DNA of 64,000 nt from Spirochaetota bacterium. Lineage in GTDB: Bacteria; Spirochaetota; UBA4802; UBA5550. The stretch is taken from assembly GCA_017999915.1 (NCBI GenBank), contig JAGNKX010000008.1:186001-250000 (forward strand), read 5' to 3'. Position numbers and translations under genes: made by a program. The notes under the pieces are model-generated. The model was not told where the DNA came from, did not search any database, and saw only the letters and a list, made by a program, of their open reading frames with translations. Below, piece after piece: positions 1 through 64,000 of the stretch. Every line of letters starts with the position of its first letter. Position 1 is the stretch's first letter.

Positions 1-405
1 CCCATGGAACCTGAGGCTGCCGGGATTTTCCGATGAGATTTCGGCGAGGATCGAGGTGATTCCCTTCTCCCTCGCTTCCGCTTCAAGGATGGATAAGAGA
101 TTCCTGCCGAGGCCTTTACCCGTGCAATCCCTGTCGATGAAGCATGTTATGGCCGCTGTCTTCCTGAAGGCCGGCATCGGGTTATAGGCCTTCAGGAAGC
201 CGAAGCCGATGCACCTCCCGCCGTCATCCTCGTCGACAAGGACGCGGGCCGGCAGGTCCTTTGACATGTTTTTCATCATTCCGAAGGCCTCAACGGGCAG
301 GGGTTGCTCCGGGAATGCGGCGAAGCTGTTTTCAATGTAGTAATTGAATATCCCCATGACCTGCGGGGCGTATTCGTCGCTGAAGGGTCTGGCGGCGCTT
401 TTCAT
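1..405 (-). CDS. GNAT-family N-acetyltransferase (C-terminus cut by window edge)
   Basis: The first 135 residues are visible and the frame runs off the left edge. The acetyl-CoA loop of the GNAT fold is clear at residues 93-101 (DCTGKGLGR), and residues 125-130 (SSENPGS region) match the conserved ENPxS stretch of the phosphinothricin/methionine-sulfoximine acetyltransferase subgroup. The enzyme would transfer acetyl from acetyl-CoA to a small amine in the cytoplasm; the substrate cannot be read from the sequence. A purine-rich site (GGAGC) precedes the ATG at 405. The gene lies 27 bp downstream of the TetR gene on the same strand, so the two probably form an operon in which the regulator controls the acetyltransferase. 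Confidence 0.75.
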   Translation of the reverse strand, partial: MKSAARPFSDEYAPQVMGIFNYYIENSFAAFPEQPLPVEAFGMMKNMSKDLPARVLVDEDDGGRCIGFGFLKAYNPMPAFRKTAAITCFIDRDCTGKGLGRNLLSILEAEAREKGITSILAEISSENPGSLRFHG

Positions 406-432
406 GGTTTGCTCCTTTCATAATGATAGATA

Positions 433-1029
433 TCATGACCTTGCTATACGCAGGAAAGTGTCCCAGTTTTTCTTGATTGATTCCGCCGCGGATTTTTTAT
501 TCCCGGCAAGATTATGCATCATGACCGGCGCCATGAAGAGCCCTGTATAGATACCGGTCAGCTCGTCTGCGCCAAGATCGTCCCGTATACACCCTGCCTC
601 CTGGCCTCTGGCGATGGTCCTGCGTATCTCTCCATGGAAGAGTTTCATGTTTTCCATGATGGCTTTTCTTTTTTCCGGGAAGTGCGACGCAATCTCCGTT
701 GTAATGAACACGTTCCCCGCTCCCAGCGTGCTATAAAGGAAATCCACGTGGGTCTCGAACATGATGCGGAGCGTGTCCAGGGGATCGGATCCCGCAACTC
801 TTGCGTTGGCGATGGCGGCGGCCATGGTTTTGCGCACTTGGGCCAGCGTAGCGTCTATCATGTCGCCTTTTCCCGGGAAGTGCCTGTAAATGGCTGACGG
901 AACGATCCCGACCGCCTCCGCGATGTTTTTTACCGTAAGACCAACCATGCCCTGAGACGCCATTATTTTCATAATGGCGTCAACAATCTGCTCTTTTCGG
1001 GTCTCCGTATCAGTATATGTTTCCGCCAT
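433..1029 (-). CDS. TetR/AcrR-family transcriptional regulator
   Basis: The 198-residue product has the usual TetR length. Residues about 12-57 form the N-terminal helix-turn-helix, ending in the typical SAIYRHFPGKGDMI stretch; the rest is a helical ligand-binding domain with no recognisable specificity. Its start codon directly follows a GAGGAG ribosome-binding site that lies in one arm of a perfect 12-bp inverted repeat (1034-1063). Autoregulation through that palindrome is therefore likely. The gene is followed by the GNAT acetyltransferase after 27 bp, the obvious regulatory target. The family is certain; the effector is unknown. Confidence 0.9.
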   Translation of the reverse strand: MAETYTDTETRKEQIVDAIMKIMASQGMVGLTVKNIAEAVGIVPSAIYRHFPGKGDMIDATLAQVRKTMAAAIANARVAGSDPLDTLRIMFETHVDFLYSTLGAGNVFITTEIASHFPEKRKAIMENMKLFHGEIRRTIARGQEAGCIRDDLGADELTGIYTGLFMAPVMMHNLAGNKKSAAESIKKNWDTFLRIARS

Positions 1030-1033
1030 AACT

Positions 1034-1063
1034 CCTCAATGTGAACACAAATTCACATTGAGG
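1034..1063. promoter_or_regulatory. Perfect 12-bp inverted repeat at the tetR translation start (operator or RNA hairpin)
   Basis: CCTCAATGTGAA at 1034-1045 and its exact complement TTCACATTGAGG at 1052-1063 are separated by six bases. The arm nearest the gene contains the Shine-Dalgarno sequence of the TetR gene. As DNA it is an ideal operator for a dimeric TetR protein; as RNA it would hide the ribosome-binding site. Confidence 0.7.
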
Positions 1064-1104
1064 ATAACCATGATCCGTGTCAAACTCTTTATATCATAAA
1101 ACCA

Positions 1105-2394
1105 TTATTTTTTTTCACCGGGGATGGTGATCGTATACCGCGTTCCCCGGTCGCGTGTGACAGAATATGAGCCGCCGATCTGTTTGATGAGGGATTCGAC
1201 AAGGATGAGCCCGAAGCCTCCTGTCGTGCTTTGACTATTCTTCTTCCCGGACCCGTTGTCTGAAACCATGATCGTGAGTGAACTGTCCGCCTGCTTATGA
1301 AGGGAGAGAAGAATGGCCCGGTCATCGACGCCGTCAAAGGCGTACTTGAAGGCATTGGTGACCAGCTCGTTGATGATAATGCCGAGGGGAAACAGCTGAC
1401 GCGTGTTGAGAATGATATCGTCAATATCAACATCGATGGTGACGGTCCCGTCGGCGTCATAGGCGGCGCGCAGTTCGGAAACCATCGATATAATATAGTC
1501 CTTAATGCTGAGTGAATCATACTCGCTCTGCCGGTAGAGCCGGTCGTAAAGATCCATCATCGCATAGGTCCTGTTCTTTGCGGCCGTGAGGGCCTCCTTC
1601 GTCGATTCGCTGTCCGACATGTCCGCCTGGATGGAAAGGAGCGAAGTGATTGAGGCCATGTTGTTTTTTATCCTGTGATGCACCTCCGTGAGGAGGAGCT
1701 CTTTTTCGCCGAGAAGGCCGCGGATCTCCAGGAGGAGGCGGCCGTTTATCATCAATATGAGGGCGAAGGTGAGCATGACCCCGAGGATCATGAAGACGAA
1801 GATGGACAGCACATCAAAGAGAGCGGCTTTAAAGTAATCATTACCCTGGGGAACAAGTATAAGGAAAAAGATCCTGAACAAAGCAACGAGGCAGTAGAGC
1901 AAAAAGACTATGCCGGTGCCGCGTCCAATCAGCCTCAGCTCCCTGCGGGGTATGCTGAGCATGAGGATGGAGCTGAGCAGAGAAAAGACCAGAATGCCCG
2001 CCGAGGTGTTCATGCTGCGGAATGTAATGGAGGGCATGAAAAAAGTAAAATATGCCTGCACTGCCATAAAAGCCGGTATGTACAGATAGAGCCACGCTTC
2101 GCGACCTTTCCTTCCAGCGAAACGGCGCAGGCCGATATAAAATAAGATGATGCCCATGATGACCATCGTGTTGCTGATGACCATCGAAATAAAATCGGGG
2201 ATATACCCCCGCAGGACGATAAGCAGCTGGGCCACCGCCTGAAGGATATAGTCGGCAAGCCAGAAGGAGATGCCGTCATAGCGTTTCCTGTTCTGGATCC
2301 AGAGAGAAACCAGGATGCCTGAAATGAGTATATTGTATATGAGAAAGGCGAAGACCACCGTCTTCATGTCAAGGAAACTCATCTCACTATCCAC
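1105..2394 (-). CDS. Membrane-bound sensor histidine kinase, HisKA_2 family
   Basis: The 429-residue protein has about seven hydrophobic segments in residues 10-220, then a kinase core. EVHHRIKNN at 237-245 is the HisKA_2 phospho-acceptor signature, with H240 the likely phosphorylated histidine. The ATPase domain follows, with an N box (INELVTNAFKYAF, 341-353), G1 (VSDNGSG, 377-383) and a G2 loop (GGFGLIL, 392-398). The arrangement resembles 7TM-sensor kinases found in spirochaetes. No response regulator is adjacent, so the partner is elsewhere. The start is GTG at 2394 with AAGGA just upstream; ATG at 2382 is an alternative. It is read toward the TetR gene, with a 75-bp gap. Confidence 0.88.
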   Translation of the reverse strand: MDSEMSFLDMKTVVFAFLIYNILISGILVSLWIQNRKRYDGISFWLADYILQAVAQLLIVLRGYIPDFISMVISNTMVIMGIILFYIGLRRFAGRKGREAWLYLYIPAFMAVQAYFTFFMPSITFRSMNTSAGILVFSLLSSILMLSIPRRELRLIGRGTGIVFLLYCLVALFRIFFLILVPQGNDYFKAALFDVLSIFVFMILGVMLTFALILMINGRLLLEIRGLLGEKELLLTEVHHRIKNNMASITSLLSIQADMSDSESTKEALTAAKNRTYAMMDLYDRLYRQSEYDSLSIKDYIISMVSELRAAYDADGTVTIDVDIDDIILNTRQLFPLGIIINELVTNAFKYAFDGVDDRAILLSLHKQADSSLTIMVSDNGSGKKNSQSTTGGFGLILVESLIKQIGGSYSVTRDRGTRYTITIPGEKK

Positions 2395-2664
2395 CGATCC
2401 TTTGATGCTCGTATGATTCCTTCAGACGGCCAAGAAATGAACATGTTTTTCCATGAGCCGCGAGCGGCATGACATCGATGCCGCAGGGAACCGCCTCCAT
2501 TTGCATATGGGAGCGTATGGCTATAATAATACTATAGCCGGAACCAATCGTCAATGATTTTCAGGGATGGAATTACGCCCCCCTCCCCATGAACAATCCG
2601 TGTTTGACCCGCACGGACAATATTTTCCTTGAACTTTCACGGCGGTTCATACGATAGATATTCC

Positions 2665-4545
2665 ATGGGACACTATGAAGGCAACATGGCCGTATTGAAG
2701 CGGCGTTTTCCCGATATTCAGGGCCCTGTCGCCGCCGCCGCCGATGACGGCTCCATCGAGGCGGTGGAAACGAAGCTGGGAGGCTTTGTCCCGGCCCTCT
2801 CGAAGGAGGGGAAGCGACTCTTCATCCACAGCAAGTTCGATCCCGTGAAGGAGGCCGAGCGGTTCATCGGCGAGATCGACACCGCCGCCTTTGACCTGTT
2901 CATCGTCTTCGGCTTCGGCTTCGGCTACCACGTGGAGGAGCTCCTCCGCGGCATGGGGGGCGATTCCCTGGTCCTGGTCATAGAGAAGAGCCCCCTGATG
3001 ATAAGGAGGGCCATGGAATGCAGGGACCTGGGGCCGCTCCTGGGCGATGAGCGCGTCCTCATCCTCATCGACCCGAACGAGGACGTCATCGCAGGCGCGC
3101 TGAAGGGGAAATCCTCCCGCCGCACGAGCCTCATCCTCCACCGCGGCTCGTTCCAGGCGGAGCAGGATTATTACGGCAACCTGCAGCATGTCGTGCGCTC
3201 CTATCTTTCCACGAAGGACGTGAACATAGCCACCCTGGCGAAATTCGAAAAGGTGTGGGCCTCCAACATCGCCCGGAACATCGGCGCCTATATCAGGGCG
3301 CCCGGAGCGAATATTTTCTTTGATAAATTCAGGGATGTGCCTGCCATAGTCGTCGCGGCCGGGCCGTCGCTCCGCCGGAGCCTCGAGTTCATCAGGCGCA
3401 ACCGCGACCGGGCCGTTATCGTGGCTGTGGACACGTCGTACCGCATTTTAATGAAGGAAGGGATCGAGCCCCATTTCTGCATCGTCGTCGATCCCCAGGC
3501 GATAAACGCCCGCTATTTCGAGGGATCGGCTCCCGGCAGGACGGTCCTGATCGCGGACCCGACGGTGCATCCCTCGGTGTTCCGCCTCTTCAAGGGTCGC
3601 GTCGCCATGACCGGCGTCGCCTTTGAGCTCATGAAGTGGATCGAGCGACTCTCCGGGGAGAAGGGTGAGATCACCCATGGAGGGTCCGTGTCGACCAATG
3701 CCTATGACTTCGCCCGGCGCCTCGGCGCGAAGCCGGTGTACCTCGCGGGGCAGGACCTGGCCTTCACCGGTGGATACGCCCACGCCCGCGGGTCGTACCT
3801 GGACGAGCAGGTGCACCTCCGCACCGGCAGGCTCTACACGCCGGAAATGTTCAACCGGTTTCAGCTTACGGCCCTGCCGAAGATTCTCGTGAAGGGGATC
3901 GGGGGCGGAACGGTGCACACGAACCAGAAGATGATGATATTCCTCACCTGGTTCCAGAAGCGGGAGGACCGTGGCCTCGTCAACGCGACCTGCGACGGGG
4001 CCCTGATTCCCGGCGTGAACCATGTCGCGGCCGCCGACATAGACCTTGCGGAACCGCCCGGCGCCATCGAAGTCCGCATAGACGAGTTGTTCAATTTGTC
4101 TGTACCGGGACAGGGCGGGGGGAGCGGAAAGCTCCTTGCCAGGATCGGAGCCGTGCAGGAAGAGATCGAGGCCCTGCTGCCGCTCCTTGACAGGGCGGTG
4201 GGATACTCCGAGCAGCTCCTGGGCCTCATGAAGGACAAAAACAGCGGCGGCGGCAATGCCGGGGACCAGGGCAAGGTCGATTACCTCCTGAAAAAGCTCG
4301 CAGAGACGGACCGTGTTCTGGATACGAAAAAAGGGGCCAAGGACATGATCAGCTTCACGATCCAGCGCGTGGTCCATACCATCACCGAGGGCTATGACAT
4401 AGACGAAGACGATGATTCCCTCTCGGGGGACGAGCTGGTGGCGAAGCGCTCCCTCTACCTGTACCGGGGCCTCCTAGACGGCGCCCGCCTCAACGGGAGG
4501 ATCCTGTCCAAGATGAAGTCCATTCTCGGGCGTTCAGCCCCTTGA
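2665..4545 (+). CDS. DUF115 / MptE-like (6-hydroxymethylpterin-diphosphokinase-like) protein
   Basis: This about 626-residue protein belongs to the DUF115 (motility accessory factor/MptE-like) family that is common in spirochaetes. The core includes AIVVAAGPSLRRSL, starting near codon 239 counted from 2629, followed by strands resembling a nucleotide-sugar or pyrophosphokinase Rossmann fold (VAVDTSYRIL, HFCIVVDPQ) and the motif VYLAGQDLAFTGG. Family members are linked to flagellin glycosylation or to pterin phosphorylation; which applies here is unknown, and no flagellar gene is nearby. The frame is open from a TTG at 2629; ATG at 2665 and ATG at 2686 are alternatives. The last has the best ribosome-binding site (GAAGG), so the exact N-terminus is uncertain. 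Confidence 0.8.
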   Translation: MGHYEGNMAVLKRRFPDIQGPVAAAADDGSIEAVETKLGGFVPALSKEGKRLFIHSKFDPVKEAERFIGEIDTAAFDLFIVFGFGFGYHVEELLRGMGGDSLVLVIEKSPLMIRRAMECRDLGPLLGDERVLILIDPNEDVIAGALKGKSSRRTSLILHRGSFQAEQDYYGNLQHVVRSYLSTKDVNIATLAKFEKVWASNIARNIGAYIRAPGANIFFDKFRDVPAIVVAAGPSLRRSLEFIRRNRDRAVIVAVDTSYRILMKEGIEPHFCIVVDPQAINARYFEGSAPGRTVLIADPTVHPSVFRLFKGRVAMTGVAFELMKWIERLSGEKGEITHGGSVSTNAYDFARRLGAKPVYLAGQDLAFTGGYAHARGSYLDEQVHLRTGRLYTPEMFNRFQLTALPKILVKGIGGGTVHTNQKMMIFLTWFQKREDRGLVNATCDGALIPGVNHVAAADIDLAEPPGAIEVRIDELFNLSVPGQGGGSGKLLARIGAVQEEIEALLPLLDRAVGYSEQLLGLMKDKNSGGGNAGDQGKVDYLLKKLAETDRVLDTKKGAKDMISFTIQRVVHTITEGYDIDEDDDSLSGDELVAKRSLYLYRGLLDGARLNGRILSKMKSILGRSAP

Positions 4546-4584
4546 TGGAACGGAGCGGGCCATTTTCGAGCTGGCGGCGGTGAG

Positions 4585-5223
4585 CTATACCCCGGTCTTA
4601 TAGAAAAAATCCCATGCCCTGAAGATCAGTTTTATCGAGGCGATAGGCTCCGGCTTTGAGTCCAGCAACACATTGGATGGCGATCTGTAGAGGTTGAATC
4701 CGAACCCGGCCCTGAACCCCATTTCAATGGCAAAGGTTATTTCATTGCCGGTATGAATATTCAGTCCCACCACAGGGCCGATCTTGTTGTATATGACAGG
4801 ATCGTAAATCGTATTATTCTTGCTCTTGAACTCGTAGGAGAGGGCGAATTGCGGACCAGCCCAGAGCCTCAGGCGGCTCGTTCTGAAAAAGCCGAAACCG
4901 AAGGTGTTCGATATGGTGAGCCTGTTGGTGTCATAGGACAGGCTGCCGAAGATATAATCTTTCTGTACGGTCGAGTTTTCGCAGTCCATGCTGAGCCGAT
5001 AGTTAAAAAGACGGTCCTTCGCGACGACCGTGTCAAAGATAACCTTGGTGCCCACCATGCGGTCGACCAGGCGGTTGAAGAGAGATCCGTAGGTCGCCCC
5101 CGGGACGGGCATGTCGAGACGATTGTCCTGGCGGTTAAGGGCAATGCCGATGGCATGGGCTGACTGGAGAGAGGCCATGGCCAGGATGATGGCTGCGACT
5201 GTTAAGGTAATTAACTTCTTCAT
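4585..5223 (-). CDS. Exported protein, probable small outer-membrane beta-barrel
   Basis: The 212-residue product starts with a clear Sec signal peptide (MKKLITLTVAAIILAMA, cleavage after SAHA near residue 24). The mature part alternates polar and hydrophobic residues, has several aromatic girdle-like positions and ends with an aromatic-rich strand (LIFRAWDFFYKTGV), consistent with an outer-membrane barrel. No family was recognised. It lies tail-to-tail with the DUF115 gene, 39 bp apart, and has no obvious operon partner. Confidence 0.6.
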   Translation of the reverse strand: MKKLITLTVAAIILAMASLQSAHAIGIALNRQDNRLDMPVPGATYGSLFNRLVDRMVGTKVIFDTVVAKDRLFNYRLSMDCENSTVQKDYIFGSLSYDTNRLTISNTFGFGFFRTSRLRLWAGPQFALSYEFKSKNNTIYDPVIYNKIGPVVGLNIHTGNEITFAIEMGFRAGFGFNLYRSPSNVLLDSKPEPIASIKLIFRAWDFFYKTGV

Positions 5224-5480
5224 TTAATGATAGCTGTATATATTTATTTCGATTTGCAGAATCAGGGTCCTCTATACTGAGAAGACCACGCATCGTCAAC
5301 TATTTTCCTGATAAAAAAACACCTCTTATCGGGCCGGTTCACCATTCATCCGCCTGCGCGGGCTGATAATTAAACACGCCCGGCGCGATAAAGTGTCACC
5401 CGGGCAAAAATTTTTTCCGAGTTTTTTGAAACTCTCACCGCTGCTTCGACCTTCGATGGTTCTGTTTTAAATGACGCGTT
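5224..5480. other. Intergenic stretch downstream of thrC
   Basis: About 257 bp without a credible gene. Imperfect GC-rich arms GCCCGG/CCGGGC near 5375-5406, next to an A/T-rich run at 5406-5416, could form a terminator for thrC, but the loop is long and the case is weak. Confidence 0.3.
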
Positions 5481-8244
<2,764 letters not shown>

Positions 8245-8316
8245 GGAGCAATTCCTGCATCTGGTGTCTGCCTGTGTCATAAACCGGGCGCGCTTTTTGT
8301 CAATAGATAATTTGCC

Positions 8317-8360
8317 CGACGATCGAAGGCGAGGATGCGCATCCTCGCCTTCGATCGTCG
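8317..8360. repeat. Perfect 44-bp palindrome upstream of hom
   Basis: Positions 8317-8338 are the exact reverse complement of 8339-8360, with the axis at GC|GC and no loop. It lies between the divergent hom and tetR genes, about 75 bp from the hom start and 31 bp from the tetR -35 box. It could be a cruciform-forming site, a repeat element or an attenuator in the hom leader; no T-run follows on either strand, so a simple terminator is less likely. Confidence 0.75.
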
Positions 8361-8390
8361 ATTGCATAATCCCCATGTCCATGTTTTTTC

Positions 8391-8433
8391 TTGACAATCT
8401 CACGGCCGGGAATTAAATTAAACGAGTGTTTAA
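8391..8433 (+). promoter_or_regulatory. tetR promoter with AAAC-N4-GTTT operator
   Basis: TTGACA at 8391-8396 and TAAATT at 8414-8419 are separated by 17 bp. The palindrome TTAAACGAGTGTTTAA at 8418-8433 overlaps the -10 box and start site. The same TTAAAC-N4-GTTTAA palindrome recurs upstream of the gene at 9472, so this is probably an autoregulatory site. Confidence 0.8.
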
Positions 8434-8459
8434 ATCATAAGGCTGACCAGGACAACAAT

Positions 8460-9059
8460 ATGGGCGCGGGAAAAAAAGAAGACGATATTACAATGCGCGA
8501 CAGGATTATCCGTGCCACCATCGAGTGCATCGAGAAGCATGGCCTTCATGATCTCACGGTGCGGCGCATAGCCAGAGAGGCCGGCGTCAACGTGGCTGCC
8601 ATAAATTACTATTTCGGCTCCAAGGAGAAACTCGTTGACGAGGTGTTCCAGAAGACCATTTACACCGGTTTTGATGAGAACATCGACGATTTCCTCAAAG
8701 ATTACAAGGAATCGCCCGATACCGCCCTGGAACAGTTTCTCCGCCACTTCATGGCCGGCGGCCTGCAGTATCCGAACCTTGTGAAGATCCATTTCTATGA
8801 AGCCTTCGTGAACAACAACTACAAGACCTTATCTGCAAAGGGCGTGAGCGCTTTCCTGGATAAGTTCGAGACGACCGTTAGTTCCTGCATGGACAAGAAA
8901 AAAGGGAACCAGTGCAAGATCGAGATGACCCAGTTCTGGTCAGCGGTCTTTTTCCCCATCGTGTTTCCCGGCCTCTTCCGCGACTACACGGGCGTTGACT
9001 TCAAGGACCAGGCCTGGCTGGAAATGTATATCAGAAGGCTGGTTAAGATGTATTTTTAG
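8460..9059 (+). CDS. TetR/AcrR-family repressor of the adjacent outer-membrane export operon
   Basis: The 199-residue product has an N-terminal helix-turn-helix (residues about 13-60: DLTVRRIAREAGVNVAAINY) and a C-terminal ligand domain of unrecognised specificity. ATG 8460 has AGGA upstream; the frame is open back to a TTG at 8391, but that codon is the -35 box of the gene's own promoter, so the longer start is rejected. An AAAC-N4-GTTT palindrome sits on its promoter and four more on the promoter of the next operon. This is direct sequence support for it repressing both itself and the genes at 9472-16371. Fatty-acid-like ligands are common in this family but are not shown here. Confidence 0.88.
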   Translation: MGAGKKEDDITMRDRIIRATIECIEKHGLHDLTVRRIAREAGVNVAAINYYFGSKEKLVDEVFQKTIYTGFDENIDDFLKDYKESPDTALEQFLRHFMAGGLQYPNLVKIHFYEAFVNNNYKTLSAKGVSAFLDKFETTVSSCMDKKKGNQCKIEMTQFWSAVFFPIVFPGLFRDYTGVDFKDQAWLEMYIRRLVKMYF

Positions 9060-9303
9060 GATATCTCCTGATTGATCATCCATATCAATACTCTAGTCTT
9101 TTTACTTTTATCTATTTGTCATTCCAGACCCTGATTGCCGCGGTGAGAAAATCCCGGAAATTATACATTTTAATTGAGTTTTCTCCTCAACCCGAAATGC
9201 CGGGTTTCGTCGAAATGATAGTTATCTTGCTGATCTCTTATAGGCTTCTCTCTGTTTTTCTATAAGATAAATACATTTTTTCTTATTTTTTTCACTTCAG
9301 CAC

Positions 9304-9372
9304 TTGACGTTTAAACACCTGTTTAATATATTAAAACTATAGTTTTAAACATTTGTTTTAAACTATAGTTTA
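9304..9372 (+). promoter_or_regulatory. Operon promoter with four AAAC-N4-GTTT operators
   Basis: TTGACG at 9304-9309 and TATATT at 9327-9332 have exactly 17 bp between them. The first operator, TTAAACACCTGTTTAA (9311-9326), fills the spacer. Three more palindromes follow: TAAAACTATAGTTTTA (9332-9347), an imperfect copy at 9345-9360, and TAAACTATAGTTTA (9359-9372). Their centres are about 21, 13 and 13 bp apart. A repressor bound here would block RNA polymerase completely. The rest of 9060-9471 is AT-rich and shows no gene. Confidence 0.82.
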
Positions 9373-9471
9373 TGCTGATCAATGCCTGGCCCGGAAAGAA
9401 TTATAATATGTGGAATCCGGTGCTTCAATAAGCAGGGTCACGGCACGATGTAAAATGGAAGAGGTGATCAA

Positions 9472-10650
9472 ATGATACGCGGTATAGCTCTGGCTCTGAT
9501 GCTGGTTTCGGGGATTTGCATCCCCGCTGCCGCCATGGCCCAACAGAATGAAGGTGATGACAAGAAGAAGAAAAAAGTCGCGGCCCTGAAGGAGCCGGAA
9601 AAAAAGAAAAACACCGAGCCCCAGGGCGTGGTCGGAAAGGAAAAGAAAAAGTACGGCGTCATCCCCTTCGGCTTTCCCTTCTACTCCCCGGACACCAGCG
9701 GCGCCCTGGCCTTTGCCCTGGTTTTTTATCATAACCCTGATCCCAAGGACCCGACGAGCAAGCTCGACGAGGTATCCATCGGCGGGACCTACACGCTGCG
9801 GAACCAGATGGCGCTGAAGCTCGATTCCACGGTCTATTTCCAGAAGGATAGATACAAACTCACCTTCAGCATAGCCGGCGCCAAGTATCCCCAGGATTTC
9901 TGGGGCGTCGGGCCTGACACTAAGGATTACATGAAGGAAAAATACACGCCGGTGAGCATTGACGGCCAGCCGGCGTTCCTCTTCAAGGTAGTCGACAACC
10001 TGTACATGGGCCCCATCTATCATGGGTCCTACGTGGAGACATGGTACAAGAAGAAGGGGAAGCTCCTTTCCACGTTCCATATCCCCGGCAGCGACGGCAC
10101 AATCGCATCCGGATTCGGCGCCAACATCGTCTTCGACAACCGCGACAGCACCTTCTACCCGCACCGGGGCTTCTACCTGGACGCGCGGGTCATCGCGTAC
10201 CGCCGTGAGTTCGGGAGCGAGTACAATTTCACCAGGCTTGAGCTGGACTTCCGGCCCTACGTGCAGCTCTACAAGGACCTGGTCCTCGGCTTTCAGCTGA
10301 GCGCGCGCCTGAACTGGGGCACCGTGCCCTTTATGCTGATGCCCCAGATCGGCGGCATGGAGAGGATGCGCGGCTACATGGACGGCCGGTACATGGACAA
10401 GGTCTGTCTCATCGGGCAGACGGAATTCCGCTTCCCCATCGTGTGGCGCATCGGCGGCGTCGTCTTCGGCTCCATCGGCACGGTGGCGCCGCGTCTTGAC
10501 GAGATCAATCCATACTATTTTCGCTACGCCTGGGGCGGCGGGCTGCGCTTCACCGTGGACAAGGGAGAGCACATCAACTTCCGCTTCGATGTGGGCGTGG
10601 ACGAGAACCTGGAGCCGAATTATTACTTTTTCATCAAGGAGGCCTTTTAA
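9472..10650 (+). CDS. BamA/TamA-like outer-membrane beta-barrel (surface-antigen D15 type)
   Basis: The 392-residue protein has a signal peptide (residues 1-24, cleavage after AMA), a lysine-rich linker (about 32-62) and then a beta-barrel of the bacterial surface-antigen type. It contains DNRDSTFYPHRGFYLDARV, the barrel hallmark shared with BamA and TamA, and ends in YYFFIKEAF with the C-terminal phenylalanine expected for Bam-mediated insertion. It has no POTRA domains, so it is a short barrel and not BamA itself. It heads the TetR-controlled operon, behind a strong site (AGAGGTGATC). The role is probably outer-membrane passage or insertion of the cargo handled by the Lol-like genes. Confidence 0.8.
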   Translation: MIRGIALALMLVSGICIPAAAMAQQNEGDDKKKKKVAALKEPEKKKNTEPQGVVGKEKKKYGVIPFGFPFYSPDTSGALAFALVFYHNPDPKDPTSKLDEVSIGGTYTLRNQMALKLDSTVYFQKDRYKLTFSIAGAKYPQDFWGVGPDTKDYMKEKYTPVSIDGQPAFLFKVVDNLYMGPIYHGSYVETWYKKKGKLLSTFHIPGSDGTIASGFGANIVFDNRDSTFYPHRGFYLDARVIAYRREFGSEYNFTRLELDFRPYVQLYKDLVLGFQLSARLNWGTVPFMLMPQIGGMERMRGYMDGRYMDKVCLIGQTEFRFPIVWRIGGVVFGSIGTVAPRLDEINPYYFRYAWGGGLRFTVDKGEHINFRFDVGVDENLEPNYYFFIKEAF

Positions 10651-10664
10651 ACCTCACCCGATTA

Positions 10665-10687
10665 CCCTCCCCCCTGATGGGGGAGGG
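10665..10687. repeat. C/G-run hairpin repeat (copy 1)
   Basis: CCCTCCCCC (10665-10673) pairs with GGGGGAGGG (10679-10687), followed by a second G-rich tract. Related C/G-run hairpins occur at 14077-14103 and 48838-48916, all between genes. It lies in the operon between the barrel and LolA-like genes and may act as an mRNA processing or stability element. Confidence 0.55.
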
Positions 10688-10721
10688 TTGGGAGGGGGAG
10701 ATGTTATAGCAGGGGTACATT

Positions 10722-11507
10722 ATGACACAGAAATCCATTATCATATCATTCATAACCATCGTCGCCTTCAGCGGCGTCGAGGCTGCGGCCATGACCGCGA
10801 AGGAGATCGTGGAGAAATCCGAGAAGGCGATGCGCGGCAATTCCCAGGTGGCCGTGTGCGAGATGACCATCAAGACGAGGCGGTGGACGCGCACCCTCAA
10901 GGTGAAGAACTGGGAGAACAGGATTATACGGAAATCCTTCACCGAGGTCCTGGCGCCGAAGGCCGACGCCGGCAACCGCTTCCTCATGGTCAACAGGGAC
11001 CGTCTCATGTGGCAGTACAATCCCCGGGTGGGCAAGGAGATAAAGATCCATCCTTCCATGATGCTCCAGTCGTGGATGGGGTCCGATTTCACCAACGACG
11101 ACATCGTGAAGGAATCGAGCATGATCGAGGACTACCATCACACCCTCGCCGGTACGAAAACCGTGGACGGCCACCGGTGCCACTGGATAACCATGAAGCC
11201 GAAGCAGGGCGCCGCGGTAGTGTGGGGGTCCCTCGTTTCCTACGCGAGAACGGCGGACTGCCTGCCGGTCCGCCTCGAGTACTACGACCAGCACGGGAAG
11301 CTGAAGAAGGTCCTTTCGTTCAGTAATTTCCGCGAGATGGGAGGGCGCGTCATTCCCGTCACCTACAGGATGACCACCATGAAGAAGCGCCGCGAAAGCG
11401 ACGATGGCGACGTCGAGGAGTATACCCTCATGGAGATCAGGAATGCCTCCTTCGACATCCCCATCGACGACTCGGTCTTCACGATCCAGAACCTGAAGAG
11501 GAGATGA
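10722..11507 (+). CDS. LolA-like outer-membrane lipoprotein-sorting protein
   Basis: The 261-residue exported protein belongs to the outer-membrane lipoprotein-sorting family (LolA-like fold, long subgroup). It has a signal peptide (residues 1-22), the conserved opening MTAKEIVEKSEKAMRG, the WTRTLKVKNWENRI strand pair, and the GNRFLMVNRDRLMWQYNPRVGKEIKI core typical of this subgroup, where a lipid-binding half-barrel accepts acyl chains. It would carry a lipid or lipoprotein across the periplasm from the neighbouring ABC transporter. Its stop overlaps the start of the next gene by 4 bp (ATGA), so translation is coupled. This is not the housekeeping lolA but an accessory copy in a regulated operon. 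Confidence 0.85.
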   Translation: MTQKSIIISFITIVAFSGVEAAAMTAKEIVEKSEKAMRGNSQVAVCEMTIKTRRWTRTLKVKNWENRIIRKSFTEVLAPKADAGNRFLMVNRDRLMWQYNPRVGKEIKIHPSMMLQSWMGSDFTNDDIVKESSMIEDYHHTLAGTKTVDGHRCHWITMKPKQGAAVVWGSLVSYARTADCLPVRLEYYDQHGKLKKVLSFSNFREMGGRVIPVTYRMTTMKKRRESDDGDVEEYTLMEIRNASFDIPIDDSVFTIQNLKRR

Positions 11508-12763
11508 CCGCCATGAAGGAACGGAACCGGTCCATCGAGATCCTCCTGGCGTGGCGCAACCTGTGGAAGAACAGGCGGCGCACCGTCCTCACGCTCCTCA
11601 CCATCATGGTCGGGTCCTCGATGATCATCTTCATGAGGGCCTGGCAGGATGGCGGCCAGGGGCAGATGATCGAGGACGCCATCGCCCTGAACGCCGGCCA
11701 TATCCAGATCCACGAGAAGGGCTTCTGGAAGGAGGAGTCGAGCATCGATTACGCCTTCAGGCCGGACGATGCGATGCTGGCAAAGCTCCGGGGAGACCGC
11801 GACATCCGCTGCTTCAGCAGGCGGATCCACGCCGCCGGTCTCTTCTCGAAAGGCGAGACCACCTTCGGCGCCGCCATCCAGGGGATCGAGCCTGCCCGGG
11901 AGACAGGGGTGAGCGTCCTCCACCGCTTTGTCATGAAGGGCGGCAGGTTCCTCGCCGACGGCGACGACCGGACCGTAGTCATGGGACACATCCTGGCCAA
12001 GAACCTGGGCGCTGAAGTGGGAGACACGGTTTCGATGATATCCCAGGGCTTCGACGGCTCCATCGCCTCGGAAAACTACACCGTGGCGGGGCTCTTCATG
12101 AGCGGCAGCCCCGACTATGACCGCTCCCTGGTGCTCATGCCCTTCGATCAGGCCCGGGACACCTTCAAGATGATGGGCTACATCAATGCCATCGCCATCC
12201 GACTGGCGGACCCGTCGCGCATGGAAGCGGTGAGGGACCGTCTCCGCGGCTCCATCGGCACGCGGAAGCTCGAGATCATGGGCTGGGACGAGCTTATGCC
12301 GGAGCTGGTGCAGCACACCGCCATTGACCGGGCCATGGCCGGGGTATTTTACTTCATACTGTTCACGGTGGTATCCTTCGGGGTGCTGAACACGATACAG
12401 ATGTCCGTGTACGAGCGGACCCGGGAGCTCGGCGTAATGCTCGCCATCGGCACGTCGCCCGGGCGTCTCCTCCGCATGGTCCTGTGGGAGTCGGCCCTCA
12501 TCGCGGCCATGGGGATCGTCCTGGGCGCGGCCCTGGGGTCGGCGGTGAGCTGGTACTTCACGGTGAACCCGATCGTGTATTCCGATCACCAGGAGGGGAT
12601 GACCGCCATGGGCGTGGTGACGAACGTGTTCCCGGCAAAGCTGGGATGGGTCAATGTTTTGACAACGTCGGCGGCCATGTTCGTCCTGGCCCTGGTCTTC
12701 ACCGTAATGCCGGCGCGCCGGGCAGCGGCGCTGAAACCCATCGACGCCATTCGGCACCTGTAA
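11504..12763 (+). CDS. ABC transporter permease, FtsX/LolC-LolE type (first of two)
   Basis: The 419-residue permease has one N-terminal membrane helix (about 27-45, after LAWRNLWKNRRRTVLTLLTI), a large periplasmic MacB-like domain and three C-terminal helices (about 278-300, 330-355, 385-405). The N-terminal pattern AWRNLWKNRRRT is typical of FtsX-family permeases of the Lol and MacB group, which extract cargo from the inner membrane by a mechanical stroke. It overlaps the LolA-like gene by 4 bp. Together with the second permease and the ATPase it should form a LolCDE-like heterodimeric complex. Confidence 0.88.
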   Translation: MTAMKERNRSIEILLAWRNLWKNRRRTVLTLLTIMVGSSMIIFMRAWQDGGQGQMIEDAIALNAGHIQIHEKGFWKEESSIDYAFRPDDAMLAKLRGDRDIRCFSRRIHAAGLFSKGETTFGAAIQGIEPARETGVSVLHRFVMKGGRFLADGDDRTVVMGHILAKNLGAEVGDTVSMISQGFDGSIASENYTVAGLFMSGSPDYDRSLVLMPFDQARDTFKMMGYINAIAIRLADPSRMEAVRDRLRGSIGTRKLEIMGWDELMPELVQHTAIDRAMAGVFYFILFTVVSFGVLNTIQMSVYERTRELGVMLAIGTSPGRLLRMVLWESALIAAMGIVLGAALGSAVSWYFTVNPIVYSDHQEGMTAMGVVTNVFPAKLGWVNVLTTSAAMFVLALVFTVMPARRAAALKPIDAIRHL

Positions 12764-12804
12764 GGACGGGAGACCATTGAATACCATGAGAAAAGGACAG
12801 ACCG

Positions 12805-14067
12805 ATGAAATACATTAAAGCACTTACCGCGCTGAAGCCTTTCATGATGATGGGATGGCGGAACCTGTGGCGCCAGAAGCGCCGCTCCCTCATCGTCATG
12901 TCATCGATAGCAATAGGCATTTTCGCCATGGTCCTGGCCGTGGGATTCATGAACGGCGTTATGCGGCAGCTCGTGGAGAACACCATTAACACGTCGCTGG
13001 GCCATGTGGCCGTGCATCGGAAGGGATTCCATGATTCCATGAAGGTCGAGCTCTGTTTTCCGCCGGAGCGCGCGGTCCTCGACGCCGTAAGAAAAAACCC
13101 GGCGGTCCTATCCTGGGCGCCCCGGGTCAAGGTTCAGGGCATGGCGCGGTCCGGCGAAACGGCCCGGAGCGTCATGATAGTGGGGATCGATCCCGCGGCT
13201 GAGCGGAAAACGACGAGCCTCTACTCCTACATGGAGAAGACGGGCGGGAGCTCCTTCATCGAAGATCCGTCGGAGGAGGGGGTCCTCATCTCGCGGTCCC
13301 TGGCGGAGGTCCTTGACTGCAACCTCGGCGACAGGCTGGTGCTCATGATGCAGGACCGCAGGGGCGGTATCGCCGGCGTCGGCCTCACGGTGACCGGGTT
13401 CTTCCGGTCTCCCTCGGACGACTTCGACCGCCACACCGTGTTCGTTGGGATCCGCCGCCTCCAGGAGATCGCGGGCCTGGACGATGCCGTATCAGAGATC
13501 ATGATCATCGGCCGGGACCGGGACGGCGCCGACGACATGAAAGGCGGTATAGCCGCCGCCATCGGCCGCCCCGACCTCGAGGTGCTCTCGTGGAAGGACA
13601 TGGCGCCGAGCCTGGTGAGCGCCCTGGAACTTCAGGACATGATGATCATGATCTTCATGGCCATCATCTTCATCACCATCATCTTTTCCGTGGCCAACAC
13701 GCTCATCATGTCGATCATGGAGCGGTTCCACGAGCTGGGCGTGATGAAGTGCGTGGGCACGCGGCCCGGGCAGATCGTCTTCATGGTCCTGTTCGAGGCC
13801 GGGAGCCTGGGCCTCGCGGGCCTGGCAACCGGGATCGCCGCGTCCCTTCCCCTGGTGCTGGTCCTGGGACAGACCGGGCTGGACCTTTCCTTTGTCGCCG
13901 ATTCCCTGCGCGCCTGGGGAGCGGGAAGCACCATCTACCCGGTGGTGCGCCTGAAGGACATCGTGATCGCCGCGGTCATGGTCTTCGCCACGGCACTGGG
14001 GGCGTCGCTCTACCCGGCCCTGAAGGCGGCGCGCATAAAACCGCTGGAGGCGCTGCATTTTATATGA
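12805..14067 (+). CDS. ABC transporter permease, FtsX/LolC-LolE type (second of two)
   Basis: The 420-residue permease has the same plan as its upstream neighbour: an N-terminal helix after MGWRNLWRQKRRSLIVMSSI, a periplasmic domain of about 220 residues, and three C-terminal helices, the first very rich in Ile/Met (DMMIMIFMAIIFITIIFSV). It is probably a diverged duplicate of the first permease, as LolC and LolE are of each other. It starts 41 bp downstream of it, with AAGGA before the ATG. The cargo is probably lipidated or lipid, judging from the LolA-like neighbour. Confidence 0.88.
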   Translation: MKYIKALTALKPFMMMGWRNLWRQKRRSLIVMSSIAIGIFAMVLAVGFMNGVMRQLVENTINTSLGHVAVHRKGFHDSMKVELCFPPERAVLDAVRKNPAVLSWAPRVKVQGMARSGETARSVMIVGIDPAAERKTTSLYSYMEKTGGSSFIEDPSEEGVLISRSLAEVLDCNLGDRLVLMMQDRRGGIAGVGLTVTGFFRSPSDDFDRHTVFVGIRRLQEIAGLDDAVSEIMIIGRDRDGADDMKGGIAAAIGRPDLEVLSWKDMAPSLVSALELQDMMIMIFMAIIFITIIFSVANTLIMSIMERFHELGVMKCVGTRPGQIVFMVLFEAGSLGLAGLATGIAASLPLVLVLGQTGLDLSFVADSLRAWGAGSTIYPVVRLKDIVIAAVMVFATALGASLYPALKAARIKPLEALHFI

Positions 14068-14076
14068 TTCTCTGTT

Positions 14077-14103
14077 AGCCCCCCAACCCCCCAGAGGGGG
14101 GCT
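14077..14103. repeat. C/G-run hairpin repeat (copy 2)
   Basis: AGCCCCCC (14077-14084) pairs with GGGGGGCT (14096-14103), followed by TATTTAG. It belongs to the same loose family as the repeats at 10665 and 48838. It lies 9 bp after the second permease gene and 28 bp before the ATPase gene, inside the operon. Confidence 0.5.
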
Positions 14104-14131
14104 TATTTAGATAAATGAAGAGGTATCACAT

Positions 14132-14830
14132 ATGAGCATAATATCAATATCAAACCTTGTAAAGGACTACGAATCTAACGGACTTACGGTCCGCGCTCTC
14201 CGGGGCGTGGAGTGCTCCGTCGAGAGCGGTGAGTTCACGGCCATCGCCGGCCCGTCCGGATCCGGGAAGACGACCCTGCTGAATATCATCGGCGGCCTTG
14301 ACTTGCCCACGAGCGGCGGGGTCACCGTGGCAGGGAGCGACCTGACGGCGATGTCGGCCCGGGAGCTTTCCGATATGAGGCTCCTCAGGATCGGCTTCAT
14401 CTTCCAGGCCTACAACCTTATCCCGGTCCTAACGGCCATTGAGAACGTGGAGTACATACTGCTCCTCCAGGGCGTCGGCCGGGAGGAGCGCCGCGGCCGC
14501 GCCGCCCGGGTCCTCGATGATGTGGGCCTCTCCGGCGAGATGAACCGCCTGCCGCGGGAGCTCTCCGGCGGGCAGCAGCAGCGAGTGGCAGTGGCACGGG
14601 CCATCGTGTCAGAGCCGGCCATTGTTCTGGCGGACGAACCCACGGCGAACCTTGACCAGAAGACCGGCGCGGGCCTCCTTGACCTGATGCACGGCCTGAA
14701 CCGGGAGAAGGGGATCACCTTCATCTTCTCGACCCATGACCGGATGGTGATGGAGCGTGCGGAGAGGCTGGTCAGCATCACCGACGGTACGATAACGTCA
14801 GATGTCCGAAAAAAGGGGAAGCGGAGATGA
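14132..14830 (+). CDS. ABC transporter ATP-binding protein, LolD/MacB type
   Basis: The 232-residue ATPase has all catalytic motifs: Walker A GPSGSGKTT (40-48), Q loop in FIFQAYNLIPVLTAIENV, signature LSGGQQQR near 144-151, Walker B IVLADEP, then the D-loop ANLDQKT and H-loop STHD. The FQAYNLIPVLTAIENVEY stretch places it in the LolD/MacB/FtsE class that drives FtsX-type permeases. It powers the two permeases encoded just upstream. The gene starts after AGAGGT and overlaps the next gene by 4 bp. Confidence 0.92.
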   Translation: MSIISISNLVKDYESNGLTVRALRGVECSVESGEFTAIAGPSGSGKTTLLNIIGGLDLPTSGGVTVAGSDLTAMSARELSDMRLLRIGFIFQAYNLIPVLTAIENVEYILLLQGVGREERRGRAARVLDDVGLSGEMNRLPRELSGGQQQRVAVARAIVSEPAIVLADEPTANLDQKTGAGLLDLMHGLNREKGITFIFSTHDRMVMERAERLVSITDGTITSDVRKKGKRR

Positions 14831-16371
14831 CACCCTGGTACAGGGCAATAGTTATCGGTATCATTGCCCTGTCCATGACAGCCGGGACCTTCTTTAGCGG
14901 GTTGGATACCGTCCAGGGGCCTCTTTTTGCTCTGACCCCTGCCCATGATACCGGCGCTGACCCGGCGTCGGCCGGGGTCAGAGCCTCTAATGACGAAAAT
15001 GCCATCGAGGAGAGCACAAAACCGCGCTTCAAGTTCGGGGGCACGGTAAAGAACCTGTACCAGTTCCACCGCACCGATAACTATCTGGGCTCTGACCCAC
15101 TGTCCCGGGGATCGAAAAATCTCTCCGCGGATATGACACGGCTGCGGCTTTCGCCGGAATTCACCTACCGTGAAGCCCTGACAGCCAGGGTTGACCTGGA
15201 TAATGAGCTGATCGCGAGCAATTACGGCAGGAGCCGCGACTTCACATCGGCCTGGCGCCAGTCGCAGTACAATGACCTGCTCACCCTCGCCTGGGAGCCC
15301 TACCGGGGCAAAGATCTCTATTGCCGAATTAAAGCGCATCGCGCCACGGTGAAGGCTGCGGCCGGGTGGTTTGCTCTGACCCTGGGGCGGCAGCAGATCC
15401 GCTTCGGAAGCGGGAAGCTCTGGAACCCACTGGACATCCTCAACCCGGTGTCACCGACATTTGTGGAGGGAGGCGACGAGCAGAAGGGGACCGATGCGGT
15501 GAAGCTCGATTTCTATCCGAACGACAAGACCGAGATCACCGCCGTTGCGGATTTGAAGAAGAGCGGCAATGAGATCGAGCATTTCAACCTCCGGGACTGC
15601 AACTACCTGGCCCGGGTGAAAACGTCGGCCGGTGAAGCGGACATCGCAGTCATGGGAGGGTATGTATCCCGCCGCGGCATCGTCGGTTTCGACGTGGCGG
15701 CCATTCTCTTCGACGGCATGGTCCGGGCCAGCGCCGCAGCCTCGATCCATGACCGGCGGAAGGTCTTTTTTCAGGCCAACGGCGGGTATGAGTACACCTT
15801 CAAGAACGGCCTGTTCTTCCTCGTGGAATATTTCTATAACCAGAGGGGGCTCAATTATGACAGGGACCTCAAGGCGGCTTCGATCGCCTACGGCATGGGC
15901 GCCCTGGACCGGATGAGTGCCAGGGACAGGATCCGTCAGGCCACAACGCTCGGCGACGGATATTCCACCGCTGCGCTGGCCTATGACGAGATGAGACGGC
16001 GCAGGGGACAGCCGATGGAAGGCTACGGCGCCAAAAGCATCAAGGCCTCAATCAGATCATACAGCTATCTGAACCGGGGCCAGAGGACCTACCTCGAGCT
16101 GGCGAACGAGCCCCTCACTGTGAACCAGCATTACGCGGCAGTGGCCCTCGGCTATGACTTCCATCCCCTGGTGAGGGGCGAACTCTTTGTCATCGGCGAC
16201 ATCCAGGGACGGGGCATTTTCTTCGGTCCCACATTGAAGATAAACGCCTATGAGAACCTCGATTTCACTGTGGGCATGATGGGAGCTGTCATATTCAACA
16301 ACAGGGCGTCTGATTTTTCCGAGTTCCGGAAGCACTATCTGTATTATGCATCGGGAACCTACGTTTTTTAA
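14827..16371 (+). CDS. Porin-like outer-membrane beta-barrel protein
   Basis: The 514-residue protein has a hydrophobic signal sequence (residues about 9-30) and a large mature beta-barrel. The LGRQQIRFGSGKLWNPLDI segment is typical of anaerobic and deltaproteobacterial porin-like proteins related to alginate-export or DUF1302 barrels, and the C-terminus ends YASGTYVF with terminal phenylalanine. It is translationally coupled (4-bp overlap) to the ATPase, the last gene of the operon. It may be the outer-membrane exit or acceptor for the exported substrate. The N-terminal linker contains an inverted pair of GCTCTGACCCC words (14929-14939, 14974-14984), perhaps a small repeat inserted in frame. 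Confidence 0.7.
   Translation: MTPWYRAIVIGIIALSMTAGTFFSGLDTVQGPLFALTPAHDTGADPASAGVRASNDENAIEESTKPRFKFGGTVKNLYQFHRTDNYLGSDPLSRGSKNLSADMTRLRLSPEFTYREALTARVDLDNELIASNYGRSRDFTSAWRQSQYNDLLTLAWEPYRGKDLYCRIKAHRATVKAAAGWFALTLGRQQIRFGSGKLWNPLDILNPVSPTFVEGGDEQKGTDAVKLDFYPNDKTEITAVADLKKSGNEIEHFNLRDCNYLARVKTSAGEADIAVMGGYVSRRGIVGFDVAAILFDGMVRASAAASIHDRRKVFFQANGGYEYTFKNGLFFLVEYFYNQRGLNYDRDLKAASIAYGMGALDRMSARDRIRQATTLGDGYSTAALAYDEMRRRRGQPMEGYGAKSIKASIRSYSYLNRGQRTYLELANEPLTVNQHYAAVALGYDFHPLVRGELFVIGDIQGRGIFFGPTLKINAYENLDFTVGMMGAVIFNNRASDFSEFRKHYLYYASGTYVF
14929..14984. repeat. Inverted GCTCTGACCCC pair inside the porin-like gene
   Basis: GCTCTGACCCC at 14929-14939 and GGGGTCAGAGC at 14974-14984 form a perfect 11-bp inverted repeat with a 34-bp spacer, in the codons just after the signal peptide. 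The same 11-mer or its complement is found at 22466 and 54495, and 10 of its bases at 15089, 15373 and 20514. It resembles REP-type palindromes mobilised by REP-associated transposases, although no transposase is present here. Confidence 0.5.
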
Positions 16372-16515
16372 TGTAATTAAAGGATTCATGCTGCTTCCTG
16401 TCAGGGCTTTCCCTGGCACTCGTTAAAAGCAGCCATAAGAATCCCCTCAGCTATTTATTCTTGACTTTTTTATTCGGTCCCTTTCTAGTAATGCATACTG
16501 TTATTAGCGTTAAAA

Positions 16516-17451
16516 TTGGAGGGGACCATGAAACGACTGGCATGCGTGGCTTTTGTATTGCTCCTGGCGGCGGGACTCTGCTGCAAGAAAGAACAGAAGG
16601 TCGAGCGTGAGGGTATCGTGAATTTCATCACCGGCACGGTCTCGATCGTTGACGGCGGGAAAAAGGCGCCGGCCAGGGTGGGCGACACGGTGAAGAAAGG
16701 CATGAAAATCGAAACAGGCGATAAATCATCCATCGATATATATTTTGATGAGAATGCCATTAAGATAATGGAAAACAGCGTTGTCGAGATTACCGAACTT
16801 GTCGTTAACACGCAGGATGAATCGGAGAAAACGCAGGTCCGCATAACCAATGGAAAGGTCTTTTCCAAGGTGGCGAAGAAGCTCGCCAGAAACGACCAGT
16901 TCCAGGTCAGCACTCCCACGACAACGGCGGGCGTGCGCGGCACCGAGTTCCTGGTTACGGAGGATAAGGGAAAGGGCCTGGTAGCTTGCCTGAACGGGAC
17001 CGTTGTCGTTAAGAACGAGGCTTCGCCTGCCAAGGGAACGGTTGAGGTGGCTGATAATAAAGAGGTAACCGTCGAGAAAGACAAGGACATGGTCGTCAAG
17101 GACCTGTCAGCGGAAAACCGGAGGCTCATGGAGGATATCTCCAGGAACTTCCAGGATATGAAGAAGGATATCCGCGAGCGCTTTGAAAAGAAGCGCGAGG
17201 AGATCCGGAAAGCCGTGCAGGACCAGCGCCAGAAGAATAAAGAATCTGTGGAGCGGCAAAAGGCGATAGACAAGGAAAACGTTGAAAATCAGAAGGCCCG
17301 CGACAAGGAAAACGTGGATCGGCTGAAGGTCATCTCCGATAAAACCGGGTCCGAGGCGAAGGAAGGGGTCAGCCGGCAGCAGGAAGAGTCCCGGAGTAAG
17401 ATCGAGGGCGTGAAGCCCGAGATCAAGAAGTTCAAGGGATCGGTGAAATAA
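16516..17451 (+). CDS. FecR-domain lipoprotein with C-terminal coiled coil
   Basis: The 311-residue protein has a short lipoprotein-like signal (MKRLACVAFVLLLAAG, followed by two cysteines at about 22-23). Residues about 30-190 form a FecR domain: GDTVKKGMKIETGDKSSIDI and STPTTTAGVRGTEFLV are its hallmark. The remaining 120 residues are a highly charged coiled coil with repeated KENVxxQKAxDKENV units. Such proteins are frequent surface or periplasmic lipoproteins in spirochaetes; ligand and partner are unknown. It stands alone, and a palindromic terminator follows immediately. Confidence 0.8.
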   Translation: MEGTMKRLACVAFVLLLAAGLCCKKEQKVEREGIVNFITGTVSIVDGGKKAPARVGDTVKKGMKIETGDKSSIDIYFDENAIKIMENSVVEITELVVNTQDESEKTQVRITNGKVFSKVAKKLARNDQFQVSTPTTTAGVRGTEFLVTEDKGKGLVACLNGTVVVKNEASPAKGTVEVADNKEVTVEKDKDMVVKDLSAENRRLMEDISRNFQDMKKDIRERFEKKREEIRKAVQDQRQKNKESVERQKAIDKENVENQKARDKENVDRLKVISDKTGSEAKEGVSRQQEESRSKIEGVKPEIKKFKGSVK

Positions 17452-17474
17452 CCAGGGGTTTAAACCCCTGGTTA
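17449..17474. terminator. Bidirectional palindromic terminator between convergent genes
   Basis: TAACCAGGGGTTT (17449-17461) and AAACCCCTGGTTA (17462-17474) form a perfect 26-bp palindrome between two convergent genes; its first bases are the stop codon of the FecR gene. The symmetric A/T ends make it usable from both sides. Confidence 0.7.
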
Positions 17475-17480
17475 ACACTG

Positions 17481-20129
17481 TCACTCCAGTATTTCCTTAA
17501 TTTTCCGAGACAGCTCCTCGGCGGAATAGGGTTTCTGCACAAAGCCGCGGATCCCCTTTTCCCGGGAGGAGGCCAGAAGCTCGTCCTCCATGAATCCGGA
17601 TGTGAGGAGCGCCCTGATGGCCGGATTAACGAGTTTCATCTTTTCATAGGCTTCCAGTCCCGAGATTCCCGGCATTGAAAGATCGAGGATGACCGCGTCG
17701 ATGCGCCTGTATTCCTTCTTGTAGATATCAATGGCTGTGGCTCCGGTTTTTGCGGTCAACACCCGGTATCCGAACTGCTCGAGCATCCCCGACGCTACGC
17801 GGAGGATCGCCTCTTCATCATCCACCACCAGGATGAGGCCCTTGCCGGGGACGATGGCTTCTTCCTTCTCGTCGGGAATATCCGCCGTTCCTTCTCTCGC
17901 CCGGGGGATGTACACGGTGAAGGTGGAGCCGATGCCGGGTTCCGAGAAAACGTCTATGAAGCCATGGTGCTGCTTGATGATACCGTAGGCCATCGCCAGG
18001 CCCAGTCCCGTGCCCGAATCCTTCTGCTTCGTGGTGAAGAAGGGCTCGAACATTCGCTTCTTCGTTTCGGGTTCCATGCCCACGCCCGTGTCGCACACCT
18101 GGATCATCGCGTAGTCGGTGTTCTGCCGCGCGTCCGGATGGACCGCGAGGAAATCCTTCCCGCTCCGGAACGGCTTCGCCACGACAAGGAGCGTTCCGCC
18201 CTGGCGGTCTTCTGCCGGCCTCATGATGGTCATGGCCTGGGAGGCGTTGAGGCAGAGGTTGATAAGGACCTGCTCTATCTGTGTCGAATCCGCGAGGATC
18301 CGTAATTCCCCCTCGCTCATCTGGAAGTCGAGTTTTACGGATTTCGGGAAACTCCCGGAGCATATGTTCAGCACGTTGGCAAGGGACTTGTTGATGTCCA
18401 CCGGCGCAAGGCGAAGTTCCTTTTTGCGCGACAGGGTGAGAAGGCGCCGGGTGAGGTCCGCCGCGCGCCGGGACGAATCGTGGGCCGTCTCGATATAATT
18501 CATGATGGCATCCCTCTGCCTGATTTCCTCTTTTTTCAGGAGAAGGCTTATCAGGTCAAGGCTCCCCATGATGCCGCCCAGCATGTTGTTGAAGTCGTGG
18601 GCAAGGCCGCCGGCCAGGGTCCCCACGGCCTCCATCTTCTGGGCCTGGATCAGCTGGTTCTGCATGCGCTCCCGCTCGACTTCCGCCTCTTTCCTGTCGT
18701 TGATGTCGGTGAGGATCCCGGTGATTCCCTCGAATTGTCCGTTCGACATGATGGGACTGCTGAAGCTCATGACCCACCGCTCCCGGCCAGATTTGCTAAT
18801 GACACGGTATTCCAGGGGGAGGCGTATGTTGTTCGACAGCTCTTTGAAACGGGTGGTCAATGTGGGAATGTCGTCGGGGTGTATGAATGAAAGGAAATTT
18901 TTCCCAGCCAATTCGGCCGGCGTATACTCGCACAGGCGCGTTATGGCGTGGCTGATATAGGTGAACGACCCATTGGCGTCAAGGGAGAAAATGACCTCGT
19001 TGATGTTTTCGATAAGGTTGCGGTATTTCTCCTCGCTCACCCGCAGCGCCTCCTCCATGTCCACCTGCATGGTGATATCGGTGCAAAAACCCTCGATCCC
19101 GACCGGAGCGCCCCCTTCATCGTGGAGGATAACGTTGCGCTGCTCGATCCACCGAATCTCGCCTGACTTGTGGATGATGGGATATCTGATCACATCGGCG
19201 GGAGCTCCCTTTAAAAGATCCCTCCAGTATGATTGCAGGGTGTTCTTCCATTCGACCGGTATAAGTTTTTTGAACAGATTGCCGGCTGTCCTGGTTTCAT
19301 CCAGGGTGTAGCCTGTCAGGTCAACGGAGCCGGGGCTGGCGAATTCCATCTCGTTCGTCTTGAGGGAAAACCGGAATATGACCGCCGGGGCGTTCTCTAC
19401 GAGGCGCCTGATGAAGGTTTCCTTGGCGCTCAGCTCCCGCTCCGACCGTATCAGCTCCTCGTTCTGCGCCTCGAATTCCTCGTTGGTGGCCTGCAGTTCT
19501 TCCATGGCGGCTTCGAGCTCCTCCAGCGTGGCTGCCTGTTCGTCCTTTGCAAGCCGGTCGTTGCGGAGTGACTTGTCCAGGCTTGCTATCAGGTATCCGA
19601 TGGAAAGCCCTATGCTGAGGGAGATAAGGCTCAGCATGGTGATGAATATGGCCCACGTTGTTATGCCATCCCGGTGAACCGAAGCCCATGCCGGGTTCGT
19701 GTCGTCAATAATGAAGAACAAGCCCAGGAGCAGCAGCGCGTTAAAAATCGTCGCCCCGAGGGCTGCCCGTGACCCGAAGAAAATAGCCGTCATGGAGATG
19801 CACAGGATCATCCATGCGACCCTGGCGTAATTCGGCCCCAGGTATATTAAAAAGGAGGTGGTCATGACATAGAGAATGACAATCCAGATTATGCTGCGTA
19901 TATGGTATCCGAGGGAGGGCAGCAGAATTCTGATGAGGAACGCGGTCCATATGACAATATCCATGACGACAAGAAAATACAGTTTCTGCTCGACGTAGGA
20001 GGGGAAAAAGAAGATGGAGGTAATGGGAAAGATGACAACGAAGAACAATGCGAGTACATCGATCAATCTGTTCCTCAGGCTGGCCAGGTCCATGGGGCCT
20101 TCGAAGACCTGCTTGAATCGTTCTAGCAT
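17481..20129 (-). CDS. Hybrid sensor histidine kinase (membrane, PAS-PAS-HisKA-HATPase-receiver)
   Basis: The 882-residue protein has five or six membrane helices in residues about 20-185, then a Glu-rich coiled coil (about 200-230). Two PAS domains follow (about 240-365 and 365-485; each ends in a D-I-T/N motif), then HisKA with [15 protein letters not shown] (phospho-His near 511). An ATPase domain ([22 protein letters not shown]) and a C-terminal receiver domain ([23 protein letters not shown]) complete it. The receiver implies phosphorelay to a separate Hpt or regulator. ATG 20129 has a G-rich ribosome-binding site; an in-frame TTG at 20171 is less likely. Confidence 0.93.
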
Positions 20130-20347
20130 AGCGTTCCCCCCGTGGTACCGGCTATGGTCGTATCCGCACAAAGCTGGAGCTGGCTCTCCGCCGGTCGTCC
20201 CTGAAATCGATATGTCATCTGTTGCCGAGACGTGTTATAGTTACCCGATATAACACGCTCCATGGTCTGTTTTTGTTTCATTGATGGTATTGGAACCAAT
20301 TGTAAAATGAATTCTGATGAAAGGCAACCACATTTCGGAAAAATTCA

Positions 20348-20376
20348 TTGATTGATTTGTTAATGGGCTGTATAGT
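20348..20376 (+). promoter_or_regulatory. Putative promoter of the glycosyltransferase gene
   Basis: TTGATT (20348-20353), a 17-bp spacer and TATAGT (20371-20376) lie about 65 bp upstream of the ATG at 20442, in the divergent region shared with the hybrid kinase. Confidence 0.5.
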
Positions 20377-20441
20377 GATTGACGCGACAGAGAGATGACC
20401 GCAATTGTCATAACTCGCGGCAGGAGGCGCGCCCAGGCAGC

Positions 20442-21683
20442 ATGAAAAACATCGGATTCATATCGACCCGCATTTCCGGAACCGACGGCGTGAGTCACGA
20501 GATCGAGAAGTGGGCTCTGACCCTCGAGCGGAACGGTTTTTCATGCTTTTACTGCGCCGGCGAGGCGGACAGGCCGCCGGAGCGGTGCATGATCATCGAT
20601 GAGGCGCACTTCAAGCACCCCGACGCAACGGCGATTAACAGGGATGTCTTCGGAAAAAGTACCCGCTCGAGCGAGACGACACGGCTGGTCCACGCCATGG
20701 CGGCCCATCTCAAGCAGGAGATCGGGCGTTTCGTCCGTGACTTCGGCATCGACTGCATCATCGCCGAGAACGTCCTGGCCATCCCGATGAATATCCCCCT
20801 GGGCGTTGCCGTGACGGAGCTCATCGCGGAGACCGGTATCGCCACTGTCGCCCACCATCACGATTTCGCCTGGGAGCGCGAGCGGTTCCTGGTCAACGCC
20901 GCCGGCGATTTCATCCAGATGAGCTTTCCCCCGGCGCTGCCCTCGGTCCGTCATGTGGTCATTAATTCCCTGGCCCAGGTGTCACTTTCCCACCGCCGCG
21001 GCGTGACGAGCACGGTCATCCCCAATACCTTCGATTACGCCAATCCTCCCGCTCCGGCCGACCCGTCGGTGACCATGAGCCTCCGGAAGGAGATCGGCCT
21101 GGGGAGGGATGAGCTTTTCGTGCTCCAGCCGACCAGGGTCGTTCCGCGGAAATGCATCGAGCGTTCCATTGACCTGGTGAGCAGGCTCCGGGGAAGCGGC
21201 CGGCGTCTCGTCATCTCTCACCCTTCGGGTGATGAGGGAGACGAATATGAGAGCAGGCTCAGGGAATACGCGGACATGCGGGAGGTGGAGCTGATATTCA
21301 TCGATCGCCTCGTGTCGCCGGGACGTTCCGCGTCGAAGGACCGGCCCTATGCCATCGGCGACGTGTACCAGGCAGCCGATCTGGTGACCTATCCTTCCTC
21401 CTATGAAGGGTTCGGGAACGCCTTCCTGGAGACCGTGTACTTCAAAAAGCCCATAGTGATGAACCGCTACCCGGTCTTCATCGCCGACATCGAGCCGAAG
21501 GGCTTCGACCTCTGTCTCATCGACGGCTTCATCACTGGCGGCACCGTCAGCGAAGTTGAAGGAATACTCGCTGATGCAGGAATCCGCGGCCCCATGGCCG
21601 ACACGAACTACCGCGTGGCGCGGGAGCACTTTTCCTTCGAGAAGCTGGAGGAGCTCCTGACGGGCGTGATGCGCACCCTTTAG
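20442..21683 (+). CDS. Glycosyltransferase, GT4-like (GT-B fold)
   Basis: The 413-residue protein begins MKNIGFISTRISGTDGVSHE, the typical donor-loop start of GT4 enzymes (GxDGVS). The C-terminal nucleotide-sugar motif is YPSSYEGFGNAFLETVYFKKP, with the conserved glutamates. VLQPTRVVPRKCIERSIDLV matches the linker segment of family 4. It would transfer a sugar from a nucleotide donor in the cytoplasm; the acceptor is unknown. ATG 20442 is preferred over an in-frame upstream start because the family begins here. It ends 4 bp inside the convergent nitrilase-family gene. Confidence 0.87.
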   Translation: MKNIGFISTRISGTDGVSHEIEKWALTLERNGFSCFYCAGEADRPPERCMIIDEAHFKHPDATAINRDVFGKSTRSSETTRLVHAMAAHLKQEIGRFVRDFGIDCIIAENVLAIPMNIPLGVAVTELIAETGIATVAHHHDFAWERERFLVNAAGDFIQMSFPPALPSVRHVVINSLAQVSLSHRRGVTSTVIPNTFDYANPPAPADPSVTMSLRKEIGLGRDELFVLQPTRVVPRKCIERSIDLVSRLRGSGRRLVISHPSGDEGDEYESRLREYADMREVELIFIDRLVSPGRSASKDRPYAIGDVYQAADLVTYPSSYEGFGNAFLETVYFKKPIVMNRYPVFIADIEPKGFDLCLIDGFITGGTVSEVEGILADAGIRGPMADTNYRVAREHFSFEKLEELLTGVMRTL

Positions 21684-22393
21684 ACTTCGATTTCGCGGCA
21701 GATGATCATTGTTGAGTCTTCTTCTTCAGGGCTTACCCGGTAGAGGACGCCGTTACCGTTTGCAATGAGGCTCCGGGCCTGGAGGAAGTTCCGGAACTCC
21801 GATTTCACCCCGCACACCTTGACGATGACCGCGCCCGAAAGGGCGGCCCCCCGCACGTACAGGTCATTGTCGCGCTTGAATTTTTCCTCGATCGATTCCT
21901 CCTTGCGCGGCGAGAACACCGGCGAGAAGACGATGCGCGCGCCGTTGTCGCGCATGAAATGGAAGCCGTCATCATCAAATACGTCCGCGCAGATGATAAC
22001 GCCGAAGGTGACGCCGTATGCCTCGAAGACCCGGTATGGTCCGCCCGGCGCGATCTTCGCCTTTTCAGGGGCGTAAAGGTTCTTCTTGCGGTAGCTTCCC
22101 AGGAGACGTCCTTCCTGGAACACGAAGGTCGTGTTGTAGATGACTCCATCGGCGAGCTCCGGCATGGTCCCGCCGATCACCACCGTTGAGAGCTCCCGGG
22201 AAAGGGTTTTAATGCGCTGCAGCTGGCGCGCCTGGTTGTGCGGCGTCTGCACCTGTGTGCCCAGGCTCGTGTTCACGAAAAAGTATTCAGGGAAACAGAC
22301 GAAGTGCGGCCTGAAGCGCCGCATCATATCCGCCTCGTCATGGGTGACGGGCACGCCCAGCTGTTTCTGGCAGAGGATTACACGGAAATTCAT
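21680..22393 (-). CDS. Carbon-nitrogen hydrolase (nitrilase superfamily)
   Basis: The 237-residue protein shows the nitrilase triad: Glu in HFVCFPEYFF, Lys in SYRKKNLYAPEKAK and Cys in FGVIICADVFDD. Enzymes of this fold hydrolyse amides, nitriles or N-carbamoyl compounds in the cytoplasm; the substrate cannot be told. It is slightly short for the family (about 260-300), mainly at the C-terminus. It is convergent with the glycosyltransferase gene, overlapping by 4 bp. Confidence 0.85.
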   Translation of the reverse strand: MNFRVILCQKQLGVPVTHDEADMMRRFRPHFVCFPEYFFVNTSLGTQVQTPHNQARQLQRIKTLSRELSTVVIGGTMPELADGVIYNTTFVFQEGRLLGSYRKKNLYAPEKAKIAPGGPYRVFEAYGVTFGVIICADVFDDDGFHFMRDNGARIVFSPVFSPRKEESIEEKFKRDNDLYVRGAALSGAVIVKVCGVKSEFRNFLQARSLIANGNGVLYRVSPEEEDSTMIICREIEV

Positions 22394-22465
22394 GGATGCA
22401 TTATTATCATGATGATCCGGGCGGGCAATCTTTTTTTTGGGAAGGCTGGGTGGTTATGTAAGGGG

Positions 22466-22486
22466 GCTCTGACCCCCCTCATTTAT
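22466..22486. repeat. GCTCTGACCCC word in a G/C hairpin
   Basis: GCTCTGACCCC at 22466-22476 sits in a small hairpin (AGGGGG/CCCCCT, about 22461-22479). It lies in the 152-bp gap between the nitrilase-family gene and the EthD-like gene and is an exact copy of the word at 14929. Confidence 0.45.
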
Positions 22487-22545
22487 TATACGGCTTTACT
22501 GATAAAGTATTTGATTTTTGACGCGCCAAATTATCATGGGGACCC

Positions 22546-23307
22546 ATGGATAAGTATATTTTCTGCCTGGAAGACAATTTAAAGACCATGACGCGGCAGC
22601 AGTTCCGGGATTTTATCCTTCGCGAGGCGACCCCCGCTGTCATGAAGCATAATCCGGCTAACTGCAAGGTGACCATCTCTGCGGTTCAACAGCCATCGAT
22701 AACGATTCTTCCTTTAAAGCGTAATGGCTTCGCGATGTTTTCCGTGACCGGGATCGACCGCGAGGTTGTGTTTGATGAATTGAAATCCTGTCTGAATCCC
22801 GGCCGTTTGCTATATGGATATGCCGTTCATGAGTCCCCCTATCTTCTTTCGGGCAGGACCTGGAATCCAGGCAGCGAATCCCCGGGCCTCATTCTTCTTA
22901 CCATGTTCCGGAAGAAGAAAAACCAGCCGCGGGAGACCTTCATGCGCATATGGTTCGGGGAGCATTCGCCGATGTCGATCGTGATTCATCCGCTGATTAA
23001 TTATATACGAAACGTCGTTACCGGCTATATAACGGAGGACACTCCCCGGGTCGATGGAATCGTGGAAGAGCATTTCGGTTCTGACAGGGATTTGCTTAAC
23101 CCGGTCAGGATGTTCGGCGGCGTCAAAAAAGCGCTTCCCTCGATGCTCCGCATTCAGCGCCATGTTTCCGGCTTTATCGACCTGTCGAACATACGGAATT
23201 ATATCTGCAGGGAGTATCTTATCAAGGGGGAGCTGGCCGCGTGCAATAGGGAAATGAGGGATGATGATATTGTTACTTCTGAACCGATAGGGATCGTCAA
23301 TAGGTAA
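22546..23307 (+). CDS. EthD-domain-like protein
   Basis: The 253-residue protein has no strong known relative, but residues about 110-150 (ILLTMFRKKKNQPRETFMRI, then WFGEHSPMSIVIHPLI and NYIRNVVTGYI) follow the EthD pattern: a strand, a Phe-x-x-x-Trp helix, a His and a PxxxxYxRN stretch. EthD proteins are dimeric alpha/beta barrels found with cytochrome P450, polyketide or catabolic enzymes. The N-terminal 100 residues may be a second, degenerate copy of the fold. It is followed after 5 bp by a YciB-like membrane protein gene, probably in one operon. Confidence 0.55.
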   Translation: MDKYIFCLEDNLKTMTRQQFRDFILREATPAVMKHNPANCKVTISAVQQPSITILPLKRNGFAMFSVTGIDREVVFDELKSCLNPGRLLYGYAVHESPYLLSGRTWNPGSESPGLILLTMFRKKKNQPRETFMRIWFGEHSPMSIVIHPLINYIRNVVTGYITEDTPRVDGIVEEHFGSDRDLLNPVRMFGGVKKALPSMLRIQRHVSGFIDLSNIRNYICREYLIKGELAACNREMRDDDIVTSEPIGIVNR

Positions 23308-23312
23308 AGGCC

Positions 23313-23903
23313 ATGGCGTTCCTGCTCCTTCAATTTCTGCCCATTCTTGTTTTTATCGTTGTTGATACGATTATCGAAAATACCGTCATCTCCATCATCT
23401 CCGCAGTGGTCTGCACCGTCATCCAGGCGGGGATCACCTTTTTCATGACAGGTGAATTCGATTATTTCATGCTCGCCGACGTGGCCCTCATCGCGGTCAT
23501 GGGGGGAGTTTCGCTCATCACGAAGGATGAGCGTTTCTTCAAAGTGAAACCCGCCGTGATCGAGGGCCTGTGCGTTCCCTTTATCCTTTATTTTATGTTC
23601 GCCCCGGCCAGGTTCATCATGAGCTATTTCGGCAGGTACATGCCCCCGGGCCGGGCCCTTGTGCCGGAGGCGATTCCCCTGCTGAAAACGACGCTTCTCA
23701 TCACCGCGGCATACATGGCGCTTCACATCCTCGCCATTCTTTATACCGCTTTTTACTCCGATAAAAAGACCTGGGCCTTCGTCTCCGGCCCGGGATTTTA
23801 TTTTCTCTTTATCCCGATCATGGCCTGGGTGCTTTTCAAGCGAATAAGGGCGGGCCGACGGCCGAAGAGCGGGGCTCCGCCGGGAATAGATACGATGTCT
23901 TGA
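23313..23903 (+). CDS. YciB/IspZ-like intracellular septation membrane protein
   Basis: The 196-residue protein has about five membrane helices. The loop ITKDERFFKVKPAVIEGL matches the DxxFxKxKPTxIxxL hallmark of YciB/IspZ (intracellular septation protein A). The family is needed for normal cell-envelope assembly in Enterobacteria; many distant homologues are of unknown role. It follows the EthD-like gene closely, which is an unusual context. Confidence 0.6.
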   Translation: MAFLLLQFLPILVFIVVDTIIENTVISIISAVVCTVIQAGITFFMTGEFDYFMLADVALIAVMGGVSLITKDERFFKVKPAVIEGLCVPFILYFMFAPARFIMSYFGRYMPPGRALVPEAIPLLKTTLLITAAYMALHILAILYTAFYSDKKTWAFVSGPGFYFLFIPIMAWVLFKRIRAGRRPKSGAPPGIDTMS

Positions 23904-24078
23904 TGTCAAGAAGTGCATGTTGAGGGGTACAGAGACTGGGTAGAGCCATTTCTGAGTTTATGGAGGTCAATTCATTGCCTGGATCTCATTTTTTTGCTGG
24001 TCATCATTGGTGAAATGCTTCAAAATCATACAGCAGTTATTGTTGATGATCAATTATATAGATAAATAAGGTGATGAA

Positions 24079-24987
24079 ATGAACGAAATACGTTTTGATG
24101 GACGGGTGGCAATTGTAACCGGCGCTGGCACAGGCATGGGCAGACAATATGCCCTGGACCTGGCGTCACGGGGAGCAATGGTTGTAGTCAATGATTGCGG
24201 TTGTGACCGCCATGGAGAAGGATCCTCGGAGTCTGTCGCTAACCGTGTCGCTGACGAAATACGGTTATTGGGCGGAAAGGCCGTGGCCGTTTTCGGCGAT
24301 GTCTCGGATGCTTCAACCGGGAAAGCACTTGTTGAAACCGCGTTGGATACATTCGGAAGTGTTGACATACTGGTAAATAACGCCGGGATCATCCTTGACC
24401 ATTCGTTCCTCAAAACAACCGAAAGTGAATGGGACAGGATAGTTGGCGTACACCTGAAAGGGGCTTTCCTTGTAACCCAACCAGCTTTCAGCGTGATGCG
24501 TGAGCGCGGATACGGTCGTATCATCATGACAACCTCGGGAGCTGGCCTGTATGGTAATTTCGGGCAGGCCAATTACGGAGCGGCAAAGATGGGATTGATC
24601 GGGCTCATGAATGTTCTGGAACTGGAGGGAAACAGGTACAATATTTGCATCAATGCGATAGCCCCCCTGGCCACAACGCGTATGACGGCGGACCTCATCC
24701 AGGGAAAGTTCGCGGAGCTGATGAAGCCATCCTGCGTTACGGCCCTGGGTTTGTATCTTGTTTCGGAAGAAAACAATCAAACCGGCTGTATTTATAATGC
24801 CGCCGGAGGATGGTACAGCAGGACTGAGATAATCTGCGGTAGCGGAACAATCATTGGGGATGGAACCGGTCCGGTCAGTCCGGAGGATGTGAAAAAAAAT
24901 TTTGGGAAAATTAATTCACTTAAAGGCGGTAAACCCCTTAGCTGCCTGCAGGATAGTTTTTTATTTGTAGACCCTGTATTCAAATAA
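24079..24987 (+). CDS. SDR-family oxidoreductase, 3-hydroxyacyl-CoA dehydrogenase-like
   Basis: The 302-residue enzyme has the NAD(P) loop TGAGTGMG (14-21), NNAG within ILVNNAGIILDHSF, and the YxxxK pair Y166/K170 (QANYGAAKMG). The opening GRVAIVTGAGTGMGRQYALD and the C-terminal extension of about 50 residues resemble the hydroxyacyl-CoA dehydrogenase part of peroxisomal multifunctional enzyme type 2. It probably oxidises a 3-hydroxyacyl-CoA or a related alcohol. Its GC content is visibly lower than that of its neighbours, which suggests transfer. It has no obvious operon partner. Confidence 0.85.
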   Translation: MNEIRFDGRVAIVTGAGTGMGRQYALDLASRGAMVVVNDCGCDRHGEGSSESVANRVADEIRLLGGKAVAVFGDVSDASTGKALVETALDTFGSVDILVNNAGIILDHSFLKTTESEWDRIVGVHLKGAFLVTQPAFSVMRERGYGRIIMTTSGAGLYGNFGQANYGAAKMGLIGLMNVLELEGNRYNICINAIAPLATTRMTADLIQGKFAELMKPSCVTALGLYLVSEENNQTGCIYNAAGGWYSRTEIICGSGTIIGDGTGPVSPEDVKKNFGKINSLKGGKPLSCLQDSFLFVDPVFK

Positions 24988-25401
24988 GGTTGCACATTTA
25001 CTATTCATCATTCATCTTCTGGCTTCTGCCGTTCCTGGTCTGGATCGGACCGTTTTTTTTATCTTTCAAATCAGCCAACAATGATTCGTTCCGCTTAATG
25101 GTGCGGGATTAAAACCCCTTTCTGTCGAACGGCATGGGCCCAATCCGGATGATGAAATATTGACTTTGGTTCTGCCAGTAATGCAACTCAAACCTCTGAT
25201 TGATAGGCACTTGTTGACAAGCGGTGCATCCGAAGAGGGAGTATACGAGGGGGAAGGCCGGTAAGCCTTCCTTCTCGCTATATATGGGCTGGGACCCCTC
25301 TGCCCATATTTCTGCTTGCCTTTTATCATTAATACCGGTATTATTAGATAGAACCGGGGTGAAATAATAAATCACGGTGCATTTCTTCAGCGGGAGGCGC
25401 T
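24988..25401. other. Gene-free lower-GC stretch
   Basis: About 410 bp between the SDR gene and the small Lys-rich gene. Short open frames on the minus strand show no recognisable protein pattern. I see no promoter, tRNA or repeat that I can support. Base composition resembles the adjacent SDR gene and may be part of the same acquired segment. Confidence 0.3.
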
Positions 25402-25668
25402 ATGTCGGGAAAAATATTCTACAGGGAACGCCGCAATGTCCAGGACGGAGACCACCACGCCAGGTTTACGGTGGTCGCGGTATCCGGAGCTGATGTCAGG
25501 TTTACAGTTCAGCATTTCAGGTTGAGTGAGCTGGAATGGATAGCGGGAAAGGTGGATGCCGAGCTCCACCTCCTTGTAACCGAGCCGGGAGTGAAAAAGC
25601 ACGGCCTGGGAGGGGCCAAAAAAGCGAAACAGGCCGCGTCGAAAAAAGCCAAGAGCAAAAAACATTAA
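25402..25668 (+). CDS. Small conserved-looking protein with Lys/Ala-rich tail, upstream of the molybdenum-storage-like gene
   Basis: The 88-residue product has a compact N-terminal half (residues 1-60, predicted strand-rich) and a basic tail of the type AKKAKQAASKKAKSKKH. ATG 25402 follows a GGGAGG ribosome-binding site. It lies 11 bp upstream of the molybdenum-storage-like gene, so co-translation is likely. No family was recognised. The tail could bind nucleic acid or a polyanion; a role with the oxyanion-storage protein is only a guess from position. Confidence 0.55.
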   Translation: MSGKIFYRERRNVQDGDHHARFTVVAVSGADVRFTVQHFRLSELEWIAGKVDAELHLLVTEPGVKKHGLGGAKKAKQAASKKAKSKKH

Positions 25669-25679
25669 CAGGGGGCCCC

Positions 25680-26531
25680 ATGGCACTGATCAGGGAGAAG
25701 GACGGAATGCGCCTGCACGTGAAGAGCAGGCTCATGGGGGAGAGCCTTGTGAGCAATTCTTTTTTCGAGACCCTCGAAGTGGCGCCGCAGCAGCGCCTCT
25801 TTCCCGACGTGAGCATCCTCAAGATAGGCGGCCAGTCTATCACCGACAGGGGCAAGAAGGCCCTTGATTCGATAATCGCGGAGATCGCCGAGAACAAGCC
25901 GCGCCACAAGATGCTCATCACCACGGGCGGCGGCACCAGGAGCAGGCACATCTATTCCATCGGCATCGAGCTCGGCATGCCGACCGGCATCATGGGCAAG
26001 TTCGGCAGCGCCATCTCGGAGCAGAACGCCCTTCTCGTATCCACGCTCCTCGCCCGGGACGGAGGCATCAAGGTCGATCAGAAGCAGATCCTCGAGCTCT
26101 CCATGTTCTATGAACAGGGGTCCCTTCCCGTCATGGCGGCCATGCCGCCCTACGACTATTTTTCCATGCCGTCAAAGAATGCGCGCATCCCGATGCACCG
26201 TACCGATTCGGGAACGCTCATCATCGCCGACCTCATAGGGGCCAAGCAATGCATCTTCGTGAAGGACGAAAACGGGCTCTACACCAATGATCCGAAGAAG
26301 GACCCCGATGCCGTCTTCATACCTGAGATCAGCGTGTCCGAGCTCATCGGGCGCAACCTGGACGACATGGTGATCGAGCGCCCCTGCCTGGAGATCATTC
26401 AGAACAGCGAGGTCATCGACAGGATCCAGATCATCAACGGCATGGTCCCCGGCAATATCACGAAGGCGCTCAACGGCGAGCACGTGGGCACGATAATACA
26501 TTCCGATAAGCAGAAAAGCGGTGGGTCATAA
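25680..26531 (+). CDS. Molybdenum storage protein-like (MosA/MosB family, UMP-kinase fold)
   Basis: The 283-residue protein is clearly of the molybdenum-storage (MoSto) group in the amino-acid-kinase superfamily. It has SILKIGGQSITDRGKKAL for the nucleotide-binding start, TTGGGTRSRHIYSIGIELG, IFVKDENGLYTNDPKKD and the end VNGMVPGNITKAL-like region (INGMVPGNITKALNGEHVGT). MoSto packs polymolybdate or polytungstate with ATP in a heterohexamer of two related subunits. Here only one subunit gene is present, so it may be a homohexamer or its partner lies elsewhere. ATG 25680 follows a G-rich site. The 88-residue gene just upstream is a candidate partner. Confidence 0.8.
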   Translation: MALIREKDGMRLHVKSRLMGESLVSNSFFETLEVAPQQRLFPDVSILKIGGQSITDRGKKALDSIIAEIAENKPRHKMLITTGGGTRSRHIYSIGIELGMPTGIMGKFGSAISEQNALLVSTLLARDGGIKVDQKQILELSMFYEQGSLPVMAAMPPYDYFSMPSKNARIPMHRTDSGTLIIADLIGAKQCIFVKDENGLYTNDPKKDPDAVFIPEISVSELIGRNLDDMVIERPCLEIIQNSEVIDRIQIINGMVPGNITKALNGEHVGTIIHSDKQKSGGS

Positions 26532-26582
26532 GTTCACCATATTAACAGAGAAAAGTACTTCTGATAATTAAGCCATCAAAAC

Positions 26583-26601
26583 GTCCACCCGCAGGGTGGA
26601 C
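26583..26601. terminator. Hairpin downstream of the molybdenum-storage-like gene
   Basis: GTCCACCC (26583-26590) and GGGTGGAC (26594-26601) form a perfect 8-bp stem with a 3-nt loop. There is no T-run, so termination is not certain. The rest of 26532-26764 contains GC-rich imperfect repeats (arms GCCCTCA/TGAGGGC) and no gene. Confidence 0.4.
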
Positions 26602-26764
26602 ACTGATGGGTGATTGTTGTCTGAGCCCTCACAGAACGAAGCGGAGCGAAGTGAATGAGGGCGAGTTAAGCACCCAGCCCGCCGCAGGCGCGGGGTGAGG
26701 AGGAGCGCGAGGAGGAGAGGGATGCCGCCCTCTTCTCCTCGCAAAAAAGCTGACCCGCTCCGGG

Positions 26765-28123
26765 TTACAATCCCCTCGGATCCCAGTTCGGCCCAAAGAG
26801 TTTTCTTAACATGTACATGGTATCAGGCGGTGTCATGCCGGTGTTTTCCCGGTGGCGCTTCCAGAACTGCTCCCACCAGTCCGACGGCTCTTCCTTGGGC
26901 CCGTCATATTCCGTGGGGCGACTGGTGTCGCCGTCCACCACAAGGCTTCCCACGTAATCGGCCTTGCTGTAAACCCTCTGGATCTGGTCCTTGATTTCCT
27001 TCATGTCTACTTCCGAAACGACGCCGTTGCCCGTGGCCTTGTAGAACTGCACGGTGACACGGATCGGAAACCGTTCGTCCCGCTCTATGTCGAGGCCGGC
27101 GATCTCCGTGAAGGGGCCTTCCACCTTGCCGTGGCCTATCACCGCGGCTTCAACATCGCTCTTTCCCGCCGGAGCAGCCTTGTCGTAGGCCATGCTCTCC
27201 TGGCAGGGCGCGCTCTTGAAGCGCATGAGCTGTTTCTGCTTCAGTGGGACCTGGATGAGGAGCACCAGGTTGAGGCCGCTTTCTCCGGCGGCGGAGGCCG
27301 TATGCTTCGAGCCGTTTCCTTTCTTCCCGTTTTTTTGATCAGCTTTAAAATCGCTCAGGCGCTTGCCGGTGAGGGACGCCCGCTCTCCCTTCTGGTTGAA
27401 GAAGAGACGCTGTCCCCAGGTCATCCCCGCCTGGAAGCCGTCCCGCTTGTTGTCGATGACGGTCATGCTGGTCCCCTCCCTGGTGGCGAGGATCGTCAGC
27501 ACCGCCGGGTTATCCGCATAGGACTGGTAGTTGAAGAGCACGGGGTTGAACTCGGCGATGCCCTTCCTCGGCACCGGCAGGAAGCAGGCCTGGGCGCTCA
27601 CCAGCACGTGGGTGTCGCGCTTCGCCAGGAGGGATTTCCGTGATCCTTTCCAGGAGCCGGGATCGCTCATGTGGGCGCGAAGGTTTTTCAGGAGCTGCGT
27701 AAGGGTTATCTTTTTCAACTGCTTTCCCTTCTCGTTGCCCACGAGGACATAGAACCGGTCCGGGTCGATGTCCGCGCTCAGGTCCTCGTAGTTCGGGTAG
27801 CGTATCACCGGCATGCAGGTGAGGCGGTACTGCTTCGTGGCCGGGTCCTGCTGCTGCACCTGGATGGTCATGTCGCTGATGTTGGGCCCGACGGAGGAGC
27901 CCTTGTAGCGCCCCGTGTCCTCCCAGGTGACGTTCAGGATCTGCAGGCCCTGCTTCTGCGCCAGGGACTGCGCCGTTCCGTCGCTGACCATCCACGCGGT
28001 TTTCTGGACCACGTCGCTGTACTGGCGGTAGTTCCCCGGCTTTCCCTGCGTAACGGCCTGTGTATTGGGGAAAAGGGCCGACGACGTGAAGAGAAGTATC
28101 AGAATAATAATGAAGTTTTTCAT
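26765..28123 (-). CDS. Exported protein of unknown family
   Basis: The 452-residue protein has a clear signal peptide (MKNFIIILILLFTSSALFP, cleavage near NTQA). The mature part has a basic low-complexity linker (about 270-290, KADQKNGKKGNGSKH) between two strand-rich domains; the C-terminal segment is Trp- and Pro-rich (PSDWWEQFWKRHR). I recognise no known domain. It has its own transcription unit, oriented away from the molybdenum-storage-like gene and separated from the TetR gene by about 90 bp. Confidence 0.65.
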   Translation of the reverse strand: MKNFIIILILLFTSSALFPNTQAVTQGKPGNYRQYSDVVQKTAWMVSDGTAQSLAQKQGLQILNVTWEDTGRYKGSSVGPNISDMTIQVQQQDPATKQYRLTCMPVIRYPNYEDLSADIDPDRFYVLVGNEKGKQLKKITLTQLLKNLRAHMSDPGSWKGSRKSLLAKRDTHVLVSAQACFLPVPRKGIAEFNPVLFNYQSYADNPAVLTILATREGTSMTVIDNKRDGFQAGMTWGQRLFFNQKGERASLTGKRLSDFKADQKNGKKGNGSKHTASAAGESGLNLVLLIQVPLKQKQLMRFKSAPCQESMAYDKAAPAGKSDVEAAVIGHGKVEGPFTEIAGLDIERDERFPIRVTVQFYKATGNGVVSEVDMKEIKDQIQRVYSKADYVGSLVVDGDTSRPTEYDGPKEEPSDWWEQFWKRHRENTGMTPPDTMYMLRKLFGPNWDPRGL

Positions 28124-28215
28124 GGCGGGTGTTCCCCTCCTGTGATGATGAGTATCGGTTCTGATGGTTAGAGGGGGGATGGGCGGTTTTGGATCTTAAA
28201 ATTTCTGAAAAATTA

Positions 28216-28836
28216 TTATTTTAACAGGCCCCGGTAAAAGACCTGCCACATCCGGTTCACCTTGGTTTTCAGCTTCTTTCGTGAAAGGATCGTCTGGCTG
28301 CCGCCGAAGGAGAGGAGGATGATACCCACTGTCGAGCCGATGACGATCTCCGAGGTCTCCCAGGGATCGACTTTTTTTATCTTTTTTTCCCGCACGGCAC
28401 GCTCTATCTGGTCGGACAGGAGCTTGACGCAGCTCCGCTCGATGCCGGCGGCCCGCTCCTTGACCGACCTGGTGCTGTTGGCGATCACCTCGGCGGACAC
28501 GTCCGAGGCGAGTAGTTTGAAGTAGTTCCCGTGGAGAAAGGCGAAATCGGTGATGACGCCGAGGTATTTCTCGAGGTACACCTGCAGGGATGTTGGATCT
28601 CCCTCGATTAGCCGCAGCTGGCTCAGCAATAACTCCAGGCCGTCGGTGGCAATGTCCAGGAAGAGGTCGTCCTTGTTGACGTATTCCAGGTAGACCGTGC
28701 GCTTGCTGTAACCGGCCCTGCGTGCTATCTGGTCGATTGACGTGAAGCGATACCCCTTTTTCAGGAAAAGCTGCCGCGCTGATTTCGTTATTTCTTCCCT
28801 GCGGTTTCTCCGCAGTTTATCCGGTTTTTCTGCCAT
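28216..28836 (-). CDS. TetR/AcrR-family regulator, divergent from cupin-SDR operon
   Basis: The 206-residue protein has an N-terminal helix-turn-helix (about residues 12-58, with SIDQIARRAGYSKRTVYLEY) and a helical effector domain. ATG 28836 is preferred over an in-frame TTG at 28842. It is divergently transcribed from the cupin-SDR-membrane-protein operon, whose promoter (28948-28976) is overlapped by a near-perfect 43-bp palindrome at 28971-29013. That position is classical for a TetR repressor of the neighbouring operon. The ligand is probably a substrate of the SDR or cupin enzyme. Confidence 0.88.
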   Translation of the reverse strand: MAEKPDKLRRNRREEITKSARQLFLKKGYRFTSIDQIARRAGYSKRTVYLEYVNKDDLFLDIATDGLELLLSQLRLIEGDPTSLQVYLEKYLGVITDFAFLHGNYFKLLASDVSAEVIANSTRSVKERAAGIERSCVKLLSDQIERAVREKKIKKVDPWETSEIVIGSTVGIILLSFGGSQTILSRKKLKTKVNRMWQVFYRGLLK

Positions 28837-28947
28837 GGCCAAGGTTGTGTCACAATATGATTCAATGGCAAGTATAATTCAATGCGTTTTGCTTATAAAC
28901 ACGGTTTTGCTTGACAGGCCAATTCGTTAAAAAAGAGATTTTTGCTC

Positions 28948-29013
28948 TTGACAAATCGACATGGAGGCCATATATTGGTAACCGGTGGTTAGTAACCATC
29001 GGTTACCAATATA
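28948..29013 (+). promoter_or_regulatory. Strong promoter overlapped by a 43-bp palindromic operator
   Basis: TTGACA (28948-28953) and TATATT (28971-28976) are spaced by 17 bp. The palindrome has perfect 14-bp arms, TATATTGGTAACCG (28971-28984) and CGGTTACCAATATA (29000-29013). Its centre also pairs, apart from one mismatch and a 3-bp tip. It covers the -10 box and start site, so a bound dimer pair would repress the cupin operon. Confidence 0.82.
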
Positions 29014-29031
29014 ATCGAACGGGGGGATGGA

Positions 29032-29469
29032 ATGGGCGGTCAATACGAAAAGTACATAGTCAGGAAGCCTATCAATGTCAACGAGCTGCCGAGTCACGAT
29101 CTGAGCCAGGTGATACCGTACCCGGTGCTGATGGGAAGCGAGCTGGTCCCCGAGGCCAGGGCCTGGGTGCTGTACCTTTACATCAAGGAGATCACGGAGG
29201 CCCTCAAGAACATAGCCATCAAGGGGGACAGGGCCGCTCCGCATATGCACGACTATGACGAAATGTACCTGATGATCGGCGACGAGAAGGCGATTACCTT
29301 CGAGGTCATGCTGGGCGACGAATTCTACGAGGTGTCCACGCCGGCGGCCGTGTACATTCCGATGAATACGCCCCACGCGATCCGTCCCGTGGACGCCACG
29401 CCTGGTCTCACCGGCGGCCTTATCCCGGTCTGCCTGAACGGGAAGTACATCACCAAGCCGGTCGAATAA
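29032..29469 (+). CDS. Cupin-domain protein
   Basis: The 145-residue protein is a single cupin. The metal-binding residues are visible: H71, H73 and E77 in HMHDYDEMYL, and H115 in NTPHAI. It may be a small dioxygenase, isomerase or sensor; the substrate is unknown. It follows the regulated promoter at 28948 with a G-rich ribosome-binding site, and is followed 19 bp later by an SDR gene, so a two-step pathway under TetR control is plausible. Confidence 0.85.
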   Translation: MGGQYEKYIVRKPINVNELPSHDLSQVIPYPVLMGSELVPEARAWVLYLYIKEITEALKNIAIKGDRAAPHMHDYDEMYLMIGDEKAITFEVMLGDEFYEVSTPAAVYIPMNTPHAIRPVDATPGLTGGLIPVCLNGKYITKPVE

Positions 29470-29488
29470 CCGTGCGCGGAGGGCATCT

Positions 29489-30346
29489 ATGAGGATCCTG
29501 AATGATAAAAAAGCGGTCGTTACCGGGGGCGCCATGGGTATCGGTTTCGCCATCGTGCGGCGCCTCCTTGACGAGGGATGCGTTGTGGCGGTGTGGGACA
29601 ACAACCCCGATGCGATCAGGAGCGCCGCGGAAGAACTGGCCGGTTTTTCATCGAGACTCAGGTTCTACCGGTGCGATGTCAGCGACAGCGGCGCGGTGGA
29701 AGCATCGGCGCTGCAGACAAGGAAAGACATCGGCGAGGTGGATATTCTCGTCAATAACGCGGGGACGGTAACGGCCGGGAGGTTCGCATCCCATCCGGCG
29801 GAGGCGTGGGACAGGCTGACGAAGATCAACCTTAACTCGATCTACTACACCACCGCCGCCTTCCTCCCCGGCATGTACCGCCGGAACCAGGGGCACATCG
29901 TGAATATCTCGTCCGGCGCCGGCCTGGTGGGGCTGCCGGACCTTGCCGTGTACTGCGCCACCAAGTGGGCCGTGTACGGGTTCACCGAATCCCTCAGGCT
30001 TGAGGTCATGGCTGACAGAAAAAAAGGAATCAGGCTTACATCGGTCCATCCCGGATTATTGAAAAAGGGACTGTTCGAGGGGAGCAGGATGAACGTTCTG
30101 GGAGAGCTTCTCCTTCCGCGGGTGGAGCGCCATGATGACATCGCGAAGGCCGTTGTTGAAAAGGCCCTGAAAAAGGGGCGGTGCGTCGTGAAAAAGCCGT
30201 GGAGCCTCCAAATCGGACAGATCGGCCGGGCCCTGATGCCGGACAGCATGCTAAACCGCCTCCTCATCCTTGCCGGCGCCGGGGAGTGCATGAAGGAATG
30301 GGTGGGCCATAACTCAATACAAACAAAGGATAAATATCATGCGTAA
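29489..30346 (+). CDS. SDR-family oxidoreductase
   Basis: The 285-residue enzyme has the classical SDR motifs: TGGAMGIG (12-19), NNAG in ILVNNAGTVTAG, serine in NISSGAGLVG, and Y155/K159 in YCATKWAVYG. It should oxidise or reduce a hydroxyl with NAD(P). The C-terminal region beyond 240 is hydrophobic and may associate with the membrane. It is the second gene of the TetR-controlled operon and overlaps the next gene by 8 bp. Confidence 0.88.
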   Translation: MRILNDKKAVVTGGAMGIGFAIVRRLLDEGCVVAVWDNNPDAIRSAAEELAGFSSRLRFYRCDVSDSGAVEASALQTRKDIGEVDILVNNAGTVTAGRFASHPAEAWDRLTKINLNSIYYTTAAFLPGMYRRNQGHIVNISSGAGLVGLPDLAVYCATKWAVYGFTESLRLEVMADRKKGIRLTSVHPGLLKKGLFEGSRMNVLGELLLPRVERHDDIAKAVVEKALKKGRCVVKKPWSLQIGQIGRALMPDSMLNRLLILAGAGECMKEWVGHNSIQTKDKYHA

Positions 30347-30758
30347 GGATCAATTGATGTCCGTGGGATTTATCGTTGCCGGGTGCGTGAATGTTCTGGG
30401 GATTCCCCTCTTCAGCAGATTCTTCACCAATACCTTGATGATGACCGTCGATGCCGGGACTTTCTCCGGCACGGGCCTGGGAGTGATCATGCTCTGGGGA
30501 CTGGCCTATATCGCCGTATCCAGGTCCTATTCCCTTATCCCGGCCATCGCCGGGGTCTTTGCCCTTGAAAAATTTTTTTATACCGCCGTCTGGGGCCGCT
30601 GGCTCTGGAACCATGGAGGAGAATTGAGCTCCCTCTACGCGCAGGATGCGCTAACCGGCTTCTTCTATAGCGTGTACGGCATCAATGACTTTCTTTTCGG
30701 CGTTTTTTTCCTCTATGCCTTCATCCTGGCGCGGAAAGGGAGGGCGGCCATCCCCTGA
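30339..30758 (+). CDS. Small four-helix membrane protein
   Basis: The 139-residue protein has four hydrophobic helices (about 7-27, 43-62, 65-82, 105-130). No family was recognised with confidence. It overlaps the SDR gene by 8 bp, so it is the third gene of the TetR-controlled operon. It could be an integral partner or transporter for the compound handled by the cupin and SDR proteins. Confidence 0.65.
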   Translation: MRKDQLMSVGFIVAGCVNVLGIPLFSRFFTNTLMMTVDAGTFSGTGLGVIMLWGLAYIAVSRSYSLIPAIAGVFALEKFFYTAVWGRWLWNHGGELSSLYAQDALTGFFYSVYGINDFLFGVFFLYAFILARKGRAAIP

Positions 30759-31060
30759 TGGATCGGGCCGGCGCCGCGGTCCTTCGGCAGCTCCACGTGC
30801 TTTCCCTGTAATATCTATATCACCCCCATCCTGGCAGGACGCCTGCCGGACATCCTATCCGCCCTCTTCATGGAAATATTTATTCGCCGTTGTCCACAAA
30901 TGGGTATCGTTCATGATATCGAAGATGTCATTTGTTCCTCCCGTCTTGCGTTGTCGGATCGGTTTAGTATTATTATTGCATACTTGCCTGTATCGTGTTG
31001 CGGCCTCACGGCTGACCACCGCAGGGAAGAAATTCCACAATGTTTCAAAATGGAGGTATC

Positions 31061-31807
31061 ATGTCAGAGATACAAACAGCCGATGCCGGATTCGATAAGG
31101 AATTCTCGGAAAATTACCGGCGCTACGCCGCCCCTGTGATCAGGTTTATCAAGAAGATGGTCTATGACCGCGATATTTCGGAAGAGCTCTGCCAGGACGT
31201 TTTTCTCAAGGTCTATGAAAAGAGGATTTCCCTGGACCCGGAATCGCCGCGGACCCTCGGTTTTTTCTTCACCGCCGCCCGAAACATCGCCATTGATTAC
31301 GTGCGGAAGAAGCGCTCCGAGGAGGAGAAGCTCCAGGCCCTGCGGGTCGAGGAGGTCGTGATGGACCGGCAGTTTTACGAGGACATAGAGAATGTCTGCC
31401 TCCGCGGCGAGGTGATATCGACCCTGGGCGACGTTATCAGCGGGTTTCCCGAGGAGAGGCGGGCCCTTATCGCCGCCACCTGCCTGGGCGGCAGGTCCGC
31501 GGCGTCCGTGGCCAGGGAAAGCGGCATGTCGGCCTACCGCGTGAGAAAGATCGGGGAGGAGGCCTGCCGGGCGATACGGACGCGCATGGAGGGCTTTTTC
31601 GAGGATGACAGCGGGAAAACGGGCTTGACAGAAAAAAATACGCTCGATAATGTTGACCGAGCGCTCGTTCGGAAGTATATTGGAGGCAGGAAGTCCGCTT
31701 CAGCCCCGGCCGCACGGAAACGGGTCACCGGGAAGCGGAGTGTCCGGAAACGGGCCGCCCGGGTCACGGCCCCTCCGGGACGGAAAAGAAAAAAAAGGGC
31801 CCTATAA
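31061..31807 (+). CDS. RNA polymerase sigma factor, ECF type, with long basic C-terminal tail
   Basis: The 248-residue protein shows sigma region 2 (APVIRFIKKMVYDRDISEEL, then CQDVFLKVYEK; FTAARNIAIDYVRKKRS) and region 4 (FPEERRALIAATCLGGRSAA, then SVARESGMSAYRVRKIGEEA). It is about 60 residues longer than usual ECF factors because of a tail rich in Lys, Arg, Ala and Pro. ATG 31061 has GGAGG just upstream; an in-frame ATG at 31040 is less likely. No anti-sigma factor is adjacent. It is followed by a TetR gene (6 bp) and icmF (21 bp), a surprising operon for a sigma factor. Confidence 0.8.
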   Translation: MSEIQTADAGFDKEFSENYRRYAAPVIRFIKKMVYDRDISEELCQDVFLKVYEKRISLDPESPRTLGFFFTAARNIAIDYVRKKRSEEEKLQALRVEEVVMDRQFYEDIENVCLRGEVISTLGDVISGFPEERRALIAATCLGGRSAASVARESGMSAYRVRKIGEEACRAIRTRMEGFFEDDSGKTGLTEKNTLDNVDRALVRKYIGGRKSASAPAARKRVTGKRSVRKRAARVTAPPGRKRKKRAL

Positions 31808-31813
31808 ACCCCG

Positions 31814-32470
31814 ATGAAAAAAAAGGAAAAAACCAGGAATGTACCCACGCAGATCAAGAACCAGGAGCTGGTGGAAAAGCGCCGGCGCCAGATCATCGAC
31901 GCGGCGGTCCGCCTGTTCGTGGAAAAGGGCTTCCACAAGACCACGACGCGGCAGATAGCCGCGGCCGCGAGGATGCCCATCGGATCGATGTACGAATACG
32001 TTGCCTCCAAGGAGGACATCCTCTACCTGGTGTGCGACGCCATACACGCCGAGGTCGAGAAGGGCGTGATCGAAGCCATGGCCCGGGCCACGAAGGGGAA
32101 GAACGTCCTGGCCGGGGCCATCCGCGAATATTTCCTGGTCTGCGAGCGGATGAGTGACCACATCCTGCTCATCTACCAGGAGACCCAGTCCCTTCCCCGG
32201 CAGTGGCGCAAGAAGGTCCTCGAGAACGAGGTCCGCATCACCGGTATTTTCATTACGCTTATAAAGGTATTGATGTCTTCCGGGGACCTGGAGCATCTCG
32301 ACGACAATGCCGTCGAAGTGGCTGCCCACAACATCACCGTGCTGGGGCACATGTGGACGTTCCGGCGCTGGTTTTTCAGCCGCAAGTACAGCATCGACGA
32401 ATATATACGGCTCCAGACCGGTTTTATCCTGGGCATGCACGGCGGCGGGAAAAACAGAAAGCAGAATTGA
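31814..32470 (+). CDS. TetR/AcrR-family regulator upstream of icmF
   Basis: The 218-residue protein has a basic N-terminus, a helix-turn-helix at about 33-78 (TTTRQIAAAARMPIGSMYEY) and a C-terminal ligand domain with many aromatic residues. Regulators of this type next to acyl-CoA enzymes usually sense an acyl-CoA. It sits between the sigma factor and icmF in one close-packed operon, so it could adjust mutase levels to acyl-CoA supply. Confidence 0.88.
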   Translation: MKKKEKTRNVPTQIKNQELVEKRRRQIIDAAVRLFVEKGFHKTTTRQIAAAARMPIGSMYEYVASKEDILYLVCDAIHAEVEKGVIEAMARATKGKNVLAGAIREYFLVCERMSDHILLIYQETQSLPRQWRKKVLENEVRITGIFITLIKVLMSSGDLEHLDDNAVEVAAHNITVLGHMWTFRRWFFSRKYSIDEYIRLQTGFILGMHGGGKNRKQN

Positions 32471-32491
32471 ATATCGAAAAAGGGGGAATCC

Positions 32492-35400
32492 ATGACAACC
32501 GCAACATCCATTACAGAACGATCCGGCGAGGCCATTGCCGCCGAGCCCGAGGCGTATACCCCGAAGAACCGCGTCAGGATAGTGACCGCCACGTCCCTCT
32601 TTGACGGCCACGACGTGTCCATAAATATCTTCAGGCGCATCCTTCAGGAAACCGGGGCCGAGGTGATCCACCTGGGCCATAACCGCTCGGTGGACGAGAT
32701 CGTGAGCGCCGCCATCGAGGAGGACGTGCAGGGCATAGCCGTCTCCTGCTACCAGGGCGGACACATGGAATTCTTCAAGTACATGATCGACCTGCTGAAG
32801 GAGCGGGGCGCCTCCCACATCAAGGTCTTCGGCGGCGGCGGTGGCGTGATCGTCCCGGACGAGGCCCGGGAGCTCGAGGAGTACGGCGTGGCGAAGATCT
32901 ACTCGCCGGACCACGGGATCCGGTGGGGCCTCCAGGGGATCATCAATCACCTTATGAGCGCTGTCGATTACCCGATCCCCGACGCGACCGAGAGCGACGC
33001 GGGCGGCCTCGCGCCCGAGAAGAAGCAGGCCATCGCCCGGCTTATCACCATGACCGAGACCGCGCACCGGCGCGAATCGGCGTCCTACGGGCCACTCATG
33101 GAGAAGATCAGGGCCGGGGCTTCCGGCGGCGACATGGCAGTCATCGGCATAACCGGCACCGGCGGCGCCGGCAAGTCGTCGCTCATCGACGAGATCGTGG
33201 TGCGGCTCCTGCGCGATTTCGGCGATATCCACATCGCTGTTCTCTGCAGCGACCCGGCCAAGCGCCGGAGCGGCGGCGCCCTCCTGGGCGACCGGATCCG
33301 CATGAACGCCATCACCGGCCGGCGCGTGTTCATGCGCTCCTTCGCTGCGAACCACCATAATACCGATTTCTCCGACGCCCTGGCGGAAGCCCTGTCGGTC
33401 GTGAGGGCCGCGGGGTTCGACCTGGCCATCGCGGAGACCGCCGGCGTGGGGCAGGGGAGCGCCGGCCTCAGCGACATCGCCGATTGCTCCGTGTACGTGA
33501 TGACGAGCGAGTACGGCGCGGCGTCGCAGCTGGAGAAGATCACCATGCTCGATTACGCCGACGCGGTCGTCGTCAACAAGTTCGAGAAGGAGGGCGCCGA
33601 CGACGCCCTTCGCGACGTGCGCAAGCAGGTGCAGCGGAACCGCAAGGCCTTCGACAGTGCGCCGGAGGAGATGCCGGTCTTCGGCACCATCGCGTCGCGC
33701 TTCAACGATGACGGCGTGACGGCCCTGTATCATTATCTTCTGGACCTGGTGAACGCGAAAAAGAAGAACCGCTTCGTATCGTCCCTGCCCCGGCCCGCCG
33801 GAAGGGCGTCATCATCCAAGACCATCATTATACCGCCCCGGCGCACGCGCTACCTGGCGGAAATAGCCGAGACCGTGCGGGACTATCACCGCCGCACGGA
33901 AGAGGAAGTTGCCGCCGTGCGCCTGCCATGGCACCTGCGCGAATCCGCGAAGGCCCTTGCCGTGAGCGCTCCGGGCGATACGGCCGCGTCACGGCTGCGC
34001 GACGAGGCGGACGGCGCCGAGAGGCGCCTCGGCGCTGAAACAAGGGACCTCCTGGCGCAGTGGGATGCCATCCGGAAAGAGTATGGCCGGGAAGACCTCG
34101 TGTACCAGGTCCGGGACCAGGAGATACGGACGCCACTCCGCTACGAGTCGCTCGCGCGCAGCTCCATACCGAAGATTTCCCTGCCGCGCTTCACCGACCC
34201 GGGCGAGATATACCGGTGGCTCCGGGAGGAGAATGTGCCGGGACGGTTCCCCTATACCGCCGGCGTGTTTCCCCTGAAGCGCATGGACGAGGACCCGACC
34301 CGGATGTTCGCCGGCGAGGGCGACCCGGCCCGCACCAACGCGCGCTTCAAGCTCCTGTCAGCGTCCTTCGAGGCGAAGCGCCTGAGCACCGCCTTCGACT
34401 CCGTGACGCTCTATGGCCGCGACCCGGACCCGCGGCCCGACGTATACGGCAAGGTCGGCACCTCCGGGGTGAGCGTCTGCACCCTCGACGACGTGAAGGT
34501 GCTCTACGGCGGCTTCGACCTATGCTCGCCGAGCACCTCGGTGTCCATGACCATCAACGGGCCGGCGCCCATCATGCTGGCAATGTTCCTGAATGCGGCC
34601 ATAGACCAGCGGGCGGATCGGTTCGAGGCCGAGCATAAGCGCCGGCCGAATCCGGAGGAATACGCGAAGATCAGGGTGGAGGTGCTTTCGAACGTCCGGG
34701 GTACAGTGCAGGCGGACATTCTCAAGGAAGACCAGGGGCAGAACACCTGCATCTTTTCCATAGACTTTGCCCTCAAGATGATGGGCGACATCCAGCAGTT
34801 CTTCATTGAGAACAACGTGCGGAACCTCTACTCCGTGTCGATATCGGGGTACCACATCGCCGAGGCCGGGGCGAATCCCATCACCCAACTCGCCTTCACC
34901 CTGGCCAACGGCTTCACCTACGTGGAATACTACCTCTCTCGGGGCATGGACATTGACAGCTTCGCGCCGAACCTGTCGTTCTTCTTTTCCAACGGCATGG
35001 ATCCCGAGTACACGGTCATCGGCCGGGTGGCGCGGCGCATCTGGGCCGTGGCCATGCGGGAGAAGTACAAGGCGGGGCCGCGCTCGCAGATGCTCAAGTA
35101 CCATATCCAGACCTCGGGGCGGTCCCTCCACAGCCAGGAGATCCAGTTCAACGACATCCGCACGACCCTGCAGGCCCTCTGCGCGGTCTATGACAACTGC
35201 AACAGCCTCCACACCAATGCCTACGACGAAGCGATCACCACGCCGAGCCGCGAGTCGGTGCGGCGTGCCCTGGCCATCCAGCAGATCATCAACCGCGAAT
35301 GGGGCCTGGCCCGGTGCGAGAACCCGGACCAGGGGAGCTTCATCGTGGAGGAGCTCACGGCCCTGGTGGAGGAGGCGGTGCTGTCTGAGTTCGACCGCAT

Positions 35401-35803
35401 CACGGAGCGGGGCGGCGTGCTGGGGGCCATGGAAAAGGGATACCAGCGGAGCCAGATCCAGGAAGAGTCGATGTACTACGAGCATCGGAAGCACACCGGC
35501 GAGCTCCCCATCGTCGGCGTGAACACCTTTATCGACGCCGGGGCCGCTCCGGAAGAGGCCGCGGCGAAGGTCGAGCTGGCCCGGGCCACGGAAGATGAGA
35601 AACAATCGCAATTGTCGCGCCTGACCGCGTTCCAGAAGCGGAACTCGAAGGATGCGCCGGCGGCGCTGAAGCGTCTTCAGGAAGCGGCGTTGTCAGGCAG
35701 GAATATCTTCGCCGAGCTCATGGACACGGTGCGCCATTGCTCCATCGGGCAGATCACCGGCGCCCTCTACGAAGTGGGCGGCCAGTACCGGCGGAGCATG
35801 TAG
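32492..35803 (+). CDS. icmF: Fused isobutyryl-CoA mutase (B12-binding, MeaI-type G-protein and mutase domains)
   Basis: The 1103-residue protein has the IcmF order. An N-terminal B12-binding domain is followed by a G-protein chaperone with P-loop [13 protein letters not shown] (about 217-229), then the large mutase domain (about 540-1080). In the B12 domain H40 lies in [10 protein letters not shown], the lower axial ligand to cobalt. Mutase hallmarks include [32 protein letters not shown] and [15 protein letters not shown]. IcmF interconverts isobutyryl-CoA and n-butyryl-CoA (some also pivalyl- or isovaleryl-CoA) with adenosylcobalamin; the fused GTPase protects and reloads the cofactor. The exact substrate cannot be fixed here. 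A strong ribosome-binding site precedes ATG 32492. Confidence 0.95.
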
Positions 35804-36082
35804 GGGGATTGATCAATGCGCTTAAGACTAATAATGATTTTGTAATGATACCGGTATCATCAACCATGTAGTGTACTGGCCGGTACGCCATTCAACACAA
35901 GTCAGGCGGCCGGCCTTGTAGTCAAACCCACCATAACTGCTATTCGGATAACCCCCTGATCCATTAATGCGCGGCAGGCATTCAATATCCTTCTCATTAT
36001 CGATTTTTATGATTTGCATTGATAGCGTTTGTTGTTATATTTGTGATAGGGGTTCATACGATTCCTCAGGAGGATATACATT
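35804..36082. other. Intergenic region before the chemoreceptor
   Basis: About 280 bp, relatively AT-rich, with an AGGAGG site immediately upstream of the chemoreceptor. Short open frames here lack protein character. I see no clear terminator after icmF. Confidence 0.3.
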
Positions 36083-37453
36083 ATGTCAGCTGCCAGCTAT
36101 ATCGCGGGGAAATACGCGGATAAGGATTTCATCACACAGAAAAAGGCCCAGTATCTCTTTGTTTTCTCCATCATCCTCCTGGTTTTACTGCCGATCGTGA
36201 CGGCAGTGGGCATCATCACGAAGCCGGAGCGGGCGGTTGCCACCATCATTACCATCGTGCCCATCGTGGCAGCTTCCATCATCGCCCTGTTCCTTGTCAT
36301 CAGGCGCAGGGGGGAGCTCGGCGGGATAATCATGGTCGTGATAATCGGTGCCGCCATCATGTTTCTTGTCTTCAGCGCCCCCAAGGGGGAGACCCTGTCG
36401 AACGCGGTATACTATACCTTCACCTTTATGGTTCTGGCCCTGCTCTTTTCCAACAGGATAGTCCTCACCGTCGCGGTGATCTGTTTTCTCGCGGGGATGA
36501 TCCCCTATTATTATTATGTAACGGGCAACGGTGTTGCCACGTCCGTCATATTCCCGTCAATAACCGGCTTTTATTCGGCGGCCATCCTTGAGTACATCCT
36601 TTCCATCCTCCTTGTCGGGGCCATGAACAACGCCATCGTCATCTCCCGCAAGGAGGCCGAGAGGAGCGGGAAGCTCCTCGACATCAACGAGTCACTGCTC
36701 GGGGAGATCAAGGAGCAGGTGTCTCACCTGTCGTCGGTGTCGCAGGAGGTGTCCGATACCGCGGCGGTCATATCGGAAGGGGCCCAGAGGCAGGCGTCGG
36801 GCATAGAGGAGATCGCGGCGTCACTCGAGGAGATGGGAGCCACCATCAACCAGAACGCGGATAACGCCCAGAAGGTGCGCACCCTCACCGAGGCGGGGGC
36901 GGTCACGTCCCAGGGCGGCAACAGGATCGCCCTCGAAGCGGTCGATTCCATTAACGATGTCAACAGCGCGAGTAAAAGGGTAGCGGAGATCACGCGGGTC
37001 ATCAACGAGATCGCCTTTCAGACGAACCTCCTTGCCCTGAACGCGGCCGTTGAGGCCGCCCGGGCCGGCGACGCCGGAAGAGGCTTCGCGGTGGTGGCCG
37101 GCGAGGTGCGTAACCTGGCCCAGAGGTCTGGCGGCGCCGCGAAGGAGATCGAGAACCTGATCATGGACACGGTCACCCGCGTTGAGAAGGGCACGGACCT
37201 GGTGAACCGCACCGGCAAAAGCCTTTCCGATATCGCCCGCGACGCCTCTGAAACGGCCCGGATTATCGGCGAGATCGCGGCCGCCAGCATCGAGCAAAAA
37301 CACGGCATCGACCTGGTGAACGGCGCCATAGCCGACATGGACCAGATGACCCAGAGCAATGCGTCCGCTTCGGAGAACCTGACCGGCATGGCCGAGTCCC
37401 TCGCTAACAGCGCAATGAGGTTGCAGGATCTCGTTACGTCTACAGGCAGATGA
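36083..37453 (+). CDS. Methyl-accepting chemotaxis protein
   Basis: The 456-residue receptor has an N-terminal bundle of about six membrane helices (about 29-195) with no large periplasmic domain. A methylation-helix region and the highly conserved signalling tip [20 protein letters not shown], continuing [20 protein letters not shown], follow. It should feed CheA/CheW. The multi-helix sensor suggests detection of membrane state, energy or a small lipophilic molecule. It ends convergent with the esterase gene, 24 bp apart. Confidence 0.94.
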
Positions 37454-37477
37454 TGGATGACGGAGGGGTGGTCGCGG

Positions 37478-38428
37478 CTACCTGTTCCTCAGGGACTGCG
37501 AAAAGAACCAGGCCATGACCGAGGGGTCGTTGCTGAAATGGAAGCCCAGCGATGAATGGCCGACGTCGGCGAATTCTGTCCGCTTGACTATTTCAAGGGA
37601 GTTCAGGGTCAGGGTCCAGGTGTCGGCCGTGTAGCTCCCCACTGAATAATCCATCCGCGTCGTTTCCATTGCCCCGGCGTTGCAGGAGAGGTTTTTCAGG
37701 TAGTCATAGGAGTTCCTGCCGGCGGTCGTCGAAGCGGTATCCAGCAAGCCCGTCATGATCCAGACCCCGGCCCGGGCTGCCACAGCAGCGTCGAGGTTGA
37801 CCGCCCCGCCGTTCAGGGTTATGATCCCCGCGAAGTAGCGCCCCGTTCTCTTGTGGTAATCGCCGGCCAGTGTGTAGGACCCCCATCCCCCCATGGAGTA
37901 GCCGTGAACATATATCCGTTCGTCGTCAATCCGGTAGATGCTTCGAAAGTACTCGATAAGGTTTATGATCTTCGTCGTATTGAAGGGCGCCCCCGTCTCC
38001 TGGGGAACAAAGGTGAAGCAGGGATATTTTTTCTTGAACGCGCCGGCTTCCTCCCTCATGTATCCGCTCGGATTGTCATACCCCATGTAGTAGAGGTTGC
38101 TGATGTAGCCGGCCTGGTCCCTGCCGTGAAGGTATATCAGGAGGGGATATTTGCGGCAGGCGTTGTAGCTCTTTTCGTAGTTCCACGGGGTGGAGAGGTA
38201 GTAGTTGTTGTTGACCGGGTCGGGGTAGAGCGTCAGGTTCGGCCTGTTGCTGTCGTCGAAGGCTTCTTCAATGGCCATCTCTGAGTACGTCCCGGAGCAG
38301 AGGGCGCTCAGGCTCTGGGAGTAGGCCAGGAGCCTCTTCGTGCCGTTGTCATGATTTTCGCATCCCCATAGCGAGAACGCTGCCGTCATTGCGGCAAGGG
38401 ACACGGCCAGGAATCTCAATGTGTGCAT
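37478..38428 (-). CDS. Esterase/PHB-depolymerase-like alpha/beta hydrolase lipoprotein
   Basis: The 316-residue protein has a lipoprotein signal (MHTLRFLAVSLAAMTAAFSL then WGC). The nucleophile elbow is HGYSMGGWGS, and YPLLIYLHGRDQAG provides the oxyanion-hole region of feruloyl-esterase and PHB-depolymerase-like enzymes; DVGHSSLGFHFSN near the end carries the catalytic histidine. It should act on esters at the cell surface or in the periplasm. Two further hydrolase genes lie upstream, so this may be a secreted polymer-degrading set, although each has its own spacing. Confidence 0.8.
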   Translation of the reverse strand: MHTLRFLAVSLAAMTAAFSLWGCENHDNGTKRLLAYSQSLSALCSGTYSEMAIEEAFDDSNRPNLTLYPDPVNNNYYLSTPWNYEKSYNACRKYPLLIYLHGRDQAGYISNLYYMGYDNPSGYMREEAGAFKKKYPCFTFVPQETGAPFNTTKIINLIEYFRSIYRIDDERIYVHGYSMGGWGSYTLAGDYHKRTGRYFAGIITLNGGAVNLDAAVAARAGVWIMTGLLDTASTTAGRNSYDYLKNLSCNAGAMETTRMDYSVGSYTADTWTLTLNSLEIVKRTEFADVGHSSLGFHFSNDPSVMAWFFSQSLRNR

Positions 38429-38526
38429 GGGCCATCACTATTATGATGGCGCAATAATTGTCAATGTAAAAAACGGCATCTCGCCGATGGCCTTTGTTCC
38501 AGGGACGGGCAGCGCGTATCGCTGCT

Positions 38527-38916
38527 TTACTGCCGGCCGGCTTTATTCCCGGCCCCTGCCAGGGAACATGCCGTTGCCGCGGCCAATGACAAACCGAGGA
38601 TGATGTACGGATACAGGGTGTAGTGATAGCTGTTCCATCCGGGGCCGCTCATTTTTGAAATGGCATAGGAGAGGGCGATTCCGATATCTTCGCCGGCCAC
38701 GGCCCCGATATAGGACCGTATGAATGGTACGGGGACCCCGCGAATCTTTTTAACGGCCAGGAACGCCAGGGCGGCAGGAACAAGGGCCGGCACCGGGAAG
38801 AGGAGCGCGAGCAGTATAACCAGCACCGGGACGGCCACCCTGTTGATCCTGTTGTAGCCGTTGGCGAGGAGAGGGGCACTTCGCAGGATTATGAAGATGA
38901 CAGTTGAGACTGCCAT
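38527..38916 (-). CDS. Small membrane protein of unknown family
   Basis: The protein is about 129 residues with three or four hydrophobic helices. ATG 38916 has AAGAGG 6 bp upstream; an in-frame ATG at 38964 would add 16 residues but has no good ribosome-binding site. The loop SGPGWNSYHYTLY between helices is striking, yet I recognise no family. It lies between two exported hydrolase genes. Confidence 0.55.
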   Translation of the reverse strand: MAVSTVIFIILRSAPLLANGYNRINRVAVPVLVILLALLFPVPALVPAALAFLAVKKIRGVPVPFIRSYIGAVAGEDIGIALSYAISKMSGPGWNSYHYTLYPYIILGLSLAAATACSLAGAGNKAGRQ

Positions 38917-39014
38917 TACTGTCCTCTTGGAAAATGGAAGTTGAAATGCCGGTGTCATATCCATATATCATGCAGATAGTATCAATAAAATCAATATTTT
39001 TTTGAGGATGGCGA

Positions 39015-40187
39015 TTACCACCGGGGCAGGGCGAGGCGGGCTTTCCATACCTCCAGCGCCGGCCGGGCGTTGCCGTCCTGGTCGTAGAAACCCGTGTCCC
39101 GCCAGGCCTTGTTGATGTCCTCCGGAGAGCCGAGGCCTCCGGGCGCGGGCGTCGACCAGAGTACGTCGTAGTCCCGTACGAGAAAATTCACAACAAAGAC
39201 GAAGCCGTAGTTCTGCGCCTCCTCCAGGAGGTAGCTGAAATAATAGCGCTGTTTCTCCGGCGTTCCTGCCAGGGTAATATCCGGGTCGTAGTACGTCATG
39301 GTGAGCTCCTCAGCGGGAAAGCTCGTCTCGGTTATGCAGGCCGGTTTCCCCTTCGTGTTCAGGGAGAATATCCGGTCCGCCATGTCCGCCGGGACCGTGC
39401 CGCCGGGGACCTCTGCGAAGAAAGGATGGAGCGATATGGCGTAGTAATCGGTATGGTCGATGACCTGCGAAAGCGCCGCCATCTGATCGGCGTGATTGGC
39501 GTCTGAGTAGCCCTCGACCAGGTCAATGCCGGTGAGGGTCACGAAGATGGGGAGGTTCGGGTAGAGCGCTTTCAGGGCCGCATAGGTTTCACCCTGCAGC
39601 TCCAGGTACGCGTCCCACTGCGCGGGGATGAGCTTTTTCACCAGGTTCACTTCCACGCCCACGGCGATATAATCCGGATTGAAGTAATCGATGACGCTTC
39701 TGCAATAGTACAGGTAGGCGATCTTTACCTCGGTGCTGTTGAAGGTCCGGCTTTCCCAGTCCGTTCCGGTAAGGGGCTGGTTGTCCCCCGTGGCGTTCCA
39801 GAGGGGCGCCAGGCCATCCCTCATGCCATTGATGGGAGTGACGGCCACATAGAGTTTGTGCCCCGCCGGCGTATGGCTTTTACGGAAATACCAGTCGTCG
39901 GTCACCTTCGAAGGATAGGGGGTCCCTGCCAGTGCCTGGTCCCACGGTATGCCGTTGTCGAAGTGATGGGCCATCAGGTCCGCGTCGGTACGGATCCTGT
40001 CATAGACCCATTCGATCCTGTCAACCCCTGAGATGTCATAGGGGAAGGGCGTGAGGCCCAGGTAGTAGCTCCGCGAGATAAGGGCGGCCAGCGCCAGGGC
40101 GTCGACTTTTTCTTCTTTTTTATTGCATGATAATGAGAATGATAGAGCGGCGATAAGTATTATTGATAAAATCCATAATCGGTTCAT
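39015..40187 (-). CDS. Lipoprotein with glycoside-hydrolase-like TIM barrel
   Basis: The 390-residue protein starts with a lipoprotein signal (MNRLWILSIILIAALSFSLS then C). The mature part follows a TIM-barrel rhythm: IAVGVEVNLVKKLI, FVTLTGIDLVEG, YYAISLHPFF and KPACITETSFPAEE, whose glutamate is placed like the nucleophile of clan GH-A hydrolases. It resembles GH53 or cellulase-like surface enzymes. ATG 40187 is chosen because the signal peptide begins here, although the frame is open further upstream. Confidence 0.7.
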   Translation of the reverse strand: MNRLWILSIILIAALSFSLSCNKKEEKVDALALAALISRSYYLGLTPFPYDISGVDRIEWVYDRIRTDADLMAHHFDNGIPWDQALAGTPYPSKVTDDWYFRKSHTPAGHKLYVAVTPINGMRDGLAPLWNATGDNQPLTGTDWESRTFNSTEVKIAYLYYCRSVIDYFNPDYIAVGVEVNLVKKLIPAQWDAYLELQGETYAALKALYPNLPIFVTLTGIDLVEGYSDANHADQMAALSQVIDHTDYYAISLHPFFAEVPGGTVPADMADRIFSLNTKGKPACITETSFPAEELTMTYYDPDITLAGTPEKQRYYFSYLLEEAQNYGFVFVVNFLVRDYDVLWSTPAPGGLGSPEDINKAWRDTGFYDQDGNARPALEVWKARLALPRW

Positions 40188-40297
40188 GGTGAAAGCTTCC
40201 CGGACAATCCAAACAATAATACATAACAATGGGGACCGCGGCAAATTTTTTTTCATTTCACTGCCGTGGGAGCTCCGGGAACTTCCACTATTCCCTT

Positions 40298-41230
40298 TTA
40301 CAGAAAATCGAGGGCCAGCCGGTTGAATCGCTCCGCGTGCTCGTCATGGGGGCAGTGGCCGGCTTTTTCGAAGATGACCAGCTTTGCGGTTTTCCACATT
40401 TTCGCAAGCTCCTGGGACCGGTCCAGCGGAACGGCCCGGTCCTCATGGCCATGGATGATTAGGATCGGCTTGCCCATGGCGGCAAGCATCTTCGCCTCCT
40501 TTTCAACGACCGGCGGCACCAGCATGTACCGGTGCATATACAGGGCCCCGGCATGGGTTCCCTCGATGTGGCTGGGCCTCAACACTTCGGCTGCGTATTC
40601 GTCCGTCACCCCGGCTTTGTCATAGAAGAAGATATTCTTGAGATTATCAGTGAGCAGTGAATCGCCCGGTATTGAAAGCATGAACTCGCCCACGAAGGGG
40701 AGCTTGAATACCCGGGCGTCCAGGGGAAGGTCATAGGGGATGACCGCCGGGGCCACGAGGAGGAGCCTGTCAATCCGGTCCGGGTTATGCGCCGCAGTGT
40801 ACACGGAAATGCCGCCGCCCATGGACTGGCCCACCAGGGAAGCCTTCGGGATTTTAAGGGCGTCCATGAAGCCGATGACCTGCCTGCTGTAAAGGTCGAA
40901 GCTGTAAGCATCTTTGGGAAGCCGCTGGCTGTATCCCCAGCCCCACAGGTCGATGGCATAGACCTTGAATTTCTTTGAGAGCTTGTCAATGTTTTTGTTC
41001 CACATGGCCGTATTGTATAAGAACCCATGGATCATGATGACGGGTTTGCCCGCGCCTTTTCCGATGTAGTGAATTTTTTTATTGTTCACGGTAATTATCT
41101 TACCCCTGGCGAATTGTTTTACCGCTTCATCGTAGGAGTAATATTCATTGGTATAGATCAGGGGGAAGATTATAATGGCCAGGACCATGAAAAGGATAAT
41201 GCAGCCGATGATGATAATGGCTTTTTTCAT
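40298..41230 (-). CDS. Membrane-anchored alpha/beta hydrolase
   Basis: The 310-residue protein has an N-terminal membrane helix (about 4-26). A typical alpha/beta-hydrolase core follows: oxyanion motif MIHGFLYNTAMW, nucleophile S136 in VGQSMGGGIS, acid in IIHGHEDRAVPLD and histidine in KAGHCPHDEHAE. The catalytic part should face the periplasm or sit at the membrane. It resembles lipases or haloalkane-dehalogenase-like esterases. It is transcribed in the same direction as the TIM-barrel lipoprotein gene, with a gap of about 110 bp. Confidence 0.87.
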   Translation of the reverse strand: MKKAIIIIGCIILFMVLAIIIFPLIYTNEYYSYDEAVKQFARGKIITVNNKKIHYIGKGAGKPVIMIHGFLYNTAMWNKNIDKLSKKFKVYAIDLWGWGYSQRLPKDAYSFDLYSRQVIGFMDALKIPKASLVGQSMGGGISVYTAAHNPDRIDRLLLVAPAVIPYDLPLDARVFKLPFVGEFMLSIPGDSLLTDNLKNIFFYDKAGVTDEYAAEVLRPSHIEGTHAGALYMHRYMLVPPVVEKEAKMLAAMGKPILIIHGHEDRAVPLDRSQELAKMWKTAKLVIFEKAGHCPHDEHAERFNRLALDFL

Positions 41231-41452
41231 ATCAGACCTCCAGCTTTAATCAAAACATGCTGATGCGGTTGAAACAGCCGAGTGTGGATGGTATTATTAT
41301 AAAACTGTTTTGGCGGCAAATCAATAAAAATCGGACATAATGCGAAATCAGGGTTAAATTTTTAACATCCCCGGAAGAAAAAAATTTCTTATTGAAAAAA
41401 AAGACCCCCCCTGTAGTGTGTGTCTTACTTTTTAACCGATACGGATCATGGA

Positions 41453-41677
41453 ATGACGAAAACAGCGGTAAAACATATAGTTAAAATCAACACCGAGATG
41501 TGCAAGGGGTGCGGCCTCTGCGTCGCCTACTGCACGAAGAAGATGCTCCGGGAGTCCGAGAACCTGAACAAGGCGGGCTATCACTACGCGGAGCCCGGGG
41601 ACATGGACCTCTGCTCCGGGTGCATGATCTGCACCCTGGTATGTCCGGAGGTGGTGATCGAGATGTTCGATGAATAA
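41453..41677 (+). CDS. 2[4Fe-4S] ferredoxin-like subunit of 2-oxoacid:ferredoxin oxidoreductase
   Basis: The 74-residue protein carries two cluster motifs, CKGCGLCVAYC and CSGCMICTLVC, so it binds two 4Fe-4S clusters. Its position before the alpha, beta and gamma subunit genes makes it the delta (electron-transfer) subunit. It passes electrons from the thiamine-diphosphate centre to external ferredoxin. ATG 41453 is chosen; an in-frame GTG lies at 41420. It overlaps the alpha-subunit gene by 8 bp. Confidence 0.9.
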   Translation: MTKTAVKHIVKINTEMCKGCGLCVAYCTKKMLRESENLNKAGYHYAEPGDMDLCSGCMICTLVCPEVVIEMFDE

Positions 41678-42737
41678 GGTATTCATAAGCGGGAACCACG
41701 CCTTTGCCGAATCGGCCATCAGGGCCGGGTGCCGCTGCTATTTCGGCTATCCCATCACCCCGCAGAACGAGCTCGGCGAGTACATGGCCGACCACATGCG
41801 GAGGGAAGGCCGCGTCTTCATCCAATCCGAAAGCGAAACCGCCGCCATCAACATGGTCATTGGCGCGGCAGCCACCGGCTCCCGGGTCATGACCTCGTCG
41901 TCGAGCCCCGGCGTGAGTCTCAAGCAGGAGGGAATATCCTTCCTGGCGGGTTTCGAGCTCCCGGCGGTCATCGTGAACGTCATGCGCGGCGGCCCGGGCC
42001 TCGGCAACATCGCGCCGGCCCAGGGCGATTACTTCCAGGCGACCCGCGGCGGCGGCCACGGCGACTACCGCACCCCGGTCTTCGCCCCGGCGTCGGTGCA
42101 GGAGATCGCCGACCTGACGTACCACGCCTTCGACGTGGCCGACCGGTACCGCACGCCGGTGATGATGCTCTCCGACGGCATGATGGGCCAGATGAAGGAG
42201 CCCGTCGTGTTCCCTGAGAGGATTGGCGAGCTGCCCCAGAAGGAATGGGCGCTGGGCGGACGGGGCGACGGCCCCAGCCGGTACCTCTGCTCCCTCATCC
42301 TCGACGCCATGGAGATGGAGCGCCACAACTGGAAGCTGGTGCGGAAGTACAATGAGATCGAAAAGAACGAGATACGGTTCGAAGAATACATGACCGATGA
42401 CGCCGAGATCATCGTCATCGCCTACGGCACCACGGCCCGCATCGCCAAGGGGGCGATCAAGCGGGTGCGCAAGGATGGCGTGCGCGCCGGCATGATACGG
42501 CCCATCACCCTCTGGCCTTTCCCGAAGCAGGTCCTGAACGACCTGTCCTCGCGGATCAGGACCTTCGTGGTCTTCGAGATGAGCACCGGCCAGATGCTGG
42601 AGGATGTGCAGATAGCGGTCGCGGGCAAGGCGGACATCATCTTCCACGGCAGGCCCGGCGGCGTGGTGCCCACGCCGATCGAATTCGCGCGGATCATATA
42701 CCGCGAATACCAGAAGACAGCGAAGGGCGATCGATGA
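41670..42737 (+). CDS. 2-oxoacid:ferredoxin oxidoreductase alpha subunit (VorB/KorA type)
   Basis: The 355-residue subunit has the pyrimidine-binding domain with FGYPITPQNELGEY and QSESETAAINMVIGAA, and the acyl-binding TSSSSPGVSLKQEG. The pattern and four-subunit layout match 3-methyl-2-oxobutanoate (VOR) or 2-oxoglutarate (KOR) enzymes. VNVMRGGPGLGNIAPAQGD fits VorB well, so branched-chain 2-oxoacids from valine, leucine and isoleucine are the likely substrates. Isobutyryl-CoA from VOR would also be the substrate of icmF encoded 6 kb away. It overlaps both neighbours. Confidence 0.9.
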   Translation: MNKVFISGNHAFAESAIRAGCRCYFGYPITPQNELGEYMADHMRREGRVFIQSESETAAINMVIGAAATGSRVMTSSSSPGVSLKQEGISFLAGFELPAVIVNVMRGGPGLGNIAPAQGDYFQATRGGGHGDYRTPVFAPASVQEIADLTYHAFDVADRYRTPVMMLSDGMMGQMKEPVVFPERIGELPQKEWALGGRGDGPSRYLCSLILDAMEMERHNWKLVRKYNEIEKNEIRFEEYMTDDAEIIVIAYGTTARIAKGAIKRVRKDGVRAGMIRPITLWPFPKQVLNDLSSRIRTFVVFEMSTGQMLEDVQIAVAGKADIIFHGRPGGVVPTPIEFARIIYREYQKTAKGDR

Positions 42738-43483
42738 AACTGAAGAATCCATGGCCGAAATACTACAAGAAAGACGTGGTCACCCACTACTGCCCAGGGT
42801 GCGGCCACGGCATCGTGCACCGCATCGTGGCCGAGGTGCTGGAGGAGCTTGACCTGGGGAAACGCGCCATCTGCGTGAACCCCGCGGGCTGCGCCGTGCT
42901 GGCCTACCTCTACTTCGATTTTGACGTGATCGAATCGGCCCACGGCCGCGGCACCGCCATCGCCACCGGCGTCAAGCGCTCCCGGCCGGACCTGTTTGTG
43001 TTCACGTACCAGGGCGACGGCGACCTCTCGGCCATCGGCACGGCTGAGACGATCCATTCCGCCAACCGCGGCGAGAACATCACGGTCATTTTCATCAATA
43101 ACGCCGTGTACGGCATGACCGGCGGACAGCTCGCGCCGACCACCCTTCTTGAAATGAAGACAACCACCACGCCCCTGGGTCGCGACCCGAAGTATGACGG
43201 ATATCCATTGCATATAACGGATGTTGTGGCCCAGTTCCCCGGCGTCGTCTACGCCGAGCGCGTGGCCGTGGACGGCCCCGCGGGGATCCGCAAGACCAAG
43301 AAGGCCATTACCACCGCCTTCCAGACGCAGGTCGACGGCCTCGGCTATTCCATCATCGAGGTGTTGTCGCCGTGCCCGACGAACTGGAAGATGACGCCGG
43401 TGGATTCGTTCAAATGGGTCACCGACGTGATGATGAAGGAATTCCCCACGGGCGTGCTGACCGACAAGAGGAGCAAAACGTAA
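42734..43483 (+). CDS. 2-oxoacid:ferredoxin oxidoreductase beta subunit (thiamine-diphosphate binding)
   Basis: The 249-residue subunit binds thiamine diphosphate: YCPGCGHGI near the start, TYQGDGDLSAIGTAE for the Gly-Asp-Gly metal motif and FINNAVYGMTGGQLAPTT for the following NN loop. It forms the active site with the alpha subunit, decarboxylating a 2-oxoacid and yielding acyl-CoA plus reduced ferredoxin. The start overlaps the alpha subunit by 4 bp, and the gamma subunit follows after 4 bp. Confidence 0.93.
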   Translation: MKLKNPWPKYYKKDVVTHYCPGCGHGIVHRIVAEVLEELDLGKRAICVNPAGCAVLAYLYFDFDVIESAHGRGTAIATGVKRSRPDLFVFTYQGDGDLSAIGTAETIHSANRGENITVIFINNAVYGMTGGQLAPTTLLEMKTTTTPLGRDPKYDGYPLHITDVVAQFPGVVYAERVAVDGPAGIRKTKKAITTAFQTQVDGLGYSIIEVLSPCPTNWKMTPVDSFKWVTDVMMKEFPTGVLTDKRSKT

Positions 43484-43487
43484 TACT

Positions 43488-44036
43488 ATGCTGCTGAAAC
43501 TTTTGATCGCCGGATCCGGCGGACAGGGCGTGCTCACCATCGGGAACGTTCTCGGCAATGCCGCCATGCTGGACGATTATTTCGTGACCTATCTGCCGTC
43601 CTACGGCGCCGCCATGCGGGGCGGGACGGCCAACTGCACCATCTGCATTTCGGACGAGGAAGTGGCGTCCCCCGTATCGTCGACGCCTGACATCCTCGTG
43701 GCGATGAACCAGCCCTCGCTCATGGCCTTTATCACCAGGCTCGAGGCGGGGGGGCAGCTCCTGTACAACGCGGATCTGGTGGACACGGTTCCGGAGCGCC
43801 ATGACGTAGATCTGTTCGGCGCGCCGGTCAACCGGATCGGCCGCGACCTTGGCAGCGAGCGCGGGGCCAACATTGTCATGCTGGGCGCCCTGGTGAAGCT
43901 TATTAAGATCGTTAAAATCGAAACGGTCATCACGAGCATCGATATGATGATGGGGTCCAAGAAGAAGCTCGCCGAATCGAGCGTTAAGGCGCTCCAGGCG
44001 GGATACGACGGGTTCCCGTTCGAGAACACGAGATAG
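43488..44036 (+). CDS. 2-oxoacid:ferredoxin oxidoreductase gamma subunit
   Basis: The 182-residue subunit begins LLKLLIAGSGGQGVLTIGNV, the standard opening of the gamma (2-oxoacid:acceptor, catalytic-domain) family, with SYGAAMRGGTANCTICIS following. It completes the four-subunit enzyme. A GC-rich hairpin (44037-44056) follows its stop, then the ACT-domain gene. Confidence 0.93.
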   Translation: MLLKLLIAGSGGQGVLTIGNVLGNAAMLDDYFVTYLPSYGAAMRGGTANCTICISDEEVASPVSSTPDILVAMNQPSLMAFITRLEAGGQLLYNADLVDTVPERHDVDLFGAPVNRIGRDLGSERGANIVMLGALVKLIKIVKIETVITSIDMMMGSKKKLAESSVKALQAGYDGFPFENTR

Positions 44037-44056
44037 GCGCGGATACGCATCCGCGC
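44037..44056. terminator. GC-rich hairpin after the oxidoreductase genes
   Basis: GCGCGGAT (44037-44044) and ATCCGCGC (44049-44056) form an 8-bp stem with a 4-nt loop, 20 bp before the ACT-gene start. A T-run is lacking, so it could be an attenuator between the oxidoreductase and the ACT gene. Confidence 0.45.
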
Positions 44057-44076
44057 TTATCAAAAAGAGGTATACC

Positions 44077-44505
44077 ATGCCAGTCACCCAGGTTTCCATA
44101 GCGGTCGATAACAATCCGGGCAGCCTGTACAAGGCCACGTCGCTGCTGGAGAAAGAGCAGATCAACATCAAGGCCATCATGGCGTCGTCCGGCCTGAACC
44201 CGGTGCAGGTGCACATGATCGTCGACGACCCGGAGCGCGCCGTGAAGCTCTTCGAGATGAACAAGATCACGGTCTCCACCAGGGAGGTCGTCGCGGTGGC
44301 TGCACCCGATCATCCGGGGGGGCTCAACGCGATCCTGCGGCCCCTCATCGAGGCCAAGGTAAACATCGACTGCATGTATCCCTTCATATACCTCAAAGGC
44401 GACGAGGCCGTCGTGATCCTCGAGGTCGACAAGATCAAGGAAGCCAAGGCGGTACTGAAAAAGCACTGGGTTAAGACCTACGACAGGGAGATATTCAAGT
44501 CGTAG
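44077..44505 (+). CDS. Tandem ACT-domain protein
   Basis: The 142-residue protein consists of two ACT domains (VSIAVDNNPGSLYKATSLLE and VAAPDHPGGLNAILRPLIEA), each with the D-x-PG turn that places amino-acid ligands. Stand-alone ACT pairs are seen beside 2-oxoacid:ferredoxin oxidoreductases and probably sense branched-chain or aromatic amino acids. A strong AGAGGT site precedes ATG 44077. It supports the assignment of the oxidoreductase to amino-acid-derived 2-oxoacids. Confidence 0.87.
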   Translation: MPVTQVSIAVDNNPGSLYKATSLLEKEQINIKAIMASSGLNPVQVHMIVDDPERAVKLFEMNKITVSTREVVAVAAPDHPGGLNAILRPLIEAKVNIDCMYPFIYLKGDEAVVILEVDKIKEAKAVLKKHWVKTYDREIFKS

Positions 44506-44547
44506 GAGGCGAAAGCGCTCTTCTTCTATTAATTATATCCATGGCTG

Positions 44548-44752
44548 CCGATTGTTATCGGTGCCTTTCCTGAAAAATCCTGCTTTGGCCCCCCTTCATC
44601 GGCTTTTTGGCCGATAGTTATCGGTGAATTGAGCGTCATTGATGCTTTGACCCCAGTAAGATGGCATGCCGCAGCAGATAGTTATCGGTATTTTGTGCCA
44701 ATTTGTTGCTCTGCCCCCTACCGGTAGGCCGTTTTCACCGATAGTTATCGGT
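44548..44752. repeat. Four palindromes CCGATAGTTATCGGT at 63-64 bp spacing in a degenerate tandem repeat
   Basis: The core copies are at 44548-44562 (CCGATTGTTATCGGT), 44611-44625, 44675-44689 (begins CAG) and 44738-44752. Starts are 63, 64 and 63 bp apart. Arms CCGATA/TATCGG are perfect palindromes around GT. About 32-35 bp after each core a second word recurs, TGCTTTG or TGCTCTG followed by two to four bases and a C-run. Most other spacer bases differ. The array fills the 385-bp gap between the ACT gene and the small lipoprotein gene. The 63-bp period equals six helical turns of 10.5 bp. Confidence 0.75.
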
Positions 44753-44890
44753 CCAACCTATAGTTTTCCATATGCTCTGATCCCCGTCTTAAATCAGGAT
44801 TAATGATTGAGTTTTAGCTGACCTTGTGCCCCAATGGCAAGATGAATTCGTCTCTGGAGCAATAATACATGCTATAACAAGGAGGCTCAT

Positions 44891-45280
44891 ATGACATCAC
44901 GCATACTTTCCGGTATCACGGCGCTTGCCCTTACCCTGACCCTCGCCGCAGTGGGCGGCTGCAAAGGCGGTACGGCGGGAAAAATTGTCGGTACCTGGTC
45001 CTATGACCATACCGAATCGAGCATGTTTTCCGACAAGGCCATATCCCTGAAGGTTTTCAAGGAATGGATCATTACATTCAAGGCTGATGGGACCTACGAG
45101 GAAAGTTCCCTCATGGGCGCCCAGACGACGCCGACCGCGGTGAAAGGCACCTACACGTTCAAGGACAACAAGATCATCCGGGACAAGAACCCGATGCCGC
45201 TGGAAATCATCAGCGTCACTAAGGATGAGCTGGTCTTCTCCAGCGTGAAAAACACCAAGCAGTTTTTTAAAAAGAAATAG
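44891..45280 (+). CDS. Small lipocalin-like lipoprotein
   Basis: The 129-residue protein has a lipoprotein signal with lipobox VGGC (Cys about 24). The mature part begins GKIVGTWSYDHTES, the GxW motif of short lipocalin-like domains, and has FKADGTYEESS and GTYTFKDNKIIRD strands. It is probably a small periplasmic or surface barrel of unknown ligand. It is preceded by a perfect AAGGAGG site and followed by a good terminator (45305-45335), so it is monocistronic and lies just after the palindrome array. Confidence 0.75.
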   Translation: MTSRILSGITALALTLTLAAVGGCKGGTAGKIVGTWSYDHTESSMFSDKAISLKVFKEWIITFKADGTYEESSLMGAQTTPTAVKGTYTFKDNKIIRDKNPMPLEIISVTKDELVFSSVKNTKQFFKKK

Positions 45281-45304
45281 CTGGCGGTGCCAGACGCCCC
45301 ATGC

Positions 45305-45330
45305 TGTTCGCCTGATTTATCAGGCGAACA
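45305..45330 (+). terminator. Rho-independent terminator of the lipoprotein gene
   Basis: TGTTCGCCTGAT (45305-45316) and ATCAGGCGAACA (45319-45330) form a 12-bp stem with a 2-nt loop, followed by ATTTT. Confidence 0.8.
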
Positions 45331-45355
45331 ATTTTACCAGAACAGGATTCGGATC

Positions 45356-46123
45356 ATGTACACCCTCGGCATCGATATCGGCTCAATAACAACCAAGGCC
45401 GCGGCCATGAAGGACGGAAAGTTCCTTGGGGCCCATGTGGGCTTCACCGGCTACAACGTGGCCAAGGCGTGGCGCCACGTCACGGACGAGCTCCTCTCGG
45501 CCCTGGCCCTCGATTTTTCCGCCATGGAAAAGATCGTGTCCACCGGCTATGGCAGGGCCAGCGTGGAGGCGGCCCACAAGTCGATCACGGAGATCACCTG
45601 CCATGCCGCAGGGGTCCACTTCAGCGCCCCCCGCATACGGTCCATCATCGATATCGGCGGCCAGGACTCGAAGTCGATCGTCCTCGACGAGAACGGCCGG
45701 GTGAAGGACTTCGTGATGAACGACAAGTGCGCCGCCGGCACCGGCCGCTTCCTGGAGGTGATGGCCCGGGCCCTCCAGGTGGACCTGGAGGATTTCGGCG
45801 ACATGTCGCTCCAGGCGGACAAACCGGGTAAGATATCCAGCCTCTGCACCGTCTTCGCCGAGTCCGAGGTCATATCCCTCATCTCCAAGGGGGAGGGCCG
45901 TGAGAACATAGTCGCCGGTATCCACGAATCGATTGCCACGCGCATATCGGCCATGGCAGCCCGCGTGGGCGTAAAGCCGCCCCTGATGATGACCGGCGGC
46001 GTGGCCAAGAACATCGGCGTGGTCAGGGCCCTGGAGGCCAAGCTCGGCATGTCCATCGAGGTGTCACCCTCGGCCCAGGTCATGGGGGCCATCGGCGCGG
46101 CGGTCCTTGCCGCCGAGCTGTAG
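45356..46123 (+). CDS. 2-hydroxyacyl-CoA dehydratase activase (HgdC/BcrAD-type ASKHA ATPase)
   Basis: The 255-residue protein starts LGIDIGSITTKAAAMKDG, the ATP phosphate-1 motif of the ASKHA fold. DIGGQDSKSIVLDENGRVKD is the signature of dehydratase activators, and C125 (NDKCAAGTGRF) and C164 (SSLCTVFAESEV) supply the 4Fe-4S cluster ligands. The homodimer hydrolyses ATP to send one low-potential electron to a dehydratase or reductase. No dehydratase subunit is encoded nearby, so it is an orphan activator here. The start at 45356 is chosen because the family begins MYTLGID. Confidence 0.92.
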   Translation: MYTLGIDIGSITTKAAAMKDGKFLGAHVGFTGYNVAKAWRHVTDELLSALALDFSAMEKIVSTGYGRASVEAAHKSITEITCHAAGVHFSAPRIRSIIDIGGQDSKSIVLDENGRVKDFVMNDKCAAGTGRFLEVMARALQVDLEDFGDMSLQADKPGKISSLCTVFAESEVISLISKGEGRENIVAGIHESIATRISAMAARVGVKPPLMMTGGVAKNIGVVRALEAKLGMSIEVSPSAQVMGAIGAAVLAAEL

Positions 46124-46148
46124 GGCTTTCTGTTCGGGCGGATCGGCC

Positions 46149-46637
46149 ATGGGCACCCTCGTAATCTTCATGTCAAAGCACGGCTGCGCGGAAAAGGCAG
46201 CCCGCATCATTGGCGAGAATATTTCCGATTCTGTCGTATCCGTCATTGACCTGAAATCCAGGGCGGACATCGACCTTTCCCGGTACGACACGGTCATCAT
46301 CGGCGGTTCCATCTACCTCGGTTCCCTCCAGAGGGGACTCCGTAAATACTGCGATAAGAATCTTCCCCAGCTCCTGACGAAGCGCATCGGCCTTTTTATC
46401 TGCTGCATGAACGAGGGCGAGGCCGCGATAAGACACTTCGAGGCGGTCTTCGATGGGGCGCTCCGGGCCCGCGCCGTGGCCGCAGGCATTTTCGGCGGCG
46501 AGCTCGATTTCGGGCGCCTGAGCGTCCTCGAGAAGGGCGTCATCGGACAGGCCGTGAGCATCACCGAGAGCGTGTCGCGCTTCGACGAGGCCGCGGTGCG
46601 GGACTTCGCCGCGAAGTTCACTCACGCTGCCGGGTGA
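46149..46637 (+). CDS. Flavodoxin-domain protein (HemG-like)
   Basis: The 162-residue protein begins GTLVIFMSKHGCAEKAARII, the FMN-phosphate loop position of short flavodoxins; DTVIIGGSIYLGSLQRGLRK matches the YDxVIxGxxI segment of menaquinone-dependent protoporphyrinogen oxidase HemG. It lies 25 bp downstream of the dehydratase activase, in the same direction. It could be an electron donor to the activase or an enzyme in its own right; the context slightly favours electron transfer. Confidence 0.82.
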   Translation: MGTLVIFMSKHGCAEKAARIIGENISDSVVSVIDLKSRADIDLSRYDTVIIGGSIYLGSLQRGLRKYCDKNLPQLLTKRIGLFICCMNEGEAAIRHFEAVFDGALRARAVAAGIFGGELDFGRLSVLEKGVIGQAVSITESVSRFDEAAVRDFAAKFTHAAG

Positions 46638-46745
46638 TTCACGCTATCCCATTTATTATTCTTAATCCTGCCAAAAAAAATTTTATCTTTTAGATATTCC
46701 TGTTCGTATACACTATGAATGAAGTTAAATGTATTGTTTAAGTAG

Positions 46746-47153
46746 ATGTTAATGGAACAAATGATGGAATCAGATGTTATTGTGAATAGAATCCATGTTA
46801 TCCGCGGACATAATGTGATATTAGACCGGGACCTGGCGGGCCTGTATGAGGTAGATACGAAACAACTGAAAAGACAGGTCCGCAGAAACCTGGAGCGATT
46901 TCCCGTTGATTTCATGTTTTCATTGACCCAAGATGAATTTGAAAACTTGAGGTGCCAATTTGGCACCTCAATTTGGGGCGGCTCCCGGTATCTTCCCATG
47001 GCATTTACCGAACAAGGAGTTGCGATGCTTGCGAGCGTTCTGAACAGTCCGCACGCCATACAGGTAAACATACAAATTGTGAGGGCCTTTGTACCTCTCC
47101 GCCAAATGATATCCTCCCATGATGATCTGCGGAAAAAGATCGGGTTTAAATAG
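46746..47153 (+). CDS. ORF6N-domain protein, probably internally shortened
   Basis: The 135-residue protein matches the ORF6N domain: HVIRGHNVILDRDLAGLYEV, RRNLERFPVDFMFSLT, and the AFTEQGVAMLASVLNS end. Bacterial chromosomal members continue with about 40 more residues before an IGF-type C-terminus; here the helix SSHDDLRKK runs directly into IGFK. This looks like an in-frame deletion joining two parts, though I cannot check it. Codon use is less GC-rich than its neighbours, which suggests an origin on a mobile element. ORF6N proteins are found in phages and are usually DNA-binding. Confidence 0.75.
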   Translation: MLMEQMMESDVIVNRIHVIRGHNVILDRDLAGLYEVDTKQLKRQVRRNLERFPVDFMFSLTQDEFENLRCQFGTSIWGGSRYLPMAFTEQGVAMLASVLNSPHAIQVNIQIVRAFVPLRQMISSHDDLRKKIGFK

Positions 47154-47184
47154 ACCAACGGGACGATTTGGGGAAATGGATTAA

Positions 47185-47226
47185 GCAACCAAAAGGCGCG
47201 CAATGCCTTGGGCGCCTTTTGGTTGC
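47185..47226. terminator. Bidirectional terminator hairpin between convergent genes
   Basis: GCAACCAAAAGGCGC (47185-47199) and GCGCCTTTTGGTTGC (47212-47226) form a perfect 15-bp stem with a 12-nt loop, between the ORF6N gene and the convergent sugar-kinase gene. Confidence 0.75.
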
Positions 47227-47230
47227 GCGT

Positions 47231-48802
47231 TCACTCCGGATACCCGGTTATATCCCGTATCCTCTTGAAGAGCGGCTTCAGGCGCGGGTATATATCCAGG
47301 TACACCTTGTTGTAAAGATCGTCGTAGAGACGCCGGTTCGCCGGGATCGGCTCGAATACGTCCCTCACCCTGGTCATGGCCTTCACCGCCGACGCGAAGT
47401 CGGGAAAGAGGCCGAGGCCCACCGCCGCGTCTATGGCCGCTCCCAGGGCCGAGGTCTCGTAGGTGTGGGGGCGCTCCGCCGGGAGACCGAAGATATCAGC
47501 CGTTATGCGCATCGCCATGTCGCTCTGGGACCCGCCGCCGGAGACCCTGAGGCGGGTGACCGATATCTTCGTCTTTTTCATGGTGTGCTCGGCCCCCTCG
47601 CGGAGGGCGTATATCAGCCCCTCGAGGATGGAACGGTAGAGAAGTGCGCGGTTGTGCACGTCCCCGAAGCCGATGATGGAGCCTTTGGCGTAGGGATCGG
47701 TGCTGACTCCGGGGGACCAGTAGGGCTGGAGCATCAGTCCCATGGAACCTGCCGGCGTTTTCTCTATGAGGGCGTCGAAGAGCTTTTCCGGCGCGACCTT
47801 TTTCTTCGCGGCCAGCTGTTTTTCCATGAGGCCGAATTCCTCCCTGAACCAGCTCACCATCCAGAAGCCGCGGTAGACCATGACCTCCGTGTAAAAGGAG
47901 GCGGGGGTTGACGCCGGATAGGGTGGTATCATGGGGAGGAGCTCTATATATTTGTCCGTCACGGTGTTGTAGGTCGCGGTGGTGCCGAAGCTGAGGCAGC
48001 CGATGTCGGGCGTGAGGGTCCCGCCGCCGAGGATCTCGCACCCCTTGTCGGTGCCGGCGGCGAACACCGGGAGTCCCGCGGGGATTCCGGTGTCGCGGGA
48101 GGCGCCCTTTGTCACGCGCCCCAGCTCCTCAGAGGGCCCCACGAGGCGCGGGAGCTTTTCCCTTTCTATGGGGAAGAGCCGCCACTTGAGGTCGAACTTC
48201 CCCGCCCACTGGTAGGTCTTTTTGTCGTTGGGCAGATACCCGACGTTGCTGCCGGTGGAGTCCGCGAACTCGCCGGTCAGCATGTAGGTGAAGAAGCCGG
48301 AGAGGAGGAGGTACTTGTGGGTCTTCTCCCAGATCTCCGGCTGGTTCTGCCTGATCCAGTTGGACTCGCAGTTTTCGACGACCCCCTGGACGCGGTCATG
48401 GAGCTTCACCGCCCGGAGCAGCGGCCGGGCCGCCGAAGGGATGATGGCCGAGGCATCGGCCTTTCTCTGGTCAAGCCAGATGATGGCCGGCCGGAGGGGC
48501 TTCCCGTTCGCGTCGACGTTGATCATGGTGGCGCGCTGGGTCGTGAGGGTGACGGCCGCTATCCTCTCCCTGGCCTTGCCCGCTTTTTTCATGAGGCCCT
48601 GGCATGAAGCGCAGAGCATCCGCCAGTAATACTCCGGGCGCTGTTCTGCCCATCCGGGATGCTCGGAGAAGTAGGGCTCTATCTGAGTCTTCACTATGTG
48701 GACGATGGTGCCGCTCGTATCGATCAGGGCCGCGCGGATCGACTGGGTGCCCGCGTCTATCGAGAGGATAAGGTCGCCGGAGGCTTTTGTTGTATTCTTC
48801 AT
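47231..48802 (-). CDS. FGGY-family carbohydrate/polyol kinase
   Basis: The 523-residue kinase has LSIDAGTQSIRAALID (phosphate-1), the IWLDQRKA segment near 110, and the adenosine region LRVSGGGSQSDMAMRITADI. It phosphorylates a sugar or polyol with ATP. As last gene of the operon with a GlpD-like dehydrogenase and an alkyl-DHAP-synthase-like enzyme, it may act on glycerol, dihydroxyacetone or a related triose polyol, but a pentulose kinase role is also possible. It is longer than GlpK by about 20 residues. A C/G-run repeat lies between it and the upstream oxidase gene. Confidence 0.87.
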   Translation of the reverse strand: MKNTTKASGDLILSIDAGTQSIRAALIDTSGTIVHIVKTQIEPYFSEHPGWAEQRPEYYWRMLCASCQGLMKKAGKARERIAAVTLTTQRATMINVDANGKPLRPAIIWLDQRKADASAIIPSAARPLLRAVKLHDRVQGVVENCESNWIRQNQPEIWEKTHKYLLLSGFFTYMLTGEFADSTGSNVGYLPNDKKTYQWAGKFDLKWRLFPIEREKLPRLVGPSEELGRVTKGASRDTGIPAGLPVFAAGTDKGCEILGGGTLTPDIGCLSFGTTATYNTVTDKYIELLPMIPPYPASTPASFYTEVMVYRGFWMVSWFREEFGLMEKQLAAKKKVAPEKLFDALIEKTPAGSMGLMLQPYWSPGVSTDPYAKGSIIGFGDVHNRALLYRSILEGLIYALREGAEHTMKKTKISVTRLRVSGGGSQSDMAMRITADIFGLPAERPHTYETSALGAAIDAAVGLGLFPDFASAVKAMTRVRDVFEPIPANRRLYDDLYNKVYLDIYPRLKPLFKRIRDITGYPE

Positions 48803-48837
48803 GATGATAACTCTTTTAAATCATTATTGTGATGACC

Positions 48838-48916
48838 CCCCTCCCTTGATGGGAGGGGCAGGGGGAGGGTGAAGATATCATTCACCCCCACCCGTCCTCC
48901 CCCTTCAAGGGGGAGG
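48838..48916. repeat. Three-hairpin C/G-run repeat in the operon (copy 3)
   Basis: Three nested palindromes occur in sequence: CCCCTCCC/GGGAGGGG (48838-48858), GGGTGAA/TTCACCC (48867-48887) and CCTCCCCCTT/AAGGGGGAGG (48896-48916, 1-nt loop). It belongs to the same C/G-run family as 10665 and 14077. It lies between the oxidase and kinase genes of one operon. Confidence 0.6.
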
Positions 48917-48943
48917 AGGAAGCGGAGTAAGTAGATGCTTATG

Positions 48944-50635
48944 TCAATCCAGCCCCAGAATCCCGCCGGGGTTCATGATCCCCTTTGGATCGAAATGCCT
49001 CTTCAGGGCGCGGAGCACCGCCATCTGGTTCTTCCCTATATGGGGCTCGAGCCACGGGGCGAGCATGCGCCCCATGCCATGGTGGTGGCTCGGGGACCCG
49101 CCGTGCTTGGTGATGGCGTCGATGATCCCGCTCTGGAAATCGAGGTACGACTTCACGCTGTCCATCTTCATGATGAAGATGAAATACAGGTTCGTGCCCT
49201 GGGGGTAGAAATGGGACGCGTGGGTCATGCAGATGGTGCCGGGGCGCTTCTTCATGAAGGCCCGCACCCCCGTGTGGAGCCGATGAAGGTTGTCCCAGGT
49301 CACGGCGGACTCCAGGGTGTCGACGACGATGCCGTAGTCCATGAGGTCCTCCCGCATGTACGGCTCCGTGTACCGGGTCTTCTCCCATTTCTTCGTCGCG
49401 TACCCGGTGAGGGACATGGCGCCGTGTTTTTTAAAGATCTTCCCGATCATTTTCCGCACGTGCTTCGCGTATCCCTTCTCCCCCTCGGCGGTGCCGATGA
49501 AGAGACAGCGCTCCATCGGCCTGAAGCCGCGGAGCCGCATGAAGGTGTCGATGGCGGTGCCGTGGATGCCGAAGAGCTTGAGGCCCACGTCTGTCTCCTC
49601 CGGGTCCGATATACGGTACACGGCGGGCATGCCGAACTCGCCCTGCATCACCTCCCGGCTCGCCTCCACCGCAGCCTCCCAGGTGGGGAACATGTAGGCG
49701 TAGCGCTGCCGGTTCTCCGGCATGTACCTGAAGATCCGCATGGTCACTTCCACCAGGATGCCGAAGGTCCCCTCGCTTCCCTTCATGATGTCGTTCACCT
49801 TGGGGCCCGTGGCCGTGCCCGGATAATCGAGAGTTTTAATGTCGCCGGCCGGGGTCACGTACTCACCGCTCAGCACTATGTGGTAGGCGTCGCCGTAGTA
49901 GGTCGAGGCCTGTCCCGATCCGATGGTCACGACCCATCCGCCCACGGAGGAGAACTCGAAGGACTGGGGGAAGTGCCCGCAGGTGTAGTTGTGCTTGGTC
50001 CCGAGGTCCCTGGCCGCTTTGTTGAGGGCCTCTTCGTAAGCGGGTCCCATCATTCCCGGCTGCACCAGGGCTGTCTGGTTCGTTTCGTTTATGCCGAGAA
50101 GCTTATTCATGTGGGTCTGCATCACCAGGGTGACGCCGGCCTTCTTCGGCCTGAGGCCCAGGGTCACGGAGGATCCGCCGCCGTAGACATACAGAGGAAT
50201 CTTCTTTTTATTGCAATGGGCGACGACGGCGCGGACGTCCTCCTTGGAGCGGGGATGGAGCACCACGTCCGTCACGGTGCCGAGCTTCCCGCTGCGGAGC
50301 TCCGACGCCTCCTCCATGGTCCTGCCCCTGCTGTAGCGGAGGCGGCTGTAGCCGTCGAGGGCGATGTTTTCCTTGCCTACCATGGACTGGAAGGCCCTGA
50401 TGTCGGGCTGCCCGATCCGTATCTTCTGCTTCACCGCTACCTGCTCCATGCCCTCCAGCCTTTTCGTCCTGAAGTCGTTGTCGGTCATGGCGAACTCTTC
50501 CTTCATCATCTCGTACCATTCGTCGCTCGGGTGCTTGAATTGGTCCGGCGCGCCCCACTTGAATATGGAACGGTAGGACCCGGCGGGGGGCGCCGTTTCT
50601 GTCCAGTCCGGTATGAATCCTTTATGCTTGGTCAT
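48944..50635 (-). CDS. FAD-binding oxidase, alkyldihydroxyacetonephosphate synthase-like
   Basis: The 563-residue flavoprotein has the PCMH/FAD-binding core (PLYVYGGGSSVTLGLRPKKA). It also carries the hallmark His triplet of alkyl-DHAP synthase in SPSHHHGMGRMLAPWLE, close to the C-terminus, and RYSRGRTM upstream. The family swaps the acyl chain of acyl-DHAP for a fatty alcohol, making the ether bond of plasmalogen-type lipids. Prokaryotic relatives may have other substrates. It shares the operon with a GlpD-like enzyme, DUF362 and a polyol kinase. A perfect AGGAGG precedes ATG 50635. Confidence 0.85.
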   Translation of the reverse strand: MTKHKGFIPDWTETAPPAGSYRSIFKWGAPDQFKHPSDEWYEMMKEEFAMTDNDFRTKRLEGMEQVAVKQKIRIGQPDIRAFQSMVGKENIALDGYSRLRYSRGRTMEEASELRSGKLGTVTDVVLHPRSKEDVRAVVAHCNKKKIPLYVYGGGSSVTLGLRPKKAGVTLVMQTHMNKLLGINETNQTALVQPGMMGPAYEEALNKAARDLGTKHNYTCGHFPQSFEFSSVGGWVVTIGSGQASTYYGDAYHIVLSGEYVTPAGDIKTLDYPGTATGPKVNDIMKGSEGTFGILVEVTMRIFRYMPENRQRYAYMFPTWEAAVEASREVMQGEFGMPAVYRISDPEETDVGLKLFGIHGTAIDTFMRLRGFRPMERCLFIGTAEGEKGYAKHVRKMIGKIFKKHGAMSLTGYATKKWEKTRYTEPYMREDLMDYGIVVDTLESAVTWDNLHRLHTGVRAFMKKRPGTICMTHASHFYPQGTNLYFIFIMKMDSVKSYLDFQSGIIDAITKHGGSPSHHHGMGRMLAPWLEPHIGKNQMAVLRALKRHFDPKGIMNPGGILGLD

Positions 50636-50660
50636 CTGTTTCCTCCTTAATAGTATATCA

Positions 50661-52118
50661 TTATCTCAATTTAAACAGATGGGACGCCGGGTTGACCAGC
50701 TTCCCGTGAGTATTATTCATGAAAGCCCTGGCCAGGCAATACATCGATACCAGGGGATTCACCGGCGCCATCTTCATCGGGTTCACCTTCATCAGGCGGC
50801 ACATCGATTCGGTCGTGGCCTGGAGGTCGTTGCAGACGCCGCTCCGGTACACCATCTTCTTGCCCAGGCGGCGGATAAGTACATCGCCCAACTCCTCTAT
50901 GGCGCAGTGGCCGGCGATGAGGATCGGGCCGCCGATGGAATCGACCTCGCGCCGGTCAAAGCCCTTTCCCATCACCAGGGTCCATCCGCCCCTGCCGCTG
51001 AAATCCTTCGCCAGCGACTGGAGGACCGCCAGTGGGTTGTTCACGCATCCCTCGCGGCAGGCCATTTCCTTTCCTTTGATGATCCTCACGTCAGCCGGGA
51101 AGTCATTGTACAGGTCGAAGGGATATTTTCCGCCGAATTTTTTTAAATCGCCGATGATGTCGAAATTCTTCATGTTCCGGTAATCGCCGCGAATATCGAT
51201 GTCGCCGAGCCTGATCACGCCTTCGCCGAGCTTCCGGTTCACGGCCGCCTTGATGTGGGGCACGTCCTTCACGTCGTAGCCGAAGACGCGGGCGCCCACC
51301 ATATCGGCCGCCACCACGTTGGGGCTCCCGATGAGAAGGCCGAAGGGCCTGACGCAGGTGTCTGCCAGGGCCAGGGCGTTGTAGTGCCCGTAGATGCTCC
51401 CCTCGATCCCCTCGATGAGGGTGAAATCGGGCCGGATCCGTTCAAGCACATCGGCGAGCTTGCTGTGGAGATTGTAGTTGTGGTCGTATCCCCGGTCCTC
51501 GTGCTGCGGGAACGCCCACTGGTTCTTGATGCCCAGGGTCACGACGCCCATGGAGTGGGTCTTGAGTTTCGGAAGATTGATGTAGAGGACCTCGCCGCGC
51601 CGGGCCATGATGTCGGCCACGGTCTTCGATATCCGGTAGCTCTTCCGGTCGTAAGCGCCCGATGATCCGACGGGCCTGGATTTATCGGAGAAGGCGATCT
51701 CCGTCGTTTTTTCTTCATCGAGATAGACGGGGATGGCGCCGAGGTCCCCGCATATCTTCGCATAGCCTGTGATACGGAAGACCAGGCGTGTGATGTTGCA
51801 CTGGGTGGAATTCTCGAACACGAAGATTTTCTTCGCCCCGGCCTCCTTCCAGTAGCGGATCACGGCCTCCAGCACCTCCGGCCTGGTGAAGGCGTAGGGC
51901 TTGGAGTCCACGGCGTTCGGCTTGATGTAGACCTCGCCGCTCGACTTGAGGAGCTTCTTCCCGCCGTAGAAGTCGAAGATCTCCTTCACTGCCGCTTCCG
52001 CTTCCTTTCTCATCTTTTCCGGCAGGGGACGGAATTCGGTGAAGGTGGCCTGTTCGTGCCGCGCCGCGATCTTTTTGATGTAAGCGCTTTTCATCGGGTT
52101 GAAAGTTTTCCCGGCCAT
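50661..52118 (-). CDS. DUF362-domain protein
   Basis: The 485-residue protein matches DUF362: VYIKPNAVDSKPYAFTRPEV and the AGAKKIFVFENSTQ strand early on, EVLYINLPKLKTHSMGVVTL-type middle motifs and the LIEGIEGSIYGH segment. DUF362 proteins often carry iron-sulfur clusters and are linked to anaerobic metabolism, but biochemistry is scarce; this copy has scattered cysteines (near MACREGCVNNP, YRSGVCND) rather than a ferredoxin domain. It lies between GlpD-like and oxidase genes with short gaps, so it likely belongs to the same pathway. Function unknown. Confidence 0.85.
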   Translation of the reverse strand: MAGKTFNPMKSAYIKKIAARHEQATFTEFRPLPEKMRKEAEAAVKEIFDFYGGKKLLKSSGEVYIKPNAVDSKPYAFTRPEVLEAVIRYWKEAGAKKIFVFENSTQCNITRLVFRITGYAKICGDLGAIPVYLDEEKTTEIAFSDKSRPVGSSGAYDRKSYRISKTVADIMARRGEVLYINLPKLKTHSMGVVTLGIKNQWAFPQHEDRGYDHNYNLHSKLADVLERIRPDFTLIEGIEGSIYGHYNALALADTCVRPFGLLIGSPNVVAADMVGARVFGYDVKDVPHIKAAVNRKLGEGVIRLGDIDIRGDYRNMKNFDIIGDLKKFGGKYPFDLYNDFPADVRIIKGKEMACREGCVNNPLAVLQSLAKDFSGRGGWTLVMGKGFDRREVDSIGGPILIAGHCAIEELGDVLIRRLGKKMVYRSGVCNDLQATTESMCRLMKVNPMKMAPVNPLVSMYCLARAFMNNTHGKLVNPASHLFKLR

Positions 52119-52151
52119 AACAGTCTCTCCTCTGTGATAGTGATATCGTTA

Positions 52152-53783
52152 CTACCGCGGCAATGAAAATTTAGCCGAGGCTTTTTTTATCTCGTCGGCT
52201 TTTTTCGCGCTGTCCCAGCCGAGCTCCGCTCCCGCTGCATCGGCCACTTTCTTCAGCACCGCGTCGCCGGGATTCCCTATGGTGCCGATGCCGGTCCGCC
52301 GCATGAGGATGTCGAGGAGGGTGCGGGCCATCTCGTGACGCGCCGCGTGCACCACTTCGGCCAGCATCTCGCCGTCGGCGTTCAGCGGCTCGGAAAGCTT
52401 CGGATCGGTCTTTGCTATGTCCAGGACCTGGCGGTATTCGGTGCCGTAGGCTGTGGCGAGGTATTTCATGGTCTGGGCCTGGAAAATTTTCTCCGACAGG
52501 AGCGCCGCTTCGAAGGCTTTCATATCGGGAATATCGCATCCTGTCAGGTACTCGTCGGCGGTGACGCAGGGCGCGGCCTTACGGCCCGATTTTTTTTCAA
52601 CCAGGTCCATCACCTTGTCCGCGAGGTTCCTGCTCGTGGTGTACTTGCCCCCTTCGACGGAGATGAGTCCCTCGACGCCATCCTCGGCGTTGTCGTAGAT
52701 CTCGTAGCGCCGCGACTGGGAATAGGTTCCGGCAGTCTGGCTCTCGACAAGGGGCCGGAGGCCCCCGTAAACATGGATAATATCGTTATACCCGAGCTTC
52801 CCGTCGCCGAAGGATTCGTTCACCTCTGCGAGGAACTCGTTGACGCTCTCCCGGGAGACGCGGTATTCGTCGGGGCTTCCCACGTATTCCCGGTCCGTGG
52901 TTCCGATGAGGGTGTGGCCGCGCCAGGGAATGAAAAAGATATGGCGCCCCCGGGCGGTCCTGAGGCCCACCATGTGGGTGTTCACCATTTTCTTCGTGAT
53001 GAGGTGGATCCCCTCGGAGCGGCGGATATGGCGCTCCGCTTCGCGGTGCATGGCCTTTGAGAGGACAATGTCAGCCCAGGGGCCGGCGCAGTTGACCACC
53101 AGGGAAGCGTTGATCCTGACGGAGGCGCCGGTCAGGGTGTCAGTCACCGCCAGGCCGGTGATCTTTTTCCCTTCCATGACGAAATCGTCGACCCTGGCGT
53201 AGTTGGCCGCCCGGGCGCCGCGGCTTACCGCGGACTTGATGAAGGCGAGGGTGAGCCGCTCCGGGAAGGCGCTCAGGCAGTCGTAGTAGACGAAGCCGCC
53301 GTTGAGTTTATCGGGCCGCACGCTCCCTTCAAGATCGAGCACCTTCTTCGGCGAAAGAGAGCGGTGGCGGGGAAGGGCCTTGGCCCTGTCCCAGGTGCCG
53401 CCCTTGTCGTAGGATAGGATGTCGTAGAGGATCATCCCCGCCCTGAGCGCCTGGCGGCCGTTCATGAGTCCCTGGCCGGCGTAGGTCGCGATAAGGGAGG
53501 GCATGGGATAGACCAGGTTCGGGGCTATGTTCTCGAGGATCCTTCGCTCCCGCAGGGACTCCCTAACCAGGCCGAACTCCGCGTTGGCCAGGTACCGGAG
53601 GCCGCCGTGGATCAGCTTCGACGTGGCCGAGGACGTGGCCGCTCCGAAATCGCCCTTCTCCAGGAGCGCCACGGAAAATCCCCGGGCGGCCGCGTCGTAG
53701 GCCACCGCCGCCCCGGTTATGCCGCCGCCGATGATCGCCAGGTCGAACACTTCGCCGTTGTATTCCTCGATGAACCGTTTCAT
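52152..53783 (-). CDS. glpD: Glycerol-3-phosphate dehydrogenase, FAD-dependent
   Basis: The 543-residue flavoprotein has the FAD motif LAIIGGGITGAAVAYDAAAR near residues 15-34, then GDFGAATSSATSKLIHGGLRYL, the glycerol-phosphate dehydrogenase signature, and FFIPWRGHTLIGTTD. It oxidises sn-glycerol-3-phosphate to DHAP and passes electrons to the quinone pool at the inner membrane. DHAP would be the entry to the alkyl-DHAP step proposed for the downstream oxidase. It is the first structural gene after the GntR regulator. Confidence 0.92.
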   Translation of the reverse strand: MKRFIEEYNGEVFDLAIIGGGITGAAVAYDAAARGFSVALLEKGDFGAATSSATSKLIHGGLRYLANAEFGLVRESLRERRILENIAPNLVYPMPSLIATYAGQGLMNGRQALRAGMILYDILSYDKGGTWDRAKALPRHRSLSPKKVLDLEGSVRPDKLNGGFVYYDCLSAFPERLTLAFIKSAVSRGARAANYARVDDFVMEGKKITGLAVTDTLTGASVRINASLVVNCAGPWADIVLSKAMHREAERHIRRSEGIHLITKKMVNTHMVGLRTARGRHIFFIPWRGHTLIGTTDREYVGSPDEYRVSRESVNEFLAEVNESFGDGKLGYNDIIHVYGGLRPLVESQTAGTYSQSRRYEIYDNAEDGVEGLISVEGGKYTTSRNLADKVMDLVEKKSGRKAAPCVTADEYLTGCDIPDMKAFEAALLSEKIFQAQTMKYLATAYGTEYRQVLDIAKTDPKLSEPLNADGEMLAEVVHAARHEMARTLLDILMRRTGIGTIGNPGDAVLKKVADAAGAELGWDSAKKADEIKKASAKFSLPR

Positions 53784-53800
53784 GTCATTCCATCCTTTGC

Positions 53801-54511
53801 CTATGATGATTTTTTCTTGAGAAATTCTATGGTCTTCTCCTCGGCATATACGAGGAGATCCAGCATGATCTTCCGGGCCCTGTCCGGTTTCTTTCCTTTG
53901 ATAGCCTCGAAAATATCGCCGTAGAACCGCGTGGTCCGCGCGATGTTGGCCGGGTCTGAAAAATAGAGCGTCAGCAGCTCGTCCACGAGGCCGCTGTTGT
54001 TGAAGAAATTGAGCACGATGAGGAAGGGGATGTTCCTGCTTGCCCTGGCGATGAGCCGGTACAGGGTCATGTCCCTGTCGTTCAGGGAGATGTCCTCGCT
54101 ATTAATGAGACGCTCCATCGCGGCAAGGTCTTCTCCGGTCCTGTTCAGGGCCGCCTGAAAGGCCATATCCGGGAGAATCAGCCGCCGGAGGTCGAGTATC
54201 CCCTTCATTATGTCGACGTCAAAGGCCCCGCTCGAGCGCATCAGGGCGGGGAGGAGCTCCAGGCTGCCGCTGTCGAGATAATCCTTCACGTACACACCGT
54301 CGCCGTGGCGGATTTCCACAAGGTCGAGCATTTCCAGCTTTTTGAAGGCTTCCCGAAGAGTCGACCTGTTTACATCGAGGCTCTCGGCGAGATCGCGCTC
54401 CGGCGGGAGTTTGTCCCTGGCGTGGAATTTTCCCGACAATATCTTGTCGCGGAGCTGGGAAACGATCCCCTCGTGGAGCCGGGTCTTCAGGAGCGGGGTC
54501 AGAGCCGTCAT
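53801..54511 (-). CDS. GntR/FadR-family transcriptional regulator
   Basis: The 236-residue protein has a GntR winged helix (residues 9-73: LPPERDLAESLDVNRSTLRE, AFKKLEMLDLVEIRHGDGVY) and an all-helical FCD effector domain. It lies upstream of the GlpD-like operon, 17 bp from its first gene. Its own promoter region carries TGGTCCGACCA (54567-54577), a match to the TGGTNNNACCA core used by FadR-class regulators. Autoregulation and control of the downstream genes by a small organic acid or phosphate is expected. The first codons overlap a GCTCTGACCCC word (54495-54505). Confidence 0.9.
   Translation of the reverse strand: MTALTPLLKTRLHEGIVSQLRDKILSGKFHARDKLPPERDLAESLDVNRSTLREAFKKLEMLDLVEIRHGDGVYVKDYLDSGSLELLPALMRSSGAFDVDIMKGILDLRRLILPDMAFQAALNRTGEDLAAMERLINSEDISLNDRDMTLYRLIARASRNIPFLIVLNFFNNSGLVDELLTLYFSDPANIARTTRFYGDIFEAIKGKKPDRARKIMLDLLVYAEEKTIEFLKKKSS
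54495..54505 (-). repeat. GCTCTGACCCC word at the GntR gene start
   Basis: GGGGTCAGAGC at 54495-54505 is an exact complement of the word at 14929 and 22466 and lies in codons 3-6 of the GntR gene, reading ALTP. Confidence 0.4.
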
Positions 54512-54566
54512 TTGTTATCTCCCCGATATAGTGTAACTCTTTGAGGCGTCATTTAATATGGTCGGG

Positions 54567-54611
54567 TGGTCCGACCAATTTTAATTTACTATATAATATC
54601 CCATTCGTCAA
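54567..54611 (-). promoter_or_regulatory. Promoter of the GntR-glpD operon with FadR-type operator
   Basis: On the minus strand TTGACG (54606-54611) and TAAATT (54583-54588) are separated by 17 bp. The palindrome TGGTCCGACCA at 54567-54577 sits just downstream of the -10 box, matching TGGTNNNACCA, the FadR-family half-site pattern. Confidence 0.72.
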
Positions 54612-55369
54612 GGGGGGAGGGGGATTTTTTGTATATTTTGCCCCACCCGGGCCTTCATTTTTTCATTTTCTGTTGTCCCCGTTCGTTCCTTCTTCATGTA
54701 CCTTCGAACAAACGAAACCGCGCCGCCCTACCGGCCCGGCATGGACAGGCAGTCGGCGTATAAAAGCGTATGGCAGAGGCACTGGCGCGAGTTCAGGAAA
54801 ATATATTCCAAGCAATTCGCCAGCCGGTAGATAAGATTGACTCCCCAACGCTTTCTCACTTCTGCGTCACATTCACCCTGCCGGGCCCGGTGACAAAGGG
54901 GCTCTTCAAAAAGCATATCACCTGCGAAGACCTGATCACAGCCGCCGCGGGCGTGTAATGGAAAGAGCTCCTGAAAAGCACTGTAAATACAAATCTGCAT
55001 ATTAAATTTCCTTAAAATCCCGGATATTCGGAGCCGATGCATACGCCCCGGCCGATGCCGGGATGCATTCCAGTAGGAATTTTTCCGACAGCTGTAATGC
55101 CGCAGATACTACATAAGTTTCATCATTACGGCTATTTAATAACAATCTTTATTATTATATATTAATTAAGATTCATGAGACTTGTTGCGAAGCAGATATC
55201 CGCAGGCATTAAAAACTGCACGGGATCGTTTTCAAGCTTCCACTGGTTTACAGCGTTTGAGATATTGAAAATTGCAACAAGTCTATATGCGACGTATTTC
55301 ATCTCAGAGCGAGCATATTATCCAATCAATGAACGTGCTGCTAATTCCACAACATACCGGAGAACTTCC
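54612..55369. other. Long stretch without an intact gene; possible gene debris
   Basis: About 760 bp. A short open stretch at about 54690-54830 ends with a basic and aromatic peptide (MDRQSAYKSVWQRHWREFRK) and may be the C-terminus of a lost gene. A 62-codon frame at 54770-54958 also exists. Neither has a ribosome-binding site or a recognisable family, and I do not call them genes. The 3' end is AT-rich and leads into the C45-type lipoprotein gene. Confidence 0.35.
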
Positions 55370-56890
55370 ATGAAAAACAGGAGAATTTTATTAATCGTTA
55401 TCCTAATGGCGATTACAGCGCAGTCGTGCGACACAGAAACATCGCTTTCCGAAAAAGTGAAAAAATACTGGTGGCTGTTCATCAATCCGACGCACAATAG
55501 CGACGCGGTGACCATCATTGTCAATGACTCCGGCGTGCGGAAATATTATAGCGTCACGTTGAACTATACCGTGGGCAGGACGCCCCGGGAAATCGGCACG
55601 CAGTATGGATGGGCGATCAGGAGATATATTCCGGATTATGAATTGATGCTCCGCTCATATCTGCATGAACTGATTGAAGCGACGAAGGAGATCGAGTCGT
55701 GGACCGTCACCTACGCCATGATAAAAACCCGGATTGATGCCATAAGACCGCAGCTCCCGCAGGCATACCGGGACGAGATCGAGGGCTTCGCCGAAACCCT
55801 CTCCGATGTAGGCTACGATGCGGACGACATCCTGGATCATACGTATTTAGCCTACACTATCAGCCTTCTTCCGGACGTCGTGAGGCCATTCGCCTGCAAC
55901 GCCTTCGGTGTGGACGCGTCCCATTCGGCGACGGGCAAATCGATCCTGTACCGCACCCTAGAGTGGGAGGGCGGTTCGGCCAATCAGCTCAACAAGATGC
56001 ATGCTATCGTCAAATATATCAACGGCTCGAAGACCTTTTACTCGATCGGCTACCTTGGCGTGATGTCGGTCGTCTCCGGCATCAACAGATCAAAGATCTA
56101 CGCCGCAATTCTAGATTCCTCCACCCTCGCCCACTACGGCACTCCGGCCAACCCGCGCTCATACCTGTACGATCTCAGGAGCTGTCTCGAGACAATGACG
56201 AGCGTGGACGACATCGCCGATTACATGAGCAACAAGGACGGGCACTACACCGACAACGGCGGCATCTCGCCCTACGCGTACAACCATCTCATTTTTACAG
56301 GAGACGCGACTAAGGCGCTGGTAGTTGAGAATTTCGTCACGAATGACAACGTGTCCGGTTTTCCAAAGCACCAGGACGTACGGGCAAGCGCGGACCGCAC
56401 CAGGCTCGGCATGCTGGCGAGCCTGAATTACGACTATTGGTACCATGCGAGCGGATCGGACGGCTACCTCCCCGTGGTGAACGGGTTTCTCAAAGACGTT
56501 GACCTTTCGCCAAACTACTATTTTGACAATATGATGATCATTCCCTATATATTTAATTTTGCGAGGATACTCGCAATCAAAACCCAGTTCATTGCAAAGG
56601 GCGGTCCGGGAGGGACGCCGTTCACTGTCGAGGACGTTAAGGACATCATCATCCAGTCCAACACAACGAAAAACCCGGCCACCGACGACTGGACCGATTG
56701 CACGGGACCCGGCAACTACATGTTCGGCGATGTGTACAATTCAGACACGCAGCAGATCATGATCTTCCAACCGGACGACGGCACCGGCGCTATGAAGCTC
56801 CAGGTCTATTTCGCGCCCTACATGGCGCCGCTTCCGAGCTGTGCGAATCTGAAAACCAGCTTCGAGGAGATAACGCTTACGCTGCCGTAG
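55370..56890 (+). CDS. C45-type acyltransferase/peptidase-like lipoprotein (phospholipase-B-like Ntn hydrolase)
   Basis: The 506-residue protein has a short lipoprotein signal (MKNRRILLIVILMAITAQS then C). The mature part resembles the C45 penicillin-acyltransferase/phospholipase-B-like group of Ntn hydrolases: PQAYRDEIEGFAETLSDVGY, then the probable nucleophile cysteine in RPFACNAFGVDASHSATGK, and YRTLEWEGG. These are normally self-processed at the cysteine. It probably hydrolyses an amide or ester on the cell surface. ATG 55370 is chosen because the signal peptide starts here; the frame is open 65 codons further upstream. Confidence 0.72.
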   Translation: MKNRRILLIVILMAITAQSCDTETSLSEKVKKYWWLFINPTHNSDAVTIIVNDSGVRKYYSVTLNYTVGRTPREIGTQYGWAIRRYIPDYELMLRSYLHELIEATKEIESWTVTYAMIKTRIDAIRPQLPQAYRDEIEGFAETLSDVGYDADDILDHTYLAYTISLLPDVVRPFACNAFGVDASHSATGKSILYRTLEWEGGSANQLNKMHAIVKYINGSKTFYSIGYLGVMSVVSGINRSKIYAAILDSSTLAHYGTPANPRSYLYDLRSCLETMTSVDDIADYMSNKDGHYTDNGGISPYAYNHLIFTGDATKALVVENFVTNDNVSGFPKHQDVRASADRTRLGMLASLNYDYWYHASGSDGYLPVVNGFLKDVDLSPNYYFDNMMIIPYIFNFARILAIKTQFIAKGGPGGTPFTVEDVKDIIIQSNTTKNPATDDWTDCTGPGNYMFGDVYNSDTQQIMIFQPDDGTGAMKLQVYFAPYMAPLPSCANLKTSFEEITLTLP

Positions 56891-56984
56891 CTTTGTCAAC
56901 GATTGAGAGGCAACATGAAACGCATATCGTATAATACTAAGTCTAGCTCTGGTATTCCCGGCAACGTGCGCCCGGCAGACCCGG

Positions 56985-57122
56985 ATAGATATCAGCCAGG
57001 TTCAGGACGCCGCCATGTACTGCGAAGGTCTCGCCGGATTTGAGCTGAACGGCAAGTGGGGTTTTACGGACTGGGACCGGAAAGTAAATTTCAAGCACCA
57101 TGTCCAGCGGTTTTCCTGTTGA
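56985..57122 (+). pseudogene. Remnant of a WG-repeat (KWG) protein
   Basis: The reading frame from 57015 to the TGA at 57122 gives MYCEGLAGFELNGKWGFTDW, a clear WG repeat (EGLAxxxLNGKWGFxD), flanked by degraded sequence and without a usable start. WG repeats were first described as the KWG Leptospira repeat, which agrees with a spirochaetal host. The rest of the gene is missing. Confidence 0.55.
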
Positions 57123-57312
57123 TATATTCCTTTTATGCTTCAGATAAGACCTATTGTGTCTCTTGTACCATTACCGATCTGGACAGAGTTTCCTATATAA
57201 TGAACGAACTGCCTTTGACCGTATCCACATGCGGGGTCCCAGCGCCGGTCAAGCAAGACCTTCCTGGAGAAGTACACGCCGCTGGAAAAGGTGCAGTAGG
57301 AGGGGGGGCTTA

Positions 57313-57333
57313 TGCAGGGGCTTCGCCCCTGCA
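57313..57333. repeat. GC-rich hairpin in the debris region
   Basis: TGCAGGGGC (57313-57321) and GCCCCTGCA (57325-57333) form a 9-bp stem with a 3-nt loop. Confidence 0.5.
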
Positions 57334-57458
57334 CCCCGGAAAATCCTGGAAATTAACTATCCAGGAATTTGCTTAAATTCCAGATCAAACCCTGGAGAGT
57401 AGGGCCAGGAGATGGCGTCGTTGGTATTACCCCGGTTTACATCTCCTGCCTCAACAAT

Positions 57459-57485
57459 CCGTGCATGCGGTTTTCCCGCACACGG
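57459..57485 (-). other. Hairpin resembling a group II intron fragment
   Basis: On the minus strand the sequence reads CCGTGTGCGGGAAAACCGCA then TGCACGG. It forms a two-part stem (CCGTG/CACGG and TGCGG/CCGCA) with a GAAAA-type loop, a shape often seen in group II intron RNA beside the reverse-transcriptase gene. No reverse transcriptase is present. It is best read as a relic; certainty is low. Confidence 0.3.
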
Positions 57486-57635
57486 CTTACCGACAATCTT
57501 CATTCCGCAGCATTCAAGGTCAACATCCTGCTTCACCCGGCAGGTAAAATCTTTCGATGCCGCTGTAGTTGTAATACCTCTTGTTGAGATTCTCTCTCGA
57601 CAACCGTCGACGATAGCCGCTACAGAGCAGATTCT

Positions 57636-60600
57636 CTAATGAAGTACATCAAAGGAAATCTGGTTGCTGGCCGTTCCTTCATAGTCGTAAACGATAAGAG
57701 GGCCGGACGTAGCGCCGCTCGGTACGGTAACAATGATAGAATTGTTTTTGAAGCTGGTGCATTGCGCCGGTGTGCCGTTAAATTTTACCTTTGCCTTCCT
57801 TCGCAGACAACCAAAGCCGCTCCCGCTGATGGTGACGGAATCGCCCACGGCCGCGCTCGTAGTGCTGCAACCGGAGATGGCCGGCCCGTTCGGTCCGTCC
57901 CCGAGGATGTAGTAACAGGTGCTCACGCAATGTTTTACCCATGCATAACTGACCCACAGGTACCCGTGCATAGGGCCGTTCCAGGCGTCTCCCCACATGT
58001 TCACCAGCAGGAACCCTCCCCGGTGGTCCGCGTCCGCTCCCGAGGGATTGATGTTATCGTCATAGCCGCACAGAACCGCAAAGTGATTTATATTGTAGGG
58101 TGCCAGGACCGGATCGTAGTACAACGAAGGCGGGTTCAACTGATTGTCCGGAAAATCGCCCGACTGGGTCCCGATCTCGACGCACAGCACATACCCGCTT
58201 GCCAGGCGGGCCTTGGCAGCCTCGATATCGTTTCCCGCATACGGAGGCATTGCCGCCCCGTTGTCCCATACGGCGACATAGTCCTGGACCTTAAACGCCA
58301 TGGCCGCTTCTCTCTGGGCGTCGCTGGGGGCCTCAGGCCCATAGCCCTCCGGATTGAACGGGACCTCGGTCATATCAACACCCCCGTTGGTCGTCAGTGC
58401 GGCCTTCACGTTACCCTGATTTCCCCCGCCACCTATGAAAAACATGAACATGGCGCTCATCCAGTGTTCGGGTTTGGTGAGGTCCCAATCCAGCCGTTTA
58501 AAGTGTTTCACCCATTGAGTGAACAGGTAGTACCCGGCGGAGAAATTACCGCACATAGAGCTGCCCGGATAAAAGTCCATAGTCTGATTTTGAACCGGGG
58601 GAAGCTCCGATGACAGGTCAACCCGGCCGGGGGGCAGGCTTGCTCCCGGTCTGAGCGAAGCCGGCAGGTAGGCATCCACCGACGCTTCGGAAACATTCGG
58701 CATCTCATCGCCCAGGGTTGAGGCGACGGTTGGGGTCTTATGCCGCAGTATCAACCCCATCGAAAAAGATACCGATCCGACCGCCACCACGTTGTTCGTA
58801 TCCGACGCGGACACGCCGTAATACCAGGAATTGTCATGATGGCCATAGGGTTTTGACCGCCAGGCCGTGCCGTCCCAGTGAAGCAGTGCCCCGTCGCCCC
58901 CCGCGGCCCAGACGTCGTTGGGGCCGATCGCGTATACCGCACGGAGGCTCTTCATGGTGCCGGAGTCCTGCATGCTCCAGGCGGACCCGTCCCATCTGAC
59001 CACGGTGCCGTTGGCCCCCACGGCCCAAGCCTGACCGTCCTCCGTGGAAGAGACCGCATAGAGCGAGTTGTACGTCCCTGACTCAGAGGGGCACCAGACG
59101 GCTCCGTCGTACCGGAGGATCGTCCCCCCTTCGCCGACCGCCCATACGTTGCCGCTGTCCCGTGCCGTAACCCCGAACAACCACAGGGCGGTTCCCGAAT
59201 CCTGCAGGTTCCAGTCCAGGCCGTTATATTTGAGAATGACGCCGTTTTCACCCACGGCCCACACCTGGTTCTCATCCAGGGCGGCAACCGCCATCAGTTT
59301 GGTATCTTCCAGCAGGTGGGATTCCTGGGTCGACCAATTGAGACCGTCCCATCGGAGGATCGTGCTTATTTTTCCCACGGCCCAGGCCCGGTCGGCATTC
59401 AATGCGCTCACGCCGTAAAGGTCGGTCGTCACACCCGAGGTCTGGGCGGCCCAATCCGCGCCGTTGTAATGCAGGATCGTCCCCGCGCTTCCCACCGCCC
59501 AGGTATTATCCGCGTCGCTTGAGGAAATAGCCCTGATTTCCTTTACAGACTGCGATTGAAGGGACGATACGCTGCCGTTGTAAAAATTAATTTTACCGTT
59601 CTGACCGACGGCCCAGATTTTGTCGCCATTGATACCCGCAGCGCTGTAAAACGTATCGCTTTTTGACGTTATCTTTGCCCACCCAGTGCCGTTGTAATGC
59701 AGTAATGAGGTAAAAAAGCTCAAGCTGGTGACCCATACATCCTGCGCGCCCAGCGCGCAGACGCTGGTCAGCGATTCGTCCGGATGGGGTGTCCCTCCAA
59801 TCGTCGTAGCGTCAACCGGGCTCCAGTCGGTTCCGTTATAATGCAGTACCGTGCTCCTGAAGCCGACGGCCCAGGCGTCGGTCGCCGTGCGGGCCGAAAT
59901 CCCGTGCAGATGGCATGTGCTGCCGGAATCCTGCGGGCTCCAGGACGTGCCGTTGAAAAAGAGGATCGTTCCGTTGTCCCCCACGGCCCACACGTGCGTC
60001 GCGTCCAGGGCGCTGACGCCGTTCAGGCGGTTCACGGTCCCTGAGACCTAGGGGGTCCAGGATGAGCCATTGTAGAAAAGGATGGTGCCGCCGAACCCGA
60101 CCGCCCAGACATGGTTGGCATCGAGTGCTGACACGCCATAGAGCCACTGGGTGGTCCCCGATGCCTGGGCATGCCAGGCCGAGCCGTTATAATGCAGGAT
60201 GGTCCCGTTGGCCCCTACAACCCACACGTTGTCGGCGCCCGCTGCCGCGATCGCGAAGAGGGCGTGGGGCAGTTCGGAGGCTTTCTGGCTCCAGGTGTTT
60301 CCGTCGAAGTGGACAATGACGCCGTCGGCGCCCCCCATAAAGGAGCCTCCCACCGCCCAAACATTGGTATCGCTCACGGCCGCGATGCCGAACAGATTAT
60401 TCTTCTGCGGTAGCGGTGACTCGCAGGTCCATTGGTATTGCTTTTCAGGATGCAGCCAGAAAAGCATTAAGATGAGTTCTTTGAGACGGTTGTTGCCGCT
60501 GCTGCTGCATCTGGTGCATCCGGCGGAAGTTGCCATGAATACCATCACGACAAGAACGGACGCGAGAGACTTTGCAGTTTTGCGGGATGGATTAATATTT

Positions 60601-60650
60601 ATGCAATTTTCGCGACGAATGGTGAGGTTTTCCCCTGGAATCGAAGTCAT
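57636..60650 (-). pseudogene. Giant lipoprotein with 14 propeller-type repeats, papain-like protease domain and IPT/TIG domain, interrupted by one amber codon
   Basis: One frame of 1004 sense-plus-amber codons runs from ATG 60650 to the stop at 57636, broken only by TAG at 60048-60050 (codon 201). The N-terminus has a lipoprotein-type signal (about 28-45, MATSAGC). Fourteen copies of a repeat of about 38-45 residues follow, consensus G-V-S-A-x-D-A-x-x-V-W-A-V-G-x-x-G-T-I-L, then a Y-N-G-x-x-W tail, perhaps two seven-bladed propellers. A papain-like (C1) domain has C700 (SSMCGNFSAGY), H856 (INHFAVLCGYDD) and N884 (LLVNMWGDAW). A C-terminal IPT/TIG domain closes it. The TAG replaces a Gln found at this position in most repeats, so a single C-to-T change explains it. 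Confidence 0.8.
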
Positions 60651-60853
60651 TGTTCCTGCTCCAAAGAAATTGATAGCTTCTCGGTGCTCAAGAAACTCTT
60701 GAACACCGCTCCCTGTTGACGCATACCGATTTTAATTTAAATAAGGAAATGGCTCAAGTCAAAAAAAAATACCATTCAGATGGAATTTTCTATTTTCCTG
60801 GATGAACTTTCGCCCATAAGGAGGTGGTCACGTTATGAAGGATTTATTGCGGA
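60651..60853. other. Intergenic region
   Basis: About 200 bp, AT-rich, holding the presumed promoter of the giant lipoprotein gene; no repeat or RNA gene seen. Confidence 0.3.
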
Positions 60854-61120
60854 TTATTTATCCCGTGCTTTCATGAATGATTTCAATACCGCGTTGATCG
60901 CCGTCTGGTATTCCCTGTAATGAGATTTATACCAGGCAATCACGTCCTGATCCAGACGGATACTGACCGATTTTTTCTTTTTAGGGAATTCTATCACTGC
61001 ATTTTTCCAAAAATCCTTGTCCAGTTCAGGGATATCGGAATAATCGATCGTGCTATCCGGCGCGTCAGCCAGCTTTTTCAGGTTATCTATTCTTTTTTTT
61101 GATATTTTTACAGAATTCAT
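60854..61120 (-). CDS. brnA: BrnA-type antitoxin
   Basis: The 88-residue protein has a BrnA layout: flexible N-terminus (SKKRIDNLKKLADAPD), the SDIPELDKDFWKNA motif, and a ribbon-helix-helix C-terminus (KKKSVSIRLDQDVIAWYKSH, YQTAINAVLKSFM). It should neutralise BrnT and repress the operon. The start at 61120 lies 38 bp inside the brnT gene, so the two are translationally coupled; an upstream in-frame start would give a non-family N-terminus. Confidence 0.88.
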   Translation of the reverse strand: MNSVKISKKRIDNLKKLADAPDSTIDYSDIPELDKDFWKNAVIEFPKKKKSVSIRLDQDVIAWYKSHYREYQTAINAVLKSFMKARDK

Positions 61121-61379
61121 GGTAGCTGCTCCTTTCCTTCTTATTCGCCCGCCGGGCGGATATAATCCGGATTTTTCCGCTCCGGTTGGTATGCACCACA
61201 ACGATTACGATAATATCCCCTATGGCGCCGATGCTGATCCTTCTTTCCTCACCGTAATCATGCCTTTTATCAACCGCCGTTAATACAATACCGCTGAATA
61301 TCAGGGATGCATCTTCAAACCGTATCCCATGCTTCACATAATTGCGCCTGCTTTTTCCGGCATCCCATTCGAAATCCAT
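61083..61379 (-). CDS. brnT: BrnT-type RNase toxin
   Basis: The 98-residue protein matches BrnT: MDFEWDAGKSRRNYVKHGI, FEDASLIFSG and RIISARRANKKERSSYHE. It has a RelE-like fold and cleaves RNA to arrest growth. It precedes and overlaps brnA (toxin first, as usual for this family). The ATG lies only about 6 bp from the -10 box and lacks a ribosome-binding site, so a leaderless mRNA is likely. Confidence 0.9.
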   Translation of the reverse strand: MDFEWDAGKSRRNYVKHGIRFEDASLIFSGIVLTAVDKRHDYGEERRISIGAIGDIIVIVVVHTNRSGKIRIISARRANKKERSSYHEFCKNIKKKNR

Positions 61380-61384
61380 ACTAT

Positions 61385-61413
61385 AATATAATTATGTATA
61401 TACATTTTGTCAA
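61385..61413 (-). promoter_or_regulatory. brnTA promoter with palindromic operator in the spacer
   Basis: On the minus strand TTGACA (61408-61413), a 17-bp spacer and TATATT (61385-61390) form a near-ideal promoter. The spacer holds ATGTATATACAT (61394-61405), a perfect 12-bp palindrome, fitting binding by a BrnA ribbon-helix-helix dimer. Confidence 0.75.
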
Positions 61414-61542
61414 TACATTTGCGGTTATATTTAAGGAATGCGAACCAGCCAACCTTCCCGGCACATATCATGGTGTGTTGAATTTTTTGTGTTGAAATTA
61501 CTCCTAACATCTCCCGGACCGGTGAAGATAAAAACCATTGTA

Positions 61543-61735
61543 TCACCCTGGGCGCTGACAGTAAAAGGACCTTTTTCGGGCCGGGTCCGCCACTACGAGT
61601 CGGGTCCCTGACAGGACATCCATGAATCCCGCCTCATTGTTATAACGGGGAACCACGTGGAGGTGGAGGTGCGGAATGCTTACGCCGCTGCTATGACCCT
61701 CCCATGGCGTTCATCCCGTTGTTGAGGTCACACCG
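61543..61735 (-). pseudogene. Broken HIT-family protein gene (C-terminal remnant)
   Basis: One minus-strand frame reads WEGHSSGVSIPHLHLHVVPR and continues YNNEAGFMDVLSGTRLVVAD up to a TGA at 61543-61545. The HxHxH triad of HIT nucleotide hydrolases/transferases is intact. Immediately before it, LNNGMNAM is in another frame (ending GGS-stop), so a one-base frameshift separates them. The N-terminal half of the protein is missing. This is a decayed gene. Confidence 0.65.
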
Positions 61736-61876
61736 GGCGGTGATGCTGATTCGTCTTTTTATCCCTGACTCCGTTCATCGTGCGACGGCCCCATGTGCCG
61801 GCATCGTCTTCCATGTATCGGCGGCGGGCCGAGGGGCCCTCGGTCCGGGAAGCAATGCCGGCATGGGCCGGTTGCG

Positions 61877-62011
61877 TCATACGAAATATCGCGGGATCAG
61901 ATACACGACCTGTCGCAGGAGGTTCCACGCGAAGGATCTCCTGCTCTTCTTCCTGAGCGCGAAAAGCAGCAACAGGACGACAACACCCGTAACTATCAAG
62001 GCAATATTCAT
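61877..62011 (-). CDS. Tiny single-helix membrane protein downstream of the phytoene-desaturase-like gene
   Basis: The 44-residue product has one long hydrophobic helix (IALIVTGVVVLLLLFAL) followed by a basic loop (RKKSRRSFAWNLLRQ), typical of inside-positive small membrane proteins. ATG 62011 has a very strong GGGAGGA site and starts 13 bp after the upstream gene stop, so it is almost surely translated. No family is known to me. It may anchor or assist the oxidoreductase. Confidence 0.6.
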   Translation of the reverse strand: MNIALIVTGVVVLLLLFALRKKSRRSFAWNLLRQVVYLIPRYFV

Positions 62012-62024
62012 TTCAGATTCCTCC

Positions 62025-63527
62025 CTATTTCTCGTATTTTTCGATCAGGTCGGCCGCTATCATCGCGGACGCCGTGACGGTCGGGACCCCGCCGCCAGGA
62101 TGCGTTGAAGCCCCGGTGAGGTAGAGGCCTCCGACGTGCCGCGATCTGGCAGAGGGCCGGAACATCATCGAATGCGGAAGGTCCTGCCGCAGCGCGTAGA
62201 TCGCGCCCTCGGGCGAGCGCAGGCGCTTCTCGAAGTCGACCGGAGTGGAAAGCTCGGCCAGTACCACATGCTCCCTGAGGCCGGGGAGATAGGTTTCGGC
62301 GAGGTAATCGATAATGCTCTCCTTCAACCTCTCCCTGCTCGACTCCCATCCCGCTCCGTTCAGGCGGTAGACTCCCGGGGCAAGCGTGACCGCGATGATG
62401 TGGTGGCCCTTCGGCGCGAGCGAGGGGTCGGACTTCGTTGTCCAGCTCAGTATGCCGAACTGCTCCCTCGGGAAAGAGCCTTTCAGGTAGTGGTCGTTCC
62501 AATACGCGTTGACCCTGTCCATGGGCAGTGTCATCAGGGTGTGATGGTCCTCGAGCGGCGGCCGGTAATCGAGACAGAGATAAAGCATCGGCGTCGCCAT
62601 GGAATAGGTGTAGCTCTTCAGGCCGACCTTCGCGAGCCACGGCAGGTGTTCCTCGCCCACCATCTCCAGGTACATCTTTTTCGCGTTGATGTTGGAAACG
62701 ACGATGCCCGCGGTGATCTCGGTGCCATCCTCGAGAAGGACTCCTTTCACCCTTTTATTTTCGATCAGGATCTTCCTGACCGGGGCGTTGAGTTTGACCT
62801 TCATCCCCGACCGTTCACCGCATTTCTGGAAACCCTTCGGGATGCCGATCATGCCGCCCTTCGCGTAATATATGCCGCCGTGTTCGGCGTAGGGTATCAT
62901 GGAGAAATGCCCGGGGAGGAGCGCTGGGGGCAGACCTGCGTAAAAGCTGTGGAAGGAAAGCGATTCGACGACCTTCTCATCCTTGAAATATTTTCTGATG
63001 ATGCCCTCGTAACTGCCGAAAAACATGCTGTTGTATTTCAAGAGCGCCGGCGTCCGGGCGAAAAGCCTGACGACGTCCGCCAGGTTCGTCGCGGGGCTGA
63101 CGAAGAATCCCTTGAGCGCCGCGTCGAGAAAGTACTGCATTTTCTTCGAATACCGCTCCCAGCCCTTTACGTCCCCCGGGGCTATTCTTCCGATCTCCCT
63201 CGCCGTGCCTTCCAGGGAGATGGGATAGCTGACCCTGGTGCCGTCGTGGAGGATCGCGGAAAAAACCGGGTCCACGGCCACCAGGTCCACCTCCTTCGCG
63301 AACGTCGTTCCCATCCTCTGGAAACACCAGTCGATCACCTGCGGGAATTCTATGATCGAGGCGCCCAGGTCAATTTTGTATCCCTGCTTCTCAAAGGTCG
63401 AACAGCATCCTCCGACACGCTCGCTCTGCTCCACGACAAGAACCCTGCGTCCATGGTGGGCCAGCAGGGCCCCCGCGCCCAACCCTCCGCAGCCCGCACC
63501 GATAACGATAACATCATAATCATTCAT
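62025..63527 (-). CDS. Phytoene desaturase-like FAD-dependent oxidoreductase
   Basis: The 500-residue flavoprotein has the N-terminal VIVIGAGCGGLGAGALLA FAD motif, GGCCSTFEKQGYKIDLGA typical of CrtI and carotenoid isomerase-like enzymes, and the C-terminal substrate signature GLYLTGASTHPGGGVPTVTA. Members dehydrogenate or isomerise polyenes or retinol-like compounds. No other carotenoid gene is visible, so the substrate is open. It is followed by a tiny membrane protein gene. Confidence 0.85.
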   Translation of the reverse strand: MNDYDVIVIGAGCGGLGAGALLAHHGRRVLVVEQSERVGGCCSTFEKQGYKIDLGASIIEFPQVIDWCFQRMGTTFAKEVDLVAVDPVFSAILHDGTRVSYPISLEGTAREIGRIAPGDVKGWERYSKKMQYFLDAALKGFFVSPATNLADVVRLFARTPALLKYNSMFFGSYEGIIRKYFKDEKVVESLSFHSFYAGLPPALLPGHFSMIPYAEHGGIYYAKGGMIGIPKGFQKCGERSGMKVKLNAPVRKILIENKRVKGVLLEDGTEITAGIVVSNINAKKMYLEMVGEEHLPWLAKVGLKSYTYSMATPMLYLCLDYRPPLEDHHTLMTLPMDRVNAYWNDHYLKGSFPREQFGILSWTTKSDPSLAPKGHHIIAVTLAPGVYRLNGAGWESSRERLKESIIDYLAETYLPGLREHVVLAELSTPVDFEKRLRSPEGAIYALRQDLPHSMMFRPSARSRHVGGLYLTGASTHPGGGVPTVTASAMIAADLIEKYEK

Positions 63528-63634
63528 GGTCTGCTCCTTGCAGCGTAATGTATTTCCTTAACGGCGGTCCCGTTTAGGATCGGGTGAAAACCGGCCGTTA
63601 TATTCCAATTATAATGGATGCGCCGCGGGCTGTA

Positions 63635-63650
63635 ATTAACCCTGGTTAAT
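63635..63650. promoter_or_regulatory. Palindrome ATTAACC-CT-GGTTAAT upstream of the oxidoreductase gene
   Basis: ATTAACC (63635-63641) and GGTTAAT (63644-63650) are perfect 7-bp arms around CT, about 108 bp upstream of the oxidoreductase start and just downstream of the Crp/Fnr gene. It could be a regulator site; it does not match the known Crp or Fnr consensus. Confidence 0.5.
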
Positions 63651-63681
63651 GGGGCGGTTTTTTATCGGAAAATACCGAGAC

Positions 63682-64000
63682 TCAGAGGAGCCTGTTTTTT
63701 TTGCGCATGCGCGAGAGGGCGACGTTGGTCACGCCGAGATACGAGGCTATGTGATACTGCGGGATCCTGTCGATGAGATCCGGGTGCTCACGGATCAGGC
63801 GGGTGTAACGGACCTCGAGCGGATCGAGGAGGAATTCCTTTTCCCTGAGCTCCATGTGGCAGATGAACGACATTGCGCTCAGGCGTCCCACCCGTTCCCA
63901 GCAGATGTGCCGCGCGTACATCTCTTCCATGGACGCCCTGGTTATGGCCAGCACCTCGGTGTCCTCCAGGGCCTGGATGAAGAATCCGCACGGCATGTCG
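63682..64000 (-). CDS. Crp/Fnr-family transcriptional regulator (N-terminus outside window)
   Basis: The visible 105 residues are the C-terminal part of a Crp/Fnr regulator: the end of the cyclic-nucleotide-binding fold (EDTEVLAITRASMEEMYARH), the long dimer helix, and a winged helix with IPQYHIASYLGVTNVALSRM as recognition helix. In this subgroup the motif VTxxxLSRxR is conserved. It is read toward the phytoene-desaturase-like gene and may control it. The start lies beyond the right edge. Confidence 0.85.
   Translation of the reverse strand, partial: DMPCGFFIQALEDTEVLAITRASMEEMYARHICWERVGRLSAMSFICHMELREKEFLLDPLEVRYTRLIREHPDLIDRIPQYHIASYLGVTNVALSRMRKKNRLL

Follow-up and report, generated by a model that had tools for sequence, protein, structure and literature searches.

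A conserved gene pair encoding a one-subunit MosB-type protein and a small partner of an unnamed family

Introduction

The molybdenum storage protein MoSto, formed in Azotobacter vinelandii by MosA and MosB, is an α3β3 cage that is loaded in an ATP-dependent manner and holds some 70–100 or more Mo or W atoms. Among proteins that harbour polyoxometalate chemistry it is a well-known example. Its storage extends to W besides Mo, and a passage of a 2019 paper still describes MoSto as having no known homologues (PMC6448029). In anaerobes, W/Mo oxyanions are also stored by Tub/Mop molbindins such as Tub of Eubacterium limosum (PMC11980592). These have a TOBE domain, whereas neither of the two genes described here matches TOBE in Pfam.

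The window, the whole stretch of 64,000 nucleotides analysed here, carries a gene pair whose larger member has the AA-kinase fold in common with MoSto, shares its conserved columns and is closest to MosB. The locus differs from MoSto in having one gene of this type instead of two, in lacking the cluster ligands of MosA and in an obligate small partner of an unnamed family. It differs also in setting: its relatives lie in an aldehyde:ferredoxin oxidoreductase (AOR) and formate dehydrogenase (FDH) context, and no NifH scores above cut-off in its genome. In the open-access literature, a scope outside which most subscription journals fall, we recognised no paper on a one-subunit MoSto or on the small protein.

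Results and discussion

The gene pair and its conservation

An earlier note on this DNA had described two open reading frames, and both were recovered, the small gene lying directly before the large one on the same strand with a gap of 11 bases (Table 1). The open-reading-frame list starts the large frame at 25536 (331 aa), whereas homologues start at M25680. Because a hairpin lies behind the upstream SDR gene, the pair is probably a transcription unit of its own. A 452-aa frame on the minus strand (26765–28123), convergent with the pair, has no Pfam match. The pair exceeds what chance would produce, since homologues of both genes occur in other genomes and both are under purifying selection, with dN/dS values of 0.024 and 0.022 between G018 and G019, the sole unsaturated comparison (those with the window copy are saturated at synonymous sites). 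An assembly artefact or contamination is unlikely, as the contig measures 258 kb and the pair is also found in four other genomes of the same family.

Table 1 Coordinates of features in the window and at related loci
Feature	Position	Strand	Remarks
Terminator-like hairpin and T run, 3' of the upstream SDR gene	25036..25060	+	pattern match only
GGGAGG, probable ribosome-binding site of the small gene	25392..25397	+	sequence
Small partner gene, 88 aa	25402..25668	+	ATG 25402, TAA 25666-25668
Codons of residues 61-88, Lys-rich tail of the small protein	25582..25665	+	unconserved among relatives
AGGGGG, probable ribosome-binding site of the large gene, within the intergenic gap	25670..25675	+	sequence
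MosB-related AA-kinase-fold gene (single-type MoSto homologue), 283 aa	25680..26531	+	ATG 25680, stop 26529-26531
RF01055 riboswitch	L043 3290-3412		just ahead of TiaS-like, small and large genes, all on one strand
TiaS-like genes	L098:92-829, L097, L038, L039, L042, L043, L106		beside the pair or a lone small gene

A profile of the small protein, built from 13 sequences, was searched in the same genomes as the large protein. In the window's own phylum each of the two matched 5 of 392 genomes, the same five and all of one family; in Bacillota, the phylum of Desulfoscipio, each gene was present in 6 of 249 genomes, again the same six. Over these 641 genomes of two phyla, 11 hold both genes, 630 hold neither and none holds one alone, although Fisher p-values for this co-occurrence overstate independence because the carriers are in part close relatives. 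The small gene is also present in all ten clostridial genomes with a large protein of this kind, hereafter called single-type (genomes found through the large gene). It was found in none of the four Bacteroidota genomes with a MosB–MosA tandem, and its profile matched none of 296 Bacteroidota genomes, a sample without a positive control. Among plasmids, MosAB genes were seen only in Azospirillum (10 records), with no small gene there. On two of these plasmids (L109, L110) the gene before mosA is annotated as a uridine (monophosphate) kinase or as a hypothetical protein.

The small gene lies directly upstream, on the same strand, of 19 of the 23 single-type large genes, with gaps that start at 11 bases (the window) and reach about 420 (G013). 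Of the four large genes without such a neighbour, two are in G448; the others are the second copies of L038 and L039. In G448 the small gene (L103:9246–9443) stands alone, the two large genes of that genome being on other contigs, and Sporomusa ovata has a second, lone small gene (L106:9714–9941). Conservation of the pair, proposed as a check in the earlier note, was found: a one-subunit MosB-type protein and a partner of an unnamed family form a conserved unit.

The large protein and the cluster ligands of MosA

Residues 16–274 of the large protein match MosB (235 bits, 9e-69) and residues 13–275 match MosA (167 bits, 4.4e-48) in a phmmer search of the PDB. The next solved structures are UMP kinases (best 48 bits, 1e-11 or worse), and Pfam reports AA_kinase alone. 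The protein is 48% identical to one Bacteroidota MosB. In a tree of 39 rows with pyrH as outgroup, the MosA rows outside and long branches flagged by the program, the 23 single-type proteins group together in a single clade (99/99) that stands beside MosB (83/95, below the program's star). D56, R87, H90, N116, R174 and D176 are among the columns common to MosA, MosB and all 23 single-type rows, and we infer from the fold that they serve nucleotide binding. Judged by its sequence, the large gene product is a one-subunit relative of MoSto and not a MoSto member in the strict sense.

In MoSto, Glu129 and His156 bind the Mo8 cluster covalently, and three symmetry-related histidines bind W3 (PMC4504029). 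Positions 129, 140 and 156 of the MosA sequence are indeed E, H and H, and all three are retained in MosA of Azotobacter and Azospirillum. We take the W3-binding histidine of MosA to be residue 140, and Glu129, His140 and His156 to belong to the alpha chain. Across the 23 single-type rows, the E129 column holds G in 19, D in two, and S and E in one each (D133 in the window); the H156 column holds G in 17, D in five and H in one (D159 in the window); and the H140 column holds Y in 20 and F in three. Because the shared columns stay while these ligands are missing, the alignment indicates that the general kinase-fold part is kept in single-type proteins and the known metal ligands are not. Polyoxometalate storage by the large protein is plausible from homology; with the Mo8 ligands of MosA missing, the storage chemistry must differ from that of MosA, or storage must stay a putative function. 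The second subunits of the Bacteroidota MosB–MosA tandems (L046–L049) also lack Glu129, His140 and His156, so that the chemistry of the cluster may not be uniform even among MoSto proteins of two subunits.

Gene neighbourhoods and riboswitches

Open reading frames around the 23 loci were clustered, and representatives were named by Pfam and NCBIfam. AOR lies directly downstream of the pair in G013 and close to the genes at the G448 and Sporomusa loci, and W/Mo transport parts near the loci include WtpA-like, ModA, ModB, TupA-like and MFS_MOT1 proteins. Further neighbours at the relatives' loci are HTH_17 and PBP_like regulators, MoeA, FDH, XdhC, DUF364 and MOSC. Forty windows of 19.5 kb, at set positions in nine of the genomes that hold the loci, served as controls. 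Ten W/Mo families were searched by tblastn, excluding matches from the same lineage group and alignments covering less than 40% of the query. The loci with at least one W/Mo family numbered 12 of 23 and covered 9 of the 13 lineage groups; among the 40 control windows, 4 had such a family. None of the ten was found in the window (L108), at L096, at L099/L101 or in the Syntrophomonadaceae group, nor at L098, L103 and L106, which are single negative loci within positive groups; the exclusion rule had removed, among others, MOSC in Syntrophomonadaceae loci and FDH in L042.

The window's genome has four AFOR_N (AOR) genes. As a predictor of the pair, AOR presence proved useless within the family, where 19 of 20 genomes have AFOR_N. 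NifH scored above cut-off in 3 of 20 genomes of this family, only one of which (G018) has the pair, and a nitrogenase link was rejected for the window's genome, where no NifH reaches the cut-off.

The Sporomusa ovata pair is located on NZ_ASXP01000005.1 (SOV_5c), with an AOR gene 3.5 kb away. Six AOR genes have been reported for this strain, of which the one on 5c is aor4 (SOV_5c02820), upregulated 14.3 ± 5.6 fold at tenfold tungstate (PMC4973070). Going by the contig name SOV_5c, the AOR gene beside the pair is probably aor4.

The Mo/W cofactor riboswitch RF01055 gave nine matches in 6 of the 23 loci (359 kb) and one match in the 14 of 40 control windows that were scanned (273 kb), a weak enrichment (6/23 against 1/14, Fisher 0.16; by rate, p 0.03). 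The window itself has no Rfam match. A hairpin, P3 by our reading of the RF01055 model, is missing in the five alignments inspected (L043 3290 and 8469; L104 9114; L105 5297 and 8635), and P3-less motifs have been linked to the tungsten cofactor by Regulski and others (PMC2408646). Around the operon in L043, three RF01055 riboswitches lie within 5.3 kb (3290–3412, 5603–5722 and 8469–8586), the first of them, a P3-less one, preceding an operon that includes both genes of the pair. The motif at L105:8635–8750 points to the 3' end of the convergent large gene with no close gene on its own strand, and is possibly an antisense control or a remnant.

Function of the pair and competing readings

The gene context of the relatives points to W/Mo supply of pterin enzymes, and the P3-less riboswitch together with AOR favours tungsten. 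With moderate confidence, we propose that the large gene encodes an ATP-using protein of a single subunit type that stores or handles tungstate/molybdate for pterin-cofactor enzymes, and the small gene its obligate partner. The large protein, as a one-subunit relative of MoSto, would probably assemble as a homohexamer into an ATP-binding cage in which an oxyanion metal is taken up and kept, or passed on, tungstate being likelier than molybdate. Pterin-cofactor enzymes such as AOR and FDH would be the recipients, and the small partner would, on this proposal, dock on the cage and aid loading, unloading or assembly. Speaking against the proposal are the MosA ligands missing from the single-type rows, the window copy and L096, L099 and L101 with no W/Mo neighbour, the window without a riboswitch, and the weakness of the riboswitch enrichment. 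The simpler or different metal store suggested in the earlier note survives in part. Its single gene stands, and a Mo/W role is backed by the relatives' neighbourhoods; a polyoxoanion store stays putative, as the ligands published as binding the cluster covalently in MosA are missing. If the proposal is true, a simpler branch of anaerobes' proteins, made of one subunit, tied to tungsten enzymes and paired with a protein outside any named family, would reveal the origin of such cages, whether one subunit suffices, and how acetogens and syntrophs maintain a tungsten supply for AOR and FDH. As Sporomusa ovata is in culture and carries the pair, the question is testable.

A W/Mo handling enzyme, in place of a store, seems to us rather unlikely. 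The large protein would then supply cofactor synthesis with tungstate as an ATP-dependent chaperone or activator, or it would act as a sensor; the small protein would be an adaptor. Absence of the MosA cluster ligands where other shared columns persist would suit such a role, as would a context of MoeA, AOR, FDH, XdhC and PBP-type regulators. However, the identity to Bacteroidota MosB argues against it, and so do the Bacteroidota MosA-like subunits, which are without the same ligands despite their MosB–MosA tandem.

It is improbable that the large protein has no role with metals and instead acts on a small molecule, as a paralogue of UMP kinase or as some other kinase. The AA-kinase fold is common to it and PyrH, the Azospirillum MosAB genes are themselves annotated as uridine kinases, and the UMP kinase models TIGR02075 and TIGR02076 match weakly, at 40.6 and 62.4 bits; these scores, however, lie far under the respective cut-offs of 243.9 and 158.05 bits, a true and separate pyrH is present in the genome, and the tree separates the large protein from pyrH.

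The small protein has a conserved core at about residues 1–60 (KIFxRER...H.RK.E.E.IA...L), with F6, R8, E9, R10, H38, E43, E45, A48 and L58 invariant in 13 rows, and a variable tail at 61–88. The earlier note had drawn attention to a basic tail, and the last 28 residues of the window copy do carry a net charge of +9, which is what speaks for a polyoxoanion being bound or stabilised by the Lys-rich tail. The 12 other rows, however, have a short or acidic tail, at +1 and +2 in two rows of the same family and −3 to −9 in ten clostridial ones, and that of Sporomusa is His/Cys-rich. The basic tail is therefore particular to the window copy and finds no support as the working part, and a tail-bound polyoxoanion is quite improbable.

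The small protein could not be placed consistently in any family of Pfam, NCBIfam or PHROGs, with scattered matches to one or two members (best 0.00032). An AF2 model from ten sequences, the window's first, has a mean pLDDT of 73.4 and a predicted beta-beta-alpha-beta core mostly at about 88–93; a second model from a re-ordered set averages 72.2. Foldseek returned nothing at E 0.001 or better for these models, and the best VIA-align Z values of 3.9 and 4.4 are too low to use. Chains of complex I NDUFS4 recur among the matches (Foldseek E 0.22 or worse; VIA Z at most 3.1 for the window model and 3.7 for the second).

At 5.46 Mb in 29 contigs, the window's genome is 99% complete. Of its AA_kinase genes, five in all, four score as known kinases (aspartate kinase lysC, argB, proB and pyrH), which leaves one MoSto-type gene. 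Among the 20 distinct genomes with a single-type gene, 17 carry just one and three carry two of the same clade; a MosA-clade gene was found in none of the 20 (E 1e-20; tree). MoSto is described as an alpha–beta hexamer (PMC6448029, PMC4504029), yet with these counts it is extremely improbable that the large gene supplies one subunit of an ordinary MoSto, the gene for the other subunit being elsewhere or lost. The single MosA/MosB-type gene that had been claimed is thus one per genome in most carriers; the search for a second subunit gene among the five here returned none, and the two findings that would have told against the claim, a second MosA/MosB gene and an unconserved small gene, did not appear.

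A candidate third component

A TiaS-like (TCKD-type) protein, weakly similar to TiaS and to methanogenesis marker 11, is a possible third component of the system. At 7 of the 23 loci its gene is close to the pair or to the small gene, against 1 of 40 controls, and that one control window also holds Mo transport genes. More tentatively than the proposal above, we suggest a three-part, tungsten-specific storage and delivery system in anaerobes. It would consist of a MosB-type cage built from one kind of subunit, an obligate small protein of a new family that loads or caps it, and often a TiaS-type protein with a kinase domain. In places a tungsten-cofactor riboswitch would control the system, which would feed AOR and FDH. 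The window's genome has a TiaS-like relative of 33% only; within its family, a close TiaS-like homologue (E under 1e-60) occurs in four of the five genomes with the pair and in none of the 15 without it.
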